Positions 1-64,000 of a DNA stretch of 64,000 nucleotides are shown here, one piece after another. The notes beneath the pieces are model-generated. The model was not told the DNA's origin and did no database searches. It worked only from the letters and a program-made list of their open reading frames with translations. Made by a program: the position numbers and the translations under genes. Position 1 is the stretch's first letter; each line of letters begins with the position of its first letter. The stretch is taken from NCBI GenBank assembly GCA_000827205.1, contig KN832559.1, forward strand, positions 433,167 to 497,166, read 5' to 3'. This DNA is from Plicaturopsis crispa FD-325 SS-3 (taxonomy: Eukaryota; Basidiomycota; Agaricomycetes; Amylocorticiales; Amylocorticiaceae).

Positions 1-858
1 CAAGACCAAAAACATCCCCCGTTCTGACATATTCTTCACGACTAAGCTGAAGGCGAACCAGGGATACGCGGCTACTCAAAAAGCCATCGATGCGTCTCTC
101 AAAGAATGCGGGAAAATCGACCTGTATCTCATACACGGACCGCTGGGCGGCCCAAAAGCCCGGCAAGAGAGCTGGCGCGCCATATGTGACGCGCAAAGGG
201 ACGGGAAGTTCACGAGTATCGGTGTAAGCAACTTTGGACTGCGACACTTGGGCGAGTTCGTCGAGGCTGGTGTTCCCCTGCCTGTTATCAATCAAGTGAG
301 CATTTCAACGGTAGCAGTTTTGTAAAAAAATCCTCATCCTGATATTCAGATCGATCTCCATCCGTTCATGACAAGGACAAAGATCGTCGCCTTCTGCCGA
401 GAGAACAACATCGCGTTAGAGGTACGTCCCGAAATACTTATCTCAGTATGTTCCTGCTCTGACCCGAATCCATAAGGCATGGGCCCCGCTCGTCCGAGGA
501 TGGCGTTTTGACCATTCTTCTATTGTCAAGCTCGCACAAAAGTACTCGAAGGAGCCTGCCCATGTCCTGCTTCGTTATTCGCTGCAGAAGGTAGGATTGC
601 CCTTAATCCTTGTCAAAATCCGATTGCTCATTTCTTCTGTGCAGGGATATATCACGCTCCCGAAGTCGGCGCACAAGACCCGTATTATATCCAACACAAA
701 GATATACGATTTCGAGCTGTCCGATGCTGAAATGGATCATCTAGATTCACTCAACGAGGGTGCGCATTCTCCTGCAGTCTCTTGGTTTTGCCTGGGCCAC
801 TTAACCCGATTCTTCTACAGATTTGGTGACTGACTGGGATCCCTCTGACTGTCCCTGA
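1..858 (+). CDS. Aldo/keto reductase (AKR) family protein, 5' end outside the window
   Basis: The gene enters the window already in frame and ends with the stop at 856-858. It is an NADPH-dependent aldo/keto reductase, a cytosolic TIM-barrel enzyme that reduces aldehydes and ketones. Visible landmarks are FFTTKL (catalytic Lys), DLYLIHGP (catalytic His), SIGVSNFG and the late barrel segment PAHVLLRYSLQKGYITLPKS, which binds the cofactor. The tail reads LVTDWDPSDCP, a common end in fungal AKRs. I read four introns (about 296-349, 422-476, 591-644, 761-821), all short GT-AG. The N-terminal part with the catalytic Asp and Tyr lies off the window. The substrate cannot be told from sequence. The family call is secure; the subfamily is not. 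Confidence 0.9.
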
Positions 859-1556
859 TCCTAACAATAAAAATGTACTTGTCGCAGAAATAGTTGCAGC
901 GCTGTATATCCGAGCCCCACCATCCATCTGACCTGAATAGACCGGATTTGGTTCGAACCTTTACCAGTGTTACTCTCGCTCGCAATGCACCCAAGAGGAT
1001 CCTTGGACGGTGCGCATTCTCAACCTCATAATTCCTCGCGAGTCGGCAATCCAAGATATTGGTTTTCCTTGACCTTGATACCCGTTGTTTTGCGCACATT
1101 GCGTCGCAGCCTGAGGGGCAACTTATGGCTCTGTTTGTGAAATTTTCCTCATCCTGGCAACAGAAAAGGCTTACCAGTGTGCGCAGCCTACTGAAATCCG
1201 TAGTACCTCGACTGTAAGTAAGTACCACTGCTTGGCACCCGTGCCTCAATATCATATCCCCCTTTGATTAGAGCGACTGGTAAAGGTAGTATTTGGGTCG
1301 GAGATGAAAATGACGTAGATGCCGACGGCTGGGTTTAGTGGAGCAGACTGTTCTGGACGTCGAGAACGGTGCATGAACGATGGCTAACGTTTGTTCTGCC
1401 CATCCTCCAACGCTTTGACCAGCCGTGTTTCCTCTTCACGTCCCCCATGTCTGCCTGTTAATTCTCACCGTCGCACACACTTAATTGCCTGCTTGAACCC
1501 AACCTGAACGCAGTCTCACACAACGAAGCTGGACGCAGTCGCGGAGTCTCCGATTA
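859..1556. other. Intergenic, no gene seen
   Basis: About 700 bases between the reductase stop and the histidine kinase start. It should hold the reductase 3' UTR and the kinase promoter. A 146-codon open stretch on the minus strand has no family resemblance and overlaps the reductase end, so I do not call it. Confidence 0.5.
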
Positions 1557-4500
1557 ATGGAAGATCACACCCCAGCAGAGGATCATGGGGTGTCTGTATC
1601 GTCGTTTGCGCTCAATGGCAGCTCTCTCGCAATTCCTCTCGCGAAAGCCGCTCAGGGACAGGCATTGCTCTCCTCGAATTCGCAGCTAACGCTCCAAGCT
1701 AAGCGAAGTAGGAGGCAACTCAGGCCATCCACAGCCCCTCCGAAAGAGGAGAAATCCGACATTATTCCCTCTGCGCCGCCCGGCCTAGGAATACTTTCCG
1801 AGGCGTCCTCGAGAGCGTCCCCGGCGAACGAACCGATTTTAGGATCGCAGTCGCAGGGACGGGCAGATCGGTCGCGTGAAGATGATATGCACGATGCACT
1901 TTGTGCACTGACTGCGGATGTCTCGCGTCCTGACCTGGGCAAGTCGTCGCTGCAATTTTACTCATTTTGTGTTACTCATCTCTTACGTTTGCGATAGGGA
2001 TTTTGCCGTCGCCATTCGAGCCTCCCGCGAGCGAGGAATCTGGCGGCAACCTATCATTAGATTCGCGGACAGAAAGTGGCGAATCTGACTATGACTGGGC
2101 GTCTTTCATCACTGCATACTCCTGGGGCAGGTGGGACCCACATAGGACGCCAAATCCCCCGCGCTCGCATCTTTCTCCGCCTCCTCATTACCTTTATCCG
2201 CTCTCTGAGCCCGCTTCAGCTTCCCCAGGGCGCATGGATGGTCGCTCAATGGAATCTTCGCCCAAGACCGATGCTCTTCGGTCGTCGGCCCCGTGTGCAC
2301 CGGTAAGCCCAAACGAATACGAGGATCGCCGCTTGGAGAATCTCCCTGTGGCCACATCAAATCCTTCTTCGCCTGTCTCTGCAGAAACTTCACGGTCCTC
2401 AATGACTCTCAAACTTCCCTCGCACCGAATGCGAAATTCTTTTGCAGACCTTCGGTCTTCCGGAGGTAGCGGTAGTCCGAACGCCCTTCACCTTCCTGTG
2501 GACCCTTTCACTTCGTCTTCTTCCAACTCGGACCTTACGACCGCAGCAGCCACCATGCGATGGGCCGCGGCTCGCGTCAACCTCTCTCCTCTTGCGCTAC
2601 CTTCCCCTGAACACGAGCTTACGGACCCCATGCGCGGTGTCACAGCCGCCATCCCCGGCTCACACCCGATGGATATTATGATTCACCCTGGCGAGCCTAT
2701 GACGCCGGGTGGTACCCGCCGTACGCGCCTCACGACATTTTGGCAAGGAACCCAAGATGTCGAGGAAAACGACAATAGCGGCCGGCTCTCCACGATCGAG
2801 GCAAGTCCCCCCGTCTCACCGCACGACTCTACTGCTGGCACCTCTCTTGCGGGCGATATTCCCGACGACCTCAGAATAGCACGGCATAACATGCCTCTAC
2901 CAGCCTCAGCGCCCCTAATGCACGCCAGTGACTCCCAGCCAGGAGAGTACTTTTCTACAGACCATGTGCTCAGCGAGGAAAAGCTGGCCGCACTCCGGGA
3001 AAAAGCTGTTGTTAGCAGACGGATCTCCGTGTCTAATGTCGAACAAACGTCTTCCGTTCCAGCGCTTCCACGCCGCGTCTGTTTGACGCGCCAAACATCG
3101 TCGCCATTGCCCGGTTCTTCCACAACTGAGCAGCGCATTCCTGGCGGCAGAGTCGCGTCCGAGAATATAACAGTAATCAAAGGCGGTCGTGCTGCAAAAG
3201 AGGAGCAAATGTTCCTGGAACTTGGCTTTCTCGCTCCTCCTAATCCACAAGACGAGCTCGAGAGACGAAGGGCACTGTATAAGTAATACGGCTGCCTTCC
3301 TTCGATTGACGTATCACTCATATCCAGCGTTCCGTTGCAGGTTCAACATCTGGAACACAGGTCCAGACACCAATTTTGATCGGATCGCTCACCTTGCGAA
3401 ATTAGTGTTCAGCACGAAGGGCGTGTTCATATCGTTGATTGACGGGAATGAACAGTCAGTCTCCTCCACTTCATACTTGTTAAAGCCATCTTAAGCGCTC
3501 ATTGATTATTAGGTGGCTCAAATCAGAATGTGGGCATATCATGTTTAACATTTTCTTGCTGACCACTGACGCATGCTTCAAAGGGGGCATGGCGTCACCG
3601 AGTCATCAGCGGATACATTCGTTTTGTGCTCATGCTATACTTCAACGGTAAGCTTCCGCGTGCCACAGCTCATGAGTTATGCTAAATGCGAAGCACGTTC
3701 AGGGGTGACGAACCAATGGTTGTTTTGGACACAGCGCAAGATTGGCGCTTCGCTGCTAATGTAATGTACACCCGTTCATGCGTCGTCGTCCGTCACTGAC
3801 ACCCGTCAATAGCCGCTCGTCACGGATGCACCCCATATCAGATTCTACGCGGGTGCACCATTACGAACGCAGGAAGGCTACAATATCGGAAGGTCGGACA
3901 TATATTGCAGTGCATTGTTTTACTTTCCATGTCCACTCACGAGAATCTACAGCTTAGCAGTAATTGATGATGCACCTCGTCAGGATTTTACCCCACGGCA
4001 GCGACATACACTCAAGGAATTTGCTGTTCGTGAGAGTTTGCTTTGTTCTCCTTCCATAGTACCTGTTAGCTTATGACACTTGTGATGCGCAGGCAATTGC
4101 TATGCGAGAAATGGAACTTTGGCGCGACAAGGTAAGGTTCGACTTGGTTTCGGCAGCACATGTGCTTAACCTCCCTTCTATGCTACCGTAGATCCAACTG
4201 CGCATTCGAGATCGCATCCAAAATTCCATGGAGCAGTTTAGTCGCGAATGTCTCGAGATCGACACGGAGGCGCAAGCTCAGCACAAAGAGGACAGGCCCG
4301 ATCTCGTTGTGGGCGCCTCTATGGACAAAGTATATGACCGCGCTGCCAAGCTCGTCAAGCGCACCCTGGATGTCGAGGGTGTCATCGTCATGGATGTATC
4401 GCACTGCGAGGTCCTCGAGACCATGTCTGCCGAAGGATCCGTCTCGGTGGTGATGCATTACGGTGACTCGCAAAAGGAGAAAACCATGCGCTCGCTAACG

Positions 4501-7500
4501 GTGGACGAGTACACGAAGTTGAATGCATTCTTTGAGCGGAACCCGGACGGTAAAATATCCGAGGGAATCGTCCCGCCTAGCTTCCGGGGGTTCCTACCGA
4601 CCCACATTCAATATGCACTCAGTAAGTGGTATCGTCTTCCCACAGCGTTATGTCGTTTTGACCGCTACTTGTAGCTGTCCCGATCTTCAATATCGACAAA
4701 CGGCCATTTGCTTTACTTTGTGCTTACAATGCTTCCGATCACACGAAGCGCTTCGTATGTTGCACAACCTAGAATCGCTGGTTCCGACTTCTGACGACTT
4801 GCTACAGTTGGAGGGCCACGAATTATCCTATTTGCGAGCGATTGGCGTCATCATCTTGTCCGCCGTTTTGAAAAGGCGTATGATCCTTGCAGACAAGGCG
4901 AAAAGTTTGTTCATCTCCAAGTGAGTCGATTGGTCTGTAGAGATGATTGTTCGCGTGCTCACTCTTGGTACGCAGTATCTCGCATGAACTGCGGACACCT
5001 TTACACGGGGTATATCTCTTGCTAGATCAGGTATCTCATTGTATCAAGCTGACCATGCGATTCACAGATCTTGGCAGCGGCCGAATTGTTGACAGAGACT
5101 CCTCTCAATCACAGCCAGATATCCTTCCTACAAACCGTTCAGGCTTGCGGGACCTCTCTGGTTGAGACAGTCAACCACGTGCTCGACTTCACCAAGCTCA
5201 GTGGTAACTCGAAGTCTGGTGGCGTTGATAATGTGATCGTTCCAACCAAGTCAGTCAATTTTGTCTTCTTCAGCCTGCCATTCTAAGCATGTCCTTATAT
5301 GTTATAGGGTTGACCTGATGCAACTAGTCGAAGAGGCTGTGGATGGCTGTTGGATTGGGCACCGGGCAAGGACATCAGTCCTGCCTGACTCTGAGATTGG
5401 CAGCGTTTATTCGCCACCTGCTCATTCCGGGCAGTTCAAGCCCGTCACGCCTCCGAAGAAAACTCATGTGGAGACCGTTGTCGATGTTGGCCGTCGACCG
5501 GAGGTAAATAAAAGGAGATCAAATTCATGTCCATACGAACTCACTTACTGTATCCAACCAGGGCTGGACCGTGATGTGCGAGAAAGGCGGGATGCGGCGT
5601 GTCCTAATGAATTTGTTTGGCAATAGCCTGAAGTTCACGTCGGTGCGTAAGCTTCCACTGCCGTGTGATGCCGTCGGCTAAACTTTACGAAGGACGGCTA
5701 CGTTCATGTCGGTCTGCGTCAAATACCTTCGACTGATGATGTACCTCCCAACAAGATCAGGATCGAGCTTTCGGTCTTGGACTCTGGGAAGGTACGCGTC
5801 CATGTCGTGACACGCTCAAATACAACTCTGATAAGGTCATGTGCTGCAGGGTATCAGTCAAAATTTCTTGAAGGTATATAATCAATATCGAGTTGTTGCG
5901 AAATCTTCGGTCTGACTGTCCTCACATTATAGAACCAGCTGTTCCACCCTTTTTCACAAGAGAATCCACTTCAAACTGGTACCGGGCTAGGACTCGCTAT
6001 TGTCAACAGCATTGTCCGCTCGGAAAGCGTTGGTGGCAAGGTCGACGTTTGGAGCGAGGAGGGCGTCGGCACGGAAATCAAGATCCTGTTTTTGGCCGAG
6101 GTCGTACACTGTGATAACGCGGTCAACGAAAACGACCAATTCAAGTTGGAAAATTCCGCCCACCCCCCGTCCGTTTCGCTGGTTGGATTCGACCACAATG
6201 ATCGCGGTGTCCATCTTTTGCATGGCACCATCTCTACATATCTCATCACTTGGTGGGGCTTCAATGTCCGCTCTGAGAACGAGGAATATGGCGATATCGT
6301 CATCGTCAACGAGGACCCGGCCGTCGTAATACAGGCAGCACAACGCCGCGATATCAGTCGACCGTTCATCATTCTTTCCTCGCACCGAGGCAGCCCGCAA
6401 GTGATGGCTGTAGCAAGCGAGTATGAGCGGGTTGGTGGCTTCTGCCGCATTCTTTACAAACCTGGCGGCCCTTCTCGTCTGCGGGCAGTCCTCAAGCTCT
6501 GCTTACATGCGCTGAATATCGGGCACTCCCAAGACCCCTCCCCGAACCCACAATCGCCCCCTGCTTACGATACACCGGAGTCCGTCTATAATGCCGATGA
6601 TCCTGGTGCCTTCGGGCTGTCTCGGCGGAACTCCGATCTAGCTGAGCCACGCCCTCCATCCCGACCGCCCATGAGTCCACGCGCGGCCACTATCCATCCT
6701 ATCGGAGCCTCCTGGAGTACCCTGACGTCGACACAGGAGAAGGACGAGTCGGAAGATGAGCCGGGATCGCCAGGCCAGGAGAAAAGTCTATCCGGATCTA
6801 CTATATCAGTAGGGTCCGGCGGTACTCTTTTGAAGTCTTCGGTCGGCACTCTCGATGTAAAAGAGCGGAGTAACTTCCGCGTCCTAGTTGTGGAGGATAA
6901 TAGCATCCTCCGTAATTTGCTGTATGTTGATTTGGTCTTTCATCTACCACTGAGTCTAACACTTTCACACAGGGCAAAATGGCTGACTACTAAGGTTCGG
7001 AACTTGCTGCGTATCTACGTAGTGACGTGCTCAACCACTCAATAGGGTTATGATTTCCGAGATGCTGTAGATGGGCGTGACGGCGTCAACGTCTACGCCA
7101 AGCAGGGCCCGTTTGAGTATGCATGGCAGTACCACGTTCAACAATGCGTTCACTCATGATTTCTGTAGTGTCGTTCTGCTGGACCTGTCTATGCCGGTTC
7201 TTGACGGTGCGCTTACAGGTTTCTACTTGTTCATTATGTTCTAAACAGAATGCTTTTAGGTGTGGGCGCGACCGTGGAAATACGTCAAATTGAGTCTTCG
7301 CGGGGGAGAGACGCGCCCAAGAATCCAAAAGGCGGCTCAACTCGAATCTTAGCCTTAACGGGCATGTCGTCGCTTGAGGACAAGCGACGAGCGTTCGAAG
7401 CAGGTGTGGACGGCTAGTATGTCTCTCCCGTTGCCCGTTATTTCCTGTCGCTCATGAGCCAACAGTCTGGTGAAGCCCGTGGCGTTTAAGACACTGGACC

Positions 7501-7529
7501 AAATGTTTCACAAGCTTGGCGTATCATAA
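1557..7529 (+). CDS. Hybrid histidine kinase with GAF region, HisKA, HATPase and C-terminal receiver
   Basis: A multi-exon two-component sensor kinase. The first ~550 residues are Ser/Pro-rich and low complexity. A GAF-like region follows, seen as FNIWNTGPDTNFDRIAHLAK and then LVTDAPHIRFYAGAPLRT. The H-box is NISHELRTPLHG, with the phospho-accepting His codon at 4983-4985. The ATPase part shows an N-box (LMNLFGNSLKFTS), G1 (VLDSGKGIS) and G2 (GTGLGLAIV). After a linker that resembles a degenerate receiver comes a true receiver: VLVVEDN, the phospho-acceptor Asp in VVLLDLSMPVLDG, LALTGMSS and the Lys in YLVKPV. All catalytic residues I can place are present, so it should autophosphorylate and feed a His phosphotransfer protein. 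No membrane span is seen, which suggests a soluble sensor. The first intron (1939-1997) looks GC-AG. The signal sensed is unknown. Confidence 0.93.
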
Positions 7530-9225
7530 CACCGACATTCATCTAATCTGGACTGTACATAGTCGACATTTGCATCCCACCCACCGTACTATCGCTTACA
7601 TCGCATCAAGGTCTTCGTCACGCATCATTCCATTCCGTTCTCTGATAGGTCTCCAGTCGTTTTTTCTTTTTGTGCTATGTCTTTACCAGTCCTTGTGTAT
7701 GATCACGCCCGGATTTTCTTTCTATCGATATCACCATCCTCACTTCCTCTCCATCTCTCGGGTTCTGCTGCTTCTTGAATGTATCCTTAATGGTTGATTG
7801 TTCTTGCGAGAAACTTGGTGTGGGTTAAGTAGCGAGGAATTTTCGTCACTGCTCATGTATGAGATGCAATTGCGTTCACCGGGATGCCTTGCTTGATTCT
7901 CAGACTTACAAGTGTGTACTTACTTTCTAGGTAGCCACATGTGGCTAAGATTGTTTGGTAACAGCAGCAAGACCAAACAACGCCTACGACAATCGAAGCA
8001 TCGAAACTTTCTTGACACGAGAATGAACAGTTGTAAAGGATCCCGTTGTCAGCACGCGGCCCATAAGACATAGCTCTACAGATGCAGGATGTCTCCGTTT
8101 CCTACTCATCTTACACTATCGAGCTCATTACAGACAACATGTTCTGCCAGCACTACGAAATTGTACGAATGCGTTGAGGTACTGCTGAGATTGGGAGATG
8201 CGATAACCAACAGGTCCATCCCAAATATCTCCCACGTACAGATGAGTAATGGAAAAAGCAGGTGGACATGCACATACGGAAGAAAAATATGAATAGGCGA
8301 CGTAGCGCAATAACGGTGCTCCTCCAGAATGGGATAGAGAAGGAAGACGGTATGCGAAGCATTGATATGGGTTTCCATGATGGATCGCATTGCATCGGTG
8401 TGGCCACTGCAGGTCAAAGAGCGCAGTCGAGGCGCAGCTGCCGAGCCTGACTGCAGGACCGAAATCGCAAGTGCACTGAGGTCATCCGCTTCAATGATAA
8501 GATACGCTACGCGCCCAAGATGCACAGGTAGCACACCCACCAGCTTGCACGTACGAGTGAGGCTCCGTCTATATGGAACGCGTTGGAGAGCACAGCCGGC
8601 TCCAGAGCGTGTTATCCGCCCGTCATCCACAACTGAGATATGCCGATGGGAAATTCGCGCCACCATGTGCAAACGAAAGACAACGCAGTACGGAACGGTG
8701 GGTCAAAAGAGTGTGGTCCGAGGCATGACTAGCTTGGACAATCGAGGCGATATCCTGTCCGGGAACTGGCTGCCAATGGACGACTGATTGGAATCTGCAC
8801 TGCCATTTGTAATCGCGTGCGGAAAGCAGTGGGTGAATGTGTTCCAAGAGCCTGCGACGATGATGCTTGACGAGGATCATTTGCTGGAACGAGCCTGGGT
8901 TTTTGAAGAGCTGGAGAGCCTTCAGAGCACGCGTACCACCCAACAAAACCCACGGAAAACGCGAGACACGGTCTGATGCTGCGCAATATTTTCGGCAATG
9001 AACCAGAAAGTGAAGTCGATCGTCGAAAGTAGAGCAGGCCAGATGAGAGCCAGAGACAAGATGGTACGAAGAAGAGAGGACGCAGGCCAAATATCGCCGT
9101 AACCAATGGAGATAAAGAGTCGGACACTGCCGACGCGCCAAGTAGGTCCACTGCGGGCGCGTCAGGGTCGTGTCTCGGACGCGTTGTCTTGCATTTCTTC
9201 ATCGTCACAGCCTATTTTCTTGACT
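7530..9225. other. Gene-poor interval with unresolved minus-strand open frames
   Basis: About 1.7 kb between the kinase and UNG. Minus-strand frames stay open at 8106-8672 (188 codons), 8623-9141 (172 codons) and 8729-9208. One minus frame just 5' of UNG (about 9145 down to 8920) reads like hydrophobic protein (LFISIGYGDIWPASSLL, LALIWPALLSTIDFTFWFIA) but lacks an ATG and runs into a stop. I could not join these into a credible spliced gene or recognise a family. It may hold a minus-strand membrane protein gene divergent from UNG, a decayed gene, or nothing. Confidence 0.35.
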
Positions 9226-10995
9226 ATGGACTCGTCTGAGCGCGTCGTATACCTGGAAGACTTGGAAATCAAGCGGGTATCGAAGGACACCGAGGATGGC
9301 GACGTCGCGCCCGCGTCGAGCCAGGGCTCTACCTCCAGCGCCACGAAAGCGCCTACCAAAGGCGTCAAAAGACAACAGACGTTGATGGATATGTTTCCTG
9401 GATCCGCCAGGTCTTCTTTCAACGCGCCCGCTGCAAAGAAACTGAAGCTGTCCTCGTCGAGCACAAGCGTGACCACTACTACTACGAGCTCGGCGATGGC
9501 TGCTACGAGCACCGCGGTCTTCGGAACGCAGCGTTTGAACTCAATTCCGTTCTCCCTTTCTGCATTCCAGGATTCGCTCAGCCAGGAGGAACGAAATTTG
9601 TTGGCACTCGAGTGCGATGTAATGGGCAAAGTCTGGTAAGCACTATTTGTAATTTCTAGTGAGTACGAGCTGATTTCTTTCAGGCTGAAAGTTTTGAAAG
9701 ACGAGATCAAGAAACCGTATTTTCTTCAGCTCAAACGGTTTCTTTGGGAGGAAGGCGTACGAGGCGCTAATGACAGCGACATAAACCTCAAGGTGTACCC
9801 TCCGCGTGAGCACTCTAAAAATTGTGTCATGCGACCTGATCTTGGTTTAACTCACTGTCGGCGGAAATCATACAGCTAATGAGATCTACTCCTGGTCCAA
9901 CACGCCTCTGGGTAAGGTCAAGGTCGTTATTATTGGCCAGGACCCATATCATGGCCGCGGTCAAGCGCACGGTAAGAATTCTCGGTGTGGCCAGCCAAAG
10001 AATGCAAGATCATGCTAAAATGACTCGGGATCTTCCACCCCATAGGTCTATCTTTCTCAGTGCCACCGAATGTCTCGGTCCCACCGTCCTTGAGAAATGT
10101 ACGTGGCATTTTTTTGACCGCACCAACTTTCGTAATAGACGGCTGAACGGAACGCAGATATACGCTGAAATCAAAGCCGAATACCCTGAGTTTGAGCCAC
10201 CCAAGCACGGGTATGTAGAAATATACCCACAGACCGAACTGGGGCGCTAATGCATCCCTCGTTCTAGAAACCTGTCCGCCTGGGCATCGAACGGCGTTCT
10301 TCTTCTCAACGCGTGTTTGACCGTCAGGGCAGGCGAGCCTGCCTCCCATTCATCGAAGGGGTGGGAAACATTCACAGACAAAGGTATCGACTGTACACCG
10401 TTTCACACGAGCTTTGGGTGTTTGTTAACCTTTGCTCGTGCAGTGGTCGACGTAGTCGACAAGTACGGCGGTGCAAATCTTGGCGATAGGAGTGGATTCG
10501 GCAAAGGAGTAGTATTCATGGCATGGGGGTGTGTTGGATCCACTACCTTGTTTGACTCTCGATTATCTCAACGATCATCTCCGACCCAGGGCATTCGCCG
10601 CGAAACGGGTCGCTAAATTGGATGAGGTCCGTATTTTTCCCGCCGTTATCTACCGGCAAAGTGCTGGTGATTCAATGCTCATCTTTACGACAATGGGATG
10701 TCGACTAGAACAAACACCTCATCTTGACCAGTGCGGTGAGTCGCAAGAGAAGTACCCTTTATGGCACGAGGACTCATGACGTTTGTCACCACCCTGTTAC
10801 CCATACAGCATCCATCACCTTACAGTGCTCATAAAGGTACATGCTCCATTACATCCGCTTTGGATAGGGAACGTGCACTCATCCCGCCACTTCTGGACAG
10901 GTTTCCTGGGGAACGGGCACTTCAAGGCTGCAAACGACTGGCTCGAGAAGAAATATGGCGCCGACGGATGTGTGGACTGGTGTGGATTGAGTTGA
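9226..10995 (+). CDS. UNG1: Uracil-DNA glycosylase (family 1)
   Basis: Removes uracil from DNA, the first step of base excision repair, in nucleus and/or mitochondria. The water-activating motif is intact as [20 protein letters not shown] (exons near 9910-10060). The Leu-loop motif reads [10 protein letters not shown] (near 10809). The uracil pocket is seen in [14 protein letters not shown], and the protein ends [20 protein letters not shown]. The N-terminal tail carries [10 protein letters not shown], which aligns with the PCNA-binding motif of mammalian UNG2 (QKTLYSFF), followed by a Lys/Ser-rich stretch ([11 protein letters not shown]) that could act in nuclear import. ATG 9226 is chosen because it opens [17 protein letters not shown]; an earlier in-frame Met at 9106 adds an unconvincing extension. 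About eight short introns are inferred. A splice-made mitochondrial form cannot be judged from sequence. Confidence 0.95.
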
Positions 10996-11763
10996 CGGTT
11001 CAATGTCTAGAACTTGACGGCTTTGGCAGCCGTATAGCCTTATGCCATACCCTGATAGCCCCATCACTCTCTACGGGCTCCGCAACATGCACGAAACGCG
11101 TGTGTGCCCGCGTGCACCTAGATCACCCCTTTATTTTGGATGGCAGCTAGTGCACCGCATCAGAGTCAATGGATATTGTCGGTGTCTACAATGCCTGCGT
11201 CCCAATCCTGAAGCGTTGTTATCCACAAGTCTCGAATGAGCTAGGCAGAGCAGGCGCTCCTGCACAAGCATCGACGTCAAATTATTGGTATTTTTGTGTT
11301 TAAAGTTGACAATTCGGTTGCCGATGGGACACAGCCTCGGAAAACATCTACCAGGTAAGGCGAAATAGGTGTGACGCGGAGTTACTTGGCGAGCTTCGCT
11401 CGATCCTCCCGCTGCCACGGGCGACAGTTCCTGACCAACGCGCGGCGACAGAGTGGGGACAAGAGCAGCCTGGAGACGCAACATAACCGCATAAAAATCC
11501 ACCGCTGGCAAAACAAAAAATATGCGACAGGAAAAGACACTAGTTAGAGTTGATATATGGTACCGTCCTTTGATACAGTAATGGGCCTATGGATGAGTGC
11601 GGACGTTACGGATACATCAGATGAGTTGACTGTCCAAGCGAAGAGAAAAATGCACTCGAGTATGTGAGGAGCGGCGTCTAGCCATTGAGGGGTAGGTGTA
11701 GGAGGGAATGCCGTCCTTGACCAAAAGAATTAAGAATCAAGTGTAGAGCGACGAGCTGTTTGG
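10996..11763. other. Convergent 3' region between UNG and bZIP genes
   Basis: About 770 bases between two convergent stops. I see only the expected 3' UTRs and no RNA gene, repeat or coding frame that I can support. Confidence 0.5.
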
Positions 11764-12881
11764 TCAAGCCGGGTGAATTCCTTCGTAGCCTTGACGATGA
11801 TGAGGGCTGGCCACAGGCCCGTGAGGATTTTGTAGTCGAGGCGAAGAGGAAAGACGGATGCCCTGCGCGAGCTCCTGGGGGCTCGGTAGATGGATATATT
11901 GGTTATTCAGCAGCCGGTATCCTTGCGGATCCGTGCTCGAGCGTCGATGCAGATATTGCTGTTGCCCTATCGCATCATCGCGAGACGGTGCCGGGTAGGA
12001 GGGGTGGGCATGGCTGGGCATCGATCCGGATTCATGGTGGGTAGAGAATGGCGGCGCCGAGTACACATATTGCTGGTGCATCTGCGGCTGGGGCTGATGC
12101 AAATCCCCGCGCGCACTGTATGAGTGCCCGTACTGGAGATTCGGCGGCCTTGCCAGGGACTCGGGATACCCGGATTGAATGGGAGGCATATGAATGCGAT
12201 TGACAGGGTCGTCATATGGGTACTGTTGTGAATTGGGTCTGCGGATAGAGGAGTTTGTCGAGGTAGGAAGGGGGTAGCACGTCGAAGACGATGGGAGCGA
12301 AGAAGACATGCCTCCGATATGAGAGTCATCATCCGGGTCGTCCTCCATGACTAGGGCGTGATCCCATTGTGGACCATCCATGGAGTGCGGCGACGGACGC
12401 ATGGATCCCGTTACCGTGGAGGGTGAAAATGACCCAGTGCTCGTCGATGACTCGGGGCTGGAGCCTGTATGGCTCGTGGTGGGTGTAAAGGGCTCTCCGC
12501 GGTCCTCAAAGTCGCGCGGTTTGTCTTTGCCTGTCGGCCCTTTTCCGAGTGGCGGTCTGTGCGCTGGTGGAAGGTTGAGTGCAGCACGCAGACAATTATT
12601 CTCCTCCTCTAATTCGGAGACTCTGTCCTCCAATGCCTGGAAATAAGCCGAGCCACACGCGTTTAATTTCGGATGACCCTCCCCGACCATTGGAAATAAT
12701 TACCTGCAAGTGGGCAGCGCGTCGGGCGCGGAATGCACGCTGAACGTCGCGAGCTCTGTATATTCCATTCCAAATGTCAAATTCACCTCCATAGAATGGG
12801 ATCGCGCTAGAAGATTACTGACCTATTAGGTGGCAAGTTATCGTTCCTTTTACGACCACGCTTGGAGGTGGACGACGACAT
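11764..12881 (-). CDS. bZIP-type transcription factor with atypical basic region
   Basis: Three exons: 12881-12823, 12755-12704 and 12636-11764, giving a predicted 327 residues. Exon 1 opens MSSSTSKRGRKRND, a likely nuclear signal. Exon 2 gives the basic region ARDVQRAFRARRAAHLQ. Exon 3 begins the zipper ALEDRVSELEEENNCLRAAL and then runs as a disordered Ser/Pro/Gln/His-rich tail. The QRAFRxR core resembles the Yap/Pap1 class, but the asparagine normally eight residues before the core arginine is alanine here. Splice sites and phase agree exactly (exons 1+2 total 111 nt). It should act as a dimeric DNA-binding regulator in the nucleus, but its DNA site may differ from canonical AP-1/Yap sites. 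Targets are unknown. Confidence 0.85.
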
Positions 12882-13672
12882 AGTCGGTCAGGAGGGCGAC
12901 GTATATCTCTAGGAGGGGGGACGTTTAGAGGGGATACAGGAAGACCAGGAAAGCAGGGAGGAACATATAAAGAGACCGCTTGCGAGGCAAGGCATTCGGC
13001 GATTCGCATTTGGGCGAATCTACGATCCGAGTCTGGTCTTGAATAGACCTAAACGCTTCCGGTAAATTGGCCGCCTCTTTCTGAAGACAAGAATCAGTGC
13101 TATGTTGTTGACATGACCGGAAAATTACCTCGCCAACCTGCCTGTACGCGGAGGGAACATGGCGATGACACCGCCGGTCGACGCTAGCGCTCCCTTTGGA
13201 CCGGGTAAGAACAGACCAAGAATCGCAGTTCCGGCTTCTGATTCCTTTCTCGGGTAGCTTCCATGCCCTTTTTGTCTGCACACTCTTCGTCACCATCGGA
13301 GTCCGAGCGGGGTCCTCGTGGATCAACAAGTCGCGGATAGTCGCGACTCCCAGTTGCACGGAACCTGTCTCATAAGGATGCATTGCACAGCAACGAGGAT
13401 CATATCTGGTATATTGTGGTCCAAACCAAGTCCAAACAATGCTCCGTCCGCATAGCAACTTGCACATTAGCATTTTAACGGGTGTCCAACATATCGCGGG
13501 GATCTCTTGTCGACCCTTCGCAGTCCGGGGTTTTTATTCCTGGACCAGTGCACTTCGGAGCGCGATGTGCGGACGACGCCAAAGGGGACTTCTCGAAACC
13601 ACAAGGCCACCGAGCTGGCTGCTGGCAGTTGGTGGCTGCCATGCCTCGACGATCCTGCACGGTGATGCGCTG
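12882..13672. other. Divergent promoter region
   Basis: About 790 bases between the bZIP start and the start of a small hypothetical gene on the other strand. A 182-codon minus-strand open stretch (12925-13473) has no recognisable feature and overlaps the bZIP upstream region; I treat it as chance. Confidence 0.45.
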
Positions 13673-14137
13673 ATGACCGTGCAGCGTAAGGTCATTATAG
13701 CGTACGTACTATTATTCTTCAACGGTGTATTGTAGCTTACCGCCGTATGTACAGTGGGGCAGCAGCCCTCCTATTAAGTACTCTAGACAAACACCAAGCA
13801 CACCTCGCAATGGCGGCGCTCAGCCTCTTGCTCTCAACGATCTCAACCTTCGCAATCACCTCGCACATCCTCGACGTAGCACGAGAATGACAAAGCGATA
13901 CAGCCCTCTTCCTCTGGGTTCTGGGTCTGACTATGAAGACACGGTACGGAGTTCCCGTGCAATACCAGACTGCCTGGGCACTAACATATTCAACAGTACA
14001 ATGATCTGCGTGCGTGCAGTTCCCCACACTGGCGCCCTCGACCGTCTCTGCCCAAGCTGATTGCCCCGGTGTCTCAAGGCCGGCTGCGGGCGCGAAGACA
14101 AGCCCCATTGCAAAAGTCGAGCGCGTCGCGGCGTTGA
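13673..14137 (+). CDS. Small basic protein of unknown function
   Basis: I do not recognise this gene. A three-exon model keeps frame throughout. Exon 1 is MTVQRKVII with a GTACGT donor. Exon 2 reads LPPYVQWGSSPPIKYSRQ through LPLGSGSDYEDT. Exon 3 reads YNDLRACSSPHWRPRPSL and ends ...QKSSASRR. This gives about 125 residues rich in Arg, Ser and Pro, with no signal peptide or membrane span. Donor and acceptor sites fit and phases match, which is the only support. It lies between the divergent bZIP gene and the convergent XPB gene. It could also be a non-coding transcript. Confidence 0.4.
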
Positions 14138-14664
14138 CTCTTCGCCTGCGCCTGTCGACACGGCATCCGTCATCCGCAGCTCCGACTTGCCATTATACGA
14201 AGGGTGAGGCGACGAGTGCAGCGCAGTAAACAATCGAGATACTCGGTTGGCTGGCGTCCCGTCCTTGGGCTATTAGTTGCCCCGTATCATCATTTCTGTA
14301 CCAGCATTATCAGTATGATAATATGATTTTCGCTGTCTCAGGTCTCAAACGCACGCAAGCAGTCACCAAGTAGTACCGTAGCATAAGCAACGAAGAGAAA
14401 GCGTGAACAGAAAATCACCCAGCCAACGCTACGGCGCCGAGCGTATGGACACAAGCAGTGAGCACTAACAGTGAGTGAAAATGGACATTCGAGGAGCTAT
14501 ACCAGTTCGGTCTTACATAGTGAGAAATTACTTGTTTGCCTGAGTAGCGAATACTGTAAAACTGAATTACTTCGGCTTTGTACAAAATCTACTGCATCAT
14601 GATGCCAGAGTGGTTACCCCAGACCCCTTCAGCCTGCCCGAGAACACATCCGATGAAGCGGCGA
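14138..14664. other. 3' region before the XPB stop
   Basis: About 530 bases, presumably 3' UTRs of the small hypothetical gene and of XPB, which converge here. Nothing else is supported. Confidence 0.45.
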
Positions 14665-18039
<3,375 letters not shown>

Positions 18040-18319
18040 CTGAGACTACAGCTTGGTGCTCTACGGCTGCTCGCAACGTCCTGTAAGTGCCGACCGTGCG
18101 CGTGAAGGTGGTGAACGCCTTGGAACAAGGGAATCTAGTCAGGCTGCCGAATCTGCTCGGAGCCTTGGCTCACAGGGGCATGACTAATCTTGGATACCGA
18201 GGTGCCGGCTGGAAGTTTGCACTGCGGCGGCGCATCGACCAGCGTGCGCTCGTTGTCTTCGTACCCTCACCTTCTCAGCACTATTTTGTCCCGCCCTCGC
18301 CCGTTTTCTTGTTTAAATC

Positions 18320-20215
18320 ATGTGGAGGCCCGCGACTCGTCAAATTACGGGAACCAACGAAGGTGCGTTTGCTGTAGACTTGGATCTGTACTGTTTTTTT
18401 CTCATTCAAATCGCACCTGTAGTTCCTCTGGGATCCCGCCGTCGTTTTGGCCCCGCTCCTGCTGAAGAGAGTGCGCCCCCTCAGCTCGCCCAGCCTTCTC
18501 CCTCCGTTTATCCTCGCCAGCCCGCTCACAACGATCAAGAAAGCCCTAAGCGGGGGAGAGATGACTCTCCCGTCACTCTAGATGCTCAAGGTAAGCCAGA
18601 TGTTACGATTATTGACCTTACGGCCAGCTCCCTTCTTTCCTTCGCTATCGAGATCCTACAGCAGCCTTGCAAGGTCCTCTATACCCTTTGCGCGTAGTTG
18701 GCGGGCTCGAATTATACCCTTATTCACTAACACTGACCATCTTACTAACCCTAACCAATTGTGCTTCGTGGCCTATTTTCAGCTGACCCTAATGCCCCCC
18801 GGAAGCGTCGTAGTCGCTGGGGCGAAGCCAAGACAGAGATCCCTGGCCTTCCTACTGCAATTTCTGCTACTGGTGTCTCACAAGCTCAACTGGACAACTA
18901 TGCTATCCATCTCCGCCTCGAAGAAATCAACCGCAAACTCAGACTAAATGACTTCGTACCTCCGGAGCGCGAAAGGTGGGACAATAATCTTATGCCTTCG
19001 ACACAACACTGACGACGTCCTTCATAGGTCGGCTTCCCCGCCTCCTACCTACGATGCTCACGGTCGCAGGACCAACACTCGCGAAGTTCGCTACCGCAAA
19101 AAACTTGAAGACGAACGCATTAGACTTGTTGACCGTGCCATGAAAAATGACCCCAACTTCCGCCCTCCTGTCGAATATCACCAACAAAAACGCTCACAGC
19201 GACCTTCCGAAAAGGTCTACATCCCCGTGAAAGAGTTCCCCGAAATCAACTTCTTCGGTCTCCTTGTCGGCCCTCGCGGTAACAGCTTGAAGAAAATGGA
19301 AAGGGAAAGCGGTGCGAAGATCAGCATTCGTGGCAAAGGGAGCGTCAAGGAGGGCAAGAATAGGCCTGATCAGTTTGCAGACGATGCTGAAGAGGACCTT
19401 CATTGTCTTGTCCTTGGCGAAACTGAAGAGAAAGTTGCTACATGCGTTAAGCTGATCAACAGGGTCATCGAAACTGTAAGTACCTTCTCTCCTACCGCGT
19501 GTCGATTCTAACTCGTTCATGTATGCAGGCCGCTTCCACTCCTGAAGGTCAGAATGATCATAAACGTAACCAACTCCGTGAACTTGCAGCCTTGAACGGT
19601 ACACTTCGTGACGACGAAAACCAAATCTGCCAGAACTGTGGCGGCGTCGGCCATCGCAAATATGACTGCCCAGAACAACGTAACTTCACCGCTAACATCA
19701 TCTGTCGAGTCTGTGGCAGCGCTGGACACATGGCACGCGACTGTACCGTCAACCGCGATCCCAACGCTCCTCCTCCCGCCCTAGGAGGACCATCCCCACC
19801 CATGAACAAGGGTGGGTTCGACTCGGAGTATGCTAGCTTGATGGCGGAGCTTGGAGAAGGCGGTAAAGGTCTCGGTGGAGATGCCGGGAAGACTCCGTGG
19901 GCGGGCTCTGGTGCTGGACATGACATCACCGCAGGTGGATCGAACATTCCTCCATGGCGTCGTCCCGAGGTTTGGCAAACCAACCCGAACCCCCAGCAAC
20001 AGCAAGGCGGCTACAGACCACCGCAGGCGGGCTATGGTGGAGGGTACGGCGGTGCCCCCGCTGGGTATGGTGCCGCTGGCGCTTCGCAATGGAGTGCGCA
20101 AGGCTATCCCCAGGCCGCCGGCTATCCTCAGCAACCACAGGATTACTCAGCTCAATATGCACAGTACTATCAAAGCCAATACGCGCAACAGCAGGACGTC
20201 GGCGCGCAGCGTTGA
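18320..20215 (+). CDS. BBP: Branchpoint-binding protein (SF1/BBP) splicing factor
   Basis: Recognises the intron branch site during early spliceosome assembly in the nucleus. Order of parts: a short first exon [14 protein letters not shown]; a linker with [20 protein letters not shown], which matches the U2AF-binding ULM and SF1 helix-hairpin area; the KH/QUA2 domain ([20 protein letters not shown], with a GPRG loop); two CCHC zinc knuckles ([14 protein letters not shown] and [14 protein letters not shown]); and a Gly/Tyr/Gln/Pro-rich tail ending at 20213. An intron of about 190 nt at 18592-18782, long for this window, contains a perfect TACTAAC at 18743-18749, the sequence this protein family binds best. 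All binding modules are present. Confidence 0.96.
18743..18749 (+). promoter_or_regulatory. Perfect TACTAAC branch site in a BBP intron
   Basis: The heptamer lies about 33 nt before the acceptor of the intron at about 18592-18782, within the gene for the branch-site binding protein itself. A branch site is expected here; the exact yeast-like consensus is less usual among this window's introns, which mostly show looser CTNAC forms. Confidence 0.6.
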
Positions 20216-20726
20216 ACCGATTTCTCGCTTCTCATTTTTCCTAACCCCCGACTCACCCCCTACCAAATCGAGTCTACCTAGTCCAGATAACGACAGCAAC
20301 GACAACATTTTCTTCCGACGCGGTGTAAACGTAGCTCACTTTATTTCAGGCTCTGAAGGAATATGTAGGGTCTTAATCAAGCGTTCTGACCATTGACGCC
20401 TCTTCCAGGGACTTTTGACATACGCGTAAACGACTTCGCCTCACTTTGACTTGTAGCTCACTTTTCTTACTGTTCTCTTCACTGCCAATCCACCTTTTCT
20501 GTTCCATGAATCCAAATGAATGATTGTCCAACCGCACAACGATAAGTCACTAGCTATCCTATAGGCACTAGTGTAATACTAGTACAATACGTTCGGCATG
20601 TGAATCCGAATTTCTGCAGCCCACGCAGTCGCAAGTATGTGAAGCGTCCACATTCAGCGTGCAGCGTTCCGCACGCCGTTGTCGAGACTCGAAAGTCTGT
20701 CCCAGATTGTGCGAGAAAGCCTTGAA
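20216..20726. other. Convergent 3' region between BBP and NSUN5 genes
   Basis: About 510 bases between convergent stops. No gene or RNA element recognised. Confidence 0.5.
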
Positions 20727-22682
20727 TTATGTCCGTTTCGCTTTATTTGACATCTTCTTCCTTTTCCGACTGCCCGTGCCAGTGGTTGAGCGCTCAGCTA
20801 CTTCCCCTTCTGTCGCTTCATCCGCCTTGCGTTTCCCCTCTTTGACCATTCCTCCCGTCATTTTGAGGTCGCCTTTGACAAAACACGAGACAAAGAACCC
20901 GTTCGTTGCATCGTCGCCTGGGGAACACCGCACCAGGGACGAGGCATCTCCTGAAAGTCAACAATCAGGGGGGAAGGTTTGGGGTCAGAGTGGCATTTTT
21001 AGACGAACCTGCGTTACTCATTTCTTCGGTCAATCCCCGACGTTTCCATGCCGGTAGAACATCGCTCCTAGGGGCGAGAACGAAATGCGCTGCCCGCGCT
21101 TCTTCGGATTCCAGAGCTTGACGAACAACCTGCTCGTTCTCCGTTGCGTGTATACTGCAGGTCGAATAGACGATCTTTATCACCGCTGGAACTAGGGCCA
21201 GGCATCAGTGAGATGCGGCACATCGGGGCTAAGAAACGCGTACATTTCATCGCATGCTTGACCATCATCAGCTGAAAAGCGGCGAGCTTGTTCAACCGCT
21301 CTTCCTGAGCCGAATCATTTTCTTCTTCTTCTGTTCAGGGAAGTCAGACCTCATTAGCGGTGGGAGGGTGAAGAAAGGGTGAATGCGACATGTACCTGTA
21401 TCGACCAAATAATCTAGCCGGTTGACTATTCCTGAACCACTGTTTCGCACCGAAATGTCACGACTTAACGGTTGAATATTTTGCATTCCGCCTTACCTAC
21501 ACGACGGATCTAAAAGGCTATGAAAGGTGATGAGCGCGCTCAAAAGTGAGAAGATCAGGCGCTTACATGTGCGTTAACGTGGAGAACTGTGGGTCCAGGG
21601 GGTTGACCGCGAGGAAATCGACATTTAAGCACTCGACATTTCTGCAATGAGCTTTGGACAGCATCATTTTCAATGTGGAAAACCGCTTTCGGTCGCGTTC
21701 AAAAGCGAACACCTATTACTTGGCGGGGTATGGCACGGTCAGCTAGCTGCACAGATATTGCCAAAGATTCTCACTTTTCCCTTGTTATGCATGAGAGCGC
21801 TGATATGGGATGTCTTGTTGCCGGGCGCAGCCGTAGCGTCGAGAACGACACTGGAATCTTCCGACGGCGGAGCAAGCACAACGGCAGGGAAACACGAGGC
21901 TTTGTCCTGAAGGATGATTTTACCCGCCTTGTACGCTGAATCATCGTGAAACTGTGTTTGCGGAGAGAAAAGAAGCAGATTGGGAATGTGTTCATCTTTC
22001 GAGAATCCTTTGCTGTGAGGAATAGGCGAGACTGAGCGAATCGATTACTAGGGGGATGAGGAAAAGGAGTTTCTTACTCGGACTCAAACGGCCCCGTAAG
22101 CTGGAAGCCTCTGGATATATACCACTTTACGGCATCCTCCGTTGTCCAGACCGCGGTGTTCACTCGCACGTAACGAGGAATTCGTACTGATTTGTGGAGT
22201 GAGCGTAGAGAACCCACGAAACTTTGAAGACGCCCACCTGCCCTCTCGTCCCCCACCTGCGCGAGTTCGCTATTAGACCTAGCTCCGCGTTTGATCTTGA
22301 TCTTCTGGAGTTCGCCGTTTAAGCGAGCTCTGTGACGCAGGACGCCTTGTTTGATAGGACCATCGCCAGCCTGAATACCGCCGGCCAGAAGTAGGTCATG
22401 GACCAGGACGAGCGCCAAGTTCATGGACGTTATCTTCTTCTCCTCCTTCAACAACTTTGCCAGGACTATCACATCGCTTAGCACGGATTTATCTAGAAGT
22501 GAGTGTGTCAGCTCAATCTTCTGGGCGACGGCGACCTGCATCTCACATTTGAGGGTCTCAATGACCAGCGCAGCAGTTCTCTTGCGATCTTTTTCTGGTA
22601 GGGTGGCTAAGACCCCTTTAATTGACCCTTGCTTTGCATCCAGGCGGTCAAGAGTCTTTGCAGCCTCGAAATAAAAGTTCAT
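20727..22682 (-). CDS. RCM1: 25S/28S rRNA cytosine-C5 methyltransferase (NSUN5/Rcm1 type)
   Basis: A nucleolar SAM-dependent RNA m5C methyltransferase. Yeast Rcm1 and human NSUN5 modify one cytosine in the large-subunit rRNA. The N-terminus MNFYFEAAKTLDRLDAKQGS and the next helices match NSUN5. Further parts are RYVRVNT, the SAM-binding loop VVLDATAAPGNKTSH, the motif IV cysteine loop LLDPSCSGSGIVNRL (near 21440) and the catalytic motif VI IVYSTCSIHATENE (near 21170). A Lys/Arg-rich tail (GSRKRKKMSNKAKRT) looks like a nucleolar signal. Both cysteines used by this enzyme class are present. Introns are short. The start is 532 bp from the divergent DnaJ gene. Confidence 0.93.
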
Positions 22683-23213
22683 TTAGGTACACTAGATACG
22701 ATTTCAAAATATATCAGCGCCCGAGAGCCCGACAAGGTGCTATGAAGAAGTACATGGACAAGAAATCCCAGATATGTTTGCTTTAGCGACAAGCTGCCAG
22801 CGGACACATGCCACGGTGTGCCTACAAGACAGAACGAGGGTAAGCATACGGGAACGCGTTGAAAGTAAAGGATGAGGCGAAAATCAGAATTATGTTGTTC
22901 GTCAAATCTGGGAGACCCAGTCGGACAATGTAGATAATAATAAAGGCATCATGTTGCGCAAGTGAGGGGAAACACATACCCAAGGTTGCAGCCAGTTCGA
23001 TCGAGCCGTGAGCGCGACGGGACGGGTTTAGAAAAAAAAATCAAGAGCAAGAGGGACGCTTTTCGTTGACGAAGGCGCGCGTCGAGGATATGAAGTCGGT
23101 TTTGAACTCCGCCGAAAAAAATCGCGACGCGCGCTGTCGGCGCCAACTGACGCGCCACATTTCCCGCAGGTCTCCTCATACGTTAACCCCAGTTTCAGTG
23201 TCATTGGAATTAA
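22683..23213. promoter_or_regulatory. Shared divergent promoter, NSUN5 / DnaJ
   Basis: About 530 bases between two divergent starts, including the 5' UTR of the DnaJ gene. I could not find a clear heat-shock element array or TATA box. No coding frame is supported. Confidence 0.45.
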
Positions 23214-25137
23214 AGTGAGCATCCGTAACGTATTATGTGCCACTGACGTTGCTAACTACTTTGTTCTCGTAGTGGCCGTCGAAACTGAGCTATATGATAT
23301 CCTTGGAGTTTCCCCGGATGCCAGCGAAGGTGACGCGTAGCGCCGAACGTGTCACGACCGACTCACTGACAGGATCTTGTCGCAGGCGATATAAAGAAGG
23401 CGTATCGGCAGAAGGTGCTTGGACTCCCCTCACAGTCATAGGTCAATATCTCACTACGTTACAGGCTAAGGAACACCACCCGGTATGTACCTTGGACATA
23501 TGCGCGGAATGACTGAGTAATCATCACTAACATGGTGCTTGTAATAGGACAAAGTACGTGCAGGGTCTTTGCTATAACCTCTACTGCTCCTCATATTCGA
23601 TGTAGAACCCGAATGACCCAAATGCAGGCACGAAATTCCAAGAGATCGGGGCTGCGTACGTCCTTCGTAGCTTATGGGCATTTTACGCGTCTGATTGTCT
23701 TCCAGATATGAGGTTTTGAGCGACGGCAACTCTAGGCATATCTATGATACCTCGGGTATAGATGGGCTTGCAGGGAGGAGCGGGCCTGCAGGAATGGATC
23801 CTGCAGATCTGTTCGCCGAGTTCTTCGGCGGAGGCCCAGCAGGGGGTGGCATGTTTGGGTTTGACTTTGGTCATGCAGGTGGTGGGGCCGGTCGTCGACG
23901 AAAGGGGCAAGATTCTGTGATCCCATACGAAGTCTCGCTGGAGGACCTGTACAACGGGAAACACGTCCGGATGAACATGGAGAAGGAGATAGTGTGTGGG
24001 ACATGCAAAGGGTATGCTTCGACTGACCAGCTCCGTGCGACTCCGCTCAACGGTTTTGCTCTAGGACCGGTGCACGGGGGAACGCAAAACCAAAAGAGTG
24101 CGTTAAGTGCACAGGTAAAGGATGGACGTATATTCAGACGCAGGTTCGTCTCATATACCCTTTTGCTGAGTAGCTCTTCTTCAATAATCCTTCTCGAGCA
24201 GATGGGCCCTGGGAGGATGGGAACATCAAGAATAGCGTGCCCGGAGTGTGGGGGTGAAGGTGAAAAACTCAGAGAAAAAGACAGGTATTTCGAGTCTTTG
24301 GGTCATTTCTTCGGACGTGACTTCTAACATTTTGCAGGTGTAAAAAGTGCAAAGGAGAAAAGACTGTCAAGGAAAAGACACGGCAAGAAATTTTCGTCGA
24401 AAAGGGCATGTCGGATCGTCAGCGAATCGTCCTTGCGGGTGAAGGTGACCAGGAGGTATTTGCAGCGTCGCTAGGTTGTGTTATAATGACTAACTGCCGC
24501 TCAGCCTGGTGTTCCCCCCGGCGATGTGGTCTTCGCCCTGAAGGCTGAAGCCCACGAGTCCTTTGAACGCTCTGGTAATGACTTGCTTACGCACGTCGAT
24601 ATCACACTTTCCGAGGCCCTTCTCGGATTCTCGCGTATCCTGATAACTCATCTGGATGGTCGAGGTATACACGTCGCAAGCCCGCCGGGCAAGATCATGA
24701 AAGCTGGGGACTCGATTGTACTTCGCGGTGAAGGCATGCCCATATACAAGCGCCCAGATGAAAAAGGAGACCTGTACATCGTCTTCGATATCGAGATGCC
24801 CGACGAGCAGTGGCTACAAAGCATTGATCGCAAGGTGAGCGCCCCGTCTACCTCAACCTCGCTGCTCTCTAATATTTTCTCCTCATTGTCCCAGGCTCTC
24901 GAGTCTCTGCTGCCGCCCAAGAAAGAGGAGGTGGAACCTCGGCCAGAGATAGTAGACGAAGCAAAGTTCGAGGAGTCTGATACTGTGGATGTGCGTTCAC
25001 GGTCTTTCCCGGCTAGTTCGGACTTCTTTGATCGCGGCTTCTCGCAGTTCGGTGAAGCAGAGGACGACTGGGAAGATGAACACGACGACGACGATCCCTA
25101 CGGCGAGGGCGCGCAGCCAGAATGCCAACCACAATGA
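23214..25137 (+). CDS. Class A J-domain co-chaperone (DnaJ/Ydj1-Xdj1 type)
   Basis: Stimulates Hsp70 ATPase and delivers unfolded clients. Parts in order: J-domain (MAVETELYDILGVSPDASEG, IKKAYRQK, AKEHHPDKNPNDPNA, YEVLSD); a Gly-rich segment with FGGGPAGGGMFGFDFG; substrate domain I; four zinc-binding repeats (CGTCKGTG, CVKCTGKG, CPECGGEG, CKKCKGEK); and domain II with a GDLYIVFDIEMP end. The C-terminus is acidic and ends PECQPQ, so it lacks the CAAX prenylation box of Ydj1 and looks nearer Xdj1. The start codon appears to be split by an intron: A at 23214 joins TG at 23273, and the codon directly before it is TAA. The HPDK motif needs a 6-nt exon at 23548-23553. Many very short exons precede the Gly-rich region. 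Confidence 0.93.
23215..23272 (+). other. Intron inside the DnaJ start codon
   Basis: A 58-nt GT-AG intron with donor GTGAGC, a GCTAAC branch-like site and acceptor CTCGTAG. It separates the A from the TG of the initiator. Spliced mRNA reads TAA-ATG-GCC-GTC, so translation cannot begin farther upstream in that frame, and no other ATG precedes the J-domain in frame. Confidence 0.75.
23548..23553 (+). other. Six-nucleotide microexon (GACAAA) in the DnaJ gene
   Basis: This exon encodes only Asp-Lys. The left intron 23483-23547 has donor GTATGT and acceptor AATAG; the right intron 23554-23605 has donor GTACGT and acceptor TGTAG. Without it HHP would join NPND and the invariant HPD tripeptide, which is needed for Hsp70 stimulation, would be lost. 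Confidence 0.8.
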
Positions 25138-25800
25138 GCATGGGGGATTGGGGCGCCCAGAGTTGCGCACACTCGTTTTACTTTTTTTTGCCTGGCTTGT
25201 GTTTACATCTAACGGATTTTCCTCGTGCATATTTGTTCAACACCCTCACCACTCTACATCTACCTGTGCTATTCCATGCTAATTCAATGTATACTTTCGT
25301 AATCTCCTTCTTCCCCGCGGATTCAACGTTCAACTTCTGCAGACTGCAGGTTGAAGTCTTAAACTCTAAAGCTTGAGACACCATTTATTCGTCGAGGACT
25401 ATATACTAAATAGCTTCTCTGCGTCTTACCATCATGTAGAAACCGACGTAGTTCGCATCCTTGTCAGACGAGGCCAGGACGAGACGTGGTGGTGAGTGCG
25501 TCCATTGCAGGGCCCGCGCCACCTGTCCATGTCGTGTATCATGCATGTCTAGGGTGGCGCTCGACCGAAATATTCCTATTCAATTCAAACAATATTCACA
25601 TCAGATGACGGCCGAGCTCACGACTTCCAGGTCCTTTCTACGGGCGTACGGGTGGTCATTTCATCAAGTCATTCTGTCAGCAAAAGGGTCGATATATCAG
25701 TAGCAACTTTCGCGCGGGGAAGGGGAACAACATATAGCCGTCATGTTTCAGTCATAAGGTGACCGTCATTCCACCCCTCCCATCGTCTCCGACGCTCGCT
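25138..25800. other. DnaJ 3' UTR and promoter of the ThuA-like gene
   Basis: About 660 bases. Pyrimidine-rich sequence directly after the DnaJ stop fits a 3' UTR. No further gene recognised. Confidence 0.45.
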
Positions 25801-27238
25801 ATGGCCTCCACATCGTCGAGCAGCGTATGCCGCTTTGTGCTGCTGAGCTGTCTGTCCTCTGCGCTCCTACTGGGGGTGCCTGCAGCGGCGGAATCCACCA
25901 AGCCAGTGGCTCGAGTGCTTATATATTCCGCGACAGCCCCGGGCGAGTTCCGACACGACTCCATACCCACCGCCATTCAGGCGCTCAACGCCAAGGGACC
26001 TTCCCTCAACGTGCAGTTCGACAACACAGAGGACAAGACGCGGTTTAACGACGAGGGCTTGGCTGTATACGACGCTCTCCTCTTCTTAGACAACACCGGA
26101 GAAGGTAAGCACCCGTCTCCTGCTACGGTGCCGCTAGATCCTTACGAACCATCTATCTATCCTTCCCTGCCCTGGGATAGTCTTGGACGACGCAGGAAAG
26201 ACTGCGTTCCAGAACTATCTCAACCTTGGAGGGAACTTCATCGGCGTGCACGCAGCGTCGGACTGTCTCCGCAATACTACATTCTACGGCAACGAAGTCG
26301 GTGAGAAACGATGCATATCTAACATACGCTTGCATGCTAAGCTAGGATCGTAGGCGCTCGGTTTGACTCCCACCCCGCGCTCCAAAATGCGGTGCGTTTT
26401 CCCCGCGATGCACACTTCTTCCTATGCTCACGTCCCTTGCTAGACGGTAAACGTCCTCGACAGCTCGCACCCCAGTACAAGCATGCTGCCTGCACAATGG
26501 CATATCCAAGAGGAGATGTATAATTTCAAGTCGGACCCTCGCAGCGTTGGCGCGGTCGTACTGCTTTCTCCGGATGCGTCGAGCTATACAGGTGAGTCGA
26601 ATACGCTACTACGATGCGGGAATTGGGCTAACTCATTGTCGGATATGAAGACACTACCGGTGATCACCCCGCCCAAGGATCCCCTCACCCCTCTGGTAAG
26701 AATCTCCTTCCTTGTCACCGTTATTATGACCCGACTAAAACTACCCCGTGTAGCGTGGTATCAGGAGAAGGGTGCCGGGAGTTCCGGGACAGCTGGGCGC
26801 AGCTTCTACACTAGTCTTGGGCATTTGAACGAGACGTGGCAGGTGAATAATGCAGTGCTTATGATCTACTCGCCTATCCCTCTGACCTTGGCTGCGACAG
26901 GATGATCTGTTCCTTGGTCATATCACTGGAGGCATTTCCTGGGCACTACTTGCGAATACGACAAAGGCGTTCAACACAAGCGCGCTGGTGGGGAATGGTC
27001 AAAATTCCACGTCCTCATCATCGAGTGCGAGTGGCTCCTCTGCTAGTGCGACCTCGTCTTCGTCTTCGCCGTCCTCTTCCCAGTCGTAAGTTTCCCCTTA
27101 TATCTCTTGTCTGCTTATACTTCAACTGATACAACGACTACTTGCAGATCGGCTTCGATCGCCTCGTCGTCTGTGACCGCTGCGTCAACTTTGCTGCTTT
27201 TCATGGTAGCCATGGCCACCACCCTCATATATGCATGA
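25801..27238 (+). CDS. Secreted/GPI-type ThuA-like domain protein
   Basis: A ThuA-like fold (named for trehalose utilisation, related to class I glutamine amidotransferases). It starts MASTSSSSVCRFVLLSCLSS with a hydrophobic core ending LLLGVPAAA, a signal peptide. Domain landmarks are VARVLIYSATAPGEFRHDSI, YDALLFLDNTGE, GGNFIGVHAASDCLRN, ARFDSHPALQNATVNV, HIQEEMYNF, AWYQEKGAGSSGTAGRSFYT, LGHLNETWQ and ITGGISWAL. A Ser-rich segment and a C-terminal hydrophobic stretch (STLLLFMVAMATTLIYA) suggest GPI anchoring at the cell wall or membrane. An in-frame Met at 25759 would put a polar leader before the signal, so 25801 is preferred. Enzyme activity of fungal secreted ThuA proteins is not established; the fold call is firm. 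Confidence 0.88.
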
Positions 27239-27621
27239 GGCATGCGGCCATAACAATTAGTACTCATTCAGGAGGGTCTCACGTCGCACTATTGCGGTGA
27301 GCGTGGACACGGGCTACATCTACGGAACTATCTATCATCTACGGAATTATCTATCGGACGTCGCATGCGACCGTACATCATCTACTTACATACTCTCTGC
27401 GGTAACATACTATACTATTTCCCTTCGTTCCGTCTTTCAGGACTGTCAAGGAGCGGCACAAGCACCTCATAGACGTCCTCAGCTGTGTGACAGTGTGTCG
27501 CGTTGCGCGCGCGTCAGTGCACATGCCACACATGACCTCCCAGACGGTCACGTTAGCAGACGTCAGAACATTTCGCGACTGTCTTGCGGCGGGTACTTAT
27601 TGCTCTTACTATTTAACTACC
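27239..27621. other. Intergenic between ThuA-like and CIA30 genes
   Basis: About 380 bases. A short imperfect duplication (ATCTACGGAACTATCTATC next to ATCTACGGAATTATCTATC) lies at about 27319-27355. No gene seen. Confidence 0.5.
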
Positions 27622-28605
27622 ATGACGCTTGCAAACTGGGGCGTATACCTCAACAGAACGACCAAGATCCTCCGAGATGGTACCGCGAACAGTGCGTACC
27701 AAAAGTCTAACCGGAATGGTTACATACACTCATGATATGTCCAGTTTTGCGCATGTCTGGCGCGGATCCTATCGACCGGTCGCCCAAGACTCTCTTTACG
27801 CTAAATTCCCAGGAGGAAATCTACCAATTCTCCACCGGGTGTGACGGGGACATTGGTGGCCTGTCGACCGCAAGTCTTACTCTCGATGAGACGCATAAAG
27901 ACCCCGACGGCAAGCCCGCGGCGAAATTCTCGGGCGAGATGAGGCTAGGGGTGAAGCCTGAGCTGCAGGGTAAATTGCGAGCAGGATACGCAGGCTTTAG
28001 GAGCAGGGTACGAGTTTTCTCGTCTGGTACGGCAAGGACTGACGATTTAATTTCTATTATCATGTAGCGCCGACCGACGTTGTTCAGTGAAATCATGGAG
28101 GACTTGACTTTCCACCGATACCTTGCGCTACGCCTCCGACTCGCGGGTCATCCTCGCACGCGTAACTCATACTACGTCAACCTCCAAACAGACACGCCCA
28201 TCCGGAGCGACCTATGGCAGCACAGGCTGTACTTCAAACGCGATGACGGCGGCTGGGAAGACGTATATGTGAGTTCCCTTATACAATTCACATACATTCT
28301 CTACGCTAGTTTCTCATTATTTCACAAATTTGGCAGATCCCCTTGCACAACTTTGTCCTGACAAACTCGGGAGACCTCGTTGACCGGCAGATCCGCATGA
28401 GCCGCTCGAAAGTGTGCACGATTGGCGTTTCGCTCCTGGGCGGAAACAGTGGCATTGAGGGGCCCTACGAACTGGGAATAAGTTCGATCAAGGCTATCAA
28501 TGAAGAAGATATGCCAGAATTCCTAGGTGCGTATCGACTTTTCTTTCCGCGACATGTATACTCATGTATACGTACTTAGAGAAAAACAAGAAAGGCCAAC
28601 AGTGA
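27622..28605 (+). CDS. CIA30-domain protein, NDUFAF1-like mitochondrial complex I assembly factor
   Basis: A CIA30 family protein. The family acts in the mitochondrial matrix in assembly of NADH:ubiquinone oxidoreductase. Exon 1 reads MTLANWGVYLNRTTKILRDG and splices to ILRMSGADPIDRSPKTLFTL. Core landmarks are FSTGCDGDIGGLSTASLTL, SGEMRLGVKPELQ, YLALRLRLAGHPRTRNSY, SDLWQHRLYFKRDDGGWEDV, IPLHNFVLTNSG and the closing IGVSLLGGNSGIEGPYELGI. The end EKNKKGQQ at 28605 comes after a last short intron. ATG 27622 is chosen because its sequence matches the usual N-terminus; an upstream in-frame Met at 27487 adds an unconvincing extension. About 230 residues, normal for the family. Confidence 0.88.
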
Positions 28606-28997
28606 TGTTGTATATATTAGTTGGCAAAACTTGCGGTTCCTCGCTCCCATATCCTGGGTCTCTCTCAGTCGTCATCGTGGGGTATGCGCAGACCAATTTC
28701 CTGAGGAAAGGTAGCGGACATATGTCCAGATGCTTTGGGGGAGACGCGTATAGAATTTGGTGCATCGACGAGATGCTTACTCGACGGGCCGTCTAGCCTA
28801 CTCCTCACAGGTTTTTTTCATCCAAACGACACTGTTGGCATGCAGAATGGCTGGCTTGAACTTGAGCAACGAGGACGACACCGAACTTGAAATGAGAGTA
28901 AGCCACGTGCCTGCGAGGGTACTCGATTACTGAGATTCAGTTGGGCTAAACGCACACTTTGTACAAACCTTCAAGCTTTATTCCGCAACGCTTGTCT
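28606..28997. other. Intergenic between CIA30 and Pol eta genes
   Basis: About 390 bases holding the CIA30 3' UTR and the Pol eta upstream region. No supported gene. Confidence 0.5.
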
Positions 28998-31577
28998 ATG
29001 TCTTCCTCGTCCCCCACAAAGCCAAGTACTCTTTGGAAAGGCAAAGCAAAAGCCACAGACCAAGACTATGAGCTCGATCCCACAATAACCTACCGGCATC
29101 TCCTCAATCCAAACCCATCAGTACGCGACCCCCTTCGCACCATCGCGCTATGCGACAGCGACGCGTTCTACGCGACTTGCGAACAAGTTCGCCTCAAACT
29201 CGACCCGGCTTTGCCGCTAGTCGTCCTCCAATGGGAGGGGCTCATAGCTGTGAACTATGCCGCACGCAAGTTTGGGATATCTAGGATGGACAAGATCAAG
29301 GACGCGAAGAAACGGTGTCCGGAACTCGTCGTAGTGCATGTTGCCACCTATAAGGAGGGCGAGAAGGAGCCTGGCTATTGGGATGACATTGACAGTCGGA
29401 CGCACAAGGTAGGTGTTTTACTATGTCCTGAGCGTCTACCTGCGCAGGCTTACAACGCTTACATTCAGGTGTCCTTGGACTTTTACCGAAGGTGAACCGC
29501 TTATCATGTGTGCTGAGCTTCCCCTAAACTTCCGTTCATTCAGAGAAAGCGTAAAGATCCTCAAGATGTTCAAAGATGGCCTCCCAGGCGCAGAGATTGG
29601 TGAGTCTCGATCTCCCAAGTCGTGGACACGCGCTGACCAACCACGCATGGAAAAGAAAAGGCCAGCATCGACGAGGCCTTCATTGACTTCTCCCGCCCAG
29701 TGCGCGCTATAATCCTTGAGCGCTATCCGCACCTTGCGCACGTACCGCCGGACGCGCCGAATGGACTGGACAGTCCACTTCCACCTCCCCCGCCGATATC
29801 TTGGGACGGCCTCGGCGCGCTCGTTCCTGTGAACCCGCCCGACGAATCGCAAGGTCCCGATAAAGAAGACGAGGACGAGGACGAAGACGACAATGCAACG
29901 ACTTGGCATGATGTGGCACTATCCATTGCGGCTGAGCTTATGGACAAAGTTAGGAAAGATGTGTACAAAGATCTGGGTTACACCTTGTCTGCGGTATGTA
30001 GGCATTCTCGCTCACAGTATGTCCGCTGCTTATTGACCACCTATAACTAGGGCATTGCAAGAAACAAATTCTTAGCTAAGGTACGCTCATTCTGTACGAC
30101 TACCCGAACGCCTCTGTTACTCTCGTTGCTCTAGCTAAGTGCATCGTACCGAAAACCCAACACCCAGGTATGTGGTCTTACGGCCCGCGTTCCATTTTGA
30201 GCGTCCTAAATAAATGCATAGAGTATTCTGCGCAACGCTGCTATACCAAACTACCTGAAGCCAATGGCATTCCAGAAGGTGCGCCTTGTCGCTGCCCTCT
30301 CTCATGTCCTTCATACCAACGTCGCGTAGATTCGGTTCCTAGGCGGAAAGCTGGGCTCTCTGTTGGCGAAAGAGTACGACGTATCGACCGTTGGGGATCT
30401 TCTGTAAGTCCCCCTGTATATCTTGGTCGCTTGTCTTCTAGCATTGACGCGTTTAATAGGTCTATCAGCCTCGGTGCGATTAAGTCTACAAGTACTCGTA
30501 GTAGGTACGTGCCATACTAAGCTCGTCACCAACAGACGAAATGCAGCGCAAGTTCGGAGAGAACGCCATCTGGATATATGAAGTGCTTAGGTTCGTTCGT
30601 TGCCCCCTACCGTCCGTATAATCACCATTTACTTCTATCTTTGTCCTGCAGAGGTATCGACCGCTCGGAAGGTTCGTCGTCATTCTTGGGTCCCGTTCTC
30701 TGCTCATGAAATTTATATCCAGTGAAAGAAAAATCGGCCGTCAACAAAAGCATGCTAGCGTCGAAGAACCTGCAGACTCCCATAACCAGGGCCGCCGATG
30801 GCTATCACTGGATACGAGTGCTTGCTGCAGAGCTTGCTCTGCGCCTCAATGATGCACGACGATCAAATCCGGGTTTGTGGCCCAAGTCGATCGCATTGCA
30901 TGCCAGGCAAGGTCCGTGACCGTATCCAGCTATGCAGACATGATCTAATTCGGCATTATGAAGGCTACGAGACGAGCCGTTCCAAACAGGCTGCATTCCC
31001 GTATGTCCGCGATGTGACGGTCGACACCATTGCGTCCGCAGGAGATAAGCTCTGGAAAGAGCTTGTCCCTTCGGGACCGAACGTGCCGATGAAGGTAACA
31101 GCAGTGCAGCTGAGCTTCGGCGGACTCGAAGGCGGCGAGACCGGTCAACGCAGCATCGAAACATTTTTCAAGCATCCTGGCGCGCCGTCGTCGTCGTCGT
31201 CGAAGCGCTCTCGGGAAGACGATGATGCAGGCGATAATCAGGACGGCCCCTCCCACGCGAGCAATCTACTACTTCCTGAGGAGCAAACGAACAACGAGGA
31301 TCAGCCGTCCGTTGTCTCGTTCGTGTGCAAACGGTGTGGCCAGCGGATCGAATCGCGTTTGCGCTTAGCGGAAGAGGATGTTGGAGCTGAGGATCGGACG
31401 GCGTGTCTGGCCAAGCTGCGCGCGGAGCACGATGACTTTCATTTTGCACGGGAATTGGCGAGGGCCCCAGACAGCAGCTCCAGCGCGTCAAATCGTGCTC
31501 CTCAACATCCGGCACGGAAGAAGAAGAAGAAAGCGCAGGAGCCCAAGGGGATAGCCAAGTTCTTCACGCCGAAGTGA
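28998..31577 (+). CDS. RAD30: DNA polymerase eta (Y-family translesion polymerase)
   Basis: Copies past UV lesions such as cyclobutane dimers. Catalytic landmarks are IALCDSDAFYATCEQ (first metal-binding acid and steric residues), LPLVVLQWEGLIAVNYAARK, FGISRMDKIKDAKKRCPEL and ASIDEAFIDFSRPV (second metal site). An acidic insert (DKEDEDEDEDDN) follows a Pro-rich stretch and precedes YTLSAGIARNKFLAKL. Little-finger sequence runs to VPMKVTAVQLSFGGLE. Near the C-terminus a ubiquitin-binding zinc finger is seen as CKRCGQ ... HDDFHFA, and the last residues KGIAKFFTPK resemble a PCNA-interacting motif. ATG 28998 opens MSSSSPTKPSTLWKGKAKAT. Polymerase, ubiquitin- and PCNA-binding modules are all present. 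Many short introns occur in the middle. Confidence 0.95.
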
Positions 31578-32134
31578 CCTACCTCAGTCCCAGCGCCCTG
31601 TTGGATCCTCGTTTTGCTGTACCTGTCAGGCTGTCGTCGTCTTTAACCTACTATTTATCTCGTTTCTGGCGTTCGCATCTGCGGGTCTCACTCGTATGCT
31701 GTGTCTAGGGCTCGTCAATCTCTGATTGCCGTCGAGATGTCCGTATTTCAGTGCACGCCGTTACGATAAGTAACATCTTCGAGGTGGAGAACACAGATGG
31801 AGAGCATCAGTCAATGAATTCTCCATCTCGCTTGACGCAAACAACCGCCAACAACCGCTACGGCAATGGCAAAACCGAACGCGCCCTCGTCTTGTTCTGC
31901 AGGATCCCTTCCCCGGCCCTCTCAACACCCTTTCGTTTTCCGTTTCTTCTGTTTCTTTTTCGTTCTCTTTATACCTCCTCGCTGCACGAGGAGCGTTTTT
32001 TCTTCTTCTCCAAACTTACGCGGGACGACTAGTTTCATCTGTCCGAGACAGCCCCGGAATCCGCTGTAGACCAGCTCGAGCCCTTTTATTACCTGAAAGG
32101 ACAACACCATACTTCTCGAGTTATCTAGGTCGCC
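31578..32134. other. Intergenic between Pol eta and GPCR genes
   Basis: About 560 bases. A pyrimidine-rich tract (roughly 31905-32010) resembles the CT-rich leaders seen just before fungal transcription starts. No gene supported. Confidence 0.5.
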
Positions 32135-34340
32135 ATGTCTGAACATTTCCAGGCGATACCGAAGGAGGATCTTCCCGGTGTCGGGGTGCGTGCTTCGCGA
32201 GATTCCGTGCGCCGATCTACTGACACGAGCCCTGCAGGTGCTACTCTTCTTCGCACTGGCCTCGACGCTCGGCCTTCTTTTCGTCGCACTACGTGTAGCG
32301 TGGCTTGCGTTTGGTGCTCTGTTAAGGCGGGGTGGATCCGCTCCCCCTTCGCGGGAGCTCATCTTCTTCCACACCCAGCTTGGCGTGTATCTCGCGTCGC
32401 TGCTTGCTAGCAACTTGCTTGTTAGCCTGGCTGGCCTTACCGCGTTCAAATGGGTTGCCGATATGGGTATCACAGAGGGTAAGTGACCGCAGCTTCGTAG
32501 GACAAGCTATGGTTGCTAACCGGGTCTCCCTACTACAGGCGTCGCGTGCGATGTACAAGGTATGCTATCTCCGATGTAAAGCTGTGCTTCGTATATGAAG
32601 CTGATACGAAACAATTTTCAAGCGGTCCTGATGCAGATTGGTAGTCTCTCCACTGCCTACTTCACCATCGTCACTGCTGTCCACACATTCACCTCTCTGG
32701 TTCTGCGAACACGCCAGACAGTCTGGGTTGGTGCAACCGTTGCAACATTTGGTTGGATTCTCAGTCTTCTAGCCGGTGAGTATCGTGTTCTGCTCGACAT
32801 GCATGTCCGGTAGTGTTGACGTCCGCATATCTGATAAGGCTTTCTTCCCCTTGTCATTCCGGGTGCTTCTGGACCCCGGTACGGCAACTCTGGCTTTGCC
32901 TGTGGTGTTCGGCGCGTGTACCCCGTTCTACAATTTGCTTTCCACCTCCTTCCTGTACGTTGTCACCCCTCTACGCAACGTACCGCTCGTTTAACTAACG
33001 CGTCTGCCCTAGATATTCGTTGCTGCTGCTGTTTCTGCTGTCCTGTATTCGCTCATCTTCCTCGTACTTCGCGGCACTCTGACGTTCGAAGGCGGTTTCG
33101 CGATTAACTTGAACCCGCACCAGAGGTGGAGTGGTCGTATCGGGACGTACGAGGAATATCATCGCTTCATGGGCGCTATTGCGCGTAGTATGCTCTGGTA
33201 CCCTTTTGGTCAGTGGTTTATCTGCGCTCTCGTGCTGTCGTCGCGTTCCTACTAAGTCATCAATGATCTACAGCGTACATCATCCTCCTACTACCTTACT
33301 CCATCGAGAGATTGATGGACTTGTCCGGCTTTACTGTCACCTTCCGGACCACTGTGTTTGCCTACTCGTGCAGTTTTGTTCTGGGTAGGCATTGCTTTGT
33401 ATCAATTCCTGCGTGCCACTGATTCACGTTGTCAGGTCTCGTCAATGTCCTTCTCTTGTACAACACGTTCCGTGTTCTGGGGCCTGCCGTTGGAGCACTC
33501 CCATCCACGCGCCAAAACACGGATGTCGAAGCGTCCTTCCACGACTCCGAGAAAGGTCCTTCCTATCGCTCTGAGCGAAGGTTCACGGTAGCATCAGACA
33601 AGTCTCTACCTGTTGCCCCCGCAGCCGCTGTAGCGCCTCAATACCGCTATCCCTCTGCGACACCTGCAGTGCCTCGCTACATCTCGCACGAGCGTTCAGC
33701 TTCTGGATCCAGCGGCAGCACGTCGTCGTCGTCTGGCTCACTGGGCCTTCTCATTCCCCAGGGCGCGAAGCCAGGCTACGCCGATAGCGTGCGGAGCTCA
33801 GTCAGTGCCGCGAGTATCCAACGCTCCATCACGCCCGTGTCGGAGCTCAACCGCTATTTCGACGACCCTGCTCCTCAAGCGGCGGTTTCGAGAGACGGTC
33901 TGCGGCCGCTGCACCTCGGCTCCCAGAGCAGCGGCGACTGGTCGGGCTCTGGTGTTCAAATAGGACTCCCTCCTGCGCCACGACGTACGCGGTCCCCCAT
34001 TTCCCGTAGGCCGACCCTCGACAACGGAGTAGAGGTACATTCGCGGCAAAGTTCATTCTCGTCTGTAGGTTCCAGCCAGTACCAGCCCGCGCCGCTGCCC
34101 AGGCTTCCTCGGAGCCACCCGTCGCTGACGGCTGTCTCTGTGCCCATCACATACACGCCGCCGACGCCGTTTACGACGACTGAGTCGCCGAGCAACTACA
34201 GTGCCAATTCTGATGTTGCGCTTACCCCGCCCCCGCCCCATTCGGCCGTCGGCACGCGACGTGAGCTTCCCACCGTGCCCGGGGTCGTTGCGAGCGCCAA
34301 CAGGAATCCGAGGAGGCAGTCGATTCAGTACTATCGGTAG
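32135..34340 (+). CDS. Seven-transmembrane G-protein-coupled receptor, fungal Git3/cAMP-receptor-like
   Basis: Exon 1 is MSEHFQAIPKEDLPGVG; with donor GTGCGT at 32186 it joins in frame to the first helix. Helices in order: VLLFFALASTLGLLFVALRV; YLASLLASNLLVSLAGLTA; IGSLSTAYFTIVTAVHTFTS; VWVGATVATFGWILSLLAG; IFVAAAVSAVLYSLIFLVL; WYPFAYIILLLPYSIERL; and TVFAYSCSFVLGLVNVLLLY. A long cytoplasmic tail of about 290 residues follows, Ser/Pro-rich, with many possible phosphorylation sites. The layout (outside N-terminus, TM6 with a Pro, no large N-terminal domain) suits fungal nutrient or cAMP-type receptors that act through Galpha. The ligand is unknown. Its neighbour downstream is Ras, also a route to cAMP/MAPK, but adjacency alone proves nothing. 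Confidence 0.82.
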
Positions 34341-35143
34341 TGCCATTTACCGCCGCCGCCGCCTGCTCCACCACCCTGGCATGCCTATTCACTTTCGTTG
34401 AAAATTCTTGAAGCTCATCGGCTAGACCGTTCTCAGAGGCTGCGTTACCTCTTGCTTTTACTTAATCTCCCAGCTGTATCAGTAGTTCAGTATTCTTATC
34501 TATCGTGTTGTGGGCGACTGAATGTAATCACCAGGTGTCGAAGCAATGTACCAGGCAAGTACCGTTCTGTATCATCACTGTCTGTTCATCAGCAGCTGTT
34601 TGCTCAAGTCTAAGCACTCATATACTTAGTTGGATATAGGCTTGGCCCTTGGGTCGAGTGCTGTATGTATTGGACCTATTCAGAGCTGAGACGTTCCCGT
34701 CAACTGAGCAATCAGCCACAGCTCGAACCATACTTACACATCATAAGGACCGCGCGCAACGGAGTGTCAAGGGTCTGCCAAATCACAGTATTTGAATCCC
34801 TATACCAGCTGTAGCGTAGGTGTATATAGGGAGAGCATACTTGTAATGCTGGTATTTAGTGGGTCATGTTTCGCAGCATTTCGTTAGGGTTTGGCTGTAG
34901 TACTGGTTGAGGTTGAGTCGAGGAGCAGTACCCGGCGCGAGTGGTGGCTTGCGGTGTTTGGTTCTGCGTGACCAACAATCAGAATGCAGACAGATTTATA
35001 GACGACACACCTTCGACCTTGATTCTCTCTGCCCCCCGTCTTTCATTCCCTTCGCCCGTGGTTCCTCGCGTTTTCACTTCAGTTTCTTTGTGAAAGCCCG
35101 GTTCTTCGTCTGTCAATCCGTCTTTCTCGCTTGAAAATCCATA
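34341..35143. other. Intergenic between GPCR and Ras genes
   Basis: About 800 bases. The last 130 bases before the Ras ATG are CT-rich, as in a fungal core promoter and leader. No gene supported. Confidence 0.5.
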
Positions 35144-36128
35144 ATGTCGCGGGTGAGCGTCGTTCGGCCCCGTGTCACAAGCAGCATCTCACGCGGTCGG
35201 CATATGATGTACAGGCTCAATTTCTCAGAGAATACAAGCTGGTCGTGGTCGGCGGTGGTGGTCAGTCGCACCGCACTTACTTTCCCGGGGCCCGAAGCTG
35301 AACGGAACGATTAGGTGTCGGCAAGTCTGCCTTGACCATCCAGTTCATCCAAAGTCATTTCGTGGACGAGTACGACCCAACGATTGAGGGTGCGTTTCTC
35401 CGGAACTGCGCCCCTTCTACTGATCTCTGAGGGTTGAATCATAGATTCGTACCGCAAGCAATGCGTCATTGACGACGAAGTGGCGCTCCTCGACGTGCTC
35501 GACACTGCTGGACAAGAGGAATACGGGTATGTAATCCGTATAGTCTGTTGTGTGCGTCACTTACAGACGAGCTCCAGTGCTATGCGTGAGCAATACATGC
35601 GCACGGGCGAGGGTTTCCTACTTGTCTACTCCATCACCTCGCGGAACTCGTTCGAAGAAATCAGCACCTTCCACCAGCAGATTCTTCGTGTCAAGGACCA
35701 AGACTCATTCCCCGTCATTGTTGTTGCCAACAAGTGCGATCTCGAATATGAGCGCCAGGTCGGCATGAATGGTGCGTTTCCCCTCGGATCTTCGCCTACC
35801 CAGCGTTGACCCTTGTCACAATACAGAGGGCCGGGATTTGGCCAAGCATTTCGGCTGCAAGTTCATCGAGACATCGGCCAAACAGCGGATCAACGTCGAC
35901 GAGGCTTTCAGTAATCTCGTTCGTGAGATCCGGAAATACAACAAGGTCCGTATCAGCGTAGCATGTTGTATTTAGACTCCGGCTCACCCCGTTCCTGTGT
36001 TGCAGGAGCAACAAACCGGTCGGCCTAACATGCCCACGGGGGGTGGCGCGCCGGGCGTATACAACAGTGGCATGGAACGGAACGACGATGGCGGTTCGGG
36101 CTGCTGCGCGGGCTGCGTTGTTGTTTGA
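35144..36128 (+). CDS. RAS1: Ras small GTPase
   Basis: Plasma-membrane molecular switch acting upstream of cAMP and MAPK signalling. The first coding exon holds only ATG TCG CGG. Exon 2 gives [15 protein letters not shown], and an intron interrupts the P-loop, which completes as [14 protein letters not shown]. Switch I and effector loop: YDPTIEDSYRKQ. Switch [15 protein letters not shown]. Base-recognition motifs: NKCD and ETSAK. The hypervariable tail ends [15 protein letters not shown] is a CAAX prenylation box and the upstream CC pair offers palmitoylation sites. All nucleotide-binding motifs are intact. About 215 residues, matching basidiomycete Ras1 proteins. Confidence 0.96.
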
Positions 36129-36551
36129 GGCCTCTTTACTCGTCTTTCATCGTCTCTCCCTATCATACCTGGATTTCTCGGCCTGCACTACTTCTGCTAC
36201 CACCTGCCCACATTTATTTGCTTTTGACTTCCCCCGTGTTGTGCAACGCCTGCGCTACCTTCACGCCCACACTTATGATATATATCGCTCCTACTCTCAT
36301 TCTCGCTCTTTGCACGATATTGGATTCAAAAGTGTACATATACATCGACCTCCTCGAGTTCGTTTCACTGGTCTATCCGTATCGATGACGACTGAGCCTA
36401 GTATTAGACGAAATGCTTATGAAAACACCACGGTGTTATCCTTGGTGCCGCAACGTCGCCACTCCGAACTTGCGCAATACAGATTTGGTTCAAGTTCAAG
36501 TCGCGTTCTTGCGAGCCTCGAGGCAGGTGCATCAGGGGAGGAGTGCTATAA
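36129..36551. other. Ras 3' UTR and Dbp6 promoter
   Basis: About 420 bases with T/C-rich stretches. No gene supported. The true 5' limit of the next gene is unsure and may fall inside this interval. Confidence 0.45.
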
Positions 36552-39289
36552 ATGGCAATCAGCCCGTCGCTGGTCAAGGTCTCTCGGCCAGAAACTGTTC
36601 ATCTCGATTCTCCTGCTTGTCCCCAGCTCATCATTGGCAGCAAGCATTACGGGACGTTCGCCGTAGTGAATATGGCTTTGATACCGACGACCTCCGCCTC
36701 CGCTCCCAGTACACAGAAGGTACGCACAGCAAGTGCGTCCCCAAATCCAGGAAAAGTTACGCCGCTGACTGAAAATGCACGCAGGAGAAAACCAAGGCGA
36801 AACAGCGATATCTCAAACGCAAAAAATCGAAAAGAAAAAACCGGAAGCTAGCAACCCCGAAATCTGGGTCAAAACATGCTGCTGAACGAACTGAAGACGC
36901 GGAAGAGAGCTCGGAGGAGGACGCGACTGAAGAAGAGGACTGTGTGCCGGAAATCCTCGAAGCGGAGGTCGAAACAGACGTCCAAGAACCGGTCTTAGAG
37001 CCAACAAGAGAGGAAAAACGGCCCCGCAAACGTCGCAAAATCTCCGAAGATGCGATTGCAGAGGAGGCCGTTCCCGAGAAGATTATTGAGGATCCAGTAG
37101 AGGACGCACCTGCAGTCGCAAGACCATCTCCCAAGCCACGAGAATCTCCCGCACCCCTTCCGGCCCTTCCCTCATTTCCATTGCCAGCACTACCAAACGC
37201 GCCTTCGAAATCTGTACTAGCCCTCCAGGGTCTTGATCAAGCTTTGGTAGATGCAGAATTAGTCGACCCAGCAAAAACCTTGCCGATACCTGACGGCGGA
37301 GACGATGCGGGCACCGGATTGAGTGAGAGGACGCGAAAACGACTGAAGGAGCTGGGCATCACCGATTTATTTGCAGGTTCGCATCTTTTCGTATCGGTTT
37401 GAGCCCTCCGGTGACCATAACCTTTCATTGCAGTGCAGACATCGCTTCTTCCGTTCTTGCTCCCAGCGGATCGTTTGCAGAGGTCACTTTATCTCCCGTA
37501 CGACCCACCGCGTGATGTCTGCGTCTCCGCGCCAACAGGAAGCGGGAAGACGCTCGCGTATGTTCTGCCCATCACAGAGGTCAGTCCACCGCGAAATACT
37601 ATGCCATCTATCTCTAATAGTCACTATAGATACTCTCTGCACGAATAGTGACTCGACTTCGTGCATTAATTGTGCTGCCTACGCGCGACCTTGTAGGACA
37701 GGTGCGTGAAACATTCGAAGCGGTCGGAAAAGGACGAGGATTGAAGGTCAGTTTCCCGAAGCATTCTAAGGCCGTAAAGTGCGAGCATTGTTGATGTGTT
37801 CGGGTGATGAATTAGATCGGGACAGCAACTGGCCAACACTCATTTGCGCATGAGCAAACGCAGCTCGTTGCGGATAAGTCGCGAGAGTCAGTTCTTACTA
37901 CTTTCCCCATTACGAAAACTTTGCATTAACGCACATATTGCGCTTAGCTTGGAGGGTGGTTCCAGCAAGGTCGATATTTTGATATGTACGCCTGGGCGGT
38001 TGATGGACCATTTAACTGGGACGCCAAACTTTTCTCTTCAACATTTGCGGTTCCTCGTGCGTGTTTCTACTGCTAACAGTATGATAATCCTGACATCATT
38101 TATCTGAAGGTCATTGATGAGGCGGATCGTCTGCTTGCGCAGTCTTTCCAAGACTGGCTTGCGCAAGTCTTAGCTGCGACTCGCCCGCCGCCAACTCCTT
38201 CTGCTCCTACCCCACTGCGCTCGTCCTCAGATGCCGTCGTCTACCCCGACGCTCTTGCCCCTGCATTCATGCATGCGGATATTCGTACGGATATTGACGA
38301 ACCAAAAGCGTCATCTTGTCAAAAGCTGCTCTTCTCGGCAACGCTCACACGGGATCCCGGAAAGATCGCAGCGCTCGATCTCTACTCTCCAAAATACTAC
38401 GTCGTACAAACCAATACTGCGCATGGCGAGGAGGGCATACCGGACGTTGTAATGGAGAGATTCAGTATGCCTGCTACACTGACGGTATCTATCACCCTGT
38501 TATCATGCCCATGGCCACTGCTAACGCACTGAACGTAGGAACACATGATCGTGTCAGAGTCGTCACAAAAACCACTCATGCTTTTCCACCTTGTGCACAC
38601 CCACAGTGTCACTAACGCTCTCGTTTTCACCAAGTCCGCGGACTCAACGACGCGACTTGTGCGGCTATTCGAGTTTTTCGAGAAAGCCTGGGCAGAACAG
38701 CATCCCGAGGACACCTCTCCACGAATATCTGCGCATGCATACTCGAGCGATCTCGGGGCCGGCGAGCGTAAAACCATTCTCGACAAGTTCAAGTCACAGG
38801 AGATCCAAATGTACGTCGCCCCAATCCGACGGTTTCATGGGGAGCTAATGAATCCACAGACTTGTATGCTCCGACCTGATCTCTCGGGGTATTGACATCA
38901 GCCACGTCTCGCATGTCGTCAGCTACGATGCACCGGTTGACATGCGCAAGTATGTTCATCGGGTTGGGCGGACAGCGCGGGCAGGTCGCTCGGGCGATGC
39001 ATGGACTCTAGTGGAAGAGCAGGAGGTGCGCGCATACCCGTGGCGCGACTTGACTGATCACTAACCCGCTTTCAGGCGCGACATTTCAAACGGATGCTCA
39101 AATCTGCAGACCACCTTGAAAAAGTCAAGAGGATGAGGGTGGGAGAAAAGGATGTCGCCTCGTTGGTTGGCTCATACGAGGTTCGTAATCCGTGCCTCTT
39201 GACTCTCTGGCTCTCCATTGCAGGCTTACTGACGATGGCTGTCACGTCAGATCGCCCTCTCCCAGTTGAAAGCTGTGTACGGTCGTTAA
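36552..39289 (+). CDS. DBP6: DEAD-box RNA helicase Dbp6 (DDX51 type), ribosome biogenesis
   Basis: An ATP-dependent RNA helicase of the nucleolus, needed for early 60S pre-ribosome assembly in yeast. After a basic/acidic N-terminal part (EKTKAKQRYLKRKKSKRK, long Glu-rich runs) the core shows FAVQTSLLPFLLP, motif I SAPTGSGKTLAYVLP, Ia VLPTRDLVGQV, ICTPGRLMDHL, motif II as VIDEADRL (the D-E-A-D box), LLFSATLTRDPGKIAAL (S-A-T), NALVFTKSADST, ILVCSDLISRGIDI and YVHRVGRTARAGRSGDAWTL. The PYDPPRDVCVSAPTGSGK arrangement and the spacer between DEAD and SAT fit Dbp6. The end is ...LSQLKAVYGR. The start is uncertain: 36552 is used, but MALIPTT at 36672 is equally readable and an upstream exon is possible. 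Confidence 0.9.
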
Positions 39290-39930
39290 TGTCCGGGGAG
39301 CGGGAACTCCGGCATCTGGGACGTGGTCTTGGTCAGCGGCCACACTGCCTATCGTCGTTTGTGATGTCGATCACAATGTGCAGCCACCACGCAGCCATGT
39401 CCTTGCCTTGCACGACACCTTAGCACCCTTGTTGCACCCTCTAGATATCTATCAAGTGTTTACACACCTCGGCGTAGTTCGTGCTGTGTCCTGACAATCT
39501 GGAACAACATACCACACAATGACTAGTTGCGCCTACTGTCTTGTGCAGACTCAGTGTAGAGTAGGCTATCATGAGTGCACTGATTTCGGCCGAATTTGTC
39601 TGGAATTTGTTGCGATTTTGAAAGACATGGTGGCGGTCCAGAAAGCACTCGTGTCCGTTCTATGACATCCGCCCCTGGTCCCTGGCACTATCTCAGTATC
39701 CGCATATTACTTCGGCGATACATGGACGACTTCAAATTTATTCAATGATTCGATACTGTAGCTGAGCATGTGGAGGTTGTTGACTCGTTTAGCATTGGCC
39801 CGCTGCATTTAGCCGCGCGCTTGCATCAGTCAGCTCCGGAGTCCGCATTCCCACTGAACTTGTACAAATCGCGGCTCTTGAGCATCCGCTGCGGAGAGGG
39901 GTCAGGTCCGTACCACGATTACGACCAGCC
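39290..39930. other. Intergenic between Dbp6 and ABC transporter genes
   Basis: About 640 bases. The frame of the transporter's second exon stays open upstream to 39770 but is better explained by an intron (see the transporter). No separate gene seen. Confidence 0.5.
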
Positions 39931-42900
39931 ATGGGCGACGCAACGAACGATATGCCCGAAAAATCGAAGGCGAGCCCAGCAGCGACGATGGTGGCGGGAG
40001 ACGCCGACGAGAAAGGCGGATCAAGTGCAACCCCCTCGGGCGTTCGCAAAGGGACTCTCCTTTCGAGGTACGCTGAATTCCAGTTTCATTGGAGCCAAAG
40101 TCAACGTTGTGGACTGCGTTGTATCTCCAGTACAAGTTTCTAACAATGTCCTACCTATTTGGAAATGCAGCGTCTTTCGAATGCCCTTCACATCGAGCAA
40201 AGTGCCGCCGCCTCCAAAAGAATCCATTGACGACGCTGTCTTGATACCTGAGGCCACTGCCGGGTGGTGCAGCATCATCACCTTCCAGTGGATCACCCCC
40301 CTTCTCGGTTTAGGCTACGCCCGCCCATTGGAGGCACCCGATCTTTATAAACTCCAGGACGACCGGAGCGCGGCATATATTGCAAACAAAATCCTTGCCT
40401 CGTTCGACGCGCGTCAAGAAAAGGCCAGGGCATATAATGCGCGCCTCGAGAATGGGGAGATCAAACCAGGCTTGACGCGAACCATATGGTGGACCGTTAA
40501 GGGCGGTAGGGCTGACCGGGAGAAACAGTGGCGGGAGAAAGATGGGAGGCAGAGGGCGAGCTTGGTTTTGGCCATGAATGACAGCGTCAAGTGGTGGTTT
40601 TGGAGCGGTGGTGTGCTAAAAGTGCTCGCCGATACTGCCCAAGTCACTTCACCTCTGCTTGTCAAGGTAAGTGTCTACCCGAGATGCTCTGCCATCATGA
40701 CCATGTTTGACGGTGGTATCTTCTGCAAGGCAATAATTAAATTCTCGACCGCTTCATACACAAATCATAGGTCCGGCTCATCTGCGTCTATCCCGCCTAT
40801 AGGCCAAGGCATAGGTCTCGCTGTAGGCCTTCTCCTCCTACAACTAATAGCTTCGTTAGGCACGCATCATTTCTTCTATCGCGCCGCATCCACCGGTGTC
40901 CTCCTTCGAGGAGGGCTCATTACCGCGATATACTCACGCTCCCTTCGGCTCACTGCACGCGCCCGCTCCACGCTCACGAACGGAAAACTCGTCAACCATA
41001 TTTCAACGGACGTCAGCCGGATAGATTTTTGCTGCGGCTTTTTCCATATGTCCTGGACGGCTCTTATACAGATGGGAATCTGTCTGGCTCTGCTGATCAT
41101 CAATTTGGGCGTAAGTGCGTTGGCAGGGTTCGCGTTCTTTGTCCTAGCTACGCCGCTGCAGACCATGGTCATGAGCAAGCTGTTCGATCTTCGCAAACGA
41201 AGCATGCAATGGACCGATAAACGAGCCAAACTTCTACAGGAATTGCTCGGCGGCATGCGGGTCATCAAATTCTTTGCCTGGGAGATGCCATTTCTTCAGC
41301 GGATAACTGAATACCGGCAGAAAGAAATGGCGTGCGTCTTAAAGTCATTGTCTACTACCTCGGAAATAAATTTACACCCTCTCTAGATACATACGGTCAC
41401 TTTTGCTGCTCCGGTCGGCAAGTAACAGCGTTGGAATGTCCCTCCCTGTACTCGCAAGCGTCATAAGTTTTGTGACATATTCTCTACTTGGACATCCGTT
41501 AGAGCCTGGCGTCATCTTCTCGTCGCTCACCCTTTTCCAACTTCTGAGACTGCCATTGATGTTCCTTCGTACGTGTTTTATTTTTCATCTTAGCAAAAGT
41601 ATTAACATCTCCCTCAGCTGTATCATTCAGCGCCATCGCCGATGCGCAGAATGCTACCAGCCGTCTCTACGACGTCTTCGAGGCGGAGACATTCACGGAC
41701 ACCCTCATTCATGAGGAAGACCTCGAGTATGCAATCGAGGTCAAAGGGGCAACGTTCACATGGGACAGCCCGCCTCCGGTCGCTGAGGACTCGAAGAAAA
41801 AGGCCACCGGTGCGGAGCGGAAGATCGCGGAAGACTTGGCTGCGGACAAGGCGAAGGCCGACCAGGGGAACGTCTTCAAGATGCGTGATATTGATCTTAT
41901 GGTTCCTCGCGGACAGCTTACGGCAGTTGTCGGACCCGTGGGCACTGGAAAGACGTCGCTGCTTCAGGGTCTCATTGGCGAGATGCGCAAAGAGGCGGGC
42001 ACTGTCAAGTTCGGCGGGTCTGTCGGGTATTGCCCTCAGACTGCCTGGATTCAGGTTTGATAGCAGTCATATTCGTGCCCTCACGATAAGCTCAATTAAC
42101 GTTGCTCCAACAGAACACGACGATTCGCGAGAATGTTTGCTTTGGCAGGCCTTTTGACGAGACGAAATACTGGGACGCCATCCGCAGGGCTTGTTTGGAG
42201 CCTGACCTTGAAATGCTTCCTAACGGCGACATGACCGAAGTCGGTGAAAAGGTGAGCCTACATCCTTGTCGCGTATCGCACCCGGATACTGACTACCATT
42301 TCCAGGGAATTTCTTTGTCAGGTGAGACCGGTGTATCCTGATGTGGACAGCGCTAACGCTACTCCAAGGTGGCCAAAAACAACGCCTGAATATTTGCCGC
42401 GCCATCTATTGCGATACCGATATACAAATATTCGATGTAAGGAGTGTCTTGACCTCTGCAGGTGGCTAGCATCTGATCGATCGGGGATGTATCACAGGAT
42501 CCTCTTTCGGCTCTCGATGCCCATGTAGGCAAAGCCGTGTTCCAAAATGTCCTACAAGACGGATCCACAGGGAAAACACGTCTCCTCGTAACGCACGCCC
42601 TTCACTTTCTCCCGCAATGCGATTACATCTGCACTATTGTCGACGGCAAAATCGCCGAGCGCGGTACCTATACAGAGCTCATGGCCAACAACGGCACTTT
42701 CGCGAGGTTTGTCACTGAGTTCGGCTCAAAAGAGGAGGAGGAGGTCAAGGAGGAGGAGGCCGTTGAGGGCGATCTTGAAGAAAAGAACGTTAAGGAGCCT
42801 GGCACGAAGCATGCGACTACAGCGGCAGGCCCTGGGATGATGCAGGTGGAAGAGAGGAATACGGGCGCCATCAACCGTGCCATTTATAAGGAGTATCTGC

Positions 42901-45634
42901 GTGCCGGTAGGGGCGCGATCGTCCTGCCTCTGCTAATTCTGTCTCTCGTCCTCATTCAAGGTGCCACTGTCATGTCGTCGTACTGGCTTGTGTATTGGCA
43001 GGAGGACAAGTGGCATCAGTCCCCCGGCTTCTATGTATGTTCCGCTTTCTTATACGACCTTATGCATCTAACCGTAACATGCCCAGATGGGAATCTATGC
43101 TGGCCTTGGTGTTGCCCAAGCCGTATCGTTCTTCTTTATGGGGTCCTGTTTTGCCGCGCTCACTTATTTCGCGTCTCAACGATTGCATCAGGTAGTCATG
43201 TCTTTGCTCTCATGCGACCAACGGCACGACTGATATGTTATTCCCAGCTTGCGATCGGGCGCGTTATGCATGCGCCCATGTCTTTCTTCGAGACTACCCC
43301 GCTTGGGCGGATCATGAATCGGTTTTCAAAAGACATCGACACCATTGACAACATGCTCGGAGGCAAGTTTGTAGTCCCTTTTTGCTGGTCATTCTGGCTT
43401 ATGCGTTTGCTTTCTCAGAGGCTTTCCGAATGTTCTTCAATACGTTCTCTTCAATCATAGGCGCCATCATCCTTATCTCAATCATCCTCCCTTGGTTCTT
43501 GATCGCAATCGTCTGCATCTCAGCATGCTATGTCCTCGCAGCCTTTTTCTACCGCGCGAGTGCGAGAGAATTGAAGGTATGCACGGAAGCCTTTCGGATG
43601 GACGTGAGACTGATTCAACTTTGCCTTCCAGCGTCTTGGTACTATGATGTGCTCTCTTCGTGGTCTCTCTTGCTAACCACGTCTACAACAGATGCTATAC
43701 TGAGATCGTCTCTATACACCCACTTCTCAGAGAGTCTGTCTGGCCTGACAACGATCCGAGCGTACGGAGAAGCGGATCGTTTCCAGCTCGTTAACGAGAG
43801 TATGTATAACATGTCCATCGTTTTTTCATTGCGACTAATTGCTCTTTTAGCACGAGTTGATGTTGAGAACCGGTACGCTTTTCTACAATGCGTGATTGCT
43901 GCACCACTAACATGCTTTTCAGAGCATACTGGTTAACGGTCACCAACCAGGTAAGTATCCGTCGTCCGACTCTCTGACTTAGGTACTTAAATCTGGCTGC
44001 TAGCGATGGCTTGGAGTTCGCCTTGACTTTTTAGGATCGCTGCTTGCCTTCGTAGTGGTAAGAATAGATGCACCTGATTGATAAAATCACTTGAGCTGAT
44101 ACGCCTTCCATTAACAGGCGCTCTTGACGGTCGGGACGAGATTCACCATATCGCCGTCTCAGACTGGCCTCACACTGTCCTACATCCTCAGCGTACAGCA
44201 GGTGCGCACTTAGCTGCCCCGTATCACTTACTCACCGTCAACTGACTTAATAGGCCTTCGGCTGGATGGTACGTCAAAGTGCCGAAGTCGAGAACGATAT
44301 GAACTCTGTCGAGCGTATCGTATACTACGCGAAAGACATAGAGCAGGAGCCGCCACACGAAATCCCGGAGACAAAGCCCGCCGCACCGTGGCCGAGCCAG
44401 GGACAGGTCGAAATCACGGATGCCGTGCTCAAGTACAGGCCTGAGCTCCCGCCCGTTCTCAAGGGGCTGTCTATGTTGGTCAAGGGGGGCGAGAAGATCG
44501 GCATTGTAGGAAGGTACGTCTTTGCCGTGGCATTGGCCGGTTTTGTTGTTGTTAAGGTAATCTTTCCAGGACGGGCGCAGGCAAATCAAGTATCATGACA
44601 GCCCTTTTTCGGATTGTGGAACTCTCCTCTGGGACTATCTCCATCGATGGCGTTGATATATCTAAAATCGGTTTGACGGAGCTTCGCAGTGGGCTTTCCA
44701 TCATTCCACAAGACCCTGTAAGTTTGCGTGGAATCATCTTTAAGTAAGAACCACTGACCTCAGTGCGGTCGAACCATAGCTGTTATGTAAGTTTTCCCCG
44801 CCTTCGCATGCTGATTCTTGAATGTATCTGATCTCCATTTGTTGTTGTCCAGTCTCAGGGACGCTGCGCACGAATCTCGATCCCTTCGGCCTACATGACG
44901 ACGCACGTCTATGGGATGCGTTGAAGCGTTCGTATCTCGTCGAGGATACCAAGCGGGAGAGCGTGGGCTCTGTGTCGAGTACCGCGCACGCGAACAAACT
45001 GTCTCTTGACAGTGCAATCGAGGACGAGGGCGGAAATCTGTCCGTCGGCCAGGTGTGTCCACGCATATATCTGCCTTCTAATAGGATGTAGCTGATGTAC
45101 TTGCTTCAATAGCGCTCGCTGGTATCGCTTGCTCGAGCACTAGTAAAGGACACGAAAGTGTTGATTTTAGACGAAGCCACCGGTAATTATCACCCGCTAT
45201 TCATCCTTCGAACCAGACACTTCATGTTCCGTCTATGTCTTTACAGCCTCTGTAGATTACGAGACGGACAAGAAAATTCAAGACACGATTGCAAATGAAT
45301 TTATAGACCGGACGATATTATGTATTGCTCGTATGTATCTTGTGCACTCCACCTTTGGAGACTACCTCTCACGACATTTATCCTCTAGATCGTCTGCGCA
45401 CGATCATATCATACGACAGGATCTGTGTCCTCGACGCCGGACAGATCGCGGTGAGTACACTCCAGTGCTATGTATCACGAGTCTCTTGGGGACTAACCTG
45501 GTGCTCTGCAGGAATTCGATACACCTAGAAGACTTTACGAGAAGACCGATGGCATTTTTAGAGGGATGTGCGAGAGGTCGTCGATATCGTTAGATGATAT
45601 TGCGCGGGCTTCTAAGTCAAGGGCAGAGCTGTAG
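39931..45634 (+). CDS. YOR1: Full-length ABCC multidrug transporter, Yor1-like
   Basis: An ATP-driven exporter with two membrane domains and two nucleotide-binding domains, likely in the plasma membrane. Exon 1 ([18 protein letters not shown] ... GTLLS) joins [21 protein letters not shown]1: Walker [14 protein letters not shown]-loop [12 protein letters not shown], signature [15 protein letters not shown], Walker [12 protein letters not shown] with Asp where the catalytic Glu usually sits, as is typical for ABCC. NBD2: [32 protein letters not shown], signature [15 protein letters not shown] (one change from LSGGQ), LILDEATASVD, IAHRL. TMD1 opens with [11 protein letters not shown]-like sequence ([20 protein letters not shown]), as in Yor1. 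An acidic linker follows NBD1. One intron at 43363-43418 looks GC-AG. About 25 introns overall. The substrate cannot be deduced. Confidence 0.93.
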
Positions 45635-46645
45635 CTCTTAGTGGGATGTTCTAAACTTTTGCTGCTCGTTAGATGCACCTCATACTCACGCGAAAACATG
45701 TATTCGTTCATTAGAGAAAAGTGCGGCGCGGCTTGCCAATCCATTGAAAGCTTGGGATCAACTTGGGATGGACTCTAGAGTATAACGATGCCACGTGGCT
45801 ATATACTGAACGCCAAATGTCCACGGGCTTTTGAGTCATGACGATCACGATGGAGCACCCAACTCTTCTCGTCGACAAGACACCCATCCGCTTTGTTTCC
45901 ACCCACACACTAGTCGAACACGAGCGCCTCCATTAATTGCACCCCGCCACCACGATCACCCGACGCACATGGACGCTTGGCATACATGAAGTACACACGC
46001 CATCGTGAAGCTCAAGCAGAGACCGAGTCGCGAAACGTCTACGACCACTACAGTTCGCTACGTTTGCAGGAGTGCACTCGCCCTCGTTACATCATGTAGA
46101 CACTGGTAATCAACGTTTCCCAAGTTCCCCAAATAATGTCTGCAAGGGCCGCGGCTGCCCTGTGGCCCATGGCCCTATGCTGTCGGTGTCGCTTCAAAAT
46201 TACACGCTGCTAAGCGCTGTACTGGAAGAGGTATTACACGTATCTCGGGCGCCGCATCAATCTCAATCTGTACTGTGCGCTTGCGTGTCAGGTAGGAGTA
46301 AGCATCGTAGCCAGATTGCTGCTCGACAACTTATACTCAGAACTGTATACAAACTCTGTCGTGTTGGCGTGCAACGGTCTTTGGCCGACCTCTACGCGCT
46401 CTCGCAGACTTTCTGTAGCCAATATGTGGTTAGAAGTCCTTCTAAAGAGTTTGGAGCAGGCTTGACGGTCAATTGACTTGCGAAGATGCAGGCCTCGGCA
46501 AGGCCGCTCCACATGTCCCGCCTTATATCGCGACCAATTTGTTGCAACTTTCTTTCCAAACCCCCATCTCCGCCTCCCCCCTTCCTCTCCCCCACAAACA
46601 GTTTCTCATACGTTCTTTAATCCCGTTCCTTATTAGTTCTTCATA
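45635..46645. other. Intergenic between ABC transporter and protease genes
   Basis: About 1 kb. The last ~100 bases before the protease start are CT-rich, as in a core promoter. Short open frames at 46072-46476 have no recognisable content. Nothing else supported. Confidence 0.5.
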
Positions 46646-48622
46646 ATGCAGCTCACGTCGAACTTTTCTGCCCTCCTGGCTACGGTCCTCGTCGCGCTTT
46701 CCGCTTCGGAAGGCGTCGACGCGCGCCTCACGAGACGCGCAAGTCCTCCTTCCACGTCTTCCGTCACGGTTCCAGTAGAGAACATTCAGAGTCTAGCGAA
46801 CTCAGACTTGCATCCCCATGTCGTACGTGACCGCGTTGTGTTACGGGCTCGCCCTTATTCATCGACCCACGCAGGTGCACCAACAACATGTCAACCGCGC
46901 CAACAAGCGCCTCGCGCTTATGACCGGTCGCGAGATACCCTCCGACTTGGAACTCGCGTCCGACCTCCACCGCCGTATCGGTACGCTCGAGCCTGCAATG
47001 CGCAAGCGTTACAACCACGATGGCATTGCCGACATCCTCGCGGCGTTCGGCGCGCCTTCGTCCGCAAAACCTTCCTCCGCGGCCACGAGCGTTAAAGGCG
47101 CTACCAACGACTTTGAAACAACCGACGGCAGCAATGGTGGCTACAGCGACGCCGACGAGAAGGCTTCGGAGTCCAATGCTTTGACGAAGGCGAACCCAGC
47201 AACGTTCAAGAACTCGCTTGGCCTTGACATTGAGTGCGTATGCATTCCTATACTGCATATGCTCTACCTAACGTTGTTGTAATTCTTTTTTCAAGGGCCA
47301 ACGATGTTGGATGTTAGTTCATGGTTGTCATCAATATGGGTGGATACTTTTGCTCACATATTTTTCCACGTAGACGTTGCTACTATTAAGATGGGCAATC
47401 CTCCCAAGGACTTCCGCGTTCTCGTTGATTCTGGCTCATCTGATCTCTGGGTCGGTGGCGAAAACTGCCAGGGTGACGACGGAGGCGACTGTGTGAGTCG
47501 TCTCCACCAGGACGATAATATTCTCGCTAACACTTCTGCAGGGCAAACATGCCTTCCTCGGCAGCAAAGGCAGCTCTTCTTTCAAGGACACCGGCAAGTC
47601 GTGGACGATCAACTACGGCTCTGGTTCCGTGCAGGGCTCCATCGTCCAAGATGACATCTCGATCGGGGACCTCCAGCTGAAGGCGCATACGTTTGGCACA
47701 GCCCGTAACGAGTCCTCCCAATTCACCCCGTGTGTATCTCTCCCTTTTGCACTGCTTAGCATAATTGACGATAGCGTGACAGTGATCAAATTCCTTTCGA
47801 CGGTCTCATGGGCCTCGCGCAGTCCAAGCTCTCGAAGCAGCAGACATATACCGTTGTCGAGGCGCTGCAAAAGTCTGGCCAGATCCAAGAGGCCATCACA
47901 TCCTTCAGGCTTTCCCGCCTGTCCGACGGCAAGAAGAACGGCGAGATCACGTTCGGCGCTCTTGACGACTCGGCGTACGATGCCTCTTCGCTTGTCACGG
48001 TCAAGAACGTGAACAACGACGGGTTCTGGGAGGCCGCCGTCGGCGGCGTGAAAGTCGACGACAAGGACTTCGGCTGGTCCAACAAGACCGCTATCCTCGA
48101 CACCGGCACCGTACGTTTCTCATCGCATCAATTGTAGTGACAACACCCTGACCAATCTAACAGTCTCTGCTCATGGCTCCTAACGCGGTGCGTACCCGAA
48201 TCATGAGCTCGTTATCTGTATGAAACTTACCCGCGGCTGTGTTTTAGGATGCCGAGGCTCTCCACCAGGCTATCCCTGGAGCCAAGTTCATCGGCGACCA
48301 GTGGATGCTCCCTTGCACCACCAATGCGACCCTCAGCCTCGCCTTTGGCGGCAAGCAATTCGCCATCGACCCGCGCGACCTCGCGTTCCTGCCCTCCGAC
48401 CCGAAGAACCTCACCGGCATGTGCGTGAGCGGCATATCCGTCGGCAACTCGGGCGGTGACAACCAGTGGCTCGTACGTCCTATCTTTCCTCTCGTGGCGA
48501 GGATTTGACTGATACATGTATGCTCGTGGCGCGTGTAGGTGGGAGATGTGTTCCTCAAGAACGTGTACTTCTCGACGAACGTCGGGAAGAACGAGATCTC
48601 GCTGGCGAAGTTATCGGGCTGA
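46646..48622 (+). CDS. Secreted or vacuolar pepsin-type aspartic protease (A1 family)
   Basis: An acid endopeptidase made as a zymogen. A signal peptide is evident (MQLTSNFSALLATVLVALSA). A propeptide of roughly 200 residues follows, longer than usual, with Lys/Arg-rich parts (RANKRLALMTG) and a Ser/Ala/Asp-rich stretch. The mature domain begins near YVATIKMGNPPKDFRV. The two catalytic Asp motifs are VDSGSSDLWVGG and AILDTGTSLLMAPN. Also visible are the flap INYGSGSVQGSI, FDGLMGLAQSKLS and the end GDVFLKNVYFSTNVGKNEIS. At least six short introns. There is no C-terminal anchor, so secretion or vacuolar delivery is likely. It resembles the expanded basidiomycete A1 families. Confidence 0.93.
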
Positions 48623-49030
48623 TAAGTTTTCGACCGCTGCATTAGCCTGCTGACCCATACCCCCGCACTTCATACCCCCCACCCAACTACTTACCCATCC
48701 ACGGACAATCTACTTACTTACAACATCAATTGGATGCACGACGTACGCAGTACCGATGCGCGTCGTTTGACCTCATTAATATGGTCATGACTTCAAACCT
48801 GAGATCTGAGACCAATATGTCCTCTGCCCTCGAGCGATGGGCGCGAGTTGGCCAGTAATTTTTCGTTCGGTTGCGACTTGCAGACTTCAAGCGCTTCAAG
48901 TTGAACGTCAGATTTTGAGCATTTTCATTTACTGTAAGTATCTTCGGCAGCATGTACGGTGGTAAATATAAAGAGATGACGGCTATGATAGACACAGCGA
49001 AGTCGTCGCGATTCTTCGCCCTCCCATTAT
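48623..49030. other. Convergent 3' region, protease and hydrolase genes
   Basis: About 410 bases between convergent stops, starting with a C-rich 3' UTR-like stretch. No gene seen. Confidence 0.5.
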
Positions 49031-50190
49031 TTAAAGGTACTTCCTGAACCACTCAACGGCGGCCTTGAACGCGCCTTCCTTGCCCGCCTTGATAGCAGGA
49101 TCAGACTAAGCAGAGCCCGCATCAGCTATTCTTCACGGTCACAACGACAGGAATTGCTTACAAGATCGCCTCGAACGGCAAAACCGTGAGTGCAGCCCTC
49201 CCAGTGCGCCCGCGCGTATCCGGGTGCAAACTTACCGTCGCCGAGGAGGTCGTCCCCGAGCTTCTGCGCTTCTAAGGGGTACGCTTGGTCAATAGTGCAC
49301 GAGTTGACCAGCAGCGGTGCCTTCGCCATGTCCCTGTATTTCTGCATTTCCAAAGTCAGTGATAGGCCCGAGAGAGGGGGTGGGGATCTGGAGTACCGGG
49401 AGATCTACAGGCGGGTCGAGCAGAGACGGGTGGCTGATCACGCTGACTTGGATGGCATTGTCAAAGGCCAGGTCGAATGCATAGCGGCCACCAAGGCAGT
49501 ACCCCGTCGCGCCGAACCTGGTGACGCCTTCTGCTTTGAGCGCAGCGATGACGGCGTCTAGGGGAGGACGCGTATGCGCCGCGGTGTGATTCACGAGCCA
49601 TGGACCGATGCTTCGTGTTCCCTGTGGTGTGGCGTGACCTCAGCAGGGTTACAGGTGCTGAAAAAAGAGACGAGACGTACGTCAAGAAGCCCGTCGAGCC
49701 ATGATTCGTGGATCGGGTCGCCATTCACATAGTCGGGACCAACGACCTATTGCTCCGTTGAGCAGGCGCGCACTGCAAAGGGAAAGATGACCAGGGTGTT
49801 ACCTTGTAACCATTACTCGCAAAATCGTCCATTAGCAGCTGAAGCACTCCCAATGTTAGCGTGGATTAATGGCAGTATCTGAGGAATTTACGAGGTTGTT
49901 GTTCAGGTCTAGGCCAAAGACGTCCGTAAGAAATAGAACGACTTTGTCTTTGGCATAGTCGGTGGACGGGGTCGCGACATAGCATCTTACACCACCGATG
50001 GTCTCCATTCTCCCTGTCAAATGGGACGTTTTAGCCTCCTGGACTCGTCGGGGGGCTGGACTACGCAAGGTGCGTACCAGTGGGTGTGCCCTCATGGCGG
50101 ACGCCTGGCAAACTAGGATAAGAATTCGTCTTCGTGAAAAAATGAAAATCAGGCATGCGCACCTTTGATACAGTTTGCGCACAAACTCAT
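49031..50190 (-). CDS. Dienelactone hydrolase family protein (alpha/beta hydrolase)
   Basis: Cytosolic alpha/beta hydrolase with the cysteine nucleophile of the DLH family. The first exon is MSLCANCIKG, with GTGCGC donor; a 28-nt second exon gives VRHEGTPTG; the third starts RMETIGGVRCYVATPS. These together match the fungal consensus N-terminus. Core: AKDKVVLFLTDVFGLDL, LLMDDFASNGYKVVGPDYVN. The nucleophile elbow is GATGYCLGGRYAF (Cys). The acid is likely the Asp of SCTIDQAYPLE and the base the His of EGCTHGFAVRGD. The end is AAVEWFRKYL. About 250 residues, normal for the family. The true substrate is unknown; fungal members are often annotated as carboxymethylenebutenolidases. The terminal repeat of the transposon starts only 150 bp upstream of the start codon. 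Confidence 0.9.
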
Positions 50191-50307
50191 CCTCGTTGTA
50201 ATTATTTTTGTAGGGGGTGGAGTGGGAATGAAGTGCTTGAGCCTGGGACATATAAGGGGTATAAAGCTATGACAAAGATGATAACAATCATTGTCAGCAG
50301 AGGCTGT

Positions 50308-50336
50308 ATCGTTCCATGGCTATCGTTCCATGGTTC
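50308..50336 (+). repeat. 14-bp direct duplication at the transposon's left edge
   Basis: TATCGTTCCATGG occurs twice in tandem (period 14) immediately before the left terminal repeat. It could be a small slippage product or a footprint of transposition. Confidence 0.6.
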
Positions 50337-50339
50337 AGG

Positions 50340-50362
50340 CCCAGTCAAAAGTCCGTCGAGCC
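50340..50362 (+). repeat. Left terminal inverted repeat
   Basis: 23 bases that match the right repeat perfectly in inverted orientation, 310 bp before the transposase start. Confidence 0.8.
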
Positions 50363-50671
50363 AGCTGGAGCTACGGTAAGGGTAATCGAAGACCGCGAAA
50401 AAAATCGTGCCCCAGCGAATGTTTTTGTTACGAAGAGGATGCACAGGAAATAGAACAGCCCGCTTGCACGCAACTTGCACATGTAAACGTCGTAAAGTTT
50501 TTCCACGGGCATCTAGTCGCTCGTCGACATTTCCCTCTTTCGACTTGCCTCCGGCTTCACCATCTTGTTCAAGCATCATCGTAATTAGACTCGATGCGGC
50601 TCGATCCCGCCATTCTTCTCCTCTCGCTACTGCACTGCTGCACTGCTATTCTTCTCGAGGCATCGCCTGAC

Positions 50672-53600
50672 ATGGCGGCAGAAAAGAGACTCTACTATTG
50701 CGATTGTGCTCGTTTTTGCCATTCCATACGGCAACCTGTTTCTTACAGTTCGCTGAAACGGCATAGGCCGTTCCTTTCACATTCTATCGAATTCTCCCAG
50801 TTTGTTGCATCTAACTCGGCCAACTCATCTGCGCCATCGGGATCGGGGATAAATGTACCACAAGCAGGTCCTAATGCAGATTCGTCAACTGCGGGGATCG
50901 GCGGCGCTCACGATGGGCACCTCCCGCCGCTGGATCGGCTGGATCAGTATTATGAGGATGAGGGTGGAGGAGGTGGAGATCAGATGGACACGGAGCCGCT
51001 CCGAGAATCGATGGTGAGTCCTTGCTCGTACTTGTGCTTTGCGTGTTCTAATTTATACCGGTGTAGTCTCCGCCCAACGATCGAAGTCCTTCACCCTTGA
51101 ATCGCAGCCGTAGTGCTTCCAGGGATAGAGGTGGCAATGAGCCCGAGCAGGGTGGAGACCGCGTTCCTGGTCATGGTGCCGCAGCGTCGGCAGCGTCTGC
51201 CTCTGCGGATCTTGAGGCCGATGCGGCAGCAGGTCGCGGACCACCAAGCGATGTCCCAGAGATAGAAGATATCCGAATCACAAACCAATTCATTGATTTA
51301 TTGAAGCATGCATCGCTCGATGACGGGGTTGAGGGCCTCGATCCGGAAACCATTGAACTCCTACGACACCCTGTCGAGCATACACTTGATGTAGATGATC
51401 CAGACCTCCGCCTCTCCATCGACCTCTTTTTAGCGGCTACGACTGCCTCGCAGGCAACCTACATTGCCACCCGTGCAGCCATCCTTCGCCGCCACCCTGA
51501 ATCTACCGTCCTCTCTTTCGACCAAGTTAAGCGGCGCATTGCCCTACTCAGCGGTGTGTATCCCCTCGTTCACGATATGTGTCCGAAAACATGCATTGCG
51601 TACACCGGTCCATTTGCGGAGCTTGAGTCATGCCCCAAATGTTCCCAGCCACGGTACGACCCGATTACGCTGGAGACCTCCCAGAAGAAAATCCCGCGAC
51701 AACAATTTTACACGCTGCCTCTCGGCCCTCAGCTACAGGCGTTGTGGCGCAGCCCTGAGAGCGCTCGTAACATCAAATATCTCGATCATCGCGTGAAGGA
51801 GCTCGTGCAAGAGCTCTTGCACAATGACGGGCAACTCGAGACGTACGATGATTTCTGTACAGGGAGTGACTTCCTCGACGCAGTGCTCGACAAAAAAATA
51901 AAGTCCGGTGACATGGTGCTCCTGATATCCATGGATGGTGCGCAGCTGTACCGAAACAAGACATCGGACTGTTGGATCTATATCTGGGTCATTTTGAATC
52001 ATGCTCCTGATGTGCGCTACAAGAAAAAATATGTTCTACCTGGCGGCTTCATTCCAGGTCCCGACAATCCCAAGCACGTTGATTCATTTTTGTTCCCCGG
52101 CCTTCACCATCTCGTCGCCATTCAGAACGAAGGCCTCAAGATATGGGATGCCGATCTCAATCTCACTTTCCCCTCACACCCATTCCTTGCCATCGTGACT
52201 GCCGATGGACCTGGGATGACATATTTTGATGGTTTGGTTGGCCATCAAGGCGCCGCAGGCTGCCGTGTATACTGTGGTCTAAAGGGGCGCCGAAAACCAG
52301 GTGCAAAGTCGTACTATCCAGCCCGTTTGAAGCCCAATGATTATGATGTCGAAGGATGCAATCACGATGATATTCCTTTCGACAACATCTCGCTTCCTTC
52401 GTCCGAGCGCTATCAAAAAAACCTGCGATTACTTCAACGAGTCGCAAATTCCGCACAGTACAAGCGCACTCGGCTTGCTACAGGCATATCAAAACCATCC
52501 ATATTCAGCGGCTTCTCGCCGGAGCGTATTCTCGGAATTCCTGCATGTTTTGGGTCCGATTTAATGCATCTGATCTCCTTGAACATCCCGAGCCTTTTCA
52601 TGGATTTATGGCGCGGAACAATGCCATGCGATGCATCAGACGATGTAGCAACGTGGGATTGGGCTGTTCTACAGGGAGACACCTGGCAGACACACGGACA
52701 AGCAGTCGCCGACGCAACTCCATACCTCCCAGGATCATTTGACCGCCCACCTCGTAATCCGACAGAAAAGATTTCCAGTGGGTACAAAGCCTGGGAGTTT
52801 TTGATTTACTTGTTCGCCCTAGGCCCTGCCCTTTTTTACGGTGTCCTCCCCGAGAAGTACTGGAAGAATTTCTGTCGGCTGGTCTGGGGTGTCCGCCTTA
52901 TACATCAGCGTAGCATAACCGCACAAGAACTTGGATGGGCACACAAAGCGCTCATGGAGTTCTGCGAGGAGTTTGAGCTCCTTTACTACCAGCGCCGGAC
53001 TGACCGTCTTCACTTTGTTCGGCCCTGTATTCACACGACATCTCATCTCGCCCCAGAAGTTCCCCGTCTAGGCCCTGGCGCTTTCTCGATGCAGTGGGTC
53101 ATGGAACGCACGATCGGAAATCTGGGTGAAGAAATCAAGCAGCCGTCTAATCCCTACGCAAACCTGTCAGAGCGAGGGCTTCGACGTTCACAGATTAATG
53201 CTCTCAAAGCCATGATACCTGATCTTGAGCCGCCGGACAATGTGCTCCCGCGCGGGTGCAAGGATATTGGAGGAGGCTTTGTACTGCTTCGCGCAAAGGA
53301 TACAAGCCTCCGCTTGGTGCGCTTGCCTGAAGGACAGGCCATAAATGCATATCTGGAAGGTGCGGGTGTTGCGCGAGCTAACACAGATATGATTCATGTC
53401 GTACGGTGAGTACTTTGAAGTCCTCGAAGTCATTACTGCTGTATACAGCTCACACTCGACTGCATGCATGTAGATGGGCACGGCTTCGACTTCCTAACGG
53501 ACAAATCGCGCGCTCTGCGTGGAAAGAAAAGTTGAAGCCGTTGGAAAAATGCCGGATGTCAAGAAACGTGAAGGTATTAATTCGACGGCGTGCACACCAT

Positions 53601-53994
53601 TGCAAATAGCTCATGCACGGCATCGTAGGTCCGACTGCAGGGTGCGCTACAGCCCGAGTTTGCTGAAGTTCTGTTCTTCTTCGAGTTCCGCGTAGGCCAG
53701 GAGGAAAGACAATTGGCCCTTGTCTCGATGTTCACCCCTCCGGATGCTGCCTTGCTCGAGGCATCGGTCAATACCTTGTGGTCCTGTCGGCATCAGGGTG
53801 ACCTTGGACTACGAGTCATTGACACTAAGTATATCCTCTCGGTCGTCGCAATGGTTCCTCATCGGATTGCTCTTCACGGAGTTACTCAGGACCGCTTTTT
53901 TGTTGCAGAGAAACCTGGTCTAGATGTAGCGCACATGGGCGGTACGGAAGAGGAGGAGGAAGAGAAATCCGATGATGATGATGCGGGAGAGTAG
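50672..53994 (+). CDS. Tnp2-type (Plavaka) transposase
   Basis: Start MAAEKRLYYCDCARFCHSI gives the short Cys-rich N-terminal region common in basidiomycete Plavaka proteins, then a Ser/Gly-rich linker. Exon 1 ends at 51013 (donor GTGAGT) and the main exon runs 51067-53407. It holds CPKTCIAYTGPFAELESCPKC (metal-binding cysteines), the segment VLLISMDGAQLYRNK with a candidate catalytic Asp, VTADGPGM, HQGAAGCRVYCGLKG and SDLMHLISLNIPSLFMDLWR (His/Asp motif), followed by a helical region with GPGAFSMQWVMERTIGNLG. Two further short exons encode WARLRLPNGQIARSAWKEK and the C-terminal EFAEVLFFFEFRVG ... YILSVVAMVPHRIA ... FFVAEKPGLDVAHMGG with an acidic tail. About 1,000 residues. I see no in-frame stop or frameshift in the main exon. 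It would bind the terminal repeats and cut DNA. Confidence 0.87.
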
Positions 53995-54232
53995 GCCTCG
54001 TCATTGTATCTGTCTTTGTGCATACCACACGATCTCCTTGTATGTTCTGAACGATCCTCACTCATCTGACACTGTAGCTACCTTAGAATAATAAGTAGAA
54101 TGCATATTACGTGTTCACACAATTGCAAAGTTTGGTGGCAGAGTCGACGCGCTTGTCTGCTTGAACGTTGTCCAACCCGTATACAAGTGCACAGATTGTC
54201 TACATCGCCGGCCATAACTGTCACTCTGTACC

Positions 54233-57200
54233 ATGGGTACACTGGATTATATGACCTCTGGGTTCACTGGCTCTCTGGGTCTTCCACCGGGTTCATCCCG
54301 GTACAACAGCCCTACAGTATCGAACTCGAGTGGCAGGTTATCATACCGACACGGCATGCAGCCATTTGGCTCAGCCCCGGCAAGTCGAAGTCATTCACGC
54401 TCCAGCTCTGGTGCCTATACCAGTAGCTCTCTTGAGGATCTAGGCGACAACGAATACACTGGCGGCAGTAGTGGCGACGGAATACTACGGCCTCAGTCTG
54501 ACCATTACACTGAGCAAACAGGTGCTCCTTGGACATCGGTAAGCATTGGACATGCTTTCTATCTGGCCAGCTTCGTTGAGCATTTGATTCTCAAGAGTGC
54601 TATGTCACGGCTGCCGTCGACACAGGGCGACATCAACAATTCATCGACTTTCATGATGCGGCCGCATTCCCCAGGGGCATACTCCGAACTAGAGCAGCGA
54701 CATAATATAGCTGTTGACGAACTCCGCACAGTTCGACACCAGAATACGGTGCTTCTCGCAAAGCTGGATACATTGCGGTAAGTACTAAGTATGTCAACGA
54801 CAGGCTCAGCAACTCACCTCGAATCACAATCTATAGTGACGCATACACGATCCTTGTCAATTCCAAACCGGACGGCCTGTCTAATGCTCTTCATCTCGCC
54901 AATCCGCTAGATCTCCCCATTCCTACTGCACCGCTTGCTCCTCCTCCGAGTCAGAGCCGACTACCCCCTCTCCACCAATCGGACTACCCTCTCGTGAGAT
55001 ACTGGCGTAAAAGGGACTGGACTGCTGAAAAGCAAAATTTGAGTGTCACAGACCCCGACCAGAAGCCTGGTGCGCGAGGAGCTGTACGGGCTTCAAATGG
55101 CGAGAATGTCATGATGCAGTATGTCGAGACTGAGAATGGCCACATGGTGGATGGTTTCCGTGCATCTGATATCAAGTTCGTCGCTCGGCGGATATGGGCA
55201 GAGATGGCGGTGGAATTACAGGGTAATGTCCCGCTGAAATGGAAAAATGTCGGCATCAAGGGTGCAGACCGCTATGCACGGGACATGGCTCTCCATTGCC
55301 CCGAGCTCCGTCTATGCGATTCGGATTGGAAAGCTCATCAGATTGCGACAGATACATATCCGTCATGGAAACATACGTACATCAAGAATCGCAACCAGCA
55401 AACATCTTCTCCTCCTGAGGACGATCAAGCTATGAAAATAGAGCCGTCCAGTGTGGCTATGGATAATGCGCCCTCGATATCTCGTGCTGCCTCTAAAAGG
55501 CCTTCACCCGACGCTTTGGATGCTCATCCCACTGCTGGCCCGAAACGAGCAATGTTGGAATATGCGGCGGTATTGGGTGTGAGACTCGCCACCGTTGCCA
55601 CTTGATCCTAACACATACAAACAACGTCCGTAGAGTTGCGTTCGTCTTTGTACTTACATCCTCTATCCTCTACTATGATGTTCACTCGTTCTCTGTGATA
55701 TCTGGGTCCTCAGGCTTTCCGTGCATCAGTGTCTCTGGGTTATTCCTACAGGTTATTGGGCCCCGCTGCTTCTGCTTGCTGTCTGTGTCATTCTCTGGGT
55801 CTTATCTGCCACATCAGTGCCCATCTACGCCCATCTGTGCCCATCAGTGTCCATCTGAGCTGATCAGAGCCCTTATCTGCGTCCTATCAGTGTCGGTGTG
55901 AGCTGCGTTGAGTGTCTCCGCGCCCGCCATCCCCTATCGGTGTTATCTGTGTTGCGGATCCTATCTGGAGTCTGCCCTTCGTGTGGCTGCATTGGATGAT
56001 TNNNNNNNNNNNNNNNNNNNNNNNNNNNNNNNNNNNNNNNNNNNNNNNNNNNNNNNNNNNNNNNNNNNNNNNNNNNNNNNNNNNNNNNNNNNNNNNNNNN
56101 NNNNNNNNNNNNNNNNNNNNNNNNNNNNNNNNNNNNNNNNNNNNNNNNNNNNNNNNNNNNNNNNNNNNNNNNNNNNNNNNNNNNNNNNNNNNNNNNNNNN
56201 NNNNNNNNNNNNNNNNNNNNNNNNNNNNNNNNNNNNNNNNNNNNNNNNNNNNNNNNNNNNNNNNNNNNNNNNNNNNNNNNNNNNNNNNNNNNNNNNNNNN
56301 NNNNNNNNNNNNNNNNNNNNNNNNNNNNNNNNNNNNNNNNNNNNNNNNNNNNNNNNNNNNNNNNNNNNNNNNNNNNNNNNNNNNNNNNNNNNNNNNNNNN
56401 NNNNNNNNNNNNNNNNNNNNNNNNNNNNNNNNNNNNNNNNNNNNNNNNNNNNNNNNNNNNNNNNNNNNNNNNNNNNNNNNNNNNNNNNNNNNNNNNNNNN
56501 NNNNNNNNNNNNNNNNNNNNNNNNNNNNNNNNNNNNNNNNNNNNNNNNNNNNNNNNNNNNNNNNNNNNNNNNNNNNNNNNNNNNNNNNNNNNNNNNNNNN
56601 NNNNNNNNNNNNNNNNNNNNNNNNNNNNNNNNNNNNNNNNNNNNNNNNNNNNNNNNNNNNNNNNNNNNNNNNNNNNNNNNNNNNNNNNNNNNNNNNNNNN
56701 NNNNNNNNNNNNNNNNNNNNNNNNNNNNNNNNNNNNNNNNNNNNNNNNNNNNNNNNNNNNNNNNNNNNNNNNNNNNNNNNNNNNNNNNNNNNNNNNNNNN
56801 NNNNNNNNNNNNNNCGATCTTTCCATCAGGGGAGTTGATTCATTTTTGTTTGTTTTATTTGTGGACGAAGCATTCTTTTTCTTAGTTTATCTTTCTGCTT
56901 CTCCACATTACCGTTCTTTGTTTCTGGGGGTGTCTTATTCTGGGGGTGCTTCAGAGGGTGTCGAGCCTCAGGGGGTGTGTTGGAATATGCGGCGGTATTG
57001 GGTGTGAGACTCGCCACCGTTGCCACTTGATCCTAACACATACAAACAACGTCCGTAGAGTTGCGTTCGTCTTTGTACTTACATCCTCTATCCTCTACTA
57101 TGATGTTCACTCGTTCTCTGTGATATCTGGGTCCTCAGGCTTTCCGTGCATCAGTGTCTCTGGGTTATTCCTACAAGCAAAGACAGTCCATCCGGTTTCA

Positions 57201-58606
57201 CCAGTTTTTCCTGCGGCTAGTGCAGATGACGGGCATGCGGCCGTCCCAGATGCGGTTTCAAGTAGTCGACAAGAGCTTCCACATCCGGCGAGGCCTCGTG
57301 TGAGTGCCATTTGTCTATCATACGTTGCAATGATATCTGACCAGACATCTGTTCTTGCTTAGATTGTAAACCCGCTGTCAGTACGAAGTCTAAACGCAAG
57401 GTTTTTTCTCCAATACTGAGAGGTCTGTCTACAGCGCGCGTATAAAGGCGAGACCTATCTCGTTGGACATTCCGCTAGTTGCGGCCAGCATAGCAGCTGC
57501 GGCGACTTCGCAACCAGTCAGTACAGGGCTGAATCGAGCCGCGGGTTCGACTTCGACGCCGGTCTCCCACAAAACCGCTCTCAACGATTCCAGTGCAGCT
57601 CCAACTGCGGACAGTACTGCGACTTCGACGGCGTCGGACAATACTCCCGCCGCAGCTCTGCCTACATCTACAACGGCTTTAACTGCTCCCAGCACAGCTC
57701 CAAACACCGAGCCGGATACTACTGTAGGTCGGACTGGGGAAACTCTTATGACGGACCTCCTTAGACCCTCCGTCGTGCACGGAGAAGCTGATGCACAGCC
57801 CGAATACTCGTGCAAAGATCGACCCAATACTTTACCTCTCGCGCCCAACTCAGACGCGCCGCCAAACCCAGATTCCGCCACTGTTTCTTCGCCGCCTGTT
57901 CAATCTGGGCAAGGGCCACCGTTGGCATCATTGCCTGCCGCCGCCTCGACGGCAACATCGAGCCGTCTACATTGCGGTATGTCTTCAATGATACTCGGAG
58001 TTGCGAACCATAGGTCTGACCAGGACTTTTCTTCCTCGGAAGGCACGGCGGTCGCGCCGCCCAGTCATGTCTCCGATGAACCCAAGCAAAACGGGGCTAT
58101 CGTCGCGCCTCCGACGGATGGCTCAAACTTTGCGGCAGACAAAACTCTGCCCCCCACAGTGTATCCGACAATACCAGCCCACACTACTGCGGCGAGCGGA
58201 GGATCCCAGGCGACGAAAGTCAAAAAAAGTTCCAAGATGCAACCGACACCCGGGAGTGTTACCGCAAGGTCGGTCTCTTGCGCAAGCTCAGTCGAGCGTA
58301 ACATCGCGCTAATCCGTTTGTTAAAGGAATCTTTGCTCCATTGATTGGTGCGCAGAGCACCCTGACGGAACGAAAGCCGATTACAAGGTGTATTGGGACC
58401 ATATCACTCCGGAGTTAAAGAAGGTGTGTGTGTTGTGCTGACTGTGTTCGTTTCCGAGTCGGTGCTCATAGCGCGTCTACGCAGGCCTACACAGCGCGTT
58501 CGAAGGCAGCGTCGGTATGAACCAGCCTCGTCGTGTTCTGCCCCCACGTTTGGCTAAGTATCTATTACAGAAAGCATCCACTGCGGGGCCCTCTCAAGCT
58601 GTGTAG
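54233..58606 (+). CDS. Second (accessory) transposon gene, function unknown, interrupted by assembly gap
   Basis: I do not recognise a domain. The N-terminus is Ser/Gly-rich (MGTLDYMTSGFTGSLGLPPG). A probable coiled coil follows (AYSELEQRHNIAVDELRTVR ... NTVLLAKLDTLRDAY). A conserved-looking block reads YPLVRYWRKRDWTAEKQNL, then MVDGFRASDIKFVARRIWAE and CPELRLCDSDWKAHQIATDT. The frame reaches MLEYAA at about 55573 and then a donor-like GTATTGG. Beyond the gap an acceptor at 57176-57177 opens AKTVHPVSPVFPAASADDG, then ARIKARPISLDIPLVAAS, a long Ala/Ser/Thr/Pro-rich stretch (to about 58330), and an end reading DWCAEHPDGTKADYKVYWDH ... KASTAGPSQAV. So the gene probably spans the gap as one intron, enlarged by duplication. 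It may assist transposition or bind DNA. Confidence 0.5.
55553..55750 (+). repeat. 198-bp perfect direct repeat, copy 1
   Basis: Identical over its whole length to 56978-57175. It starts inside the accessory gene exon (TGTTGGAATATGCGGCG) and continues into the intron, ending at TTCCTACA. The flanks differ on both sides. Confidence 0.95.
55815..55860 (+). repeat. Short decamer-type tandem repeat
   Basis: Four degenerate 10-bp units of the form CNGTGCCCAT (CAGTGCCCAT, CTACGCCCAT, CTGTGCCCAT, CAGTGTCCAT) directly before the assembly gap region. Confidence 0.6.
56002..56814. other. Assembly gap (813 N)
   Basis: Unresolved bases. Nothing can be said about content. The gap lies between the two copies of the 198-bp repeat, suggesting a repeat that the assembler failed to close. 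Confidence 0.99.
56978..57175 (+). repeat. 198-bp perfect direct repeat, copy 2
   Basis: Same sequence as 55553-55750. After it comes AAG|CAAAG, a usable splice acceptor that returns to an open frame, so this copy holds the intron's natural 3' end. Confidence 0.95.
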
Positions 58607-59073
58607 TGGCCTGCATTCACAATCCACGGTGCGTCTGTTGTCATACTCCCGCAGTGCTGTCGCTGACGCTGTTGCACAGGTCTCCCCAGAGGCTCCAGAC
58701 GAATCTTAGACGGCGTTGTTTTGGAACCATATTGCGGGGCGAGTGTCGCCGCTGCTGGACGGCTGCCCCGGGAACGTTTTTTGATTCTACTACGTTACAT
58801 TAGCGGCGCTAAGCGCCTCGAGATCCTTCAATCATAATCAAACTTCATTCGAGACTGCTCGTTATAAATCGTGGGGAATATGAGCTAGTGATTAAACTAG
58901 ATTTGTGATAGGTTCAATTCGAGGGAGAGCGAGGGACGTAGATATGGATCAATCTCTTCTCATGGACACAATTTGACACGATTTTGCCTCGAAAAAAATC
59001 GGGCAGATGGCTCAATTCGAGGCGAAACTGAAGGAAATCGATACGCTCTGTTTTCTTCGCTTTCCTTCTAGCC
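58607..59073. other. Transposon 3' non-coding part
   Basis: About 470 bases from the accessory gene stop to the right terminal repeat, richer in A/T in the middle. Two related motifs, GGTTCAATTCGAGG (58912) and GGCTCAATTCGAGG (59010), could be subterminal transposase-binding repeats. Confidence 0.4.
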
Positions 59074-59096
59074 GGCTCGACGGACTTTTGACTGGG
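59074..59096 (-). repeat. Right terminal inverted repeat
   Basis: Perfect reverse complement of 50340-50362 (ends ...CTTTTGACTGGG). It closes the transposon. Confidence 0.8.
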
Positions 59097-61599
59097 GTTC
59101 AACTTCCTCGAGACCGCCTCCTCGATTTTCTTTGATCCTCGTTCGCACAAATGTTGATGGTTGAATACATGGCGGTAAATGCACTGCTGGATTCCAGTCG
59201 TTAACAGAGCCCGGGGTAGGTACTTCAACATTTCCTGGACCCGCCGTCTCAGGCCTCCGAGTCTTCAGCGCTCACTTCAAACTTGGTAAAATCAGCTAAA
59301 ATGTGGGGAAATATAGGCCACCGTTCAACTCATATACCATTACCAAAACCTCCCGTGGTGGCTAAATCTTGACAGATCTAAATTCCTGAACGTTGAACCG
59401 TTGAACGTTGAAGTCACGGACGGTTTCGATAAAAACGGTCAACGGTCACCGGAGGTCACCGGTCACCGGTCACCGACGCGACTTGGACGCGCGTCGCGAC
59501 GCCGCGTCGTCTCTGCGGTTCACCAGCACCGGCCAAATGTACTCACTGCAAACAAGTTCATCTCATAACCTCGCCGACTATTCGCGCTTGCAAAAATGGT
59601 CGCCATTGCGTCTCTGGGGGACAGTACGGATAATCCAAAACAGCGCATATACCGACTTGACTCTAGCTCCAAATCTCATACAGAGCTCCTTTGACGCACA
59701 ATCTAGTACTTGCTGACAGCCTTGCAGAACCACCATAGGACGACTGTTTCGAAGCTGCCAGTACTTATATATGTGAGTTCTACTTCAGTGCCCTGAACAC
59801 ATATAGCGTCGTACTGAATTTTGTACAGCGATTCACGCGTTTTGTGCGTCCCCTTTCGATTTCGCTTGCTCCCGAGTCATTCAACCCTTCTCAAGTAAGC
59901 TCAGGGTCGTCCAGGGCTGCTCGAGGCGAGCAAAATCCTTCATTGATTGTCGGACACACCGTCTCTCTCGCGTTTCAGCAGCAACATCCGTCCCACGTAC
60001 CCCTTGTTCTCTGCGCTAGTACCTGTCCGCCTTCATTTGGCCTTCGCCTTCATTTCGGCCGGAGCAATACGGTAATGCAAAATCATTGGGGCTGAAGCCG
60101 TCAAAACGACCCTCCCGGAGCGTCCGGCCCCCCTCGCCGCCATATTGCTGCTATTGGGGGCCGTCTCCTGCCATCCTGGGTCTTTGCCCAGGGCGTTATT
60201 TCTGAACGCCATTCGAGAAGGCGAGTCTACGAGCGTCTAGGTCTGCAATTAGGCATCCAGATAACTCACCTCTCGCACAGTACGGTCAATAAAAGGGATT
60301 CGGGAACGCACGTGGATATCATTATGGTGCTGTGTCCCCCTCGAGGTTCTCATATGGTTAGTCTTGTACTCAAGTGCACCTACTATAACCCACTACCGTG
60401 TACGCACTCAGCGACACCTTGTATTTCTCCGTTGCCCTTCTCGACGGTGCTGGATATGTGCAAGGTCTTGCGGTGCTCGCGGTGCATCGTCCTCGGCCCT
60501 CGGATGGAGCACCACTGCAACCCTGATATCGTGATACATATCGCGATTCCTGATGAGCACCGCGTCGCGACGATTTTCAAGTCGAGTTCATTTCCGCGCT
60601 ACGCGTCATGTTCCTCGGATAACTGCAATCCATGTCGGCGGCGGCGCTCGCTGAAGCATGGCACGGGTCTGCGAGCCGATGATGTGGCGCAAGAAGCGTC
60701 CGGGGGTGGTGAGTCGCCTGTTCGCGATATTTGGCGCAGTATCGCAGCTGACGAGCGGTCATACCTGCTCTTAGATTTCCTTATGGACACCCATATACTC
60801 TGCATTCGAAAAACGTGTATTGACACGCGAATTGACACGCCCCCCTGCGCTTCCAAGGTCGGTGGCGGGCCGGTCCCCCAGAGGCTCTGGGCTAATACAC
60901 GAGGCCCTTACGCAGCGTCCACCCCTTCTGCTCACTGACAAGATTAGAGTTTGCTAACGCGCGTGCATGGAGTATCTCCCACCGGCCTGCCTCCGTCTCG
61001 AAACGGAGGCATATGGGCCTGTTCCTGCCATCTGATCACCTCGAGGAACCGACAAATCCATTTCGGGCATGCACCAAGTTTTCTCGAACGGGAGCAAATA
61101 TTCTATCAGAAAATGGGCAGGCGCCGAGCCCGGTGCGCTCGCAAATCGTCGAACGGCGCCAACGAGTCCTGTTACATATTCCCCGTGAGCTCGAAGACCT
61201 TGTGTGTATTTGTACCATGCATGCTGCTATAACTATTTACAAAATAAAGAGCAACGTATCCAAAAAAGGCTGGAGATATAAATGTGAGGGATAGAGCAAG
61301 CAATATGAGAACACAACTGGTTAGAAGAGGTGTGAGTGATCGATGATGATGTTATGCCGAAGGGGTTTCGCAATGTTTTGGCAGGCGAGGGAATAAGAAG
61401 ATAATATGAAAAGAACAGTTACAGTGCATCCGCGACGGCGATAATACAGAAAGACATGGCTGAACCCTATAGTTGTTTGTACCCACGAGGGACGAGATGC
61501 TGACGAGCCAACCAGCGCGTATGCATGTGAGAGCGGACAATGTGGGAGAAAAAACAAACAAGAAACCCTAGAAACCAAGAGGAGCTCAGGAAACCGGCC
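59097..61599. other. Gene-poor, repeat-bearing interval
   Basis: About 2.5 kb between the transposon and the HMG-box gene. The longest open frame (60312-60938, 208 codons, plus strand) has no recognisable family and odd composition (many Cys, Arg, His). It may contain decayed coding sequence. Near 61200 there is AT-richer sequence, probably the 3' flank of the HMG gene. Confidence 0.4.
59387..59475 (+). repeat. Compound short repeat: TGAACGTTGAA pair and GGTCACC tandem
   Basis: TGAACGTTGAA occurs twice (59387-59397 and 59402-59412). A GGTCACC heptamer array follows (59437-59475), related to the palindrome GGTGACC. Such arrays sit near element ends in many Agaricomycete genomes, but no second end was found here. 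Confidence 0.55.
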
Positions 61600-63281
61600 T
61601 CACAACGTGTACTGTGGGATCGACGACATGAATGCGGAGAAATCCATATCGAGGCTTGCGAGCTCAGGCTTGCCCGTCATGGAGAAACAGTCCGCCGAGG
61701 AGAAGTCGTTTGGATGGCACTGCGACGGCGCGAAGTCGTATGGCGCATTGTACGCGACGTCGTCGCATGACGCCGACGACGCGCCGTACGTCTCTAGCAT
61801 GGGCGCATCGAGCCCGTCGGACGAGTGGATGTCGAATCCGTCCGACGTCGGGGACGAATGAAGCTGATATGGGTCGTAGCCAAATGCAGGAGTCGTAGGC
61901 GTCATCGGGTAGGGCGGCGAGCTTGGTGCCGAGTATGGTGAAGGGTTAGACGCCCACTCGTTCGCCATGAAGGCTGTGTTAATAGTCAGAGGCACCGGCT
62001 GGTAGCATTGCTGCTGTTCCTGTTGTACGGCGAACATGCCATACTGACTCTGGCCTTCCTGCGTCTGGATGGAGGGGTCGCACGGCGACGGCGTACAGGG
62101 TTCATCGAAGCTGTAGGCATTAAAGTCCTGGATGATGAGGGCGATCAGAACTTGTGCGGAGAAGACGGTGATAGATTAAACGAAGCTAGTTGTGTACTCA
62201 CAAATGAAGGGTCCGGTTTAAGTGAAGGGAATGAATATTCAGCCTGGCTAGCATATGGATTCTGAAATGTGGGATCGTAGAAGACGTCCGAGCTAGAGTC
62301 CGACCCGGCCTGCGAGAACTGGGACTCGGCTTCAGACACAGCAGGGGAAGAATCCCGGGCGGAAGGTGTAGAACGAAGTACGGGACGAGAACTGGAGGCC
62401 CGGGCTCTTCTGGTACGAGGGGCGGCAGCGGCGGGAAGAAACGCGCTCGATTCCTTCTCGTGCTCGGTCTCTGCGACGGGCGCAGATGAGGAGCGGCGGT
62501 ACATGCGTGCGGTGAGAGGGGCCTCGAACCGCGTCACGACCTCCGGTACATGGTGGCGATCGAATTCCTGTATCGCCGCGTCGAGCTCCTGGCCCTTCTT
62601 GCCCTCGACAAGGAGCTCGGCGATCTTCGTACAGCGCTTGAGGTCCTTTGGTCCAACCTCTCTGACTTTGCGCTTCTCCGGCGCCGTATCGCTACCACCG
62701 CCCTTCTTAGGATGAGTAGGACGGAAGGCGTACTGGGGGAAACGGCGCTTGTGGTCGTCGAGGGCGGCCTTGGCCTTGGCGTGCCAGACTGCGCGCTCCT
62801 CAGGAGGAAGATTCTGCCAGGTCAAACCAATGATCTTGGAGAGGGTGCTGTGGTTGGTCTCGACGTCTGTTGAAACGTGCTGGCCCTTGATGAAGGACGA
62901 GCGGAATAGAATGAAAGCGTTCGGTGGGCGGGGGATGTGGTTCTCAGGCTTCTTCTTCGAATGCGTGGGCCTACGGACAGTGGGGCCCGACGCAGTCGAA
63001 TCGCTGGGCGACGAAGGGAAGAGGACCGACTCGGACGGGGAGTTTGGGTACGAGTCGGCCGAGAATGGATCCGAGAACGACACTGGGGTGACATTGGGCG
63101 CGAACGCGATATTGCTGCTCTGCTGAGCGACGGGCTCGACGGGCGCAGTCCACGTCAGCTGGCCCGCTAGAAACATGGCCATGGTCAGAGAAAGCGGGTG
63201 ACCGAGAGTTGTATATCTTATCTCACCGTCAGGCGCACTAGAGCACCGCTTGGAAGCGCGGTATGATCTCTCGGCTGGCAT
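61600..63281 (-). CDS. HMG-box transcription factor
   Basis: A sequence-specific HMG-box regulator of the nucleus. The box begins IPRPPNAFILFRSSFIKGQ and continues LSKIIGLTWQNLPPEERAVW then KAKAALDDHKRRFPQYAFRP. This is the fungal MATA-HMG/Rox1/Prf1 style rather than the non-specific HMGB style. A Lys-rich part follows (KKGGGSDTAPEKRKVRE), then Ser/Pro-rich sequence. After an intron with donor GTGAGT near 62203, the last exon gives DFNAYSFDEPCTPSPCDPS and a Ser/Pro/Tyr/Gln-rich tail ending SSIPQYTL. The start 63281 (MPAERSYRASKR) is chosen, but a 60-nt segment (63226-63167) has GTGAGA...CTAG ends and is a multiple of three without stops, so it may be spliced out or kept. With it retained, MAMFLAGQLTW offers another start. 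Targets unknown; mating or developmental control is possible. Confidence 0.88.
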
Positions 63282-64000
63282 CTATCGCGTTTGCTTGATC
63301 GATCGTGCTAATGCGATGGGAGCCTGCTACGGCGGCGTCGACTTGAGCTGCGGGGGAGGGACAGCGAAAGAAAAACGAAGAAAAGGACAAGGAAGGTACC
63401 GCAGAGAATGAGCAGCCATTGGGGAATAAGCAGGTCGGCTTTATACATAAACAGGCTCCCTGTCATCCGCGGTCTTCACCTCGCTAATTTCGCCACGAAA
63501 AAATATAACGATTCCCCGGATGGCCCCGGCGCATGTCGTAAACCGGCCATCTTGTACACACACGACAGTTTTGGTATCTCGCACCCAAGCGTTCGTCGAC
63601 ATCTGTCCACTGGTTTTTCCAGACCAAAACTTGGACCAAAGTGCGATATCGCCTTTTGCTTCCGTCCCATGATCAGCAGAAATCCGCGGTCGAACAGCTA
63701 TCGTCTATTATCGCAGCTGAAGGGCCCGGCGGGAAACACCCTACATAGGCCTCAAGGAAACGTACTTTGGGGGGCAAGGCTCGCCTCGACGCAGCGCTGC
63801 TCATCGCGATTGCCCGATTCAAGTGCGAGCGCAAAGGCGTGGTTATTAGCTCAACGCACATTGTCGTCGGGTACGGTCCGCCCCAGCGGGAAGCGGCCCA
63901 CGAGGAAAACAAGGATATCTGCTCCAAGTCCTTGTTTTCTCGCCCGTTCGCTGGATCTCCTCGGTGGTCCGGATTGCGACCGATAACATAGCTCACAGTT
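63282..64000. other. Upstream region of the HMG-box gene
   Basis: About 720 bases to the window end. A 192-codon plus-strand open frame (63408-63986) and a minus-strand one (63673-63996) overlap; neither shows a recognisable family or splice layout. A gene running off the right edge cannot be excluded. Confidence 0.4.

Follow-up and report, generated by a model that had tools for sequence, protein, structure and literature searches.

Human DNAJA2 and yeast Ydj1 (Mas5) are class A Hsp40 proteins, in which a J-domain with an HPD motif is combined with a zinc-finger region and a DnaJ_C domain. Other J-proteins, the type IV or pseudo J-proteins, have an altered HPD that is encoded in the genome (PMC13254874).

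Microexons have already been published from fungi, including one that is reported as a switch. In the P450 genes of Phanerochaete chrysosporium exons can be as short as 6 bp, 41 genes contain exons no longer than 29 bp, and introns of 45-55 bp are frequent (PMC1184071). The Trichoderma gene Xlr2, for a transcription factor, has a microexon of 20 nt, which is not a multiple of three, supplying two Cys of the Zn2Cys6 domain, and there is RNA evidence of its glucose-dependent use (PMC11121469). Microexons are mentioned merely as an aligner setting in the accessible parts of PMC4014442 and PMC3990503, the latter also reporting exon skipping among Cryptococcus isoforms. For fungal Hsp40 genes, manual correction of the DnaJ models of Coriolopsis trogii involved adding exons and introns (PMC13395996), and 11 introns are given for Lentinula LeHSP40.4 (PMC9858218). 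In Ganoderma, RNA-seq was better than Iso-Seq at recognising very short exons, and long reads by themselves may therefore mislead (PMC11590231). A literature search found no J-domain microexon in fungi named in the titles or abstract openings that it listed, most subscription papers being outside its scope. A recent re-annotation of Coprinopsis cinerea reportedly lists microexons.

The window analysed is a 64,000-nucleotide stretch of the Plicaturopsis crispa FD-325 SS-3 genome sequence. It contains an Hsp40 gene whose model was assembled manually from the sequence and verified to form a single reading frame. The 11 introns of this model are all GT-AG and are 49 to 65 nt in length. The features of the gene that are discussed below are as follows.

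23214-25137, plus strand: coding span of the class A Hsp40 (DnaJ-type) gene, with 12 exons and 439 amino acids, HPD being residues 34-36
23215-23272, plus strand: intron 1, 58 nt, splitting the start codon as A/TG, with a CTAAC branch-like site
23386-23414, plus strand: small exon 3, 29 nt
23465-23482, plus strand: small exon 4, 18 nt, encoding AKEHHP, including His34-Pro35 of HPD
23483-23547, plus strand: intron 4, 65 nt, GTATGT...CTAAC...TAG, present in 8 of 8 open GT-AG structures with HPD
23548-23553, plus strand: microexon 5, GACAAA, 6 nt, encoding Asp36-Lys37, including the Asp of HPD, with GT-AG introns on either side
23554-23605, plus strand: intron 5, 52 nt, GTACGT...TAG, without an exact YTRAY branch-like site
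23606-23655, plus strand: exon 6, with AAC (Asn) as its first codon

The predicted product is a class A (type I) Hsp40, having the J-domain with HPD, the zinc-finger region and DnaJ_C. In Pfam, the 439-aa protein scores 90.7 bits for the J-domain (PF00226 DnaJ, cut-off 27.8), 48.6 bits for the zinc-finger region (PF00684 DnaJ_CXXCXGXG, cut-off 32.7) and 122.4 bits for the C-terminal client-binding domain (PF01556 DnaJ_C, cut-off 26.6). Its top PDB relative is the human DNAJA2 construct 7zhs (E=1.1e-95), and over the aligned portion after the J-domain it is 49% identical to DNAJA2 and 39% identical to Ydj1. The four zinc motifs start at residues 151, 168, 195 and 211; the fourth is CKKCKGEK, in which the final G is replaced by K, a difference from DNAJA2 and Ydj1 when these are compared as proteins. 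The protein ends in CQPQ, with a Cys at -4, and in this resembles the C-terminal CaaX of Ydj1. These likenesses are drawn at the protein level. In the P. crispa gene the start codon is split by an intron and HPD is divided between an exon of 18 nt and one of 6 nt.

Exons 3, 4 and 5 are three small exons in a row (29, 18 and 6 nt), of which the microexon is the last. The first-pass annotation had described GACAAA at 23548-23553 as a microexon between introns of 65 and 52 nt with GT-AG ends, and these coordinates proved exact. At 6 nt, and with a canonical splice site at each end, it falls within the limit of about 30 nt or less for a microexon. As in the Phanerochaete P450 genes, an exon as small as 6 nt lies among short introns, although those genes belong to another family and no catalytic-loop exon is reported in the accessible parts of that paper (PMC1184071). 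As in Xlr2, a fungal microexon supplies residues essential to a domain, whereas glucose-dependent use in Xlr2 is documented with RNA (PMC11121469) and the P. crispa exon is predicted from its sequence.

All GT-AG structures of 23386-23655 with introns of 40 to 200 nt were enumerated; the remainder of the gene was kept fixed, and zero-length exons were allowed. A total of 1,055 structures were identified, 117 of which are open to the normal stop, and HPD is present in 8 of the 117. All 8 use the intron at 23483-23547 and a small exon beginning at 23548, which is 6 nt in four of them and 10 nt in the other four. Among these 8, the rest of the HPD loop is kept only by the GACAAA structure and by a variant of it whose preceding intron is longer by 6 nt. 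A longer microexon on the 5' side is blocked because its own acceptor holds an in-frame TAG. When the 117 are aligned to the J-domain of human DNAJA2, the GACAAA structure ranks first with a score of 223 and the structure that skips the exon is second with 214. Looser rules, under which a donor may be GC and an intron as short as 28 nt, give 16,497 structures, of which 1,749 are open and 30 have HPD; the GACAAA structure is still first at 223. The claim of the first-pass annotation that the microexon supplies the Asp of HPD is upheld, the predicted structure being the best of the 117 and also of the 1,749. From the reading frame and the domain, the microexon is probably included in mature transcripts.

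Second place under the looser rules is taken by a structure that would draw HPD from a different exon, the 12-nt GACAAAGTACGT with a GC donor at 23560 (HPDKVRNP), which scores 216 against 223. GC-AG sites account for 1.72% in the manually curated Coriolopsis trogii (PMC13395996). However, the 12-nt exon requires a 46-nt intron and a GC donor close to a strong GT donor, and the HPD loop gains two residues. It is extremely unlikely that this or another different exon gives HPD.

Introns 4 and 5 plus the microexon together are 123 nt. When the inside of this stretch was shuffled, the score of 223 was reached in 1 of 400 trials and some open HPD structure arose in 31 of 400. The sequence AG-GAYAAR-GT was found in 92 of 200,000 shuffles of the 123-nt stretch. 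On both strands of the window there are 480 AG-N6-GT sites, two of which enclose GAYAAR, and the summed splice score of the microexon site is matched by none of the others. The fuller pattern, in which HP is followed by a donor and then by an acceptor AG, DK and a second donor, has a single match in the window and no match in 100 shuffles of the whole window.

Splice sites were scored with matrices trained on the other nine introns of the same gene only. The acceptor of the microexon at 23547 (6.9) and its donor at 23554 (8.6) are the best acceptor and the best donor in 23465-23655. The pair needed for skipping is weaker, with a donor of 5.4 and an acceptor of 4.8, and skipping requires an intron of 123 nt, compared with 49-65 nt for the 11 introns of the gene. 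Across the gene region the donor of intron 4 ranks 13th of 121 GT and the acceptor of intron 5 ranks 17th of 126 AG, below the other ten true acceptors. These ranks, together with the lack of an exact YTRAY in intron 5, make reduced splicing efficiency possible. RNA folding of 23465-23655 revealed no notable structure: the native sequence folds less stably than the average shuffle (z = 0.88), and 159 of 200 shuffles equalled or exceeded its stability. Recent intron copying was also considered and there was no sign of it, the top pairwise local score among the 11 introns being 9 with +1/-2 scoring.

It is very probable that GACAAA is a genuine microexon of a functional class A Hsp40 gene and that it is spliced constitutively. 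With introns of 49 to 65 nt, the gene is probably spliced by intron definition, in which each intron is recognised as one unit. Introns 4 and 5 would be excised independently of each other, and the 6-nt exon that separates them would be joined without exon recognition. The mature mRNA would then carry the standard Hsp70-activating loop, HHPDKNP. Any skipping that occurs would be a low-level splicing error yielding an in-frame HPN form. Among coding-region events in Schizophyllum commune, exon skipping makes up 1% and intron retention 43-44%; a separate junction analysis found 1,527 skipping events inside coding regions, and therefore skipping is not absent there (PMC5034255).

If the microexon is skipped, two codons are removed in frame, as the first-pass annotation had stated, and the product is 437 aa with the loop HHPNPNDP. 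HPD becomes HPN because exon 6 begins with AAC. A complete loss of ATPase stimulation has been reported in 2026 for HPN or QPD (PMC13254874), and DnaJ D35N has been called non-functional (PMC7289447). The expectation that the skip form should be unable to stimulate Hsp70 agrees with the loss of ATPase stimulation reported for HPN. In having HPN the hypothetical skip product would be like the pseudo J-proteins (PMC13254874), whereas this gene encodes HPD. The yeast class B HPD mutant Sis1-H34Q dominantly inhibits wild-type Sis1, partly via dimerization and client binding (PMC4199505). A dominant-negative effect of the HPN form on the normal Hsp40 could plausibly occur in the same way; because Sis1 is class B, the extension to a class A protein is only by analogy. 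In the accessible parts of PMC4536325 the dominant negatives are only of Hsp70.

The first-pass annotation had further proposed the exon as a possible switch between active and dominant-negative forms. Conditional skipping would produce a full-length HPN Hsp40 that binds clients and dimerizes with the normal form, yet is dead towards Hsp70 and acts as a dominant negative. The length of the exon, a multiple of three, the open skip product and the behaviour of the HPN, D35N and Sis1-H34Q proteins are consistent with such a switch. The Xlr2 microexon is reported to be switch-like with glucose (PMC11121469), and the Phanerochaete P450 paper proposes that microexons may promote alternative splicing (PMC1184071). 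However, the best local splice sites flank the microexon and so favour inclusion, and exons in coding regions are seldom skipped in S. commune (PMC5034255). An in-frame length has a 1-in-3 chance; in this gene 4 of the 9 exons from 3 to 11 have lengths that are multiples of three, so that an in-frame skip is weak evidence of a switch. Simple skipping is unseen even in Xlr2, where the accessible parts of the paper report no reads joining exons 1 and 3 (PMC11121469). Regulated switching is thus very unlikely, and this part of the first-pass annotation is not supported.

A more elaborate version can be envisaged, in which stress- or stage-regulated skipping makes the microexon an on/off module for Hsp70 stimulation, HPD giving way to HPN in a dimer-forming, client-binding, Hsp70-dead Hsp40. 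The splicing of intron 1 would form a second layer. It creates the start codon, and its failure would lead to a form from Met84 that has no J-domain. After the start, the next in-frame Met of the spliced protein is residue 84, and consequently the J-domain start would be lost if intron 1 were unspliced. This combined scheme is highly unlikely. If true, it would give the first dominant-negative class A Hsp40 to be made by splicing, as far as the literature search shows.

Another form of regulation would act through retention, with intron 4 or 5 kept under stress to give an unproductive transcript that tunes the Hsp40 level, with no inactive form being made. Retention of either intron truncates the protein at 44 aa. 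Retention outnumbers every other event type in S. commune (PMC5034255) and is a major one in Coprinopsis (PMC10532568), and the branch site and acceptor of intron 5 are weak. However, of the 10 introns that the coding sequence fully encloses, 9 truncate the protein when retained, and therefore the effect is not specific to the microexon. Regulation by retention of these two introns is very improbable.

The last intron (24835-24894, 60 nt) is open in frame and is the sole one of these 10 to stay open on retention. If retained, it gives a 459-aa variant with a normal C-terminus.

Two sequence collections were searched for relatives of the gene. In viral_contigs, a search with the Hsp40 protein gave six candidate stretches, all of them J-protein relatives (37-53% identity), with no fungal orthologue. 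A search of the same collection with an alignment gave 126 stretches, none of which are relatives, and searching it with DNA patterns for the microexon gave no match. In genome_contigs, 12 of 24 candidate stretches were confirmed, and since all 12 are titled as bacteria there was again no fungal orthologue.

Ten neighbouring frames, hand-picked among the 250 open frames of at least 90 aa, were scanned. At 18948-20212, two adjoining open frames match the SF1/BBP branch-point-binding splicing factor, one with SF1-HH and KH and the other with zinc knuckles. They are probably one gene, on the same strand as the Hsp40 gene and about 3 kb upstream of it. A divergent NSUN5-like open frame (rRNA methyltransferase family) is found at 22077-22682. 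Its start and the start codon of the Hsp40 gene are about 530 bp apart, and the two genes may therefore share a promoter region. Further away are an open frame of 780 aa that matches a tnp2 transposase (Transposase_21) at 51067-53406 and an HMG-box protein on the minus strand at 62148-63281. Positions 56002-56814 are a run of 813 N, either an assembly gap or a withheld stretch, which probably accounts for the low GC of the 56-60 kb bin.

The microexon also has consequences for annotation. For the Pfam J-domain, the full protein that includes the microexon has 90.7 bits, and a 95-aa fragment of the skip form, which reads HPN, still has 81.8. A gene-prediction program that overlooked the microexon would probably report a plausible but false HPN 'pseudo-J-protein'. 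Because the form without the exon is open (437 aa) and a fragment of it still scores as a J-domain, some of the fungal J-proteins lacking HPD may be annotation errors.

Were the exon regulated, it would represent control of Hsp70 through alternative splicing of the catalytic aspartate. If, as is favoured here, the microexon is constitutive, this gene would be a natural case for the faithful splicing of a near-minimal exon between two short introns, in which loss of the microexon would inactivate a conserved chaperone motif.
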